Below are positions 1-36,783 of a stretch of DNA of 36,783 bases, piece after piece. The position numbers were made by a program, and so were the translations under genes. The DNA lies in assembly GCA_019429385.1 (NCBI GenBank), contig JAHYIS010000004.1, positions 71,597-108,379 on the forward strand. Reading direction: 5' to 3'. The notes beneath the pieces are model-generated. The model made no database searches. It was given only the letters and a program-made list of their open reading frames with translations, and was not told the DNA's origin. Within the stretch, counting starts at the first letter, position 1. Each line of letters starts with the position of its first letter. The stretch is from ANME-2 cluster archaeon. GTDB lineage: Archaea; Halobacteriota; Methanosarcinia; Methanosarcinales; Methanocomedenaceae.

Positions 1-552
1 ACCCAGTGCCGCTGCCAGTTTGATATGCAACAGTCCCGTAATTCCACTACCAATGACCAGTACGCTCTGTCCCGGCTTTATCCCTGCCATGCGCTGTCCC
101 CGAAACACGCACGCCAGTGGTTCTATGAATACCCCCTCATCAAAAGACATTTCGTCTGGCAGCAGGAATACGCCGCGGTCGACATTAATAGCCGGCACCC
201 GCAGGTACTCGGCAAAGCCGCCCGGGTCAAAATTGGTCGTGCGCAGGGTGTCACAGACCGTGTGGTGGCCGCTCAGGCAGTAGTTGCAGGTATTGCATGG
301 CACATGATGGGACACGAATACCCTGTCCCCCGGCTTGTATCGGGTAACATTCTCGCCAACCTCGACCACGGTGCCCGCCATCTCGTGCCCCAGCACCAGC
401 GGCGCGCGCATGATGCGATACCACTCCATCACATCACTGCCACAGATGCCGCTGGCATCAACCCTGACCAGCAGTTCATCCTTGCCGACAATGGGGACGG
501 GTATCTCTTCGAGACGCACGTCGTTATTGTTATAATAAACTGCAACGCGCAA
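1..552 (-). CDS. Zinc-dependent medium-chain alcohol/polyol dehydrogenase, N-terminal 184 residues (runs off the left edge)
   Basis: Medium-chain dehydrogenase of the sorbitol/threonine dehydrogenase type, which oxidises an alcohol or polyol with NAD(P). Seen: catalytic-zinc residues in SGICGSD and GHEMAG, a structural-zinc group of four cysteines (PCNTCNYC, then a fourth Cys after SGHHTV), and a GSGITG nucleotide-binding motif close to the window edge, so the Rossmann domain is cut off. I chose a TTG start because a stop codon lies directly before it and AGGAG sits 8 nt upstream. It follows the LsrF-like aldolase by 11 nt, so the two are probably cotranscribed and may act on related carbonyl/alcohol metabolites. 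The substrate cannot be told from sequence. The family call is firm. Confidence 0.88.
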   Translation of the reverse strand, partial: MRVAVYYNNNDVRLEEIPVPIVGKDELLVRVDASGICGSDVMEWYRIMRAPLVLGHEMAGTVVEVGENVTRYKPGDRVFVSHHVPCNTCNYCLSGHHTVCDTLRTTNFDPGGFAEYLRVPAINVDRGVFLLPDEMSFDEGVFIEPLACVFRGQRMAGIKPGQSVLVIGSGITGLLHIKLAAALG

Positions 553-563
553 TTATACGGCTC

Positions 564-1352
564 CTATTTTTCCTTCTCGCTGTTATACAGGTCCATTGCT
601 TCCTTTGGTGTGTAGTTCTGGTGAACAATTGAACGTACTGCCTTTATCATGGCAACAGGATGGTCGTTCTGCCAGATATTACGGCCCATGTCAACTCCCA
701 CGGCACCCTCGGAAATAGCACCATGGACCAGTTCGAACACGTCTATTTCTGTATCCATCTGCTTGCCGCCGGCCACTACGATGGGTACGGGACAGCCTTC
801 CACGACCTTGTGGAAATCATCAGAATAATAGGTCTTGACTATCTTTGCGCCCAGTTCGGCTGCTATCCGGCAGCACAGACCCAGGTACCGTGCATCCCTG
901 ACCATGTCCTTACCCACAGCGGTAACTGCCACCACTGGCATGCCGTAGCGTTCACATTCGTTGACAAGATTGCCCAGGTTCATCAGTGTCTGGTGCTCGT
1001 ACTGGCTGCCAACATAGATGGACATGGCAACTGCTGCCACGTTCAGTCGCAGTGCATCTTCCACCGATGTGGTGATGCCTTCTCGTGAGAGGTCTTCGCC
1101 CACGATGCTGTTGCCGCCCGATACTCTCAGTACAATGGGGGTGGAAGTGCCAGGGTCCACGCCTGTGCGCAATACTCCGCGGGCAGGCATGAGCGCATCT
1201 GCATATTCAATAAGTGGTTTGATTGTCTCTCCGGCGTTTTCCAGTCTTGACGTGGGTCCAAGGAAATACCCGTGGTCCACTGCCAGCATTACTGTTCGTC
1301 CGGTTTTTGGCTGTATGATGTGTGATATCCGATTTTGCATACCCCAGTCCAT
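564..1352 (-). CDS. LsrF-like class I aldolase/thiolase (DeoC/LacD/LsrF family)
   Basis: 262-residue TIM-barrel enzyme. By my recollection of bacterial LsrF (3-hydroxy-5-phosphonooxypentane-2,4-dione thiolase) it is strikingly similar throughout: DWGMQNRIS near the start, PKTGRTVMLAVDHGYF, GSQYEHQ, TAVGKDMVRDARY, KTYYSDDF with the likely Schiff-base lysine, CPVPIVVAGGKQ and GVDMGRNIWQ. It is less like archaeal AroA' (the ADH synthase of aromatic amino acid synthesis), which belongs to the same superfamily. The ATG at 1352 has GGAGG six nt upstream; a longer reading frame upstream has no support. It lies between trkH and a zinc alcohol dehydrogenase, with 11 nt to the latter. No other lsr gene is visible, so an autoinducer-2 role is doubtful and the real substrate is unknown. 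Confidence 0.85.
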   Translation of the reverse strand: MDWGMQNRISHIIQPKTGRTVMLAVDHGYFLGPTSRLENAGETIKPLIEYADALMPARGVLRTGVDPGTSTPIVLRVSGGNSIVGEDLSREGITTSVEDALRLNVAAVAMSIYVGSQYEHQTLMNLGNLVNECERYGMPVVAVTAVGKDMVRDARYLGLCCRIAAELGAKIVKTYYSDDFHKVVEGCPVPIVVAGGKQMDTEIDVFELVHGAISEGAVGVDMGRNIWQNDHPVAMIKAVRSIVHQNYTPKEAMDLYNSEKEK

Positions 1353-1395
1353 GGTAGTCCTCCATTGATGGTTCAAATAGGTAATAGGTAGATTG

Positions 1396-1405
1396 ATATT
1401 TATTA
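1396..1405 (-). promoter_or_regulatory. Possible TATA box for the aldolase-dehydrogenase pair
   Basis: On the minus strand this reads TAATAAATAT, in the 58-nt gap after the trkH stop. A start of transcription about 26 nt downstream would give a leader of about 20 nt carrying the GGAGG site. A weak call: the region is generally AT-rich. Confidence 0.25.
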
Positions 1406-1410
1406 TTTGC

Positions 1411-2868
1411 TTATTCTTTCCAGAATCCCGGAAGTAACAACACCAGCACCGTAAATATCTCAAGCCTGCCAATCCACATATTGGCAATAAGCACCAGTTT
1501 TCCCATTACAGGTATGGTACTGAAATTTGACCACGGTCCCACCAGGTCAAATCCTGGCCCGATATTGCCCAGCGTTGCTATGGATGCCGAAGCTGCACTG
1601 AAAGCATCAATTCCCAGTTCGCCCAATATGAACGTACTGGTCATGAACACCAGGATATACAGGATAATGAAGGAGAAAATACTGCTCATCACATCCTCGG
1701 GTACGACCCGCTCACCCAGGCGGATAGGACGCACTATTTTTGGCTGGAGCGACCTGAACAGTTCCCGATATCCGTATTTCAACATCAACAACAACCGCAC
1801 AACTTTAATACCGCCTGCTGTTGAGCCCGCGCTGCCTCCGATGAACATAAGCATGCACAGTATCATGCGGCCAGAGTCAGGCCATGTATTAAAATCGTTC
1901 GTTGCAAAGCCTGTTGTTGTCAGGATGGACAGCACCTGGAATATGGCGTATCGAAATGATGTGCCAATTCCTTCAAATGTCCCGGTACTCCACAGGGTCC
2001 ATGTCAAAACTACTGTTGTACCAACCACAATAAAGCTGTAGAATTTGAACTCACCATCTTTAAGCAGACTTCTATGGTCAACATATATCAACCGGTAATG
2101 CAGTGCAAAATTAGCACCGGCAACAAACATGAAAAAGGTGATGATACCCTCGATAACGGGACTGTTAAAAGCTGCAATAGAATCGGCCCTGGGTGAGAAA
2201 CCACCGCAGGCCATAGTAGTGAACGTGTGGGTCAGCCCGTCATATACTCCCATACCGGCAGCCAGCAGCGCAATGAACTCAACTGCTGAGATGACCACAT
2301 ACACCATCCAGAGTATCTTGGCAGTTTCTTTTAATTTTGGTTTCAGTTTATCTTCAGTAGGGCCTGGTGCTTCTGCTTTAAATAACTGGCGACCTGCTAT
2401 TGCCAGTTTGGGCAGGATGGCAAGGAAAAGCATGATGATACCCATACCGCCCAGCCATTGCATGAAACTCCGCCAGAACAGCAATGCTTTTGAATAAGAC
2501 TCGATATCGGTCATAATGGTAGCACCTGTAGTGGTAAAACCTGACATAGACTCGAAAAGGGCATCAACCGGATGCATTCCGCTGAACAGGAAAGGTAAAG
2601 CGCCAAAGATTGCTGCTGACAGCCAGCCAAAAGCCACTATGCCAAAACTTTCGCGGTTCCTGAACTCATCAGTGCTGCGGTTGGTATGTTCCAGCACAAG
2701 TCCTACAGACGTTGTAATTATGAATGAATATACGAAGACCATAACAGATGGGAACTGTGCAGGGTCGTGCCGGGAATAATAATATCCAACCAGCGCCGGG
2801 ATAAGCATTACAACGCCCAGGTATTTCAGGATGATTCCCAGGGTGTTAAGGACCATATTGAATTTCAT
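1411..2868 (-). CDS. trkH: TrkH/KtrB-type potassium transporter membrane subunit
   Basis: 485-residue polytopic membrane protein that forms the potassium-conducting subunit of a Trk/Ktr uptake system. The four selectivity-filter loops are recognisable: TTTGAT (about 112-117), TMACGGF (218-224), TTTGFAT (317-323) and LGNIGPGF (433-440), each in an M1-P-M2 context. A conserved GGSAGSTAGGIK gating stretch lies at about 344-355, and the C-terminus (IGRLEIFTVLVLLLPGFW) is typical of the family, so the protein is full length. A cytoplasmic NAD-binding TrkA partner is expected but not in this window. The start ATG is preceded by AGGT and a strong TATA-like stretch. Confidence 0.95.
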   Translation of the reverse strand: MKFNMVLNTLGIILKYLGVVMLIPALVGYYYSRHDPAQFPSVMVFVYSFIITTSVGLVLEHTNRSTDEFRNRESFGIVAFGWLSAAIFGALPFLFSGMHPVDALFESMSGFTTTGATIMTDIESYSKALLFWRSFMQWLGGMGIIMLFLAILPKLAIAGRQLFKAEAPGPTEDKLKPKLKETAKILWMVYVVISAVEFIALLAAGMGVYDGLTHTFTTMACGGFSPRADSIAAFNSPVIEGIITFFMFVAGANFALHYRLIYVDHRSLLKDGEFKFYSFIVVGTTVVLTWTLWSTGTFEGIGTSFRYAIFQVLSILTTTGFATNDFNTWPDSGRMILCMLMFIGGSAGSTAGGIKVVRLLLMLKYGYRELFRSLQPKIVRPIRLGERVVPEDVMSSIFSFIILYILVFMTSTFILGELGIDAFSAASASIATLGNIGPGFDLVGPWSNFSTIPVMGKLVLIANMWIGRLEIFTVLVLLLPGFWKE

Positions 2869-2890
2869 TGTATTACCTACAGTGAATATA

Positions 2891-2901
2891 ATTTATATAA
2901 A
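2891..2901 (-). promoter_or_regulatory. Candidate TATA box of trkH
   Basis: Minus strand TTATATAAAT, centred about 28 nt before the trkH ATG. Transcription would begin within a few nucleotides of the start codon, so the mRNA would be nearly leaderless. It sits in the 41-nt gap behind the geranylgeranyl reductase stop. Confidence 0.45.
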
Positions 2902-2909
2902 AAGTTCGG

Positions 2910-4127
2910 TTATTCCTTCCCCACCATTGCTTTTAATGCAACTCTGAAAACACCCAGCAACTTCTTTCCTTTAGCCCTGGCCACCAGCTTACCCAGCAAC
3001 ACTGACGGATGGTCAATATCCCCATGCATACTGATAAGCTCCAAAACCTCAGGCTCGCCAAAGAACCGCATAAGTTCATTGAAATCATCATCTCCCAGCC
3101 GCCCAAACACCTTGTGTATCCGCATCCCAACAGCCAGTTCGCGCCCCACAACCTCACGCCACCGCCTGTCATACTCCATCAGTGCCCGTGTAGAAGTATC
3201 ACCTGACAGCACCGCATTTGCGGCAACCTCGCCTCCGATCTGAGCACACAGGGCGCCCATATACACACCACCGCCCGATGTGGGCTTAACCTGCCCTGCA
3301 GCATCCCCTGTGATGAGCACACCATCTGCCACAGTGCATGATTGCGGACCCAGCGGGATACAACCCACCAGCATATCCGAAAATCCACGTCCGGCACGTT
3401 CTTTCATCCTTGGATTGCTGGTCAGGAACTGCATAAGATGTTCATAAGCGCTCAAATGCGTCCTTTTTGGGTCGACACACAGTCCTATCCGTGCCACATT
3501 ATCGCTTACAGGCACTGCCCACGCAAAGAACCCCGGTACCTCATGACCTACGAACACTTCCACATGGTCAGTATCTTCCACATCATAAACTGTCTCTATC
3601 TGCACCCCTGACAGTACTTTTTGCACCTGGCCCAAACCGCTCCATCTTGCAATACTTCCCTGCACACCGTCAGCCCCAATGACCACTCCTGCTTTTATCT
3701 GCATCTTCCTACCGCCGTGTACAACTTCAAGCACCTTCATACCATCAGCATCGTGCAACCCCACCGCCTTTGTCCCTAGCATGACATCAACACCCCCTGC
3801 AACAGCCAGTCTGAGCAAATGCCGGTCAAACATCTTGCGGTCAATCACATATGCCCTGACCTTTTCACCGCCAATGGAAATGATGCTGCCGTCGGGTGCA
3901 AATATGTGCGCTCCGGTAACTTCCTGGTAAACCCATGGCCCGGGTTCGATGCCACATACATCAAGGGTCTTACTGCTCACCAGTCCCGTACATTGTACAG
4001 GTGAACCCGCAGCCCGGTGTTCTTCAATGATAAGTGTCTTTGCCCCGCTCATCGCAGCATGCCTTGCAGACATGGAACCGGCAGGCCCCCCGCCTACAAC
4101 CACAATATCATATGAAACCTCACTCAA
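2910..4127 (-). CDS. Geranylgeranyl reductase family flavoprotein (archaeal lipid saturation)
   Basis: Roughly 405-residue FAD enzyme of the geranylgeranyl reductase family (COG0644). In archaea these saturate geranylgeranyl chains of ether lipids; the family also includes paralogues of other function. Seen: an N-terminal dinucleotide fold (DIVVVGGGPAGS), a central GVIGADG stretch, and the family motif ITGDAAGQVKPTSGGGV. I prefer the TTG at 4127 because GGTGAGGT lies just upstream and the product then begins directly before the FAD fold. Frames starting at 4163 add twelve residues with no homology value. This start overlaps the end of the Tfx gene by 8 nt, suggesting translational coupling. 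Specific substrate (phospholipid or a quinone side chain) cannot be settled here. Confidence 0.88.
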   Translation of the reverse strand: MSEVSYDIVVVGGGPAGSMSARHAAMSGAKTLIIEEHRAAGSPVQCTGLVSSKTLDVCGIEPGPWVYQEVTGAHIFAPDGSIISIGGEKVRAYVIDRKMFDRHLLRLAVAGGVDVMLGTKAVGLHDADGMKVLEVVHGGRKMQIKAGVVIGADGVQGSIARWSGLGQVQKVLSGVQIETVYDVEDTDHVEVFVGHEVPGFFAWAVPVSDNVARIGLCVDPKRTHLSAYEHLMQFLTSNPRMKERAGRGFSDMLVGCIPLGPQSCTVADGVLITGDAAGQVKPTSGGGVYMGALCAQIGGEVAANAVLSGDTSTRALMEYDRRWREVVGRELAVGMRIHKVFGRLGDDDFNELMRFFGEPEVLELISMHGDIDHPSVLLGKLVARAKGKKLLGVFRVALKAMVGKE

Positions 4128-4530
4128 AGGATACCTCACCGGTCCTGCTGATAAAGATAACAAAAGAACGTTTTACCCTCCGGTGTTCTATCACACCCGG
4201 CATGGTTTCATGGATCTGGGTGATGATATCAAGTGTATTTCCATGCATCTTTATTCCTGCCCGGTCAGCCTCATTGAATATGATGCGGGGGATAGACATT
4301 ACATCAGTATCCTGGACAATAGTAATGGACACCAGTGCCTGGAGATGTTCCCATTCTACAAGGGTAGCTTTTGCCTTTTCTATATTCTGGTACGCTCGTT
4401 TTTCAATCACACTGACATTGACACGGCTTGTATTGAGCATCTTAGCTATGCGGTCCTGTGTATAACCTTTCATACGAAGCTCCAACACCCGTTTTTGCCG
4501 AATAGTCAAAAAAGAATTATTGTTAGGCAT
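4120..4530 (-). CDS. tfx: Tfx-family DNA-binding transcriptional regulator
   Basis: 136-residue archaeal regulator. The N-terminal half is a LuxR/sigma-like helix-turn-helix (about residues 8-50, with LTIRQKRVLELR, GYTQDRIAKML and TSRVNVSVIEKRA). The C-terminal half is the Tfx-specific domain. The founding member binds near the molybdenum formylmethanofuran dehydrogenase operon of Methanothermobacter. Here it is followed, with overlap, by a geranylgeranyl reductase, and preceded by mtd on the same strand. Two inverted repeats lie directly upstream and could be its own operator. No clear ribosome binding site precedes the ATG, so the message may be leaderless or near-leaderless. Confidence 0.88.
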   Translation of the reverse strand: MPNNNSFLTIRQKRVLELRMKGYTQDRIAKMLNTSRVNVSVIEKRAYQNIEKAKATLVEWEHLQALVSITIVQDTDVMSIPRIIFNEADRAGIKMHGNTLDIITQIHETMPGVIEHRRVKRSFVIFISRTGEVSFE

Positions 4531-4551
4531 TGACAGTACTATCTATCTTTT

Positions 4552-4595
4552 CAAAGTAATAACTTTGGTGGATATTGCTCTGTCGAACAACAGAA
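4552..4595. promoter_or_regulatory. Pair of short inverted repeats upstream of tfx (candidate operators)
   Basis: CAAAGT-AATA-ACTTTG at 4552-4567 and TCTGT-CGAACA-ACAGA at 4579-4594 lie 22-65 nt before the Tfx start codon, where an archaeal core promoter should be. Autoregulation by Tfx is an inference from position only. Confidence 0.35.
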
Positions 4596-4606
4596 TAACG
4601 AAAAAT

Positions 4607-4660
4607 ACAAGAAAATCCTCCCTACGGTTGGATTAACTTGAGTACACAAAGTTATACTTT
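4607..4660. repeat. Intergenic repeat element, short copy
   Basis: A 36-nt block (4607-4642) recurs with one mismatch at 9620-9655, and a second 16-nt block (4645-4660) recurs with one mismatch at 9697-9712. In this copy the blocks are separated by only 2 nt; in the other they are 41 nt apart. It lies between tfx and mtd, beyond the mtd terminator. See the matching entry and the finding. Confidence 0.8.
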
Positions 4661-4672
4661 ATGTACGAGTAC

Positions 4673-4702
4673 AAAATAAAAAGGGGGCTAATGCCGCCCC
4701 TT
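4673..4702 (-). terminator. Hairpin and T-rich tract downstream of mtd
   Basis: On the minus strand, directly after the mtd stop, AAGGGG pairs with CCCCTT around a short GC-containing loop (4681-4702), followed by TTTTTATTTT. It looks like an intrinsic-type or hairpin-assisted transcription end for mtd. Confidence 0.7.
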
Positions 4703-4710
4703 CAATAAAC

Positions 4711-5541
4711 CTATTGCGGTTTTTCGTAAAGCTTGGTCTTGGTCCTTCGGCTACCGTCCTTCATATGAGGCTGCCTGAACACTGCATCATTACCCTTTTC
4801 GATCTCCCTGGCGTCTATGGCCAGCTGAGCTGCTGCCCTCATCATTTCGTGACCCGTCGCTGTTGTCAGGGTAACCTGTTCAATCTCTTTCATCATGAAG
4901 CAGGCAGGGAAGTTGATCTCAGCTACCTTGTCAGCCATGTGCAAAGCTGCGAGCGCCTTGGCCTTTGCATACGGATTATTGAATCTTGCACTTTCTACAG
5001 CCTTTTGTGCAGTTACCAGAACATGAGGCAGTTCAAGGTCCTTGCCTGACTTGCCTGCATTTGCCTGGTCAATGACAGCATCAAACGCTTCCTGGATAAG
5101 CCTGACCACACCACAGGTGGATAGTACCTTCATGGCATCACTGTTGAAACTGGCCATCTCTACACAATCAAGGAACTCTGTCTTGGCACCGATGAGCGGG
5201 TCCACTTTCATAATTAAATATCCAAAACCTGCATCTTCCAGGGCCTGGCGGTCTTCCTTCTTGGTAGGACCATCAGAAATAACGATTACACGCCTGTCCT
5301 TCCATATCTCACGTGCAGCAGTGGGGCCTGGGGCTGATGAGTTGGGACTGATCATGACATAGAAATCAGCTTCATAATTCCTGAAGTGTTTCGTATGTTC
5401 AGCTTCTCCCTTCCCCATCTTGGCTCCAGTGCCAAACGACCTGATCTCTATTCCCTCTCTAGCCGCGATCTCATCAAGAATGAGATCGATAACCTGGGAC
5501 ATCCCCAAGTTTCCCAATTTAATGAATCCTATTTTAACCAT
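4711..5541 (-). CDS. mtd: F420-dependent methylenetetrahydromethanopterin dehydrogenase
   Basis: 276-residue cytoplasmic enzyme that interconverts methylene-H4MPT and methenyl-H4MPT with coenzyme F420, a core C1 step of methanogenesis or its reverse. The sequence is characteristic over its whole length: VKIGFIKLGNLGMSQV at the N-terminus, SFGTGAKM, ISPNSSAPGPTAARE, ISDGPTKK, and the C-terminal MKEIEQVTLTTATGHEMMRAAAQ. The ATG at 5541 is preceded by GTGAT with 5-nt spacing and a TATA box at the right distance. An upstream GTG three codons earlier would overlap that ribosome site and is less likely. The gene stands alone with its own promoter and terminator. This gene is the strongest sign of an H4MPT-using methanogen or methanotroph. 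Confidence 0.97.
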   Translation of the reverse strand: MVKIGFIKLGNLGMSQVIDLILDEIAAREGIEIRSFGTGAKMGKGEAEHTKHFRNYEADFYVMISPNSSAPGPTAAREIWKDRRVIVISDGPTKKEDRQALEDAGFGYLIMKVDPLIGAKTEFLDCVEMASFNSDAMKVLSTCGVVRLIQEAFDAVIDQANAGKSGKDLELPHVLVTAQKAVESARFNNPYAKAKALAALHMADKVAEINFPACFMMKEIEQVTLTTATGHEMMRAAAQLAIDAREIEKGNDAVFRQPHMKDGSRRTKTKLYEKPQ

Positions 5542-5572
5542 ATGGATCACAAAAATGAAATTGGACGATGTA

Positions 5573-5580
5573 CTTATATG
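5573..5580 (-). promoter_or_regulatory. TATA box of mtd
   Basis: Minus strand CATATAAG preceded by an A-rich BRE-like stretch. Its centre is about 35 nt before the ATG, predicting a 9-10 nt leader that just includes the GTGAT ribosome site. The fit supports the chosen mtd start. Confidence 0.6.
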
Positions 5581-5700
5581 TGTTTTGAAATTGTTCGGAC
5601 AAAATCATGGAATAGAAGCAAAATTGTAATTATTAATATACAACTTTAACTTCGGAATCCTTATGATAAATCAGCAGAATTTATAAACTGGTGATATTGA

Positions 5701-6144
5701 TTGGTAAGAGTTCTGGCAACCGGTACATTTGATATACTTCATCCAGGACACATATTGTATCTGGAGGAAGCAAAAAAAATGGGCGACGAGCTGTGGGTAA
5801 TTGTAGCCTGTACCACAATGGTAACGCACAAACCCAGACCATTCCTTCCAGAAGAGCAGCGACTTGCTATGGTGAAGTCATTGAAAGTGGTGGACCATGC
5901 TGTGCTGGGTGACGAGCATGATATGTTCAAACCTTTGACTGACATCCAGCCTGATATCATCGTACTGGGACATGACCAGCACTTCAATGAAAATGACCTT
6001 GAAAAGGAACTGGCATCCCGGGGAATAAATGCAAAAGTAGTCCGCGTAACAAAACGCGACCGATGTAATACGTGTAGTAGTGGTGCCATCATCAGGTTGA
6101 TTACAGATAAACTTCCTTTCAGTCGGATTGACTATACAAGATAA
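5701..6144 (+). CDS. ribL: FAD synthetase, RibL-type nucleotidyltransferase
   Basis: 147-residue cytidylyltransferase-fold protein. Archaeal RibL adenylates FMN to FAD. Seen: the GTFDILHPGHILYLEEAK motif at residues 8-25 (the HxGH nucleotidyltransferase signature), FLPEEQR, and the C-terminal Cys pair in CNTCSSGAI, a feature of the archaeal family (redox sensitivity has been reported for it). The start is TTG, with GGTGA six nt upstream and no better ATG nearby. It is divergent from mtd and convergent with the next gene. A glycerol-3-phosphate cytidylyltransferase-like role is the main alternative. Confidence 0.85.
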   Translation: MVRVLATGTFDILHPGHILYLEEAKKMGDELWVIVACTTMVTHKPRPFLPEEQRLAMVKSLKVVDHAVLGDEHDMFKPLTDIQPDIIVLGHDQHFNENDLEKELASRGINAKVVRVTKRDRCNTCSSGAIIRLITDKLPFSRIDYTR

Positions 6145-6177
6145 CGTTTTTCTTTAACCACTCAAAAAAAAGACGTT
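6143..6177. terminator. Bidirectional hairpin between convergent genes
   Basis: AACGT followed by a T-rich arm pairs, with a few mismatches, with an A-rich arm ending in ACGTT. The structure spans the stop codons of both ribL (+) and the 498-aa gene (-) and gives a T-rich exit on each strand, fitting a shared terminator. Confidence 0.6.
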
Positions 6178-7672
6178 ATAAATCAGGGAAAATCACTTTA
6201 AATATATTATTTTCAAGGTGTATCAATACAAGATGGAATCCTCCCTTATTAGCGGTCTTGACAAAACCAATCGGATTAACCAGCACATCCGGCACTTTAG
6301 ACCCATACACCTTTCCCAGTACCTTCTTCACTCCCGCGTTGGTACCAGTATCTTTTCGGGCTGCTGATATAGCATCATCTTCAAATCCCTTGGTAGATAA
6401 TAAAAATCCTGCCCTGAGACTGTTCCATTCATTCTTATTCTCTTTGATGTTCTCAAGTTCTTTAAGAAATACATCCACTTCATAGGACTTGGTAATCTTG
6501 TTCGTTATCCTGGCAGCAAACAGGACATTATCGGAACCGTCCTCAATGACAACATCAAATTTATGTTCTACATGACCTTCATGATAGGTCTGCGAGAATT
6601 TGATCACTTTCACTCTCGGGATATTCATCCAAATATTCTTAAGAGTGGCAGAGTTTCCGCTTTCTGCAATGTTCAGGAAAAAATCACTTAACAGATATTT
6701 TACAAATTCAAACTCCGGTGTTTTGGTTACCTGTACCTTAAATATCTCGGAATCATCCCTGTTTGCAAGTCCTGCAGGCAAACTAATGGTCAGGTCGACA
6801 TTGTTGCGGGCAGCTTCTGCCAGGTTCAGGGATATATGTCCCTTAAATTCATCCACTATGGTATGGAGCGCAGGTTGTGATTCATCTACAATCAAAGCAA
6901 GTACCGTTATCCGTTTCATGGCATCTTCCATGCTGTTTACGAGTGTCCTGACCTTACTCTTGTATATGTTGACAATACCATTTTGCTTGCACATTTTATC
7001 CGGAGTAGAAGCTGTGTGTTTGTTATTTTTATCAAGATATACAGTCAGTATTTCCCCACCTCTATGATAACATGCAATATACCTGCCTTCAGGGAGTTTT
7101 AATTCGACATACCCTACCAATTTTTCCTGTACCAGTTTATAATTAAGTTTTGACAGGTCGGTAAATTCAGTATCAAGGTCTTTGTATATTGGTTCGAGGT
7201 CTTTTTTAGCTATGGAATTCAATAACAATGGTAAAGATTCTTTCCCTTCAGGGGATTGATAAATATCGATTATTGCATTTTGATAGTTACCCAGTACATA
7301 CCTGAAAGCTTCCTCATCACTAACATCCAGTTTGTTGTTAATAATTCCTATGAGTTCACCACGCCACATAGAAAAGACTGATATCGTTTCATCGACATGA
7401 ATAAAAAGACAACCCGAGAAATCTTCTTTTTTTAAATAATCAAGCAGTTTCACCAGTAAAATATAATATGACCTTAGTTGCAAATGTACTGGCTTGAATG
7501 TCCTGATAATCTCCAATATCCAATCGATATCATTTTTATTTTGAGTAATCTTTTTTGGTTTACGATGCGGCTTCTTCATGGCATCGAGGAATGTATCTAA
7601 TCCCGATTCCTTTATGAAGTTCTCCAGTTCTGCTACATCAGTTAAATCTACTTTTTTTTCAGGCCCGCCCAT
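6176..7672 (-). CDS. Uncharacterised 498-residue protein
   Basis: I do not recognise this protein. It is soluble by appearance, with no signal peptide or membrane segment. The N-terminus is short, charged and helical; residues of about 65-140 (LLVKLLDYLKKEDFSGCLFIHV, then WRGELIGIINNK) weakly recall the DUF4388/PatA-like sensor fold, in which a short beta unit follows a helix. The middle is rich in aspartate and lysine. The C-terminal 100 residues look like a second alpha/beta domain. The ATG is preceded by AGGTG at 5 nt and a TATA-like stretch about 65 nt upstream. It is a single-gene unit, and function is open. Confidence 0.75.
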   Translation of the reverse strand: MGGPEKKVDLTDVAELENFIKESGLDTFLDAMKKPHRKPKKITQNKNDIDWILEIIRTFKPVHLQLRSYYILLVKLLDYLKKEDFSGCLFIHVDETISVFSMWRGELIGIINNKLDVSDEEAFRYVLGNYQNAIIDIYQSPEGKESLPLLLNSIAKKDLEPIYKDLDTEFTDLSKLNYKLVQEKLVGYVELKLPEGRYIACYHRGGEILTVYLDKNNKHTASTPDKMCKQNGIVNIYKSKVRTLVNSMEDAMKRITVLALIVDESQPALHTIVDEFKGHISLNLAEAARNNVDLTISLPAGLANRDDSEIFKVQVTKTPEFEFVKYLLSDFFLNIAESGNSATLKNIWMNIPRVKVIKFSQTYHEGHVEHKFDVVIEDGSDNVLFAARITNKITKSYEVDVFLKELENIKENKNEWNSLRAGFLLSTKGFEDDAISAARKDTGTNAGVKKVLGKVYGSKVPDVLVNPIGFVKTANKGGFHLVLIHLENNIFKVIFPDL

Positions 7673-7735
7673 TTTTACACCTATGTAAATAAGAAAAACC
7701 CGAATATCATACTTTTTTTCACAGATTAATAAATG

Positions 7736-7747
7736 ATTTTATATATT
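7736..7747 (-). promoter_or_regulatory. Candidate TATA box of the 498-residue protein gene
   Basis: Minus strand AATATATAAAAT, about 70 nt before the ATG, predicting a leader of roughly 40 nt. The flanking 7673-7910 gap is otherwise AT-rich without visible genes. Confidence 0.4.
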
Positions 7748-7814
7748 GTATTCATATAAAAGTATTATCACACTCTGATTGCGTAAACTATTAGAAGTAT
7801 CATCAATCATAACC

Positions 7815-7824
7815 TTTATAAAAT
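7815..7824 (+). promoter_or_regulatory. Candidate TATA box of the DUF2180 pair
   Basis: TTTATAAAAT lies about 90 nt before the first DUF2180 start, with a predicted transcription start near 7846. It is the best TATA match upstream of this three-gene (+) unit. Confidence 0.4.
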
Positions 7825-7910
7825 TGGGTGGAAGTCAGTACCACGATATTTCCACCTAAACAAATGAACCTGGAATGGTATACTACACTTTTCAGGAACG
7901 GGTGAAATAT

Positions 7911-8123
7911 ATGAAATGTTATATATGTGCACAAGAGGGAAAGGACTCCGATGCTGTGGGAGTGTGTATTGTATGCGGTATGGGCGTGTGCCGCAAACAT
8001 ATGATGCGAGAAGAGACGCCGGTTTGGGACGGAACATATCCTGTCAGGCTTAAACCGGATACTGAACACATAAAACGTATCATCTGTCCACCGTGTCATA
8101 GGGCCCTGAAAGAGAATATGTGA
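7911..8123 (+). CDS. DUF2180-type small zinc-ribbon-like protein, copy 1
   Basis: 70-residue cysteine-rich protein of a type common in methanogens. The metal ligands are visible: Cys3 and Cys6 (CYIC), Cys19 and Cys22 (CIVC), Cys27 and His30 in the MGVCRKH unit, and Cys59/Cys62 followed by His63. Two zinc sites are likely. The start at 7911 is fixed by GGTGA five nt upstream and by homology beginning at MKCYIC; a longer frame from 7875 adds twelve unrelated residues. It is followed after 12 nt by a paralogue. Molecular role is unknown; partner binding or a redox/metal sensor are guesses. Confidence 0.85.
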   Translation: MKCYICAQEGKDSDAVGVCIVCGMGVCRKHMMREETPVWDGTYPVRLKPDTEHIKRIICPPCHRALKENM

Positions 8124-8135
8124 GGAGTGAGAGAT

Positions 8136-8357
8136 ATGCTTAAATGCTTTATACATGATGAAAATAAAGAAACCGAAGAAGCAGTTGCGGTATGTATCGT
8201 GTGCGGTATGGGATTATGTATGGAACACGCCCAGCGTGCTGACCTGCAGATATGGGAAGGCAAATACCCTATGCCAGTTAAGGTCATGAAAACAAACCTT
8301 CCCCGTTTTCTTTGCAAATATTGCATCGAATCAATATATACAACAGGGTGTGAATAA
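8136..8357 (+). CDS. DUF2180-type small zinc-ribbon-like protein, copy 2
   Basis: 73-residue paralogue of the preceding gene. The shared core is CIVCGMG-LCMEHA with matching flanking cysteines (Cys4, the CIVC pair, and CKYC near the end), plus the shared IWEGKYP-type stretch. The first Cys pair differs: here it reads KCFIHDE, so one cysteine of the CxxC in copy 1 is replaced by histidine. The start at 8136 has GGAGTGA five nt upstream. Tandem duplication is clear. It is probably cotranscribed with copy 1 and perhaps with the S-layer-like gene that follows. Confidence 0.85.
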   Translation: MLKCFIHDENKETEEAVAVCIVCGMGLCMEHAQRADLQIWEGKYPMPVKVMKTNLPRFLCKYCIESIYTTGCE

Positions 8358-8418
8358 AGGGGTACATCCATGTATCCCATTTTCATTTTTCCAAAACTTT
8401 TATCCTAATGGTGGCTCT

Positions 8419-9618
8419 ATGATAAACGAACCATATATCAAAAGAATTCTCGCCTTGCTTTTCTTACTTATTGTTGTGTCATCATTTTTTATAGCTCCTT
8501 CACTTGCCCTGGAAACAAGGTCAATGATACTTACCGGTGAAAGAGTATTGGGTATTGGTGAATCATATGAACTCTACCAGGGATATAGTGTTAACATGGT
8601 AGAACCTGCATCATCCGGAAGGAAGGTGATCATACGGATAACATTTGATGGACAAACCGTTAGCGAGGACAGATTCATTAGCAAGGGCGAGGTCTATAAT
8701 GTTACCAGGAAATATGATGACACAGATTTCATCGTACTTGCTATAACGTTAATGGATGTTGATATCGATGAACTAACCGCTACTATAAGGGTAGTACAAT
8801 ATATTGACCCTTCGCGCCCCACGACAGGATTCCTTATCATTGACCAGGAGGAAAAACTTGAACCTGGTACGTACCTAATCCTGGAACAGGGTTACCGTCT
8901 TAACATTGAAGATTTTGGGACTGATTCAACCACACTTGGTTTGTATAAAAATAATATCATGGTTAAGGAAAGCAAAATGAAAGGAAATGATATTTTCAAT
9001 TATACATTAACTTCAAATGGAAACGACCATACAATTATTTCTTTTACCATTAAGAGTATTTTCAAGGGCAGTACCCGTAGTGCAGTGTTCATAGAACATC
9101 TATACCAGTTCGAAGAACCTTTCGATGCAATACCAGTAGAAACGGTTACATCAACGGAAATGAACGGCACCGACACTAATGATAACAATAACACCGGTAA
9201 AGCCAGTAGCAATATTTCACTCTCTGTTCAGGTCACCAATGATGATGGTGGAAAGAGAATTTATAAGAATCAAAGCATAAATGTAACCTATTATCTTAGC
9301 GGCAGTGATTCATTTGATTCAACACGCATAACACTTGATGGAACTATCATAGAAGAGTTTATTGCCCCACACCCCGGAATGCACAGTATCAAACTTGAAC
9401 CTTTACCCGTCGGCAGCCATATTATTGAGGTTTCAGCCATATCGGGTGATGGCGGACGTATTTCGCATGAAACGAAACTATATGTTAGAAAGAACTTTGC
9501 TGAAAATCTCATCATCCCTGAAGTAAATCTAACATTTGCTCCAGTCGTCTTTGCAATAACATCCTTACTTTTGATTATCTGGGCGGCAATGCGAAGACCA
9601 AAAAAGGATGAATGGTAA
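8419..9618 (+). CDS. Membrane-anchored S-layer-type surface protein
   Basis: About 399 residues. The N-terminus is a signal peptide (IKRI, then a leucine/valine core ending near APSLA), so I start at the ATG at 8419 rather than 8350. Two successive beta domains follow, each with an 'L.xGY' pattern (ELYQGYSVNM and LILEQGYRLNI), resembling the duplicated S-layer domain of Methanosarcina surface proteins. An Asn/Thr-rich linker (TNDNNNTG) leads to a third, Ig-like domain, then a C-terminal membrane span with an RRPKKDEW tail. Many N-x-S/T sequons are present. It is anchored outside the cell and probably glycosylated. Whether it is a main S-layer component or an accessory protein is not known. 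Confidence 0.75.
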   Translation: MINEPYIKRILALLFLLIVVSSFFIAPSLALETRSMILTGERVLGIGESYELYQGYSVNMVEPASSGRKVIIRITFDGQTVSEDRFISKGEVYNVTRKYDDTDFIVLAITLMDVDIDELTATIRVVQYIDPSRPTTGFLIIDQEEKLEPGTYLILEQGYRLNIEDFGTDSTTLGLYKNNIMVKESKMKGNDIFNYTLTSNGNDHTIISFTIKSIFKGSTRSAVFIEHLYQFEEPFDAIPVETVTSTEMNGTDTNDNNNTGKASSNISLSVQVTNDDGGKRIYKNQSINVTYYLSGSDSFDSTRITLDGTIIEEFIAPHPGMHSIKLEPLPVGSHIIEVSAISGDGGRISHETKLYVRKNFAENLIIPEVNLTFAPVVFAITSLLLIIWAAMRRPKKDEW

Positions 9619-9619
9619 G

Positions 9620-9712
9620 ACAAGAAAATCCTCCCTACGGTCGGATTAACTTGAGACCATGGACTTAGTCCAAGGTGTCCGATATAGTCGGACAAACACA
9701 CAGTTATACTTT
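9620..9712. repeat. Intergenic repeat element, long copy with two abutting hairpins
   Basis: Block A (9620-9655) and block B (9697-9712) match the short copy at 4607-4660 with one mismatch each. Between them lie two adjoining hairpins: 9656-9676 (TGGACT/AGTCCA stem extended by ACC/GGT across an A-A mismatch) and 9677-9693 (GTCCGA-TATAG-TCGGAC). The element begins 2 nt after the stop of the S-layer-like gene and ends 3 nt before the stop of the convergent RAM gene, so it fills the whole gap. It may act as a terminator here, whatever its origin. Confidence 0.8.
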
Positions 9713-9715
9713 CTA

Positions 9716-9949
9716 TTAAAAACCAGCACCAGTAAGAGTCTTCATATAAGTGACTCCCTTTATTTTCCGTATCTTGTTAAAAACGATATCTCCCAGGTCT
9801 TCCATGCTTTTTACCGTGACCTTGGCGATAAGATCGTATTCCCCAAATAAGGGATGAATCTCCTGGATGTTGTTTTCTTTCACCTGAATGTCAAATACCT
9901 CACGCTCCCTGCCGGGAGTAACATTAATAAGTACAAATCCTAATGCCAA
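9716..9949 (-). CDS. Stand-alone AsnC/Lrp ligand-binding (RAM) domain protein
   Basis: 77-residue protein consisting only of the alpha/beta RAM fold found at the C-terminus of Lrp/AsnC regulators (FVLINVTPGREREVFD, EIHPLFGEYDLIAKVTV, IRKIKGVTYMKTLTG). No DNA-binding helix-turn-helix is present, so it would sense an amino acid or other small effector and act by assembling with another protein or a full-length Lrp. The start is TTG, with AAGGAG upstream. It is divergent from ppdK, with an 18-bp palindrome in between. Confidence 0.88.
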   Translation of the reverse strand: MALGFVLINVTPGREREVFDIQVKENNIQEIHPLFGEYDLIAKVTVKSMEDLGDIVFNKIRKIKGVTYMKTLTGAGF

Positions 9950-9997
9950 TAAAATTTCTCCTTATCCAGTTATATGACTGCTAAATGGAACTATTTT

Positions 9998-10015
9998 TCA
10001 GTAAACGTTTACTGA
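9998..10015. promoter_or_regulatory. 18-bp perfect palindrome between the RAM gene and ppdK
   Basis: TCAGTAAACGTTTACTGA is an uninterrupted palindrome located 48 nt before the RAM gene start and 160 nt before the ppdK start. It looks like a dimeric regulator's site. The region 9950-10175 contains nothing else beyond AT-rich promoter-like stretches. Confidence 0.5.
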
Positions 10016-10175
10016 GATGATATTTATACATATTTCGGTCCAGTATCCGGACTTTAGGGAAATATTTAAAGATACCCAAAATCAGACCGTAATATTATTA
10101 AGCATTTAATTGAATTTCGAGTCAAATTGTCGGCTTTAAAAATAATTATTCAGGACAGGATTTGGAGGACGCTAC

Positions 10176-12827
10176 GTGGCAGACCATAAATACGTATATT
10201 TTTTCGGTGGAGACAAAACTGAAGGTAATGCAGGAATGAAAAATCTGCTTGGCGGTAAGGGTTCCCATCTGGCTGAAATGGCAAAACAGGGAATACCGGT
10301 GCCTCAAGGATTTACCTTAAGTACTGAGGTATGTACCGTTTATTACAATCACCGGCAGCATTATCCAGATGGTGTGGAAGAACAGGTAGCTGAACAACTT
10401 GCAAAGCTGGAGAAGGATACAGGGTTTATATTTGGCGACCCGGTCAAACCTTTATTGTTATCTGTCAGGTCAGGTGCCCGGATATCCATGCCAGGTATGA
10501 TGGATACCGTGCTCAACCTGGGACTTAACGACAAAACCGTTGTCGGCCTCGCACAGGAAGCGGATGAGAGGTTCGCCTATGATTGTTACAGGCGTTTCAT
10601 AAACATGTTCGGGGATGTGGTGCTGGGCATCGAGCATAAGGAATTTGAGAATATCCTGCATGCAAAGAAGGTTGAACTGAAGGTAACCAATGACACCGAA
10701 CTGGATACTAAAGCCCTCAAAGACGTAGTGGTAAAATATAAAGCACTGGTCAAATCAAAGACAGGTGAGCACTTCCCCGAGGACCCGATGGACCAGTTGT
10801 GGAGATCCATCAATGCCGTTTTCGATTCCTGGAATACAAAACGGGCCATTACGTACCGGAAGATACACAATATCCCGGACGATTGGGGCACTGCCGTGAA
10901 CGTGCAGTGCATGGTCTATGGTAATATGGGTGAAAATTCTGGAACCGGCGTAGCATTTACTCGCAACCCGTCCACAGGTGAGAAAATGTTCTATGGCGAG
11001 TATCTCATGAATGCCCAGGGCGAGGACGTAGTGGCAGGAATCAGGACTCCACATCCCATAGAGACCCTGAAACAGGAAATGCCCGAAGTATATGAACAAC
11101 TGGATGACATCAAGGAGAGGCTTGAACACCACTTCAAGGAAATGGAAGATATCGAATTCACGATCCAGCAGGGCAAACTCTATATGCTGCAGACCAGGAC
11201 AGGAAAGCGTACTGCAGCAGCCGCGGTCAAGATTGCTACAGATATGTATGATGAAGGATTGATCACCAAAGAAGAGGCCCTGCTCAAGGTGGAACCCGAG
11301 CAGCTGGACCAGCTCCTTCATCCCATGATCGACCCGAATGAAAAAGTGAGATCAGTAGCCAAAGGACTGCCTGCTTCACCGGGTGCTGCCGTGGGTAAAG
11401 TAGTATTTACCGCGGAACATGCTGAAAAGATGTCCCAGGCAGGAGAGAAAGTGATACTGGTGCGCAATGCGACCTCCCCCGAAGATATCGGCGGAATGTA
11501 TGTTTCCCAGGGTATCCTGACCGTTCGTGGTGGAATGACGTCTCATGCAGCAGTGGTGGCCCGTGGCATGGGAAAGTGTTGCGTGGCAGGATGCGGTGCT
11601 ATTCAGATTGATGAGGAAAAGGGACTGTTCATCGTGAATGGTCATACTATTCATGAAAGCGATTATATCACCTTGAACGGCTCCACCGGTGAGGTTATTC
11701 TTGGACAGGTAAAGCTCATCACCCCTGAAATCAACAGTGAAATGGAAACCATACTGGAATGGGCAGATGAAGTGAGAACCCTTGGTGTGAGGACCAATGC
11801 AGATACACCCAAAGACTCCCAGATAGCCCGGGATTTCGGGGCCGAAGGTATTGGCCTGTGCCGTACCGAACACATGTTCTTTGGCGATGAGCGGATACCT
11901 ATCGTACAGGAGATGATATTGGCCGAGACCGAAAAAGGGAGAAAGGCTGCCCTGGATAAACTGCTGCCCATGCAGCGTGGCGATTTCAAAGGCATTTTCA
12001 GGGTAATGAAAGGATATCCGGTAACCATCAGGCTGCTGGACCCACCCCTCCATGAATTCCTGCCCAAGCATGATGAACTGCTTGATGAGTATATGAAGTT
12101 GAAACCATCCGGAGATACTAAAAAACTCCATGAATTGCAGGAATTGATGAAACGGGTAGAATCCCTCCATGAGGTCAATCCCATGCTGGGACATCGTGGA
12201 TGCAGGCTGGGTATAACCTATCCTGAGATTTATGATATGCAGGTCAGGGCAATATTTGAGGCTGCCTGCGAACTGGCAAAGGAAGGATATGAGATCGTGC
12301 CTGAAGTGATGATACCCCTGGTCGGGCATATCAACGAGTTCAAGATAACCAAAGAGAGTGCGAAATCGGTTGCCAGGCAGGTCATGGATGAGCAGGGAGT
12401 TGAACTGGAATACCTTATAGGTACCATGATAGAATTGCCCAGGGCCGCCATTACTGCAGATGAGATAGCAGGTGAGGCCGAATTCTTCAGTTTCGGTACC
12501 AATGACCTGACCCAGACAACGTTCGGCTTGAGTCGTGACGATGCAGGTAAGTTCTTACCCTATTATGTGGAGCACGGCATACTTGAGATCGACCCCTTTG
12601 TAGCAATCGACCAGAAAGGTGTGGGACAGCTCATCAAGATCGGGGTTGAGAAGGGGCGGTCGACCAGGCCGGACCTGAAGGTCGGTATCTGCGGCGAACA
12701 CGGCGGCGAACCCAGCAGTGTGATATTCTGCCATAATATCGGGCTGGATTATGTAAGCTGCTCGCCATTCAGGGTTCCTATTGCCAGGCTGGCTGCGGCC
12801 CATGCTGTGTTAAAGAAGGATGAATAG
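10176..12827 (+). CDS. ppdK: Pyruvate, phosphate dikinase
   Basis: 883-residue cytoplasmic enzyme that interconverts pyruvate, ATP and phosphate with PEP, AMP and pyrophosphate; in methanogens it feeds gluconeogenesis. All three parts are seen: an N-terminal ATP-grasp domain (about 1-350, including LLGGKGSHLAEM and RSGARISMPGMMDTVLN), the phosphohistidine domain with catalytic His457 in GGMTSHAAVVARG, and the C-terminal PEP/pyruvate barrel with FGTNDLTQT and the catalytic Cys in GICGEHGGEP. Length is normal for the family. The start is GTG with GGAGG seven nt upstream. It is followed by a hairpin overlapping the stop codon, so it is probably a single-gene unit. Confidence 0.97.
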   Translation: MADHKYVYFFGGDKTEGNAGMKNLLGGKGSHLAEMAKQGIPVPQGFTLSTEVCTVYYNHRQHYPDGVEEQVAEQLAKLEKDTGFIFGDPVKPLLLSVRSGARISMPGMMDTVLNLGLNDKTVVGLAQEADERFAYDCYRRFINMFGDVVLGIEHKEFENILHAKKVELKVTNDTELDTKALKDVVVKYKALVKSKTGEHFPEDPMDQLWRSINAVFDSWNTKRAITYRKIHNIPDDWGTAVNVQCMVYGNMGENSGTGVAFTRNPSTGEKMFYGEYLMNAQGEDVVAGIRTPHPIETLKQEMPEVYEQLDDIKERLEHHFKEMEDIEFTIQQGKLYMLQTRTGKRTAAAAVKIATDMYDEGLITKEEALLKVEPEQLDQLLHPMIDPNEKVRSVAKGLPASPGAAVGKVVFTAEHAEKMSQAGEKVILVRNATSPEDIGGMYVSQGILTVRGGMTSHAAVVARGMGKCCVAGCGAIQIDEEKGLFIVNGHTIHESDYITLNGSTGEVILGQVKLITPEINSEMETILEWADEVRTLGVRTNADTPKDSQIARDFGAEGIGLCRTEHMFFGDERIPIVQEMILAETEKGRKAALDKLLPMQRGDFKGIFRVMKGYPVTIRLLDPPLHEFLPKHDELLDEYMKLKPSGDTKKLHELQELMKRVESLHEVNPMLGHRGCRLGITYPEIYDMQVRAIFEAACELAKEGYEIVPEVMIPLVGHINEFKITKESAKSVARQVMDEQGVELEYLIGTMIELPRAAITADEIAGEAEFFSFGTNDLTQTTFGLSRDDAGKFLPYYVEHGILEIDPFVAIDQKGVGQLIKIGVEKGRSTRPDLKVGICGEHGGEPSSVIFCHNIGLDYVSCSPFRVPIARLAAAHAVLKKDE

Positions 12828-12848
12828 CATTAACAAAAATGTTAATGC
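12827..12848 (+). terminator. Hairpin overlapping the ppdK stop codon
   Basis: GCATTAAC-AAAAAT-GTTAATGC is a perfect 8-bp stem beginning at the last base of the ppdK TAG. No long U-tract follows, so it could protect or process the 3' end rather than terminate on its own. The next gene starts 33 nt later. Confidence 0.5.
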
Positions 12849-12881
12849 CTTTGAAGGTAAATCCTGGATTGAAGGAATATC

Positions 12882-13220
12882 ATGCCCGAGATTATAGAAT
12901 GCGAATCTGGAACGCATCCAGTTGTGGATGCCCACGGCCAACCCCTTGAGGTAGGAAGCCCTGTACGGTATGGTGGGACCGGTACTACCGGTCATGTAAC
13001 CGAGATCATCTGTGATTCGGAAGGTGCATGGGCAATTATCGATACCAAAGACCTGCTGTACAAGCTTGAATCACTTACTTTGCTCACTGAACTGCAACAG
13101 AAAGATGAAATGGGAGAGCGGCAGTTTACCAAAGAAGAGATTGAGGAAGTGCTGGAGAAAGCAAAGGACGATGCCAAGGAAGCCAGACTGGACGATGCAA
13201 ATCTGGAAGCTGGCGGATAG
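12882..13220 (+). CDS. DUF2098-type conserved archaeal protein
   Basis: 112 residues, conserved among methanogens. The first 70 residues form a small beta domain (VGSPVRYGGTGTTGHVTEI, DSEGAWAIIDTKDLLYKLESL), recalling an SH3/KOW-like barrel. The rest is a highly charged helical tail (EEIEEVLEKAKDDAKEARL) with probable coiled-coil character. An AAGGAAT stretch precedes the ATG. It is followed by the DUF2117 gene after 11 nt, which suggests a functional pair. No biochemical role is known to me. Confidence 0.75.
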   Translation: MPEIIECESGTHPVVDAHGQPLEVGSPVRYGGTGTTGHVTEIICDSEGAWAIIDTKDLLYKLESLTLLTELQQKDEMGERQFTKEEIEEVLEKAKDDAKEARLDDANLEAGG

Positions 13221-13231
13221 ACACTTACTGT

Positions 13232-14344
13232 ATGACACGTATTGGTGTCGTTATCCATGGACCTGCAGTCATCGATTCAGGGAGAGCTAACACAGTACTT
13301 GAAATAGTCGCCGGTATGGGTGAGGTCAGGGCTGTACTTGGCGGTACTATGGGCAGGGCAGCCGTGATCGATGCGGGACTGGAAGATGTTATTGATATCA
13401 GCGCAAGCCAGAAACCCAGCGAATCAGTTTTAGCTCTGGGTACGTGTTGTGATGCGGTGTTGCTGGTCAATGAGGGGAAATGTGCCAGGTCCGGGTTTGC
13501 CTTCGGCCACATGGTTTTTGAAATCCTTGGTTCCTGTGCCGTACCACTGATACAGGTTGAGTTCGCATCGCCAGAAGTCGGTGGTTGTGTATTGATACCC
13601 TGGACTGGGATGACTGATTCCCTATTGATGCATGCCCTGCTGGACGGACTTGAAAAATGGGTCGGGGTCAGAGTAGTCCAGCCGCCTGGATCCCTGACAT
13701 GCCTTGAGATAAAGGATGATTTGATCAGGAGGAGGATTGCCGGTGTCAGGCCGGGTGAATACATTACGGTCAATGGCTTCGTGGTCGGTAAAGCTCTGTC
13801 AGATGTGGTTTGTATCGTTGCCAGGAATGGCGCCATTATTGAACTTCAGGGCGGCAGGCTGAAGGCCCACGGAGTCGATAAACTGAAACAGGTTGACCTT
13901 ACAAATGCTATTGTGAGATCAGGACCGCTCAGAACTGCTGATGTTACACCAAGGGTACTTAAGCACAACGTTTCAGGAATTGTGGTGATCATCGACCATT
14001 CGGCAGAGCAGACCTTTGAGATTGCCAAGGACGCGGATGTTGCAGTGACAGTTGGTGATGATACAACAGCAGTAGCCGGGGATTTATTGACCAGGCTGGG
14101 CATACCCTTGATAGGGATTACTGATGGTGACCTGGACGGTATCACTCATCATATTCACATACCCCAGAGTTCAGTAATCATACGGTTGGCACCCGGGAAT
14201 GATGATATTGTGGGGCACCGGGTGTATGAGGAGATTTTCGGTGGCAGGGATAGGATTGAGATGGGAAGTGCTGGGTTTAAGGGGATACTGGATGATGTAC
14301 TGGAAATCGCTGAAGGACTGGTTGAGGACATATTACGGTATTGA
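13232..14344 (+). CDS. DUF2117-type conserved archaeal protein
   Basis: 370 residues. I recognise it as a DUF2117-type archaeal family protein with moderate certainty. It begins IGVVIHGPAVIDSG and shows repeated Rossmann-like glycine-rich turns (AVLGGTMGRAAVIDAG; VTVGDDTTAVAGDLLTRLGIPLIGITDGDLDG), suggesting two alpha/beta domains. Acidic and histidine residues cluster in the second (DGDLDGITHHIHIP), possibly a metal or nucleotide site. It has no signal peptide or membrane span. It is closely coupled to the DUF2098 gene upstream and convergent with gfcR. Enzymatic activity is not established. Confidence 0.75.
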   Translation: MTRIGVVIHGPAVIDSGRANTVLEIVAGMGEVRAVLGGTMGRAAVIDAGLEDVIDISASQKPSESVLALGTCCDAVLLVNEGKCARSGFAFGHMVFEILGSCAVPLIQVEFASPEVGGCVLIPWTGMTDSLLMHALLDGLEKWVGVRVVQPPGSLTCLEIKDDLIRRRIAGVRPGEYITVNGFVVGKALSDVVCIVARNGAIIELQGGRLKAHGVDKLKQVDLTNAIVRSGPLRTADVTPRVLKHNVSGIVVIIDHSAEQTFEIAKDADVAVTVGDDTTAVAGDLLTRLGIPLIGITDGDLDGITHHIHIPQSSVIIRLAPGNDDIVGHRVYEEIFGGRDRIEMGSAGFKGILDDVLEIAEGLVEDILRY

Positions 14345-14396
14345 TGGCAGGAACTTCCTCAGTTCATTAAACCTTTTGTCTTAATATTTCTGTTCA

Positions 14397-15002
14397 TTAC
14401 TCTATCTTATCCACTCTTGAAACCTTGAGCATTGAACTCACAGGTACACCATCAATGGAATCCATACCATTCTTGTCGATCAATACAGCAATAGCAGTTG
14501 GATTTGCCTCCCTTGACCTGAGCAGCGATATGACATTACTTGTAGTATTCCCGGTAGTAATCACATCATCCACGATGACACAGTCCTTACCGTCCACACT
14601 GGAGAAATTCTGGGATAGCATGCCCTTATGGGACTGCTTGTTGGACTGGAACACTGCCAGCTCAACCTCCAGTTCCTCGGCAACCATGCTGGCTAATGGC
14701 ACACCGCTCAGCGCCACACCCACTACCACATCCACATTGGACTGCGACCTCTCAAGGCTCTCCAGCAGCATATCTGTTATAATACCTGCTACCAGGCTTA
14801 TCCGCTTTGAATTTTTCCCGATACTGCTCCAGTTTACATAAATATCCTTTGGAGCCTGGGAAATTTCGCCTTTCGCGGAATGGGCCAAAAGCCAGGTCGC
14901 CGTATCCCCTGAAACATTAAGTTCATCTGCAATCTGCCCCTCTGAAAGACCGCTTTGCTGGAGTTCAAGCGCTTTTTGAATAAGTTCTCTAATGTTCTTC
15001 AT
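14397..15002 (-). CDS. gfcR: GfcR-type regulator: helix-turn-helix fused to an orotate phosphoribosyltransferase-like domain
   Basis: 201 residues, usually annotated 'orotate phosphoribosyltransferase-like protein'. Residues 1-50 form a helix-turn-helix (SEGQIADELNVSGDTATWLL); residues 60-200 form a type I PRTase fold with the PRPP-binding loop VIVDDVITTGNT. In haloarchaea, GfcR acts as a transcriptional activator of sugar and gluconeogenesis genes, not as an enzyme of pyrimidine synthesis. Nearby ppdK is therefore a plausible but unproven target. It is convergent with DUF2117. Confidence 0.85.
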   Translation of the reverse strand: MKNIRELIQKALELQQSGLSEGQIADELNVSGDTATWLLAHSAKGEISQAPKDIYVNWSSIGKNSKRISLVAGIITDMLLESLERSQSNVDVVVGVALSGVPLASMVAEELEVELAVFQSNKQSHKGMLSQNFSSVDGKDCVIVDDVITTGNTTSNVISLLRSREANPTAIAVLIDKNGMDSIDGVPVSSMLKVSRVDKIE

Positions 15003-15055
15003 AGCAATACCAACAATACTTCATCCTGTAACATTATATATTTAATCCAGAACCG

Positions 15056-15544
15056 TCAATGGCTCGCCCTGCGTCTTTTTATTGCACAACCACATATCTT
15101 GCACTCACTGCCAGACTTCACTACTACTCCGCATCCCGTACAGTACAGTTCCCATACTATTCCTTTTGAAATCCCTGTTGAACCGGCAGGCTTGAACTCC
15201 ACTTTAAGAACAGAAGCCACATTCTGGACAGCATAATCATCAGTTACAAGGGTCACCGTAAATTTTTGTATAAGTTCAAGGGCCTTTGCGAGCACATCAA
15301 TATCAGTATGAGAGAGCACACCTGCATCCCCTGTAGATACTGCAGCTGATACTACCTGTTCTTTGAATGTAGCAAGGGGCGGTTCGACTCTCATACCTGC
15401 ATCCTGCATCAGGTCAAACCTTAAACGGCTGGAGCTGTCAATAATCTCGTATTCAACAGAAGGCACTGTTATTATGGCACCATCCGTTATCTGTACACCC
15501 ACAATAAAGCCGGAAGTATCAATAACATATACTTTATCTTCCAT
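15056..15544 (-). CDS. nob1: Ribosome-maturation endonuclease Nob1
   Basis: 162 residues. The N-terminal PIN nuclease domain begins YVIDTSGFI, with the first catalytic aspartate, and contains further acidic residues in SHTDIDVLA and LVTDDYAVQN. The C-terminus is a zinc ribbon (CTGC...CKICGC). Archaeal Nob1 cleaves the 3' end of 16S rRNA precursor in the late 30S particle. AGGTAA precedes the ATG. It is only 4 nt downstream of the repeat-containing membrane protein, so the two are probably cotranscribed. Confidence 0.92.
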   Translation of the reverse strand: MEDKVYVIDTSGFIVGVQITDGAIITVPSVEYEIIDSSSRLRFDLMQDAGMRVEPPLATFKEQVVSAAVSTGDAGVLSHTDIDVLAKALELIQKFTVTLVTDDYAVQNVASVLKVEFKPAGSTGISKGIVWELYCTGCGVVVKSGSECKICGCAIKRRRASH

Positions 15545-15548
15545 TTGT

Positions 15549-17252
15549 TTACCTGTTTATCTTTGCTGCCGAATTATATTCTTTTTCAAAATGATTGAAA
15601 CGTTTAGTCTCGTCAGCACCAAAATAGCGCTCGAGTTCCTTTATCATTTTATCGACCTTCACACGCTCCAGTTCTGAGAGCCTGGCAAATGCATTTGCAG
15701 AAATCGAAATAGAATTTTCCAGTCCTTCCGTGATGGGATACCTGGCCACTTCCTTTAATGCCCATACAGCCTGGTCCACTGCATCCCCAAGTTTTCGCAG
15801 TGATGACTCCACACCCACATTTGCAAGAGCAGTAACCACTACATTAAGACCTGTTTCTTCCCGCTGGTATCCATAGGACAGCCCGATATCCTTGATAGAC
15901 CAGATAGCCTGTTCAGTACCCAATTCCAGTTTATTTGATGCCGCGATAACGCCCATTTCTTCCAGTTTGGATACTATCCTGACACTCTCTTCAATCAGGT
16001 TGTTCTGGACGGCTGAAGTGCCAATATCGCGTAATTTAAGGGCAGTTTTCCTCACGGCCCCTTCTACAGAATGTACTGCAGCCTCCCTGCCAATATCATA
16101 TAATGCATTAATGGAATTATTCAGGGTATCCATTTCCTTACTTCTGATGGCAGCTGCTCCAATAATACCCAGCATATTTCCTGCTTTCGAAGATGTCGAA
16201 TCTATGCTGTGAGCTGCCGCTGCAATTCCAATCTTTCTGACAGCACCGGTAACCGTTATCTTCATAATCTCAAAATTTTTCTGGCTCAACACGTCATAAT
16301 ATTCAAATATTCGTCTCAGTATGTCATCAGCAGGGGCATCAAATCCCCTGGTCACAGCACACTTGCCAATATCACCCAGAGTTTCAATAGTTTCGTTGGC
16401 AGCCTCGTCCTCATCCATGCGCAGGGCCAGTTTGCCAATATCATCAATATGACCCACGAAATGTAATGTGACCTTTACAAGATTGTGTTTGCGCATACCA
16501 GAAGCCGTCATCAGTTCAATACTTTTATGCTTCAATATGGACAGGCCGAACATGGACGGACCGAGCACATCTTTCATTATCGAACCCCTGATTATATCCA
16601 CAACCGGCTGGACAGGGTCACGCTCGTGCATCTGGCTCCCGCTGCTCTGGACAGTAAGCAGTACATTGTCCCTGGTAATCTCATTTGAAAAACGTTCAAA
16701 ACTATGGGTATACTGTTCATTTTGTAAATATTTGTAAATGCCATGTCCAGCATAACCCACTCCTGCTGAAGTCAAAACTGCTAAAAAAAATGGAGTTATC
16801 AGTGATTTCCAGTTATCTGCTCCTATTTCGACTACATTGAACATCATCATTAAACTGAATGTCAATCCGGTGGAACCCAGGATATAGGAAAGAGATTCCC
16901 TGGTACTGCTATGTTTCCTGAAGTAGTATGTGATGTTCTGAATAACGTTGGTCGAGTGTTTACGTGATGGTTTTCTTCGTTTCAATAGCCAGACCGTCAA
17001 GAACCAGATAAATAATGTAAGGACCAGCGTTACTATGTGAACCAGGATATTTATGTGCATCTCTCCTGACGTCCACACTGGCAAGGTCAACATAGTGACC
17101 TGTATGAAAAGCGCGCCAAGACAAATATCAGAACCAACTGATCTGAGGTTTTGCCCGTTCACATATTTCAGGTACAATACCATCAGGAAAAAGATACACA
17201 ATAAAATAGCTATAGGTAAGAATTCAAATGCAGCGGAGATAATACCTATCAT
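15549..17252 (-). CDS. Membrane protein with eleven 23-residue helical repeats, function unknown
   Basis: 567 residues. Five hydrophobic helices are visible at about 10-29, 41-58, 66-91, 122-140 and 150-172. From about residue 271 to 523 the sequence is a run of units exactly 23 residues long. The conserved glycine of the DIG-x-x-A motif falls at 273, 296, 342, 365, 388, 411, 434, 457 and 480, with degenerate units at 319, 503 and 526. An alanine and a leucine/isoleucine recur near the end of each unit. The pattern suggests an alpha-helical rod or solenoid on the cytoplasmic side. The last 45 residues are a charged helix. The gene precedes nob1 by 4 nt. I do not recognise the family; it might be described loosely as HEAT/ARM-like, but the unit is too short for those. 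Confidence 0.85.
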   Translation of the reverse strand: MIGIISAAFEFLPIAILLCIFFLMVLYLKYVNGQNLRSVGSDICLGALFIQVTMLTLPVWTSGEMHINILVHIVTLVLTLFIWFLTVWLLKRRKPSRKHSTNVIQNITYYFRKHSSTRESLSYILGSTGLTFSLMMMFNVVEIGADNWKSLITPFFLAVLTSAGVGYAGHGIYKYLQNEQYTHSFERFSNEITRDNVLLTVQSSGSQMHERDPVQPVVDIIRGSIMKDVLGPSMFGLSILKHKSIELMTASGMRKHNLVKVTLHFVGHIDDIGKLALRMDEDEAANETIETLGDIGKCAVTRGFDAPADDILRRIFEYYDVLSQKNFEIMKITVTGAVRKIGIAAAAHSIDSTSSKAGNMLGIIGAAAIRSKEMDTLNNSINALYDIGREAAVHSVEGAVRKTALKLRDIGTSAVQNNLIEESVRIVSKLEEMGVIAASNKLELGTEQAIWSIKDIGLSYGYQREETGLNVVVTALANVGVESSLRKLGDAVDQAVWALKEVARYPITEGLENSISISANAFARLSELERVKVDKMIKELERYFGADETKRFNHFEKEYNSAAKINR

Positions 17253-17255
17253 ACC

Positions 17256-17276
17256 TACTAATATTTTATATTAGTA
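17256..17276. promoter_or_regulatory. 21-bp palindrome at the start of the repeat-protein gene
   Basis: TACTAATAT and its exact complement ATATTAGTA flank a 3-nt centre, ending 3 nt before the ATG at 17252. It overlaps the likely transcription start and ribosome site, so it could be an operator or a leader hairpin that blocks translation. A TATA-like stretch lies immediately beyond it. The adjoining gap to 17472 is AT-rich with no other recognisable feature. Confidence 0.55.
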
Positions 17277-17472
17277 CTTAAAACAAACGATAATCAGGAG
17301 CTTAACTCAAGAATATTATTTATGTAGTATATACTGATTTACTGTATCTGATGTTAATGAATACGATTGTATAAATTGAACTAAAATAAAATCAGAGTAG
17401 TGGACATAAAATTAGATATAAATAAAAATAATGACGTTTAACTATATATAAAAAAGAAAAGATTATTCTGGA

Positions 17473-17865
17473 TTACTTCAGTAATTCAGAAATCTTTGCC
17501 TCTAATTGCTGTTTTGGAAGTGCACCCAAAACCCTTCCAACCGGTTTACCATCCTTGAATATCAGCATTGTCGGAACTGCCGTTATGGCGTATTTCATTG
17601 CTGTCTGTGGATTATTGTCAATATCCAGTTTCCCGAAGACGATCTGTCCTGCTTTTTCCTTGGCAAGTGCTTCAATTGTGGGTGCCACCATTCTGCACGG
17701 ACCACACCATACTGCCCAGCAGTCAACTACCAGTTTTGAATGTTCAGTTAAGGCTTTATCCATGTCCTGGTCAGTAAGTTCTATGGGCACGTCAAGTTTG
17801 GGTTTATTCAAGCTTTCTTCCAACTCCTTTAATTTTCGTTTCCTTATCGCTTCCAGTTCATCCAT
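17473..17865 (-). CDS. Thioredoxin with a charged N-terminal extension
   Basis: 130 residues. A standard thioredoxin fold is seen with the redox pair Cys54-Cys57 in WCGPC, KLDIDNNPQTA, and the cis-proline loop VPTMLIFKDG. About 25 extra residues precede it (MDELEAIRKRKLKELEE), a charged amphipathic helix seen in some archaeal thioredoxins and reminiscent of the N-terminus of PDCD5-like proteins. GGTGA lies seven nt before the ATG. It follows a small ferredoxin by 16 nt and probably shares its promoter. It reduces protein disulfides; an upstream flavoprotein might belong to the same redox system. Confidence 0.93.
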   Translation of the reverse strand: MDELEAIRKRKLKELEESLNKPKLDVPIELTDQDMDKALTEHSKLVVDCWAVWCGPCRMVAPTIEALAKEKAGQIVFGKLDIDNNPQTAMKYAITAVPTMLIFKDGKPVGRVLGALPKQQLEAKISELLK

Positions 17866-17881
17866 TGGTAGTTCACCATGA

Positions 17882-18064
17882 CTACACGATGGACAAAGCC
17901 TGGTGTGGACAATTATCTACACATTGACCACATTCTATGCAGCTATCCTGGTCCACTTGAGGATATCCGCCGGCCTGCTGGGATATTGCACCTGCAGGGC
18001 ATAATCGTATCATTCCACAACGTGGGGCTTTGTCACATGCATTTTCATTCATTAATACAGTCAT
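17882..18064 (-). CDS. Small two-motif ferredoxin-like protein with one atypical cysteine motif
   Basis: 60 residues. The C-terminal motif CIECGQCVDNCP is a normal [4Fe-4S] ligand set. The N-terminal motif is unusual: Cys9, Cys16 and Cys22 with the spacing CDKAPRCGMIRLCP, in place of CxxCxxCxxxCP, so the second cluster may be altered or share a ligand from the second motif. The ATG has GGTGAT four nt upstream and a well-placed TATA box, which fixes the start. It is cotranscribed with thioredoxin, implying electron supply to or from a thiol system. The partner is unproven. Confidence 0.82.
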   Translation of the reverse strand: MTVLMNENACDKAPRCGMIRLCPAGAISQQAGGYPQVDQDSCIECGQCVDNCPHQALSIV

Positions 18065-18097
18065 TGTATCACCAATATGATAAATGCTTTATTGATA

Positions 18098-18107
18098 CAT
18101 ATACTTA
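18098..18107 (-). promoter_or_regulatory. TATA box of the ferredoxin-thioredoxin unit
   Basis: Minus strand TAAGTATATG, centred about 39 nt before the ferredoxin ATG. It predicts a leader of about 13 nt that includes GGTGAT. Confidence 0.5.
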
Positions 18108-18146
18108 TGCGTAGTTTTCACAAAACCGTGCATTTGTGTGTAGTCA

Positions 18147-18160
18147 TCGTATTTATACGA
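18147..18160. terminator. Short hairpin just after the flavoprotein stop
   Basis: TCGTA-TTTA-TACGA begins 2 nt beyond the stop codon of the disulfide reductase-like gene. It could end that transcript. The same bases also read as a good TATA sequence on the minus strand (TATAAATA), so a second promoter for the ferredoxin gene is the alternative. Confidence 0.35.
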
Positions 18161-18162
18161 AT

Positions 18163-19512
18163 TTATTTATTCAACTTGCGCACCGCAAAGTCACAGGCTT
18201 TTGTTAATACGTCATAGGTTTCAGAAACAGCCGGGCAGTATGCGAGTTCCACTTCTGCCAGCTCATGTACGGTCAAATTTCCCTTTAGTGCTACAGCCAC
18301 CACATTTATCCTGGCAGCAGCGCCCTTGCCCACAGCCTGGGCACCAAGCAGCTTTCCGGTAGATGAATCTGCCAGAACCTTTACACTAATATCCTCGGCT
18401 CCCGGATACCAATCTGGTCTTGTTTTCCCTTTTGCCTTTCCGCTCACTACATTAAATCCGTACATTGCAGCAAAGTAACTATTAAATCCGGTAGCTGCCA
18501 CTTCCAGGTCTCCAACAACTGAGACAAAAGTAGTCAGTGAGCCGTCGTAAGTTGCATAACCACCTGCCGCATTCGTACCTGCAACGGCACCCTGCCTGTA
18601 AGCCGAATTGGCAAGCTGGGATGCCCATGGCCTGTGGCTCAACGGATTTGTTACTTCAACTGAATCGCCTGCTGCAAAGATATCCTTTACAGTTGTCATC
18701 ATTCCCCTATTCGTGGTAATGCCGAACCGTCCTATCTCAATACCTGCATCTTTCATAATCGAGTGGTCAGCCCTGACACCAGATGCTGCCACTAACAGGT
18801 CAGCGTCAAGAGTCTCACCACCCACTTCCACAGCTTCGATATGCTCTTCCCCAATTACTTTTTCCACAGCTTTTCCCATGTATGAGCGTATTCCCAGAGA
18901 TGTTAGGGTATTGGTCACTGCACTGGCCATATCCTTATCAAGGGCCTTAGGGAATGCCCATTCCAGCATTTCCACCACCACAACATCGAGACCTATGGAT
19001 TTCAGGGCCACTGCAACTTCAAGCCCGATTGGACCGGCGCCCATGACCACGGCATGTTTCTTACCTCTGGCAGCTTCCCGTATTGTATTCGTATCATCAG
19101 TATTACTAAGGGTATAAACGCCCCTCCCCAGCAGTTCTCTTGCTCCCGGAACAGGAGGGATGAACGGCTCTGACCCGGTAGCAAGGATGAGACTATCGTA
19201 TACTATCACTTTTTGTGTACCTGTTGCAAGGTCTTCAACTTTTATTACCTTATTTTCCGCATCGATCGAATGCAATTCATGTAACAGCAGTTTCTCAACT
19301 CCCATACTGCCGGTTGGAAGTATATGCTTCAGGTCCTCCGAATCCGGGATGATGCCTTCGATAACAAAGGGCAGCCCGCAGGGTGAGAACATATCGTAAT
19401 TCCTGCGCTCAACAATAGTAATATGTGATTCAGGAGATATCCTCTTTGCAGCCATCAGAGCGGAAAAACCGCCCACACCCAATCCAACTATAACAATGTT
19501 CTTTTCTGCCAT
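18163..19512 (-). CDS. CoA-disulfide reductase/NADH oxidase-like FAD flavoprotein
   Basis: About 449 residues in the single-cysteine branch of the pyridine nucleotide-disulfide reductases. Seen: FAD-binding GLGVGGFSA at the N-terminus, the redox-active Cys45 in MFSPCGLPF, the NAD(P)H-binding GAGPIGLEVA, the second FAD motif DIFAAGDSVEV, and a C-terminal dimerisation domain ending in TYDVLTKACDFA. These enzymes reduce CoA or polysulfide disulfides or oxygen. I use the ATG at 19512; an ATG three codons upstream is also possible and neither has a strong ribosome site. It lies 98 nt upstream of a ferredoxin and thioredoxin on the same strand. Confidence 0.88.
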   Translation of the reverse strand: MAEKNIVIVGLGVGGFSALMAAKRISPESHITIVERRNYDMFSPCGLPFVIEGIIPDSEDLKHILPTGSMGVEKLLLHELHSIDAENKVIKVEDLATGTQKVIVYDSLILATGSEPFIPPVPGARELLGRGVYTLSNTDDTNTIREAARGKKHAVVMGAGPIGLEVAVALKSIGLDVVVVEMLEWAFPKALDKDMASAVTNTLTSLGIRSYMGKAVEKVIGEEHIEAVEVGGETLDADLLVAASGVRADHSIMKDAGIEIGRFGITTNRGMMTTVKDIFAAGDSVEVTNPLSHRPWASQLANSAYRQGAVAGTNAAGGYATYDGSLTTFVSVVGDLEVAATGFNSYFAAMYGFNVVSGKAKGKTRPDWYPGAEDISVKVLADSSTGKLLGAQAVGKGAAARINVVAVALKGNLTVHELAEVELAYCPAVSETYDVLTKACDFAVRKLNK

Positions 19513-19603
19513 GTTTATCATTACTCGTACTTTATAACAATATCAGACATAAAGGTAACAGATATTACGAGCAGTCAACGGGAACATCAAGTTCAATTAA
19601 CTG

Positions 19604-20278
19604 CTAATCCTCTATCACATACTCGAACATCAACTGTGCTGCAATAAAGAATACCACATCATATACCAGCAGCAGCCTGAGTTCATCAGCAGCATCCATT
19701 ATATTACCACTTGTCAGGACCTTCTGGGTTGCAAGCACGGCTGACATGATCAATGGTATGATTATGGGAAACAGGATGACAGGCAGCAGTATTTCCCTTG
19801 TCCTCATGTTCACGGTCAGGGCTGAGAAGAGGGTTCCCACCAGTATAAAGCCCAGAGTACCCAGCAGTATTACAATACCCAGCCCGGTAAGGCTCTTAAT
19901 ATCGGTAAAATTGAACAGTATCATGAAAAGGGGCACAATAATAACCTCTATCATGAACATTATGATCAGGTTCGAGGTCACCTTTCCCAGATAGATGGCG
20001 CTCGGGTCAACCGGACACAGTTTCAAACCATCAAGACACCCGTCCTCTTTCTCACCGGCAAAAGAACGCGAGAGTCCCAGCATCCCTGCAAACGTGAACG
20101 CTATCCACAATATGCCTGGAGCAATATCAGATACTTCAATGCTGAACAGGACATTCGTAAAAGAATAACTAAAAATAACGATCACAAGGAGCGAGAAAAT
20201 TATCATGCTGTTCAGCATCTGCTTGGTCCGGAACTCCATAAGCAGGTCCTTCCAGGCCAGGTACAATAATTCCTTCAT
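19604..20278 (-). CDS. ccmB: Heme exporter subunit CcmB (cytochrome c maturation ABC permease)
   Basis: 224 residues with six predicted membrane helices. The N-terminal LAWKDLLMEFRTKQM and the FAGEKEDGCLDGLKLCPVDPSAIYLGK stretch between helices 2 and 3 are characteristic of CcmB. With CcmA it forms the ABC complex that helps release heme from CcmE during c-type cytochrome assembly on the outer face of the membrane. GAGGTG lies six nt before the ATG, overlapping the CcmA stop, so the two genes are coupled. CcmC, CcmE and CcmF are not in this window. Confidence 0.92.
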   Translation of the reverse strand: MKELLYLAWKDLLMEFRTKQMLNSMIIFSLLVIVIFSYSFTNVLFSIEVSDIAPGILWIAFTFAGMLGLSRSFAGEKEDGCLDGLKLCPVDPSAIYLGKVTSNLIIMFMIEVIIVPLFMILFNFTDIKSLTGLGIVILLGTLGFILVGTLFSALTVNMRTREILLPVILFPIIIPLIMSAVLATQKVLTSGNIMDAADELRLLLVYDVVFFIAAQLMFEYVIED

Positions 20279-20281
20279 ATC

Positions 20282-20992
20282 TTACACCTCGTGCACATAC
20301 TGTTCATAGGTCTGCCGGAACTCATAAATATCCTTTATGGTGTCTTTTTCGGTCTCGAATACGATACGGCCGCCGAATAGGATGACCACTTTATCTGCCA
20401 GTGCTATACCCCTCTCAAGGTCATGCGATACCATGACCTGGGTTTTATCTGAAACATCCAGTTCTTTCAGGATGGAATCGAATGTCGCAGCAGCATGCTG
20501 GTCAAGACCGGTATATGGCTCATCCAGGAACAATACCTTCGGGTCGTGCAAGATAGCGCGGGCAATGCTCAGGCGCTGTTTCATGCCCCTGCTGAACGTA
20601 CCCACCCTGTCATCCAGGCGGTATTGCAATCCAACTTCCTCGACCAGTTCATGTATCCTGCTATCCAGTACATCCGCTTTCATACCGTACATCCTGCCAA
20701 AGAATAACAGGTTCTCCCTGGCAGTAAGGTCCTGGTACAGGTAGGTTTCGTGGGATATGATGCCGATAAGCCGCCTCACTTCAAGCGGAGATTCCCTCAC
20801 ATCATGCTCGTGTACCCTGACAGTCCCTGAAGTAGGGCTTACCAGCGTAGACATTATCTTGACCAGGGTGGTCTTGCCCGCACCGTTGGGACCAAATATA
20901 GTAAGGAAATCACCGGTCGGTATTTCCAGGTTGATATCATTAAGAACATCGTGGTTTCCGAACGTCTTTGAAAGATGTTTTATCGAGATAAT
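20282..20992 (-). CDS. ccmA: Heme exporter ATPase CcmA, apparently with a non-canonical ATT start
   Basis: 236-residue ABC ATPase. Walker A (GPNGAGKTT, residues 34-42), the Q-loop region (IGIISHETYLYQDLTARENL), the signature FSRGMKQRLSIARA, Walker B (VLFLDEPYTGLD) and the switch histidine (MVSHDLE) are all present in one frame. The first ATG in that frame (20854) lies after Walker A, and there is no ATG, GTG or TTG upstream in frame before a stop. The homologous N-terminus (IISIKHLSKTFG) begins at an ATT at 20992, nine nt after AGGAG, exactly where CcmA normally has Met. Either a rare ATT start or a one-base sequence error explains this. It is coupled to ccmB, 3 nt apart. Confidence 0.9.
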   Translation of the reverse strand: MISIKHLSKTFGNHDVLNDINLEIPTGDFLTIFGPNGAGKTTLVKIMSTLVSPTSGTVRVHEHDVRESPLEVRRLIGIISHETYLYQDLTARENLLFFGRMYGMKADVLDSRIHELVEEVGLQYRLDDRVGTFSRGMKQRLSIARAILHDPKVLFLDEPYTGLDQHAAATFDSILKELDVSDKTQVMVSHDLERGIALADKVVILFGGRIVFETEKDTIKDIYEFRQTYEQYVHEV

Positions 20993-21053
20993 GGCTGATT
21001 GCTCCTGTAAATACTGTGTACAATAGGAAATTAATATTAATGCTTTACTTTTT

Positions 21054-21866
21054 TTATGTTCCGATTTGCAGCGGGCTGGCTATCTTCTTGAGGGTAGCTA
21101 CCGCTGAAAGTGCTGCCAGGTAACTGGTCCTCGGGTTTTCCGGGAATGGGATATTCTCCACTTCGGTGGTAAATCTGCCAAAGTCCCCTATTACCTCAAT
21201 CTCATGCCGGTTCCGGGTGGATCCAGGGTCCACCACTATTTTCACCCTTGTCCTGTCCACTCCGATACCTGCCAGGCTGATGCATGCCGCCACATTCACA
21301 TTGGCAGGGAATGCTTTTACTGCCTCGAACGCAGTTCCATCAAATATGACGGAAGGCCGGTCAAAAGCATCCAGGTCGATCTTGTTCGCGACTATATAGG
21401 GAGCTCCGGCCAGTCCCCTTGGCGGTTTAGTGGTGGTCAATGTCACCGATTGCACTGGGGCAACAGATGCAGATTTGATGCCATCAATACCCGCTACAGC
21501 ACCTGATGGCAGATATATCCTGCAATTATGCATGCGGGCAAGATCAACAAGATTATCGAGGAGTTGCCCGTCGACCAGGGCCCCAACACTCATTATCATC
21601 ACGTCACAGCCACTTTCCAATGCGGGAATGGCAGCCTGGGGAACAGCTATTGCCGAGGCAGATTCAACAACCAGGTCTACCTCTTTCACCATCTCGCTAA
21701 TTTTCATAACCCCTGGTTTATGGGACAACTCTGCACAGAGTGTATCAATGTTTTCAGCATGGTGCTCGTGAATGGCTACCAATTCAGCACCTTCAATGCC
21801 CTTATCCAGAGCGCGGCAGATAATTGAACCGATTGCACCACAACCAACTACTCCTACCCTGAGCAT
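21054..21866 (-). CDS. nadX: L-aspartate dehydrogenase (NAD biosynthesis)
   Basis: 270 residues. It oxidises L-aspartate to iminoaspartate for quinolinate and NAD synthesis. Seen: the Rossmann motif VGVVGCGAIGSIIC, VVESAS at the end of the first domain, MSVGALVD, the conserved YLPSGAVAGIDGIKSA stretch, TKPPRGLAG, and VNVAACISLAGIG in the catalytic domain. The length is normal. GAGG lies eight nt before the ATG. It is downstream of a DUF2551 gene (38-nt gap) and upstream of ccmA (61 nt); an operon is possible. NadA and NadC are not in view. Confidence 0.93.
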   Translation of the reverse strand: MLRVGVVGCGAIGSIICRALDKGIEGAELVAIHEHHAENIDTLCAELSHKPGVMKISEMVKEVDLVVESASAIAVPQAAIPALESGCDVMIMSVGALVDGQLLDNLVDLARMHNCRIYLPSGAVAGIDGIKSASVAPVQSVTLTTTKPPRGLAGAPYIVANKIDLDAFDRPSVIFDGTAFEAVKAFPANVNVAACISLAGIGVDRTRVKIVVDPGSTRNRHEIEVIGDFGRFTTEVENIPFPENPRTSYLAALSAVATLKKIASPLQIGT

Positions 21867-21904
21867 ACCAACATCCTCATCCTGAAACTAACTATTCATT
21901 GCAC

Positions 21905-22228
21905 CTAAAAATTATCCAGAACACCCTTTACTATGTCTGTAAAATCATCCTTCAAGGAATAATGATTGTGCTCCCTTGTCACGTCTATGCGCAAAATACC
22001 AAGCCGGGTGTTCATCAATCCTACCATGGCTGAGACACCGCGATAGTTCACGTCAAATCCATGCTGTACCAGGTTATTGTATATGTCGTTCGTGGTATAG
22101 GTATCTCCATTCAGGAACATATTAAGGACGGTCTTGCGCAGATTGGTCTCATCCCTACGCAGATATTTAACCAACCTTTCTTTTACTTGATCTGTTGTCT
22201 GGCTCAGTGTTAACCACCAATTACTCAT
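21905..22228 (-). CDS. DUF2551-type small winged-helix-like protein
   Basis: 107 residues, matching my memory of a small family confined mainly to methanogens. The sequence from about 18 to 95 (KERLVKYLRRDETNLRKTVLNMFL, TYTTNDIYNNLVQHGFDVNYRGVSAMVGLM, NTRLGILRIDVTREHNHYSLK) fits a winged helix-turn-helix: three helices followed by a beta wing. It is probably a DNA-binding regulator. It is first in the same-strand run with nadX and ccmAB. Targets are unknown. Confidence 0.78.
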   Translation of the reverse strand: MSNWWLTLSQTTDQVKERLVKYLRRDETNLRKTVLNMFLNGDTYTTNDIYNNLVQHGFDVNYRGVSAMVGLMNTRLGILRIDVTREHNHYSLKDDFTDIVKGVLDNF

Positions 22229-22268
22229 TATTGTATTAGAATTAAGGATAATTATGTTCTTTTATAGG

Positions 22269-23351
22269 TTAATAAAAGTTGGCGTTAATATTAAAGCCAT
22301 CTGCATTATCAAGGGGTGTTTTTTCAACCACCATCCTTCCGTATGTGGGATAACATTCTTCATACCAGGCTGAAAAACCACTGGCAATCTCATCTGCAAT
22401 ATCCTCAAGCACCCACCAACCCAGTTCTATCCTTCCCCGGGTGCATTCATACAGGTTTCCGGGCACGTCCAGATGCTCCAGGAGACCAGTGATACCTTCA
22501 GCTTTTCCTTTCACGACCCCGTATAGCAGAGTGCCATCAGGAGTGACCTCATCAAATTCACGGGCTATGGTCTGTGCGGTGCGAAGTAGTCTTTTGCGTA
22601 ATTGTACTCTATCCTTGAAACTGGATGAACAAAAATGTACATGCAACCCGGAACAATTTTCTACGATTGCCTGTGCATTTTCCCTGCTCCCTGCAACGGC
22701 ACAGCCCTCATCATTTACGGTGGAAAATCCCTGTTGGTCCATTGCCTGTAAATTGGTCAGGGAGACCTCAAGTTCGTTTAGGTTAATGAATATATCATGT
22801 TCAAGGGCAAAATCAGCAACATGCTGCGCCCCCGGAAGGGACGGGATCTCAATACCCACATCCATACCCACTTTTTTAGCCTCTTCAATGGATGCAGCAT
22901 AGTCGCCACCCTCAAGCCGGTCCCAGGTATCCATGTCAGGATGGAAACGTATCTCGTCAAGTCCGGCTGAGTGGAGTTGTCCCAGTGTTTCCCTGGAAGG
23001 AATATCGGCAGTATAGAGATGTATATGGTGTCCAGGTCCGAATTCGCCTTTAAGGAGCCTTATATAACCCAGGACCCGCTCCAGCATTAGAAGCGGCTCG
23101 CCTCCGGTTATCCCAGTACCCTGTGCCCGCATGCTGCGCGCTTCACAAAGTATATCCTCGTCTGATAAAACCGGTCTTTCATTGGCGAAAGTAACATCGT
23201 TTTGTCGCTTTTCCTCTGATATTGGGCAATAGAAACAGTCACGATGGCACAATCCGGTTACGAACAGTACCATTTTTGCTCCATCCCGGCAGAATGTGCA
23301 GCCTGTGGGCAGGTAATTATAAAATGAACCAGAATCAGTTTCATATTTCAT
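22269..23351 (-). CDS. Radical SAM protein related to pyruvate formate-lyase activating enzymes (COG2108-like)
   Basis: About 360 residues. The radical SAM cluster motif is CHRDCFYC (Cys35, Cys39, Cys42), followed by GITGGEPLL, which binds the SAM amino group. A second CxxC (Cys18/Cys21, GCTFCRDGAK) precedes it and is characteristic of this archaeal group; it may bind an extra metal. HIHLYTAD and IRFHPDMDTWD continue the barrel. I start at the ATG at 23351 because homology begins there; two upstream in-frame starts add a hydrophobic tail of no clear value. The substrate is not known. It is divergent from the COG1361-like gene. Confidence 0.85.
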   Translation of the reverse strand: MKYETDSGSFYNYLPTGCTFCRDGAKMVLFVTGLCHRDCFYCPISEEKRQNDVTFANERPVLSDEDILCEARSMRAQGTGITGGEPLLMLERVLGYIRLLKGEFGPGHHIHLYTADIPSRETLGQLHSAGLDEIRFHPDMDTWDRLEGGDYAASIEEAKKVGMDVGIEIPSLPGAQHVADFALEHDIFINLNELEVSLTNLQAMDQQGFSTVNDEGCAVAGSRENAQAIVENCSGLHVHFCSSSFKDRVQLRKRLLRTAQTIAREFDEVTPDGTLLYGVVKGKAEGITGLLEHLDVPGNLYECTRGRIELGWWVLEDIADEIASGFSAWYEECYPTYGRMVVEKTPLDNADGFNINANFY

Positions 23352-23432
23352 GATAAAACCCTTACATGTTTTCATAAATATTATATCTATGAGGTAACAC
23401 AAAGAATAACTGAACAATCAAACGGGGGATTT

Positions 23433-23440
23433 GATAAAAT
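23433..23440 (+). promoter_or_regulatory. TATA box of the secreted COG1361-like gene, predicting a leaderless message
   Basis: GATAAAAT preceded by a purine-rich stretch is centred 28 nt before the ATG at 23465. No ribosome binding site is visible before that ATG. Both facts point to transcription starting at or next to the start codon. Confidence 0.45.
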
Positions 23441-23464
23441 ATCTCCGGTTAGTAGATATTCCTT

Positions 23465-24508
23465 ATGAAAATGAAAAATATCTCACTTATATTATTTACC
23501 ATGGTGCTGGTATTCGCAGCATCTGCCCACGCAACCTCTGAGTCTATTCCATCAAATATCTGGGAGTTCACTACAGATTATTATGACGTTATTGGTGAGC
23601 CGGGTTTATCTGCATCGTTAATTGGTGATAATGAATATAATGCAGGTGATAAGGCCACATTGTTCATCCAGTTGATGAACGATGGACTTGTCTTTGGATT
23701 CAGAACAGTGAATACGCCTTCCAATGCTGATGAAATAATGGATGCCCAGATAGAACTTGACAAGGAATATGATGTGACCACAGCCCTGAATATACGGGGA
23801 ACACTGAAAAACATCAATGATGCACCGGTAAAGGTCCTGAGCGGGGTTTTACAGGGCGGGTCGCTGCGGGAAGGTGAGGTATCTACGCCCATGGAGTTCG
23901 ATATTGAGATATTCAACAATGCTCCTTCAGGTACCTACAAATTTGCATTGAACCTGACATACCAGTACCAGTACGATGTTAAAGTGGATGGTTACCCTGA
24001 CCAGGAGTATGATTACTGGTACGTTACCAGGAACCAGACATTGCCTGTGACAATAATAGTGAAACCCAGGGCATCTTTTTCGGTAGAGGATGTCACTTCT
24101 CACTTAAGACCCGGCGACCAGACCGTGCTCTACATAACCTACAAAAATATAGGGGATGAGACTGCTCAGGATGCGGTGGGCCGTATCAGTGTGGTTGACC
24201 CTTTCAGTACTACTGATGACCAGGCATACATGGGTACACTGGCACCGGGAGATTCATATCAGGCAAAGTACAGGATAAAAGTAGATGGAAATGCACTTCC
24301 TAAGACCTACGGAATCAATACTGAAGTGAAATTCCGTGATGAACGGGGCGATATCCGGATATCTGATGTCATGAAAGCGCCTGTCATAGTCTATGAGACT
24401 ATACCCTTTAGCGAAAAGGTGGGGAACAGCGCATATCTGTTCGTGGTGCTTGTGATTGCAGGTGCATTGGGACTGTATTACTATAAGAAACGGAGCCGTA
24501 CAGAATAG
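23465..24508 (+). CDS. Secreted, membrane-anchored COG1361-like (S-layer domain) protein
   Basis: 347 residues. The N-terminal signal peptide (MKMKNISLILFTMVLVFAASAHA) is followed by a roughly 190-residue beta region and a CARDB-like Ig domain (about 205-300: RPGDQTVLYITYKNIGDETAQDAVGRISV, GTLAPGDSYQAKYRIKVD). A C-terminal membrane helix (AYLFVVLVIAGALGLYYY) ends in KKRSRTE, so the protein sits outside with a single anchor. Related archaeal proteins often accompany transport or export systems, but none is adjacent here. Function is unknown. Confidence 0.8.
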   Translation: MKMKNISLILFTMVLVFAASAHATSESIPSNIWEFTTDYYDVIGEPGLSASLIGDNEYNAGDKATLFIQLMNDGLVFGFRTVNTPSNADEIMDAQIELDKEYDVTTALNIRGTLKNINDAPVKVLSGVLQGGSLREGEVSTPMEFDIEIFNNAPSGTYKFALNLTYQYQYDVKVDGYPDQEYDYWYVTRNQTLPVTIIVKPRASFSVEDVTSHLRPGDQTVLYITYKNIGDETAQDAVGRISVVDPFSTTDDQAYMGTLAPGDSYQAKYRIKVDGNALPKTYGINTEVKFRDERGDIRISDVMKAPVIVYETIPFSEKVGNSAYLFVVLVIAGALGLYYYKKRSRTE

Positions 24509-24622
24509 CTATAATCTTACATCGGTTCTATGCCGGAGCACAGAACGCTATTGTTTTTAAACTCCGGACATATAGTAAAATGTAATATACCTGTCAGTCC
24601 AACTATAGAATGGAGTGTTAAC

Positions 24623-25435
24623 ATGCCTGAGCCTGAATACGTCATATATACTGACATGGATGGCACGCTGATAGACCATGATACGTATTCATATCAAGCA
24701 GCTCTCCCGGCTCTTGACCTGATACGTAAAAAGCATATTCCTCTGGTGTTTTGCACCAGCAAGACAAGGGCAGAACTTGAAGTCTATTGCAAAGAACTGG
24801 AACTATACCATCCGTTAATATCTGAGAACGGCGGCGCCATATTTATTCCTGAGGATTATTTTGATCTTCCTTACGAATACGATAAAATATCTGACCATTA
24901 CAGGGTCATCGAACTTGGCGTGAAATATGACATCCTTGAGAAGACCTTAAAAGAAGTATGCACCGATATTCAGTGCGAAGCCGTAGGTTTCGGGGACATG
25001 GATGTTGACGAAGTGTGCACAGATACAGGACTCAGTGCAGAAGCTGCAGCCCTGGCCAAACGCCGTGACTATGACGAAGCTTTCAGGGTTTTGAGTCCTG
25101 CACCAAAAGGTGACGAACTGGTAAGGGAGATTGTCAGGCGGGGATTTAACTGTACCAGGGGTGGACGGTATTACCATATTATGGGCAACAACGATAAAGG
25201 GCGAGCAGTGGAGATATTGACCGGCCTGTACCGCCGCACGTGGCCGGGGATCAGGACTATAGGTATTGGTGACAGCCTGAATGACCTGCCTATGTTAAAA
25301 GCAGTTGATATTGCCATACTGGTGCAAAAACCAGGTGGTATCTATGACCCGGACGTCACACATCCAGGGATCAAAAAAGGAGATGGTATTGGTCCTGAAG
25401 GATGGAACAGGGAACTTATTAATATTCTAAGATGA
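24623..25435 (+). CDS. gpgP: HAD phosphatase of the mannosyl/glucosyl-3-phosphoglycerate phosphatase family
   Basis: 270 residues. HAD-IIB fold: motif I DMDGTL with catalytic Asp11 and Asp13, motif II in VFCTSKTR, and motif IV GIGDSLNDLPML. ISENGGAIFIP and GGRYYHIMG(NN)DKG are typical of mannosyl-3-phosphoglycerate phosphatases. A glucosyl-3-phosphoglycerate synthase lies 2 kb away, so glucosyl-3-phosphoglycerate is the most likely substrate, giving the compatible solute glucosylglycerate. The ATG at 24623 has GGAG seven nt upstream; a longer frame from 24530 adds 31 residues before the HAD motif and is unlikely. Mannosyl specificity cannot be excluded. Confidence 0.87.
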   Translation: MPEPEYVIYTDMDGTLIDHDTYSYQAALPALDLIRKKHIPLVFCTSKTRAELEVYCKELELYHPLISENGGAIFIPEDYFDLPYEYDKISDHYRVIELGVKYDILEKTLKEVCTDIQCEAVGFGDMDVDEVCTDTGLSAEAAALAKRRDYDEAFRVLSPAPKGDELVREIVRRGFNCTRGGRYYHIMGNNDKGRAVEILTGLYRRTWPGIRTIGIGDSLNDLPMLKAVDIAILVQKPGGIYDPDVTHPGIKKGDGIGPEGWNRELINILR

Positions 25436-25488
25436 AACATATGGTATAGTACTGTTGATATCGTAGAGTACAAAGGGAGTGATGAGTT

Positions 25489-26016
25489 ATGATTCGACTT
25501 GGCAGCATGCTGCCACAGGCATTTATGGTAGGCATATCGGACCTTGTTGATATGGTCGGACCTGAAATGACCGTTAAATGGTTATTCCAGATTGGACGAG
25601 ATCTGGCAGAAACACAGGGACCCGGGTTGGAAGGGGACCCGGAAGGAGATTTAAATTACATTACATTGTGCCCGTTCTCAGATGAATTAATACGATTTAT
25701 TGATATGTTCGGTGAACGACCGGAAGAATACCATAGAATTGTAGAATATGTAAATAGACGTGAAAATGAGGATAAAGATAAGACCGAATGTCCTGCAGTA
25801 GCTTCTGTCCTTTGCATTATGCATAATGCATATCGCGCGAAAAGAGCAGAAATTGCAGGTATGAAAACACTGCACTTTGCCTGCAAGTCCCCGGTAACCG
25901 GTAACATACCCGTATATAATGAAGAAGCAATTGCCGAAGCAGGAGTGAGTAAAGAAGACGTTGATACCCTATTGAAGAAAGGAGTGTGTATTTTCAAGTT
26001 CATCAAGGAGGATTGA
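25489..26016 (+). CDS. Uncharacterised 175-residue protein in the glucosylglycerate locus
   Basis: I do not recognise this protein. It is small and soluble, with an N-terminal helical part (LVDMVGPEMTVKWLFQIGRDLAE), a middle containing CPFSDELIRFIDMFG, and a C-terminal half with several cysteines (ECPAVASVLCIMHN, FACKSPVTG, KGVCIFKF). The helix-then-cysteine layout weakly recalls 4-vinyl-reductase/V4R-type ligand domains, but that is not firm. GGAG and GTGAT sites precede the ATG. It ends 5 nt before the GH15-like gene, whose ribosome site lies inside it, so the two are almost certainly translated together. Confidence 0.78.
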   Translation: MIRLGSMLPQAFMVGISDLVDMVGPEMTVKWLFQIGRDLAETQGPGLEGDPEGDLNYITLCPFSDELIRFIDMFGERPEEYHRIVEYVNRRENEDKDKTECPAVASVLCIMHNAYRAKRAEIAGMKTLHFACKSPVTGNIPVYNEEAIAEAGVSKEDVDTLLKKGVCIFKFIKED

Positions 26017-26021
26017 GAACG

Positions 26022-27254
26022 ATGGACCTTAAGGAGGCCGAGAAGCTTTACACGAACTGTATGAAGATCCTTATCGAAAACCAGCACCCCAATGGTGGGT
26101 TCTATGCCAGCCCGCCCGGGACCAGGTATCCTTTCATCTACCCCCGTGATCATTCCATCTGCATTCTCGGTACTGTCTCGGCAGGATTACTCCCCGAAGC
26201 GAAAAAAGGACTTGAATTCATGCTTGCCGCCCAGAAACCTTCTGGCGAGTTCAGCCAGCGGTATGATGTGGACGGGAACGATACCAGTTACAAGGATTTG
26301 CAGATCGATGGTAACGGCCTTACCCTCTATGCCCTGAACAAGTATCTCAAGGCCACTGGCGGTATGTTCTTTGAAAGCCTTGCCGACCGGGCATTTTGCG
26401 AACAGTACTGGGAAGCTATTGAAAGAGCAGTTAATTTCATATTACAAAATAAAAACGAAGAAGTCAACCTGATCCACACCATCAACAGTATCCATGAATA
26501 CCCTGCATATGAACATGGATTTGAGATATATGCCAATTCCACCTGCTGTGCCGGACTTTTCGGAGCCGTGGAGATAGGAGAGGCTTTGGGCAAAGATGTG
26601 GGGGAATGGCGTCTACAGGCCGAGCAGGTCAGGGAGGCAATTCTTGAGCGGCTGTACAGTCCAAGGCGCAGGTCGTTCATTAAATGCATCAGAGTGAAAT
26701 ACAAAAGCAGTAATCCGATCGGGTACGATGCCTATGCATCCAGTGTTATCGATGTGGATGCTGTTGAATATGCTCCTGCATTGTTCGGTCTCATCGATGA
26801 ACATGACCTGAGAAATGTAAACACGGTAAAGCGCATCGATAAATTACTGTGGGATGAAGAACTGGGAGGGTTGAACCGGTATCCTGAACTCTGGGACCGC
26901 AACAATGGAGGGTATGGGCCATGGCTCCATTTTACCTGCCAGCTTTCCAACCATTACACGGCAGTGAATGACCGGGACATGGCAGAGAAATACCTGGATT
27001 GGGTAATAAGTATGGCTCATGATTACATGCTACCGGAACATATCTCAACAGTTGAGCGGTTCGAAATGTGGCTGGAAGATTATACCAATGCCAGGATATT
27101 ACGGGACAGTAAAATTACAATGATAGAACAGATCAGAGCACATCCTAAATGGAAAGAAGGATTCGCTTATGTTATTATGCCCCTCATCTGGCCCCATGCA
27201 GAGTTCATCATAGCATATAATAACTATAAGACAAAATTTTTAACTAAATCCTGA
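26022..27254 (+). CDS. GH15-like glycoside hydrolase (glucoamylase-related)
   Basis: 410 residues with an (alpha/alpha)6-barrel pattern of the glucoamylase group. Seen: FIYPRDHSICILGTVSAG, the helix-strand repeat with QIDGNGLTLYALNKYL, GFEIYANSTCCAGLFGAVE (position of the general acid Glu in GH15), YMLPEHISTVERF, and the C-terminal WPHAEFIIAY, equivalent to the W-x-HAE motif. There is no signal peptide, so it works in the cytoplasm. AAGGAGG precedes the ATG. Placed between gpgP and a convergent gpgS, it might hydrolyse glucosylglycerate or another glucoside. Glycogen or trehalose are alternatives. Confidence 0.85.
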   Translation: MDLKEAEKLYTNCMKILIENQHPNGGFYASPPGTRYPFIYPRDHSICILGTVSAGLLPEAKKGLEFMLAAQKPSGEFSQRYDVDGNDTSYKDLQIDGNGLTLYALNKYLKATGGMFFESLADRAFCEQYWEAIERAVNFILQNKNEEVNLIHTINSIHEYPAYEHGFEIYANSTCCAGLFGAVEIGEALGKDVGEWRLQAEQVREAILERLYSPRRRSFIKCIRVKYKSSNPIGYDAYASSVIDVDAVEYAPALFGLIDEHDLRNVNTVKRIDKLLWDEELGGLNRYPELWDRNNGGYGPWLHFTCQLSNHYTAVNDRDMAEKYLDWVISMAHDYMLPEHISTVERFEMWLEDYTNARILRDSKITMIEQIRAHPKWKEGFAYVIMPLIWPHAEFIIAYNNYKTKFLTKS

Positions 27255-27305
27255 TTCCATAGCTGCACGTTGATACTAAGGTACAGGAATATGGTGGGTC
27301 AGGTA

Positions 27306-28517
27306 TTATCGGTACGTATTGTAGTCATGCAGGGCAGCGTCTTTCAATTTTTCCCTGGTATCCGGCATGGCAGATATGGCTCTTTTCCAGTCAGGGAGCA
27401 GTAGTCCCGTGGGGTTATCTATGTATTCTTTCCCTGAAATAAGCACAATCCTGGAAAATTCCTCTACCATGCATTCTTCTGCATGCCTGCTGTAATTCAA
27501 ACCGTTACACAGGGCATCGGCATGATACTGCCGTATGCGGTCCTGAGCGGTACGTTTGAACAGCACAATGGAGCTTTGCAGGAATGCTTCGTTAATATCT
27601 ATCCCATCAACCTCCACAAGGTTGCGGAATATGGTCTTGGTGATATCCTTTATCATCTTCAGGATACCTTCATCAGAATCGGTCCCAATCGCGCGGTGTT
27701 TGTGTTCGTAGAATTCCAGGTCAACCTGGGATATCCGCTTAAGCGCAGCACCCTTGTAAACTTCGGCAAGCAGTCCTACCTCAAGCCCCCAATCACCAGG
27801 AATACGTATATTCATGGCAAGGTCCGAAGTCATACCGAACTCTCCTGATAGTGGATATTTAAACGCGCACATATACTTTAAAAAATTCGAACTATATTTC
27901 GTTTTTTCCAGTAATGCATTGAGCAAGGGACTGAGCAAAAGCCTGTAGACCCGGCCGTACATTATCAGTTTTTCCATGTCAATTCTTGCGTAGTAGCCTT
28001 TATTGAAAAAGAAACTGAGCTCTGGTTCTACAATAGGATAGAACAATTTTGCAGGAAGTAATTTTGAATATGATACGATGTCAGCATCATGCATGGCTAT
28101 GGCATAACTATCAAGGCTTGCCACTCCCAATGCTATCCAGGTGTCTTTGCCTTTCCCGGCAAACGTGGTGATGTCAAGCCCCTTCTCTTTCAGTTCATCG
28201 ATAATATGCATTACCGTGGGGCCATTACACCACACAATTGTATGAGGTATCATTAACCTGGAAAAGAATTCCTTGACTTCAACATATTTATGTTCATCAT
28301 CTGCTGCAAGAGCAATGATAACCCTGTTCAGATAGGTCGATTCATTAATGCGGTCAATAATCGTATTCAGACTGATTCCCTGTATCTCGTCATAGAACAT
28401 CGGTATCAATAACGTCATAGGACGCTCATCTTTCAATTCCTCGAGTGATGCTATGATAGTCTGTTCGTCTATCCTGAAATCATGGATAGTTGTTATCCAT
28501 TCCTGCCTAAAATCCAT
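27306..28517 (-). CDS. gpgS: Glucosyl-3-phosphoglycerate synthase (GT81 glycosyltransferase)
   Basis: About 403 residues. It transfers glucose from NDP-glucose to 3-phosphoglycerate. The start MDFRQEWITTIHDF matches my memory of the Methanococcoides burtonii enzyme. Seen: LLIPMFYDE (GT-A start), VIIALAADDE, GKGKDTWIAL, and the metal-binding DAD motif in IAMHDADIV (144-146). The C-terminal region carries LLNALLEK and the EFGMTSDLAMNIRIP segment. I start at the ATG 28517, preceded by GGTG; an upstream TTG is less likely. It faces the GH15-like gene and lies 40 nt downstream of the AOR gene, but has a TATA box of its own. Confidence 0.9.
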   Translation of the reverse strand: MDFRQEWITTIHDFRIDEQTIIASLEELKDERPMTLLIPMFYDEIQGISLNTIIDRINESTYLNRVIIALAADDEHKYVEVKEFFSRLMIPHTIVWCNGPTVMHIIDELKEKGLDITTFAGKGKDTWIALGVASLDSYAIAMHDADIVSYSKLLPAKLFYPIVEPELSFFFNKGYYARIDMEKLIMYGRVYRLLLSPLLNALLEKTKYSSNFLKYMCAFKYPLSGEFGMTSDLAMNIRIPGDWGLEVGLLAEVYKGAALKRISQVDLEFYEHKHRAIGTDSDEGILKMIKDITKTIFRNLVEVDGIDINEAFLQSSIVLFKRTAQDRIRQYHADALCNGLNYSRHAEECMVEEFSRIVLISGKEYIDNPTGLLLPDWKRAISAMPDTREKLKDAALHDYNTYR

Positions 28518-28557
28518 CTGCCCACACCCCTTTCTATTCAAAGAACCGTATTTGGAC

Positions 28558-28565
28558 CTATATAC
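28558..28565 (-). promoter_or_regulatory. Candidate TATA box of gpgS, inside the end of the AOR gene
   Basis: Minus strand GTATATAG, centred about 44 nt before the gpgS ATG, predicting a leader of roughly 18 nt containing GGGGTG. It allows separate control of gpgS despite the short gap after AOR. Confidence 0.4.
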
Positions 28566-30294
28566 CTGTTTTTTTCCGATATAATTTCAACATATTTTTC
28601 ACGGTATCCTCTTTTAGCATGCCCAGCTGGGACACGGTCTCAAAAAACCGTGCCGGAACTGAAATGTTATCCATATCAAACCCTTCACGTTCCTTGAATG
28701 CATATTTTGCAAGGAATATTTCCTTACCTATTGCCTCAAGGTCGTCCCGGGTCTTTTTAATACCTACACATTCAAGAGCATCAATCATGTTCTGCTCGCC
28801 ATACACACCCCTGGCAAACAGGCAGCATACCAGGCTATTGTTTATCATGCGCCAGTAGTCTTCATAGATGAGTTTATCCACCATTTGCTCCTCATTCAAT
28901 TGTTGGCTGGAAGCTTTCTGGTCTATGCTGTATCCACCATTGTCCAGGTGGGAATGCCGCACGCCCACTATCTGACCCACTATTGAAGCGGGCCCTGTAT
29001 GGTACCCTGCAATTTCAAGACGCCCCAGGTTCAGGGCAAATTCTTTGCCGCCGTATTCTGCTGCTGCTACTGCAGTACCTTTGGCCAGTGCCTTGTAGAA
29101 TTTATTTGGCATATCGACAATACGATCGATGATCTTCAGGTAATTGTCAGTATCACCCCAGCGCAGTGATATGCCCAGAGTGTCTGGTGGGGTGATCAGA
29201 TCGCGTTCATACATTTCTGTTGCCCATGCCAGCACACCTCCGGTGCTCATTATATCAAGACCATACTGCTCGCACCTGTCAATAAGGCGCAGCACATCCT
29301 CACCCATGGTGATGCCGAGGTTCGTACCCAGGGAATAGATGAGTTCATAGTCATAACTGATGTGGGATACCTCAAATTCATGCCCCTTCTGGAATGGTGT
29401 CTTGAGCATAGCAATGTGAATGCACCCGATAGGACAGTTACTGCATGCGATCTTGCGTAATAACAGGTTATCTGCAAAGTATTCTCCTGAAATACTCTCG
29501 GCATTTTCGAAGTGTGACTGCTTGAGATTCTTGGTGGGCAGACCCTTCAACTGGTTCAGAACATTGATATTGGCAGCCGTTCCAAGGTCATGGTACTTGT
29601 CCATGACTTCGGTATCCACCACTTCTTCATAGAGCTTGCTATACATCTTCTTATAGGCGGACATGTCAGGCAATTCTACCTCTTCGGTCCCTGATATAAC
29701 GATGGCTTTGAGGTTCTTGCTGCCGAATACCGCGCCCAGGCCCAGCCTTCCGAAATGGCGGTATGTATCGACATTCACGTTCGCATACCTGACCTGGTTA
29801 ACCCCGGCCTTTCCTATACGCATAATACTGCGCCTTCCCTTTCCCGGTTCTACTTCGCGCAGTATCTTCCCTGTGACCTCCACGGATGACAGGTTCCAGA
29901 TACTTGTTGCATCCTTGAGCTTGACCTCATCATCGTGTATCGATAAGTAAGTCGGTTTTGCGGCGCGTCCTTTAATGACTATGCTGTCATATCCGGCAAA
30001 CCGCATTGCCATTGCCAGTCGCCCGCCTGCGTGGGATTCGCCCAGTTCCCCGGTCATAGGGGACTTGAACATGGACACAACCTTGGAAACGCAGGGGAAG
30101 ATGGTTGTCAGGGGCCCGATGCTGAATATGATGGGATTTCCGGGTGAGAGTGCATCAATGCCGGGAGGACATTCTTCCAATAGCAATTGAGTAGCAACTC
30201 CCGTGCCGCCCAGGTATTTATCGAACAGGTCGTGCCGGTCCCGGGTATGGTGCTCACCGGTCTCAAGGTCGATATAGAGCACATTGGACCACAT
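28558..30294 (-). CDS. Tungsten aldehyde ferredoxin oxidoreductase
   Basis: 578 residues, cytoplasmic. It belongs to the AOR family, which oxidises aldehydes (or reduces acids) using a tungsten bis-pterin and one [4Fe-4S] cluster. Seen: the first domain with LGGTGVATQLL, the pterin-binding GRLGLGAVFGSKNLKAI, cluster ligands Cys284, Cys287 and Cys291 (CSNCPIGC), and a fourth at Cys490 or Cys491. VGVRHSHLDNGGYSID corresponds to the second pterin-binding segment. The preceding gene encodes a four-cluster ferredoxin subunit 1 nt away, so both are expressed together. Substrate is unknown. Not assigned to a named paralogue. Confidence 0.93.
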   Translation of the reverse strand: MWSNVLYIDLETGEHHTRDRHDLFDKYLGGTGVATQLLLEECPPGIDALSPGNPIIFSIGPLTTIFPCVSKVVSMFKSPMTGELGESHAGGRLAMAMRFAGYDSIVIKGRAAKPTYLSIHDDEVKLKDATSIWNLSSVEVTGKILREVEPGKGRRSIMRIGKAGVNQVRYANVNVDTYRHFGRLGLGAVFGSKNLKAIVISGTEEVELPDMSAYKKMYSKLYEEVVDTEVMDKYHDLGTAANINVLNQLKGLPTKNLKQSHFENAESISGEYFADNLLLRKIACSNCPIGCIHIAMLKTPFQKGHEFEVSHISYDYELIYSLGTNLGITMGEDVLRLIDRCEQYGLDIMSTGGVLAWATEMYERDLITPPDTLGISLRWGDTDNYLKIIDRIVDMPNKFYKALAKGTAVAAAEYGGKEFALNLGRLEIAGYHTGPASIVGQIVGVRHSHLDNGGYSIDQKASSQQLNEEQMVDKLIYEDYWRMINNSLVCCLFARGVYGEQNMIDALECVGIKKTRDDLEAIGKEIFLAKYAFKEREGFDMDNISVPARFFETVSQLGMLKEDTVKNMLKLYRKKTGI

Positions 30295-30295
30295 A

Positions 30296-30706
30296 TCACA
30301 GCACCTCGGTCTTTCTTATCTCAAGTACATCATGACTGCAAAACCTGGCACATACGCCACAATGGATACAGATCACCGGCATATCCGCCCTGTCAAAGTG
30401 AATTGCCCGGGGGAGGCAGGCATCAGCGCATACCCCACACGAGTCGCACAGGTTCTTGTTCAGCACCACACCGCCGCCGTTGCGGGGTGCCAGGGCCCCG
30501 GTCGGGCATGCCCTGGCACATGGCGGGTCTATGCATGAACGACAGACGATTATTCCGATGCCGCTCTCAATACCGCCAGATGTCCGGATATCAATGGCAC
30601 TGTCTATTAATGAAACTGAATCTGCATTGGCGCGACTGCAGGCAAGCATACAACTGTAACAGCCAATGCACCTGTTCGGGTTCGCCACTTTAATCTTGGC
30701 TGGCAT
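30296..30706 (-). CDS. Ferredoxin subunit with four [4Fe-4S] motifs, partner of the AOR
   Basis: 136 residues. Four complete cysteine quartets are seen: 13/16/19/23 (CIGCYSCMLAC), 55/58/63/67 (CRSCIDPPCARAC), 87/90/93/97 (CDSCGVCADAC) and 113/116/119/123 (CIHCGVCARFC). This is an electron-transfer subunit of the polyferredoxin kind that goes with some AOR-type enzymes. I start at the ATG 30706, preceded by a strong GGGAGGAGGAG; a longer frame from 30760 is not supported. The stop is 1 nt before the AOR ATG. A 19-bp inverted repeat lies in its promoter region. Confidence 0.92.
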   Translation of the reverse strand: MPAKIKVANPNRCIGCYSCMLACSRANADSVSLIDSAIDIRTSGGIESGIGIIVCRSCIDPPCARACPTGALAPRNGGGVVLNKNLCDSCGVCADACLPRAIHFDRADMPVICIHCGVCARFCSHDVLEIRKTEVL

Positions 30707-30734
30707 TACTCCTCCTCCCTTAACATTTAATTTA

Positions 30735-30753
30735 GCATAAGGTACACTTATGC
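30735..30753. promoter_or_regulatory. 19-bp inverted repeat upstream of ferredoxin-AOR
   Basis: GCATAAG-GTACA-CTTATGC, arms of 7 bp, located 29-47 nt before the ferredoxin ATG and overlapping the probable transcription start. It looks like an operator for a dimeric regulator; the regulator is not identified. Confidence 0.5.
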
Positions 30754-30834
30754 TTTTCATTCTAAATTATTTCATTATTTCAGATATCCGGTTTATTCTG
30801 GCTTTGACTGCAAAGACTTCATAAAAGAGATGTT

Positions 30835-31575
30835 CTAAGTTTGAAGCTCATTGATTATCGAATGTATCAACTGCTCCCCATCATCTGATTTAAATAATGG
30901 GAGTTCCCAATCCTCTACTATCTTTGTCCTGCTGACCATTGGATTTTCTCCGGTAAGAGGATTATGTCCCTGTTTTTCAAACGTTTGTTTGTAAATCATG
31001 ACGCCTCGGCGCTGCCATGCCGGTGTTTCTGCAAGGTTTATACCATGTTCCCAGGCAAGTTGGTGTAATGTGTCTGATTTCATACCTTTCAGCTTTACTG
31101 CAGCTTCTTTAGCATTCATTCCATCCTCAAGCAACAGATAATAGGCATACGAACTTACCAGGTTGCGCCAGCACTCATTTTGTCGCCAGTTGAGGTATTC
31201 AGTAATCTCATTTCTGTCTATGATAGATACTCTTGAATCAAAGGACAGGGGGTAGGCACTTTTCAGGTGTATGGTAAGTGCCGAAGCAATGAAACTGGGA
31301 ATGACAGAATCAATTTTCTCAAGCCTGCCGTTAAAAGGTAACTCCCGGGTAAATACCAGGTTTATCTCATCCGAGAACAGATATGCAAACGTGGGATTAA
31401 TACCGCTTTCGCTAAAAAAATCATGGGTGGAACGAACCATACTCTCGGTAAAACGAATATCATACGGTTTCTTGAACTCAAGTTTACGGAGGGTTTTGGA
31501 AAAACCCCTGCCGTCAACTCTTAATACGGCAGTGCTGACAACCTTTAACTGTGAAAATAATTCCTTATTCTTCAT
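30835..31575 (-). CDS. thg1: Thg1-like 3'-5' nucleotidyltransferase (tRNA-His guanylyltransferase family)
   Basis: 246 residues. The family adds a nucleotide to the 5' end of tRNA in the 3'-5' direction; archaeal members repair 5' ends and/or supply G-1 of tRNA-His. Seen: RVDGRGFSKTL with the first catalytic Asp near residue 21, FSDEINLVF with the second, LNWRQNECWRN, and the HQLAWEHG motif typical of archaeal/yeast-type Thg1. No in-frame UAG interrupts it, unlike some Methanosarcina genes. It follows the PRC-barrel gene by 17 nt on the same strand. Confidence 0.9.
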   Translation of the reverse strand: MKNKELFSQLKVVSTAVLRVDGRGFSKTLRKLEFKKPYDIRFTESMVRSTHDFFSESGINPTFAYLFSDEINLVFTRELPFNGRLEKIDSVIPSFIASALTIHLKSAYPLSFDSRVSIIDRNEITEYLNWRQNECWRNLVSSYAYYLLLEDGMNAKEAAVKLKGMKSDTLHQLAWEHGINLAETPAWQRRGVMIYKQTFEKQGHNPLTGENPMVSRTKIVEDWELPLFKSDDGEQLIHSIINELQT

Positions 31576-31592
31576 CCTGTGGTTGTGAATTT

Positions 31593-31868
31593 TTAATCCG
31601 ATTCTTTTTCAGGCTCAGCTGCCTCTTTCTTGAAACGGTGAGCCATCTGTTTAATAATGATAATATCACCTGATGCAATTACCCAGCGGTAAGGAAGAAT
31701 TACACCTTTATGTGCAATATCGAACAATTCAGGGTTGATCTTCCCGACAGCCAATCCTGATATTTTGGATTCATTTGGGTCAAGTACTAGATCGTTGACC
31801 TTTCCCACATAGACTCCTTTATCAGTATAAACATTTAATCCAAACAAGGTTGATACTTCAGCACGCAT
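31593..31868 (-). CDS. PRC-barrel domain protein
   Basis: About 91 residues forming one PRC-barrel (LFGLNVYTDKGVYVGKVNDLVLD, ISGLAVGKINPELF, GVILPYRWVIASGDIIII) with a short charged tail. Methanogens carry several such small proteins, and roles in RNA processing or cell division have been suggested for the family. I use the ATG at 31868: it has GAGG upstream, and the TATA box puts transcription start at about 31883, which is downstream of the alternative ATG at 31892. It is probably cotranscribed with thg1. Confidence 0.88.
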   Translation of the reverse strand: MRAEVSTLFGLNVYTDKGVYVGKVNDLVLDPNESKISGLAVGKINPELFDIAHKGVILPYRWVIASGDIIIIKQMAHRFKKEAAEPEKESD

Positions 31869-31904
31869 GTTATTCCCTCTATTGCTACTCATTTAACCTT
31901 ACTG

Positions 31905-31914
31905 GTTATATAGT
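31905..31914 (-). promoter_or_regulatory. TATA box of the PRC-barrel/thg1 unit
   Basis: Minus strand ACTATATAAC. A start 26 nt downstream (about 31883) gives a leader of about 14 nt with the GAGG ribosome site, which decides between the two candidate start codons. Confidence 0.55.
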
Positions 31915-32059
31915 TTATTAATAGTGCTTGATGCGTGTACTTCTATGCGAGCGTTAACCCGGGTGTAGCGTTTATTTTCCTATTCATGAAAGTATATGTA
32001 GTATCCCGTAATATCACCAGTGTTCTTATCATCAATTACCTAATATATACGGTGAATGA

Positions 32060-33343
32060 ATGAATTCGGAAAATAATCAATATAAAATCAATTATTCGTT
32101 CAACATTTGTCAGTCAGACAGGGAACATTCCCCTATCTCTGATAACCCGGTAGACAACATCATCATAGTGGGTACAGCCCACGTTTCGAATAAAAGTGTT
32201 ACCGAGGTTGACGAAACTATTGAGCGTGAACAGCCTGATATTGTCGCAGTAGAACTATGTCCTGCACGGTACAAGGCACTGACCGAGCAGGTAGAGGAAA
32301 AAAAGATATCTCCAAAGGATATTCTCGGTGGTAGCCAGCCTTACTATTTCCTGATACACTGGTTGTTGGCCTATGTGCAAAAGAAGATAGGCGATGATAT
32401 GGGAGTTGACCCGGGGGCTGAGATGATCCATGCAATTAAAAAAGCTGAATCCACAGGTGCCCGTATCGTGCTTCTGGACCGTGACATCCAGATAACATTG
32501 CAGCGATTCTGGATGAGCATGGGTCTTTGGGAAAAGCTCAAAATGACTGGAGCCATACTGATGGCGGCTGTGGGGCTAAAAGGTGAAGAAGTGGATATTG
32601 ATTCTGTTACTGAACAGGATGTTGTCACCCAGCTGATCAATGAACTTCGTAAATTTGCACCTTCTGCAGCAAGGGTGTTCATAGATGAACGTGATGCTTA
32701 TATGACCACAAACCTGCTGAAGGCTGCAAAGACAGGAAGGGTTGTGGCAGTAGTAGGTGCCGGGCACAGGCAGGGTATCAATAATTACCTGCAGCATCCT
32801 GAGAGTCTTCCCCCCATGGAACAACTGGTCAGTGTACCTAAAAAGAGGTTCAGCCTCATGAAGATAGTTGGATTTAGTTTTGTGGTAATTGCGATTGCCA
32901 CGTTCTTACTGGTCATTTTGGGGATTATGCAGGGTGCCATTTCACCTTATATGTTATTTATTGTCATGGGTTACTGGATCGTAATAAACGGTGTACTGAG
33001 TGCTACCGGTGCTGCCCTGGCCGGGGGGCATCCAAAGTCCATATTGACAGCATTTTCAGTGGCCTGGCTTACTTCCCTGAATCCTTTGATGGCAGCAGGT
33101 TGGTTTGCAGGACTTATGGAAGCAAAACAACGTCCTCCATCCCCACATGATTTTAAGAGATTACTTGATGTTGAGACTATTGGAGAAATGATGGGGATTC
33201 CGCTGTTTCGGGTGCTGCTGGTGGCAGCTCTTGCCAACCTGGGAAGCGTACTGGGTACATTCATAGGAATATATGTGGTGCTGCGTGTGGCAAATATCAA
33301 TCCGACTGTTGTCCTGAATGATGTATTTAGCAGTATTTTTTGA
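32060..33343 (+). CDS. TraB/PrgY-family membrane protein
   Basis: 427 residues. The N-terminal catalytic-looking domain shows the GTAHVS motif (38-43), VAVELCPARYKAL, IVLLDRDIQITLQR, VFIDERDAYM and VVGAGHRQGI, all conserved across the TraB/GumN/Tiki fold. Four membrane helices follow (from about 270), ending in GTFIGIYVVLRVA. Members in bacteria affect pheromone levels, and Tiki proteins are metalloproteases; archaeal function is unknown. GGTGA lies four nt before the ATG. It is divergent from the PRC-barrel gene and convergent with the PKD surface protein. Confidence 0.9.
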   Translation: MNSENNQYKINYSFNICQSDREHSPISDNPVDNIIIVGTAHVSNKSVTEVDETIEREQPDIVAVELCPARYKALTEQVEEKKISPKDILGGSQPYYFLIHWLLAYVQKKIGDDMGVDPGAEMIHAIKKAESTGARIVLLDRDIQITLQRFWMSMGLWEKLKMTGAILMAAVGLKGEEVDIDSVTEQDVVTQLINELRKFAPSAARVFIDERDAYMTTNLLKAAKTGRVVAVVGAGHRQGINNYLQHPESLPPMEQLVSVPKKRFSLMKIVGFSFVVIAIATFLLVILGIMQGAISPYMLFIVMGYWIVINGVLSATGAALAGGHPKSILTAFSVAWLTSLNPLMAAGWFAGLMEAKQRPPSPHDFKRLLDVETIGEMMGIPLFRVLLVAALANLGSVLGTFIGIYVVLRVANINPTVVLNDVFSSIF

Positions 33344-33394
33344 ACTGGGAACAACTCTCCTTAAGGAAAATAACACCATTTCCGGCTGTCTCCA

Positions 33395-35197
33395 TCAGGA
33401 TTCTTTTTCAGGGTCATTTTGGACGTTTCTCCAGAACTGGTCATGATTTTGGTTTTTTTCAAGACTTGCTTCCGATGGCATTTCTGGATTTATTTTATTA
33501 GAGTATGGATATCTCTTTGTTATATGCCGTGAATGCTCAGGATCCGGTATTTGCTCTTCATCTGAAAGGATAATAGCAAATGTTTGTTTTGAGGTCCGTC
33601 CGGGTATTGGTGCAGGTACTTTAATTGGCACTATTTTTTTGTCGGGTTCCTTATGCCAAAAACTATCGGGAACATGAGAGTGTCTTTCTTTGGGTCGAGT
33701 GACAAATAAAGGTTTTTCTTTTAAATTAAAATAAAATTGTGTCAAGACAATTGGCAATTTCTTTGCTGTCCTGGATAATTCACCCATCATTGCAGGTAGT
33801 TTATTTACTTTATTTTTATTTGCCATGGTATGTGATATCCCGATATAGATTGAGATTATTACGAAAAACGTTAACAAAATTTTGCCTGGTGGTAGTTTTT
33901 CTTTCAGAAAACCTGTCCACATGATTGGTGCAATTGTCGTATTATTCTTTTCAGTTGGTTGCACTGTTGTGTTATGGGTGGGAAGAACAGTTTGTATTAT
34001 CGATGAATTGGATGCGAGCATTGAAGGGGATGATACATTGCTTCCCGAGATTGCCAGTGGCCCAATATTTATTCTTACTGGAAGACTGGCCTGGTAATAA
34101 TACGTGGTTGAATCTTCACCGATCTTCTTTGTATACATCTTTTCCCAGTCTGTTCTTGAGTCATCATAACTATAAAGGTAAATGGTATTTAACGTAATAC
34201 CATTCTCTTTTACCCATGATTTATCAATAATAAATGAGATTGTTGGATTATTTACATTGTTTTCAGATATCAGGCCAAAGCTGCCGATCCAAACATTCAG
34301 GTTACTGAAAATTACTCCGGGAGCGTCTTTATCGACCAGTGATGAGGTGTGGTTGAGAATCTCTACTTTTACTGCTTCTTTTCCAAAACTGACGAGACCT
34401 GTAAAGTTGATATATTTCACATAATTACATTCCAGTTCAAAATTAAAGCTGACCTCCTGGTCTTTACCGATAAATCTGCGGTCGGTTTCTGTGCAGATTA
34501 TGTTCTTGAAGGTTTCACCTGACGTGCCGGTGCTGCCACCACTACCAACACCAGTGCTTTTAGTGGTTGTAACTTCATTTACAGTGACGGTCAATGTATC
34601 ATTGTCAGAATTTCCAGCAAAATCACTAACCGTAAGGGTAACCGTATATGTACCAGGATTGGAGTAGGTGTGGGTTGTAGTAACTCCATTGGCGTCAACA
34701 GTTATATCGTTACTGGCATCGAAATCCCAGGAATAACTGACAATACCAACATCATCAGATGAACCGGAACCATCGAAATGAACGACTGTATCTTCATTAA
34801 CGGTCTGGTCAGGACCAGCAACAGCGGTGGGAGAGGTAGTATCAAGGAAAGGAGCGGTTGTTGCTGTATGATTCGTCCATGTATGATTGATATTACTATT
34901 GTTATCCTGAGTTTTGGTAGAGATGGTATATTTAGAATTAGGGATTAGACCTGTGGCATTAAAGAATTGAATCCCTTTTGAAATATTTTTGATGAATGTG
35001 TTGTTTATCCAGATGCTTACGTTTGCGAAGTCAGCATCGGATGGGTCGATCCATGTCCAGTTGATATATGTAGCTGAATAACTAATATTGTTAAGATCAG
35101 TTATGTTTGAAGGGGGGGTAGTCACATTAGCACTAACAACTCCAACTGTTACAAATAAAAGCAATATCCCAACAACTGATAAATATAATCCCCGCAA
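33395..35197 (-). CDS. Surface protein with FN3-like, PKD and PGF-pre-PGF domains, membrane anchor and cytoplasmic tail
   Basis: 600 residues. Signal peptide 1-23; FN3-like domain about 30-115; PKD domain about 122-207 (VNEDTVVHFDGSGSSDD, YSWDFD, GTYTVTLTVSD); a Gly/Ser/Thr linker; PGF-pre-PGF domain about 230-385 (VWIGSFGLI, ISFIIDKSWVKENGI, WEKMYTKKIGED, YYYQASLPV). A juxtamembrane PIMWTGF and KEKLPPGK precede a membrane span at 440-459. Instead of the short basic end of a PGF-CTERM protein there is a 140-residue cytoplasmic tail with no recognised domain. Many N-x-S/T sequons suggest glycosylation. The TTG start has GGTGA six nt upstream; an ATG nearby is out of frame. Confidence 0.86.
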   Translation of the reverse strand: MRGLYLSVVGILLLFVTVGVVSANVTTPPSNITDLNNISYSATYINWTWIDPSDADFANVSIWINNTFIKNISKGIQFFNATGLIPNSKYTISTKTQDNNSNINHTWTNHTATTAPFLDTTSPTAVAGPDQTVNEDTVVHFDGSGSSDDVGIVSYSWDFDASNDITVDANGVTTTHTYSNPGTYTVTLTVSDFAGNSDNDTLTVTVNEVTTTKSTGVGSGGSTGTSGETFKNIICTETDRRFIGKDQEVSFNFELECNYVKYINFTGLVSFGKEAVKVEILNHTSSLVDKDAPGVIFSNLNVWIGSFGLISENNVNNPTISFIIDKSWVKENGITLNTIYLYSYDDSRTDWEKMYTKKIGEDSTTYYYQASLPVRINIGPLAISGSNVSSPSMLASNSSIIQTVLPTHNTTVQPTEKNNTTIAPIMWTGFLKEKLPPGKILLTFFVIISIYIGISHTMANKNKVNKLPAMMGELSRTAKKLPIVLTQFYFNLKEKPLFVTRPKERHSHVPDSFWHKEPDKKIVPIKVPAPIPGRTSKQTFAIILSDEEQIPDPEHSRHITKRYPYSNKINPEMPSEASLEKNQNHDQFWRNVQNDPEKES

Positions 35198-35473
35198 TTT
35201 TCATCACCAAAATATTAAGTACAATATTCTATTTAGCTAAATTTTATTTGTATCCGATATCCTTTTTCTCACTCGAAAGTATCGAATAATATAGGATTGC
35301 CTACAGTTGTGTACCTTCTGACTATTCCCTCAAATGTATAGTAAATTTCCAACCCCCTGATTGGATGAATCTATATTAACTACTATACGAAATCAAAATT
35401 AATATGTCTTTCGGATGGTTCCTGCTTTTTATTGTTGAAAAAAGTGACAGAATTGTTATATCAAAACATTTTA

Positions 35474-36664
35474 TCAGGTTCCTACAATTGCGATAGGTAC
35501 GGAGAGAGAAGGCATACTCGCCTCAAAGAATAAATACATGGCTTCCTGGCCAATCCCCTTTATAGTAACAATATCCCATTTACCATTGACGAACAGTTCG
35601 AGTTGCACATTACGAATCTTGTTTTGAGTTATCCATTTCCGGTCTATTTTGAACCTGATAACCGCTTTATCTACAGCTTCATCATGTATATTAAGTCCAA
35701 TATTATCGAACTCATATACAAGCCCTTCCGTAATAGGACCAGCTTTTACAGAATGTTCTTTCAATAGTTCTATAGTGATCTTCACGTCTTTTTTTGAAAT
35801 TTTTGACCTGAAATCGATGACGTTTATACTGTGTTTTGAATCAAATGCCTTGATTACCCTTTTCCCTTCCTTGACAAGTATCGGCACAGATTCATAGAAC
35901 ATTATATTAGATTCCGGCTCTTTATCTGGAACTGGTTTTTTTATAAAATCTTCCAGCAATACAGGTTTTTCAGGTATGGCCTGTTTTTCTTTTAGAACCG
36001 GTGCTGAAGCAGATACTGTTGAAAGTACGGGCTCTGGTTTGACTTCATGTTTCTCACCAGCTTTTAATTCACTGATAATATCGTCAAAAGAAAGATGTTT
36101 CTCAGCTTCACGACGGGTAGGTTCCATAACAGGTGCATGCCGCGTTTCATATTTTTTAACCACTGGCTCTGGTTTTTGATTTAATCCTGATATTGTCGCT
36201 GGTTTTTTGATTTGTCTTTCCCTGATAACAGCCCCCTTGAGCTCTAAACCATCAGGGATACCAGATGGTCTTTCTGTACGTGGAATACCAGTTTCGGTTT
36301 TATCATTTACTTTTAAGGATAAATCGGGTAAAACAGGTAACTCGGGTGATTCCTGTGTAACTGCTCTGACCAGTGATATTACACTTTCAACCACAGAATA
36401 TCTTTCATCACCGAATCGTCTGCGGCCCAGACTAATACCTGCATCTATTATCAAAAGTGAGAGGGCAAATATCAGGATAATGATGAACAGACCCCCATCC
36501 TGATGAGTTTCAAGCCATCCAAGACCAATTTTTGTAACATCGAGGATATAAAGGAGAATTCTTAAAAAAATATAACCAATGCACAATGTGCCTATGAGAT
36601 GAACGGTATTCATGAACAAAGGATTGTCCAGTATCTCATCCACTTTAACATTGGTCCGGGTCAT
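35474..36664 (-). CDS. Two-helix membrane protein with a C-terminal PGF-pre-PGF-like domain
   Basis: 396 residues. It has no signal peptide. Two membrane helices lie at about 19-41 and 57-79, followed by RRRFGDER, then a Pro/Lys/Glu-rich disordered stretch (about 100-250) with repeated KPEPV-type motifs. Residues 255-395 resemble the second half of a PGF-pre-PGF domain: VIRFKIDRKWITQNKI, then GKWDIVTIKGIGQEAMYLFFEASMPSLSVPIAIVG. By the positive-inside rule this domain faces the cytoplasm. GGAGG precedes the ATG. The start codon abuts the stop of the upstream PGF-CTERM gene. The 35198-35473 gap downstream is AT-rich with no gene. Confidence 0.8.
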   Translation of the reverse strand: MTRTNVKVDEILDNPLFMNTVHLIGTLCIGYIFLRILLYILDVTKIGLGWLETHQDGGLFIIILIFALSLLIIDAGISLGRRRFGDERYSVVESVISLVRAVTQESPELPVLPDLSLKVNDKTETGIPRTERPSGIPDGLELKGAVIRERQIKKPATISGLNQKPEPVVKKYETRHAPVMEPTRREAEKHLSFDDIISELKAGEKHEVKPEPVLSTVSASAPVLKEKQAIPEKPVLLEDFIKKPVPDKEPESNIMFYESVPILVKEGKRVIKAFDSKHSINVIDFRSKISKKDVKITIELLKEHSVKAGPITEGLVYEFDNIGLNIHDEAVDKAVIRFKIDRKWITQNKIRNVQLELFVNGKWDIVTIKGIGQEAMYLFFEASMPSLSVPIAIVGT

Positions 36665-36783
36665 CTAATCCCGCCTCCGGCCAGTGACAGATAATACAAC
36701 CAGTACAAATAAGGCTATCAATACCTGGAACCCGGGTACCTCTTCCTTCCACAATCCTGTCCATGTGATTGGTGTCATACCCG
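36665..36783 (-). CDS. C-terminal end of a PGF-CTERM surface protein (runs off the right edge)
   Basis: Only the last 38 codons are in the window. They read MTPITWTGLWKEEVPGF, a hydrophobic span (VLIALFVLVVLSV), and TGRRRD before TAG. The tripartite end (PGF, membrane helix, basic tail) is the PGF-CTERM signal that archaeosortase A recognises for lipid anchoring. PITWTGLWKE is close to the PIMWTGFLKE of the 600-residue protein. The next gene begins directly after this stop, so they are cotranscribed. The rest of the protein is unknown. Confidence 0.8.
   Translation of the reverse strand, partial: GMTPITWTGLWKEEVPGFQVLIALFVLVVLSVTGRRRD

Follow-up and report, generated by a model that had tools for sequence, protein, structure and literature searches.

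The window, which comprises 36,783 nucleotides from an ANME-2 cluster archaeon, carries on its reverse strand an open reading frame (15549..17252; ATG at 17252, stop codon at 15549-15551) for a protein of 567 residues with a predicted membrane domain and a predicted solenoid of single-helix repeats. Residues 1-172 (16737..17252; reverse strand, as for all parts of this gene) contain five membrane helices in an AlphaFold2 (AF2) model. Residues 173-254 (16491..16736), delimited by the model and by motif conservation, comprise the continuation of the last membrane helix, an ITRDNVL linker, a DPxQPVVDIIRG segment and connector helices. The solenoid extends over residues 255-533 (15654..16490) and was assigned from periodicity, the AF2 model and a comparison of odd and even units. 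Its 12 single-helix units of 23 residues start at residues 259, 282, 305, 328, 351, 374, 397, 420, 443, 466, 489 and 512. The C-terminal residues 534-567 (15552..15653) form capping helices in the model and include a conserved FxxxY motif. The upstream neighbour on the same strand encodes a thioredoxin (17473..17865, PF00085 with E 2.4e-28). The next gene, also on the reverse strand, encodes a Nob1-like PIN/Zn-ribbon protein (15056..15544, PF17146 with E 8e-15) and is separated from the repeat gene by 4 nt, in agreement with the original prediction. Elsewhere in the window an S-layer domain protein (8350-9618, forward strand, PF07752 with E 7.8e-17) is encoded upstream of pyruvate phosphate dikinase (10176-12827). 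The genes of two archaeal proteins, DUF2117 (13232-14344) and DUF2098 (12882-13220), adjoin each other on the forward strand, and this pair is also adjacent in locus L031.

BLOSUM self-similarity of residues 255-533 at lag 23 gave z = 8.4 against composition-preserving shuffles, and other segments of the repeat region gave z values of 6.7-7.7. Peaks occur at lags 23, 46 and 69 only, with nothing else comparable, and by the same measure the N-terminal 240 residues carry no lag-23 signal (z = 0.04). The in-phase glycines are located at residues 273, 296, 342, 365, 388, 411, 434, 457 and 480, and the degenerate units at 319, 503 and 526 are likewise in phase, both as originally described. Nine units with an in-phase Gly and three degenerate ones add up to 12, however, rather than the eleven that had been counted. 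The repeats had also been called exact, which holds for their spacing but not for their sequence: DIG occurs in five units, and of the 9 units with the Gly, 7 have an Ala three positions further on. In the consensus, position 1 is mostly Glu/Asp, positions 8, 11 and 14 are Ile/Leu/Val, Gly occupies position 15 in 73% and Ala/Ser is found at position 18. Hydropathy profiles correlate with 0.445 between units of the same parity and with 0.451 between units of different parity. Since odd and even units are alike, the repeat unit is a single helix, without an alternation of A and B helices.

Orthologues are present in 14 genomes of the window's own taxonomic family, and the complete ones nearly all have 567-570 residues. 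The G001 orthologue is in pieces and that of L013 has a run of N within residues 255-541; neither is counted among the 12 complete members. In these 12 proteins (window included, 50-91% identity) residues 255-541 are free of insertions and deletions, as had been noted for the window protein. The protein with 91% identity stems from a related MAG that is labelled ANME-2 cluster archaeon. A dN/dS ratio of 0.11-0.14 in the solenoid (about 0.12) clearly indicates purifying selection, and the membrane part is under slightly weaker selection than the repeats. The repeat region is an old, fixed domain and not a recent tandem array. Among 46 homologues the D, P, P and D of the DPxxPxxD motif are each at least 90% conserved, and F and Y of the C-terminal FxxxY are nearly invariant. 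Within the solenoid, conservation is highest in units 9 and 11 (mean entropy 0.45 and 0.53), and the neck has a value of 0.50. Units 9 and 11 are the best candidates for a putative binding surface.

The AF2 model of the window protein, calculated with 46 homologues in the alignment, has a pLDDT of 86 and a pTM of 0.78, with mostly 93-98 pLDDT in the repeat blocks; these values have to be read with the over-confidence in mind that AF2 may show on idealised helical repeats. The helical nature proposed for the units is borne out by the model, in which each 23-residue unit forms one helix of ~20 residues plus a 3-residue turn. Twelve repeat helices of 15-24 residues, with short turns between them, are followed by the capping helices. 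Five membrane helices before the repeats, which had likewise been proposed, are predicted at residues 3-32, 36-60, 69-91, 115-137 and 148-191. The last one is extended and runs on as a single 44-residue helix, and the neck with DPxQPVVDIIRG comes next. A second model, calculated for a DUF2254-bearing relative with cleaner repeats, shows the same architecture; both models are monomeric. Structure prediction had been suggested as a check of the repeats, and for both family members it returned a regular helical repeat rather than an irregular fold. As in alpha-solenoids, successive helices of the predicted structure run antiparallel and are stacked regularly, and Foldseek likewise matches this structure to alpha-solenoids. 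Judging from these models, the fold is very probably a solenoid with one helix per unit. The loop between membrane helices 3 and 4 contains eight Lys/Arg and no Asp/Glu. Since this loop is positively charged, the repeats and the C-terminus are predicted to be cytoplasmic according to the positive-inside rule.

For the membrane domain a comparison with DUF2254-type N-termini resulted in an hhalign probability of 86.6% (E 4.5e-6), a single profile comparison that lies partly in the linker. Similar to DUF2254 proteins (PF10011), the membrane helices are followed by an ITxxNVL/DPxQPxxDI neck, with the same order in relatives, and in several relatives the solenoid sits behind a genuine DUF2254 domain. 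In contrast, the window protein is modelled with five membrane helices instead of four, and in repeat-bearing relatives the PF10011 match stops at about profile position 160-210 of 368, with the solenoid replacing the remainder. In the Pfam search the window protein has no PF10011 match and stays below the gathering score for membership, and PF10011 has no match anywhere in the window's genome. At the sequence level the membrane domain is probably a remote, very divergent DUF2254 relative. The main mention of DUF2254 found in the literature predicts that the family includes knotted and unknotted members (PMC11184937). Matches of the N-terminus to LisH and STEVOR were weak, below the cut-offs and outside the repeats, and were discarded.

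In profile searches, 126 of 186 genomes from the order contained relatives, as did 61 of 295 genomes sampled across the phylum, which corresponds to 24 of 107 genera. Three architectures were found: a divergent membrane domain with repeats, seen in a sister family as well as in the window's own; repeats behind a DUF2254 domain; and soluble proteins of ~240-310 residues that consist of repeats only, whose genes are clustered in groups of 4-6 in large genomes presumed to be Methanosarcina. Such clusters with the same 23-residue unit are located at L081 (1338-8170), L082 and L085 in Methanosarcina-like genomes, and another one, in G153, adjoins what look like trp genes. Of the repeat-only proteins, three were scanned against Pfam; two had no match and one had a match below the cut-off. 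Two further proteins, at L083 and L095 (855 and 787 residues), start with DUF2254-type membrane helices, continue with partly repetitive helical regions and are possibly an expanded branch of the repeat family. In 10 of 11 relatives tested lag 23 is the strongest or second-strongest signal, and in the eleventh, the sister-family orthologue at L015, it has nearly faded (z 2.3 against shuffles). Strict equivalence of the units is thus not required everywhere. Gain or loss of single units was considered as proof of the 23-residue unit and rejected: orthologues from genus g16 are longer by 25 residues, which is about one unit, but the length differences of other homologues are not clean multiples of 23. 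Over the repeats neither Pfam nor NCBIfam has a significant match, and our search of the literature on 23-residue repeats and DUF2254 did not find the family described. A function in defence was discarded in view of the lack of a PADLOC match, and a search for spread on plasmids or viruses likewise found no match.

A distinct short helical solenoid or rod had been proposed because 23 residues are fewer than in HEAT, ARM, TPR or Sel1 units. The predicted helical solenoid and the absence of a known family in the libraries searched speak for the distinctness, whereas the argument from length is misleading. Units of HEAT, ARM, TPR and Sel1 repeats comprise two or three helices and 34-47 residues. 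Here a single helix was compared with them, and since two units make a 46-residue, HEAT-sized hairpin, the argument fails. The unusual feature is the equivalence of all helices and not the short unit. An ordinary but strongly diverged HEAT/ARM solenoid, in which the pair of units would be a HEAT repeat with lookalike A and B helices, is nonetheless unlikely. The pair is indeed inside the HEAT size range, and the stacked antiparallel helices resemble those of beta-catenin and the importins. The first natural fold matches of the window protein, found by Foldseek at E 2e-3 and weaker, are ARM/HEAT proteins (SYS-1, beta-catenin and importins, E 2e-3 to 1e-2), alphaRep matches profile A3 (E 7e-4), and HEAT_PBS (E 0.11) came up for no more than a single distant relative. 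However, no Pfam or NCBIfam model of HEAT, ARM, TPR or Sel1 matches the window's repeats up to E = 1, and the units, with one helix each and odd and even ones alike, do not have the two or three helices, distinct A and B among them, of a 34-47-residue repeat. A third helix is missing as well. Moreover, the best matches in both sequence and structure are designed proteins and not HEAT proteins. In the PDB, Foldseek ranks designed circular tandem repeats (7rdr, E 9.9e-6; 6xr1) and designed helical repeats at the top, the first-ranked solved structure having a TM-score of 0.37 over the query, and the best sequence-profile match is the designed DHR14 (5h7c, E 4.5e-12). Homology to DHR14 was rejected, since DHR14 is a synthetic protein and the match, besides being biased by composition towards a generic idealised helix, is weak in the individual domains; the sequence match to designed repeats is almost certainly convergent. 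Short idealised helices, turns of 2-3 residues and near-identical units are shared with DHR14 (5cwh, 5h7c), tcTRP24 (7rdr) and DHR54 (5cwl), although these proteins are man-made and the units of DHR14 and tcTRP (57 residues) hold two helices. The repeat family is closer to computer-designed proteins than to any natural protein.

The necks of DC-SIGN and DC-SIGNR have the same repeat length, are helical and are located beside a membrane anchor. The DC-SIGN neck is built from 23-residue units that open with a short non-helical, proline-bearing region and assemble into a tetrameric coiled coil (PMC5275740), and a DC-SIGNR neck chain was matched at E 1.2. That the repeats form an oligomeric coiled-coil stalk of this type instead of a solenoid is, however, very improbable. 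The DC-SIGN necks are extracellular and have proline-containing linkers, whereas short turns lie between the units of the window protein, and only 2 of the 12 contain proline. For two different family members AF2 places high-confidence turns between all helices, giving helix-turn-helix models rather than a heptad coiled coil, and the conserved small residues and hydrophobics occupy a broad face and not an a/d heptad stripe. For the function, the neighbouring genes suggest two further readings. A link to ribosome maturation had been considered on the basis of nob1, which is the next gene in each of the 13 family genomes with adjoining sequence, in several of them with overlapping stop and start codons. 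The order thioredoxin, repeat gene, nob1 and gfcR is conserved in this family, thioredoxin being upstream in most loci with enough flanking sequence, and in the window's family only, repeat gene and nob1 are probably co-transcribed. But almost every genome of the order has nob1, and outside the window's family it does not adjoin the orthologue: in three complete or near-complete sister-family assemblies (G031, G042 and G045) the distance is roughly 80-105 kb, and for relatives in other families nob1 was absent from the flanking sequence examined. The link is therefore weak, and we regard it as extremely unlikely. Slightly less remote, though still improbable, is a role as auxiliary or regulatory subunit of a Kv-type potassium channel, for which, going by gene order and protein families, the solenoid might serve as cytoplasmic coupling arm. 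In 29 of 33 sister-family genomes an Ion_trans gene (PF00520, E 6e-38) is located on the same strand no more than 10 kb upstream of the repeat gene, and in 12 of these 29 it is directly adjacent (<100 bp). Against this, ftr is equally regular downstream in the sister family, which may reflect inherited gene order. No orthologue of the channel was found in the window's genome, where the only match was one of 32% over 79 residues, or in six further genomes of the window's family, which gave no match or a best E of 2e-9, and the soluble members of the repeat family need no channel. Since the nob1 linkage is confined to one family and ftr is equally regular, we treat both associations as gene order and not as function. 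As a side observation, the product of L101:6009-6908 and its orthologues are Kv-type channels whose C-terminal tail contains two pairs of Cys and resembles a zinc ribbon; this type of channel gene is directly upstream of the repeat gene in genus g15 and near it in g16 and g27.

The reading that we favour, and consider somewhat probable as a whole, is that of a membrane-tethered alpha-solenoid of 12 equivalent units that serves as cytoplasmic scaffold or adaptor. Five membrane helices, with the N-terminus outside and the C-terminus inside, would hold a cytoplasmic arm. Each unit would be an amphipathic helix of ~20 residues with a 3-residue turn, and all twelve would be structurally equivalent. 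Presumably, the small residues (Gly at position 15, Ala at position 18) allow close packing of adjacent helices, and Leu/Ile/Val at unit positions 8, 11 and 14 may form the core. Successive units would be flipped by ~180 degrees, as deduced from sequence and model, so that the rod would have two antiparallel layers and its two faces would be equivalent. If all units are equivalent, twelve applications of one rigid transformation would produce a rod, straight or twisted, whose two faces are alike, in contrast to the curved arc of HEAT repeats. These faces may bind a partner, probably via the neck with DPxQPVVDIIRG and the two units, 9 and 11, whose conservation stands out. A scaffold is the simplest function, because conserved surface patches are present and no catalytic domain is recognised in any architecture seen; for this function as such we see about even chances.

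We tentatively propose, as a possibility on the doubtful side of even, that the repeats represent a natural class of alpha-solenoid. In this class a single helix would be the repeat and every helix would be equivalent, forming a rod with two identical faces. Such an idealised architecture may have evolved independently in archaea, fused to DUF2254-type membrane domains and also as clusters of soluble paralogues. Although nothing in the libraries searched matches it, the family is present in two thirds of the genomes of the order. Although the family alone does not solve a long-standing biological question, it places DUF2254, a large family without an assigned function, in an architectural context. 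As a natural counterpart to designed helical repeats, it lets one ask how nature reaches idealised solenoids.

Follow-up and report, generated by a model that had tools for sequence, protein, structure and literature searches.

The recurring unit at the right-hand end of this stretch of DNA, judged by comparison with relatives, is a pair of genes, gene 1 and the 396-aa gene directly behind it, and not the trio with the neighboring 600-aa gene that a sequence-only reading had described. We propose that the pair encodes a co-translated two-subunit membrane module, found in one family of ANME-2a/b archaea, that would link an adhesin at the cell surface with the cytoplasm. We give this proposal roughly an even chance.

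The window, the whole stretch of 36,783 nucleotides that was analyzed, is G000:C4:71597-108379, where G000 is the window's own genome and the right edge is the contig end. Transcription on the minus strand runs from the gene 1 stub (38 aa) through the 396-aa gene to the 600-aa gene, after which lies a convergent gene that we take to encode a TraB-family protein. The features discussed here are as follows.

36665..36783, minus strand: gene 1 stub, the C-terminal 38 aa of an exported protein, comprising WTGxWK motif, PGF, membrane helix and a terminal RRRD
36728..36736, minus strand: PGF codons of gene 1 (sequence)
36671-36679, minus strand: GGAGG inside the RRR codons of gene 1, just 5' of the junction (sequence)
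36662..36667, minus strand: junction TAG|ATG, gene 1 stop and 396-aa gene start, zero gap, in frame
35474..36664, minus strand: 396-aa gene, with hairpin, linker and a PGF-pre-PGF domain predicted to face the cytoplasm (ORF and TIGR04213)
36428..36601, minus strand: two-helix hairpin of the 396-aa protein, about residues 22-79, with a conserved external loop W-L-E-x-x-Q (alignment)
35921..36427, minus strand: linker of the 396-aa protein, about residues 80-248, variable and Pro/Lys/Glu-rich (family comparison)
35486..35920, minus strand: internal PGF-pre-PGF domain of the 396-aa protein, residues 249-393 (TIGR04213; model pLDDT 90; ZU5/GAIN-like)
33395..35197, minus strand: 600-aa gene, with signal sequence, PKD, external PGF-pre-PGF, one helix and cytoplasmic tail (ORF and profiles)
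34580..34837, minus strand: PKD domain of the 600-aa protein, residues 121-206 (profile E 6.6e-19)
34079..34513, minus strand: external PGF-pre-PGF domain of the 600-aa protein, residues 229-373 (TIGR04213 and model)
33824..33880, minus strand: membrane helix of the 600-aa protein, residues 440-458, with WTGFLKEKLPPGK just before it and without PGF (hydropathy)
33398..33823, minus strand: cytoplasmic tail of the 600-aa protein; fused relatives have homologous tails behind the hairpin (alignment scores)

Gene 1 is seen only as a 38-aa stub because the window stops at the contig end. A search of the same genome with the G004 protein as query found a piece 83% identical to the N-terminal part of the gene 1 counterpart at the left end of contig C29, and G000:C29:6-476 is probably the missing N-terminus. 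Both the orientation of this piece and the arrangement of the genes in G005, which is the same, point to C29 as the continuation of C4 and to another PGF-pre-PGF gene (454 aa) further upstream. Relatives of gene 1 make a PGF-pre-PGF domain likely in this protein as well, of which the window itself holds 38 aa.

All three proteins had first been read as built on PGF-pre-PGF and PGF-CTERM parts, which stands for the domain in the 600-aa and 396-aa proteins and not for the stub, where no domain is visible. Against an NCBIfam cut-off of 28 bits, TIGR04213 (PGF_pre_PGF) matches residues 229-373 of the 600-aa protein at 132.6 bits (E 1.1e-38) and residues 249-393 of the 396-aa protein at 72.1 bits (E 5e-20), scores that put both matches far beyond chance. 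The PGF-CTERM signal of gene 1, which had been called normal, is recognizable in VPGFQ...GRRRD, with PGF, hydrophobic helix and basic end all present; its TIGR04126 score is 16.6 bits, under the curated cut-off of 24.5. The 600-aa protein is as originally described: its domain has the usual context (exported, with a helix behind it), its PI-x-WTG motif reads PIMWTG (PITWTG in gene 1), PPGK stands where PGF is expected, and 142 residues follow the last membrane helix. The domain of the 396-aa protein lacks that context, and here too the first description is borne out by profile and hydropathy, which place it behind two N-terminal helices and a long linker, with no helix after it. Membrane helices were called from simple hydropathy averages over 19 residues, with a threshold of 1.6.

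In all seven split pairs the upstream gene is of the exported PGF-CTERM type and the downstream start codon abuts its stop codon, in the same frame and with zero spacing (TAG|ATG in six, TAA|TTG in one). Because there is no gap, the purine-rich ribosome-binding sequence sits within the codons of the upstream basic tail. A complete inner domain lies downstream in five of the seven. At the G005 C316 junction the downstream gene instead joins the hairpin to a CPBP-protease-like domain, whose NCBIfam matches, including sorting-type proteases, fall below cut-off, and at the G005 C73 junction the downstream gene runs into the contig end after 40 aa.

In two relatives the same boundary is bridged. 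G006 (739 aa) reads GAA ATA and G004 contig C438 (839 aa) reads AAG ATA at the stop and start positions, and, with sense codons at both, these chains continue across the junction. The G006 chain runs from an external PKD and PGF-pre-PGF through three helices and a linker to a second PGF-pre-PGF, and the G004 C438 chain stops after the linker, without the inner domain. The external domain of the 600-aa protein clusters with those of the fused chains in the domain tree (100/97), and its tail aligns with the fused post-hairpin tails at scores of 150 and 141, where 300 shuffles reached maxima of 61 and 55. We therefore regard the 600-aa gene as a side branch of the fused three-helix genes, one from which hairpin and second domain have apparently been lost. 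The fused G004 chain without an inner domain and the 600-aa protein without hairpin or inner domain also indicate that the inner domain is dispensable in paralogues.

Within this family, loss of PGF accompanies a cytoplasmic tail. All seven split partners carry PGF, whereas none of the three tailed chains of the 396-aa family (739, 839 and 600 aa) does. Among the 70 proteins with a helix behind the domain, 49 have no more than 8 residues after it and 34 of these carry PGF, against 1 of the 21 with longer ends (p 6e-7, at a threshold picked after inspecting the list); at more than 20 residues the count is 1 of 8 versus 34 of 62 otherwise (p 0.055). L048, a 553-aa protein with three helices, keeps PGF despite a long tail and is a counter-example. 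The "processed" and "unprocessed" versions of the sequence-only reading would be consistent with PGF loss in tailed chains.

The 396-aa family, defined by its two-helix hairpin, linker and C-terminal PGF-pre-PGF, is narrowly distributed. Searching 40 relatives recovered full or partial orthologues in G004, G005, G006, G007, G010, G012 and G013; the G010 sequence is the C-terminal part of a family member whose hairpin is removed by a contig end. No hairpin was found outside the window's family among 185 genomes of the order or 237 of the class, two sets that overlap. The family's genomes include ANME-2 cluster archaea B4-08, B4-03 and S7142MS1 and Methanosarcinales archaeon CSMAG_1931. S7142MS1 is placed in ANME-2a, Methanocomedenaceae, in an excerpt of PMC9012536, and by extension from this assignment the whole family is likely to be ANME-2a/b.

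In the module that we propose, subunit A would be the exported protein. It would combine repeats of adhesin type (PKD, for example) with a PGF-pre-PGF domain close to the membrane, WTGxWK and a PGF-helix-basic tail, the predicted target of cleavage and lipidation by archaeosortase A. The 396-aa protein would be subunit B: its two-helix hairpin would span the membrane with both of its ends on the inner side, and a flexible tether in the cytoplasm would carry the module's second PGF-pre-PGF domain. As no gap separates the stop of A from the start of B, ribosomes finishing A probably go straight on to translate B, which would be able to pair with A in the membrane; its invariant W-L-E-x-x-Q loop and the WTGxWK motif of A are possible points of contact. 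Some relatives carry both parts in a single three-helix chain whose PGF signal has decayed, as one would expect if cleavage were to part the two faces. Once assembled, the module would connect a surface adhesin with something cytoplasmic, as anchor or sensor. We hold the archaeosortase cutting of A and the physical pairing of A and B with moderate confidence, and the role in adhesion or sensing as a tentative suggestion. The proposal draws on the seven of seven junctions with their purine-rich ribosome-binding sequence, the fused forms, the location of hairpin-linker-domain proteins beside exported PGF proteins in G000, G004, G007, G012 and G013, single clades of internal domains and of WTG-type external domains, the few sequons, missing cysteine and higher lysine content of the internal domains, the contrast in PGF between split and tailed chains, and the presence of an ArtA gene in the genome. 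That gene, the only ArtA match in the window's own genome, lies on another contig, so an archaeosortase adjacent to these genes was rejected, and the expectation of trios near archaeosortase genes is not supported.

Several observations weigh against a two-sided module. Only five of the seven junctions reach a complete inner domain, the PGF-CTERM score of gene 1 is under its cut-off, and L048 combines PGF with a long tail; in addition, paralogues can do without the inner domain, and in four of five members the hairpin's N-terminal end carries no net positive charge.

B could instead be an assembly or sorting factor, its hairpin docking the partner's C-terminal signal and handing it to archaeosortase or lipid machinery while the inner domain recruits cytoplasmic enzymes. 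This alternative, which we consider possible though doubtful, has gene order in its favor: B is encoded immediately downstream of PGF proteins, with three in tandem in G012. The hairpin joined to a CPBP domain with sub-cut-off matches to sorting-type proteases points the same way, as does the cooperation of ArtA with the lipid enzymes PssA and PssD, described at midcell in H. volcanii in an excerpt of PMC7157517. However, the fused forms would tie B permanently to one substrate, which is without PGF, and in the stretches read no B adjoins the remaining PGF-pre-PGF genes of these genomes. The distribution is a further point against it: the hairpin-region model has matches in only 7 of the 237 genomes searched in the class, each of them within the window's family, whereas PGF-pre-PGF matches occur in 58 of the 59 genomes of the order searched.

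It is unlikely, in our view, that the genes are an ordinary duplicated cluster of surface-protein genes whose inner copy, having lost its signal peptide, persists passively with no particular role. In favor of such an origin, PGF-pre-PGF genes are abundant and frequently in tandem, and paralogues have lost parts. But the inner domain is kept in both genera at 45-79% identity while the linker varies, the junction is kept in seven of seven cases, and the internal domains form one clade (100/100). The ten WTG-type external domains likewise group together (99/94). These groupings come from a survey of search matches in the window's family and a handful of others, a subset of the order's PGF-pre-PGF genes; 82 of 84 rows were kept after removal of two duplicates (L148, on the same contig as L051), and 80 of the 82 entered the tree, two short rows being omitted. 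All seven internal copies among the 82 surveyed domains belong to the 396-aa family, and the hairpin residues T44, W50, L51, E52 and Q55 are invariant in all eight rows.

The two-sided module also requires the domain of the 396-aa protein to face the cytoplasm, as first claimed, and several lines of sequence evidence strongly suggest that it does. The best comes from the fused chains: with a first domain outside and three helices following it, the second domain would lie inside. In the 600-aa protein all 18 sequons are N-terminal to the last helix and the tail has none. The seven internal domains hold 0-1 sequons each (mean 0.43, versus 2.1 in 75 other domains), have no cysteine and are richer in lysine than the others; the p-values for sequons and composition (0.002 or less) overstate the difference, because the rows are related. 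Over five members, the 22 residues behind helix 2 contain 3-5 basic residues, including RR, and the hairpin loop, which is acidic, contains 0-2. We consider it very improbable that the hairpin is inverted and the domain outside like all others. The segment before helix 1, not net positive in four of five members, is weak evidence for that orientation, and 12 of the 75 other domains are also free of sequons, but the three helices behind the external domain of the fused forms, the RR after helix 2 and the acidic loop all argue against it.

Finally, a reading of the junction UAG as pyrrolysine, which would make gene 1 and the 396-aa gene one protein, is scarcely credible: the shared frame, zero spacing, TAG in six of seven junctions and a PylS match over cut-off in the relative G004 speak for it, but PylS does not exceed its cut-off in G000 (where read-through was rejected on this ground), G005, G006, G007, G010, G012 or G013, TAG terminates 7 of 27 proxy genes in the window, and a start codon follows in every split pair, with one junction reading TAA|TTG.

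Structure prediction bears on what the two copies have in common. From an 11-row alignment, the internal domain was modeled at pLDDT 90 and pTM 0.84 and the external one at pLDDT 79.5 and pTM 0.77. Both match GAIN/ZU5 domains, the internal one more clearly, and internal-only and external-only profiles with no common rows are homologous at E 1.6e-22; neither of the outcomes that would have undone the original reading, unrelated folds or a predicted topology with the domain outside, was seen. The best Foldseek matches of the internal model are GAIN domains (E 6.9e-3 and 1.4e-2, probability 1.00), and its top 16 rows in VIA are ZU5, GAIN or FIIND (Z 9.7 to 6.7, with unrelated enzymes from 6.2), led by ankyrin-B at Z 9.7, rmsd 3.7 and 132 aligned. 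The external model finds a GAIN domain at Z 7.9 amid other folds. Since a VIA Z under 8 may reflect a common arrangement, the internal match alone stands clear, and modestly so; by these models the internal domain resembles the ZU5/GAIN/FIIND fold, the external one less clearly.

A sequence link to ZU5/GAIN was rejected, because no ZU5, GPS or GAIN family is among the Pfam matches of 47 domains and a PGF-pre-PGF profile search of the PDB returned no ZU5/GAIN sequence; the fold comparison alone supports the relationship. In autoproteolytic members of these families a triplet, HFS or HL(T/S), precedes the last strand, and it has decayed in many ZU5 domains. The window's domains lack an HFS or HLT/S triplet, reading PSLS and PVRINIG there, on which basis their autoproteolysis was rejected; HLS occurs in 1 of 79 listed domains (L052). 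Work by Liao et al. in 2014 on GAIN, ZU5 and Nup98 reportedly extended ZU5-like domains to bacteria and archaea, and may hold priority for the fold link. ZU5-superfamily domains occur in bacterial surface proteins and toxins, according to an excerpt of PMC3482391.

Importantly, PGF-pre-PGF proteins are abundant in the order yet little covered: the domain (IPR026453, TIGR04213) is seldom named in the literature searched, an excerpt of PMC5244752 holds no discussion of an inner copy or of the fold, and, by title and abstract, nothing on PGF-pre-PGF was found in literature joining the GAIN or ZU5 domain with archaea. An inside-facing copy, with split and fused forms that differ at the same codon, offers a handle on the domain's role and bears on whether archaeosortase cutting separates surface proteins from an inner partner. 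The host archaea are syntrophic methane oxidizers that live in contact with bacteria, and a pair split by one stop codon, lost in two relatives, hints at an unstudied link between outside and inside in these organisms. If the ZU5/GAIN-like fold is correct, a common archaeal surface domain would be linked to an animal receptor fold.

Set beside known PGF-pre-PGF surface proteins (TIGR04213 / IPR026453), both window domains score over the cut-off. The 600-aa copy has the usual place before a helix, whereas the 396-aa copy comes after two helices, with neither helix nor PGF behind it, and is predicted to lie inside. Gene 1 and all split partners share the PGF, helix and basic end of the PGF-CTERM / archaeosortase A system, and ArtA is present in the genome; the 600-aa protein and the fused forms differ in having lost PGF and in carrying cytoplasmic tails. 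In comparison with the ZU5/GAIN/FIIND domains of ankyrin, UNC5, adhesion GPCRs, polycystin-1 and NLRP1, the predicted fold of the internal domain resembles theirs, whereas the sequence-profile match and the triplet are missing and the external model is less clear. Polycystin-1 is laid out as PKD, GAIN and then membrane, and the order here, PKD, PGF-pre-PGF and membrane, is similar. A bolder reading, which we regard as improbable, is that PGF-pre-PGF is an archaeal branch of ZU5/GAIN and that ANME-2a/b archaea made from it a two-faced receptor, with adhesin repeats and a GAIN-like domain outside and a ZU5-like domain inside, its halves switched between one and two chains by a single stop codon and archaeosortase. 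Such a receptor would serve contact with the partner bacterium and, in its PKD-GAIN-membrane architecture, would be a prokaryotic equivalent of polycystin-1.

The 396-aa protein's orthologue in one relative (G012; locus L046, 7481-9310) is placed behind three tandem exported partners, and its linker, built of repeats of the VPDKTP/VPDEIP type, is very long. In another relative, at locus L049 (G005:C316, 1773-3909), an Rce1-like/CPBP protease domain is joined to the hairpin, and the PGF tail upstream of the hairpin gene comes after a DUF1616 protein. Either a true recombination event or chimeric assembly of the contig accounts for this arrangement; the source genome carries 6% contamination.

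In the window, a small protein that we take to be PRC-barrel-like is encoded at 31593-31892 by a gene adjoining a TraB-type gene, a neighbourhood found again in G004, G006, G007 and G013. PylS, considered for a UAG read as pyrrolysine, gave an above-cut-off match in one ANME-2 genome (G004:C379:2883-3596, 369 bits), and none in the six sister genomes searched or in the window's genome.

Among other PGF-pre-PGF proteins, those of L048 (1444-3105), L105 and L119 carry two further C-terminal helices and constitute another three-helix design; the L048 protein contains a cohesin-type domain and keeps PGF. The two exported proteins of L154 (G039:C2, 6591-7952 and 8374-10137) have a helix followed by 170-178 residues, lack PGF, and both end in a DDS-x-W motif. 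The PGF-pre-PGF domain in L052 (G018, 7738-8952) ends in DHLSSRFAIVG, which includes HLS, a triplet of GAIN autoproteolysis sites.
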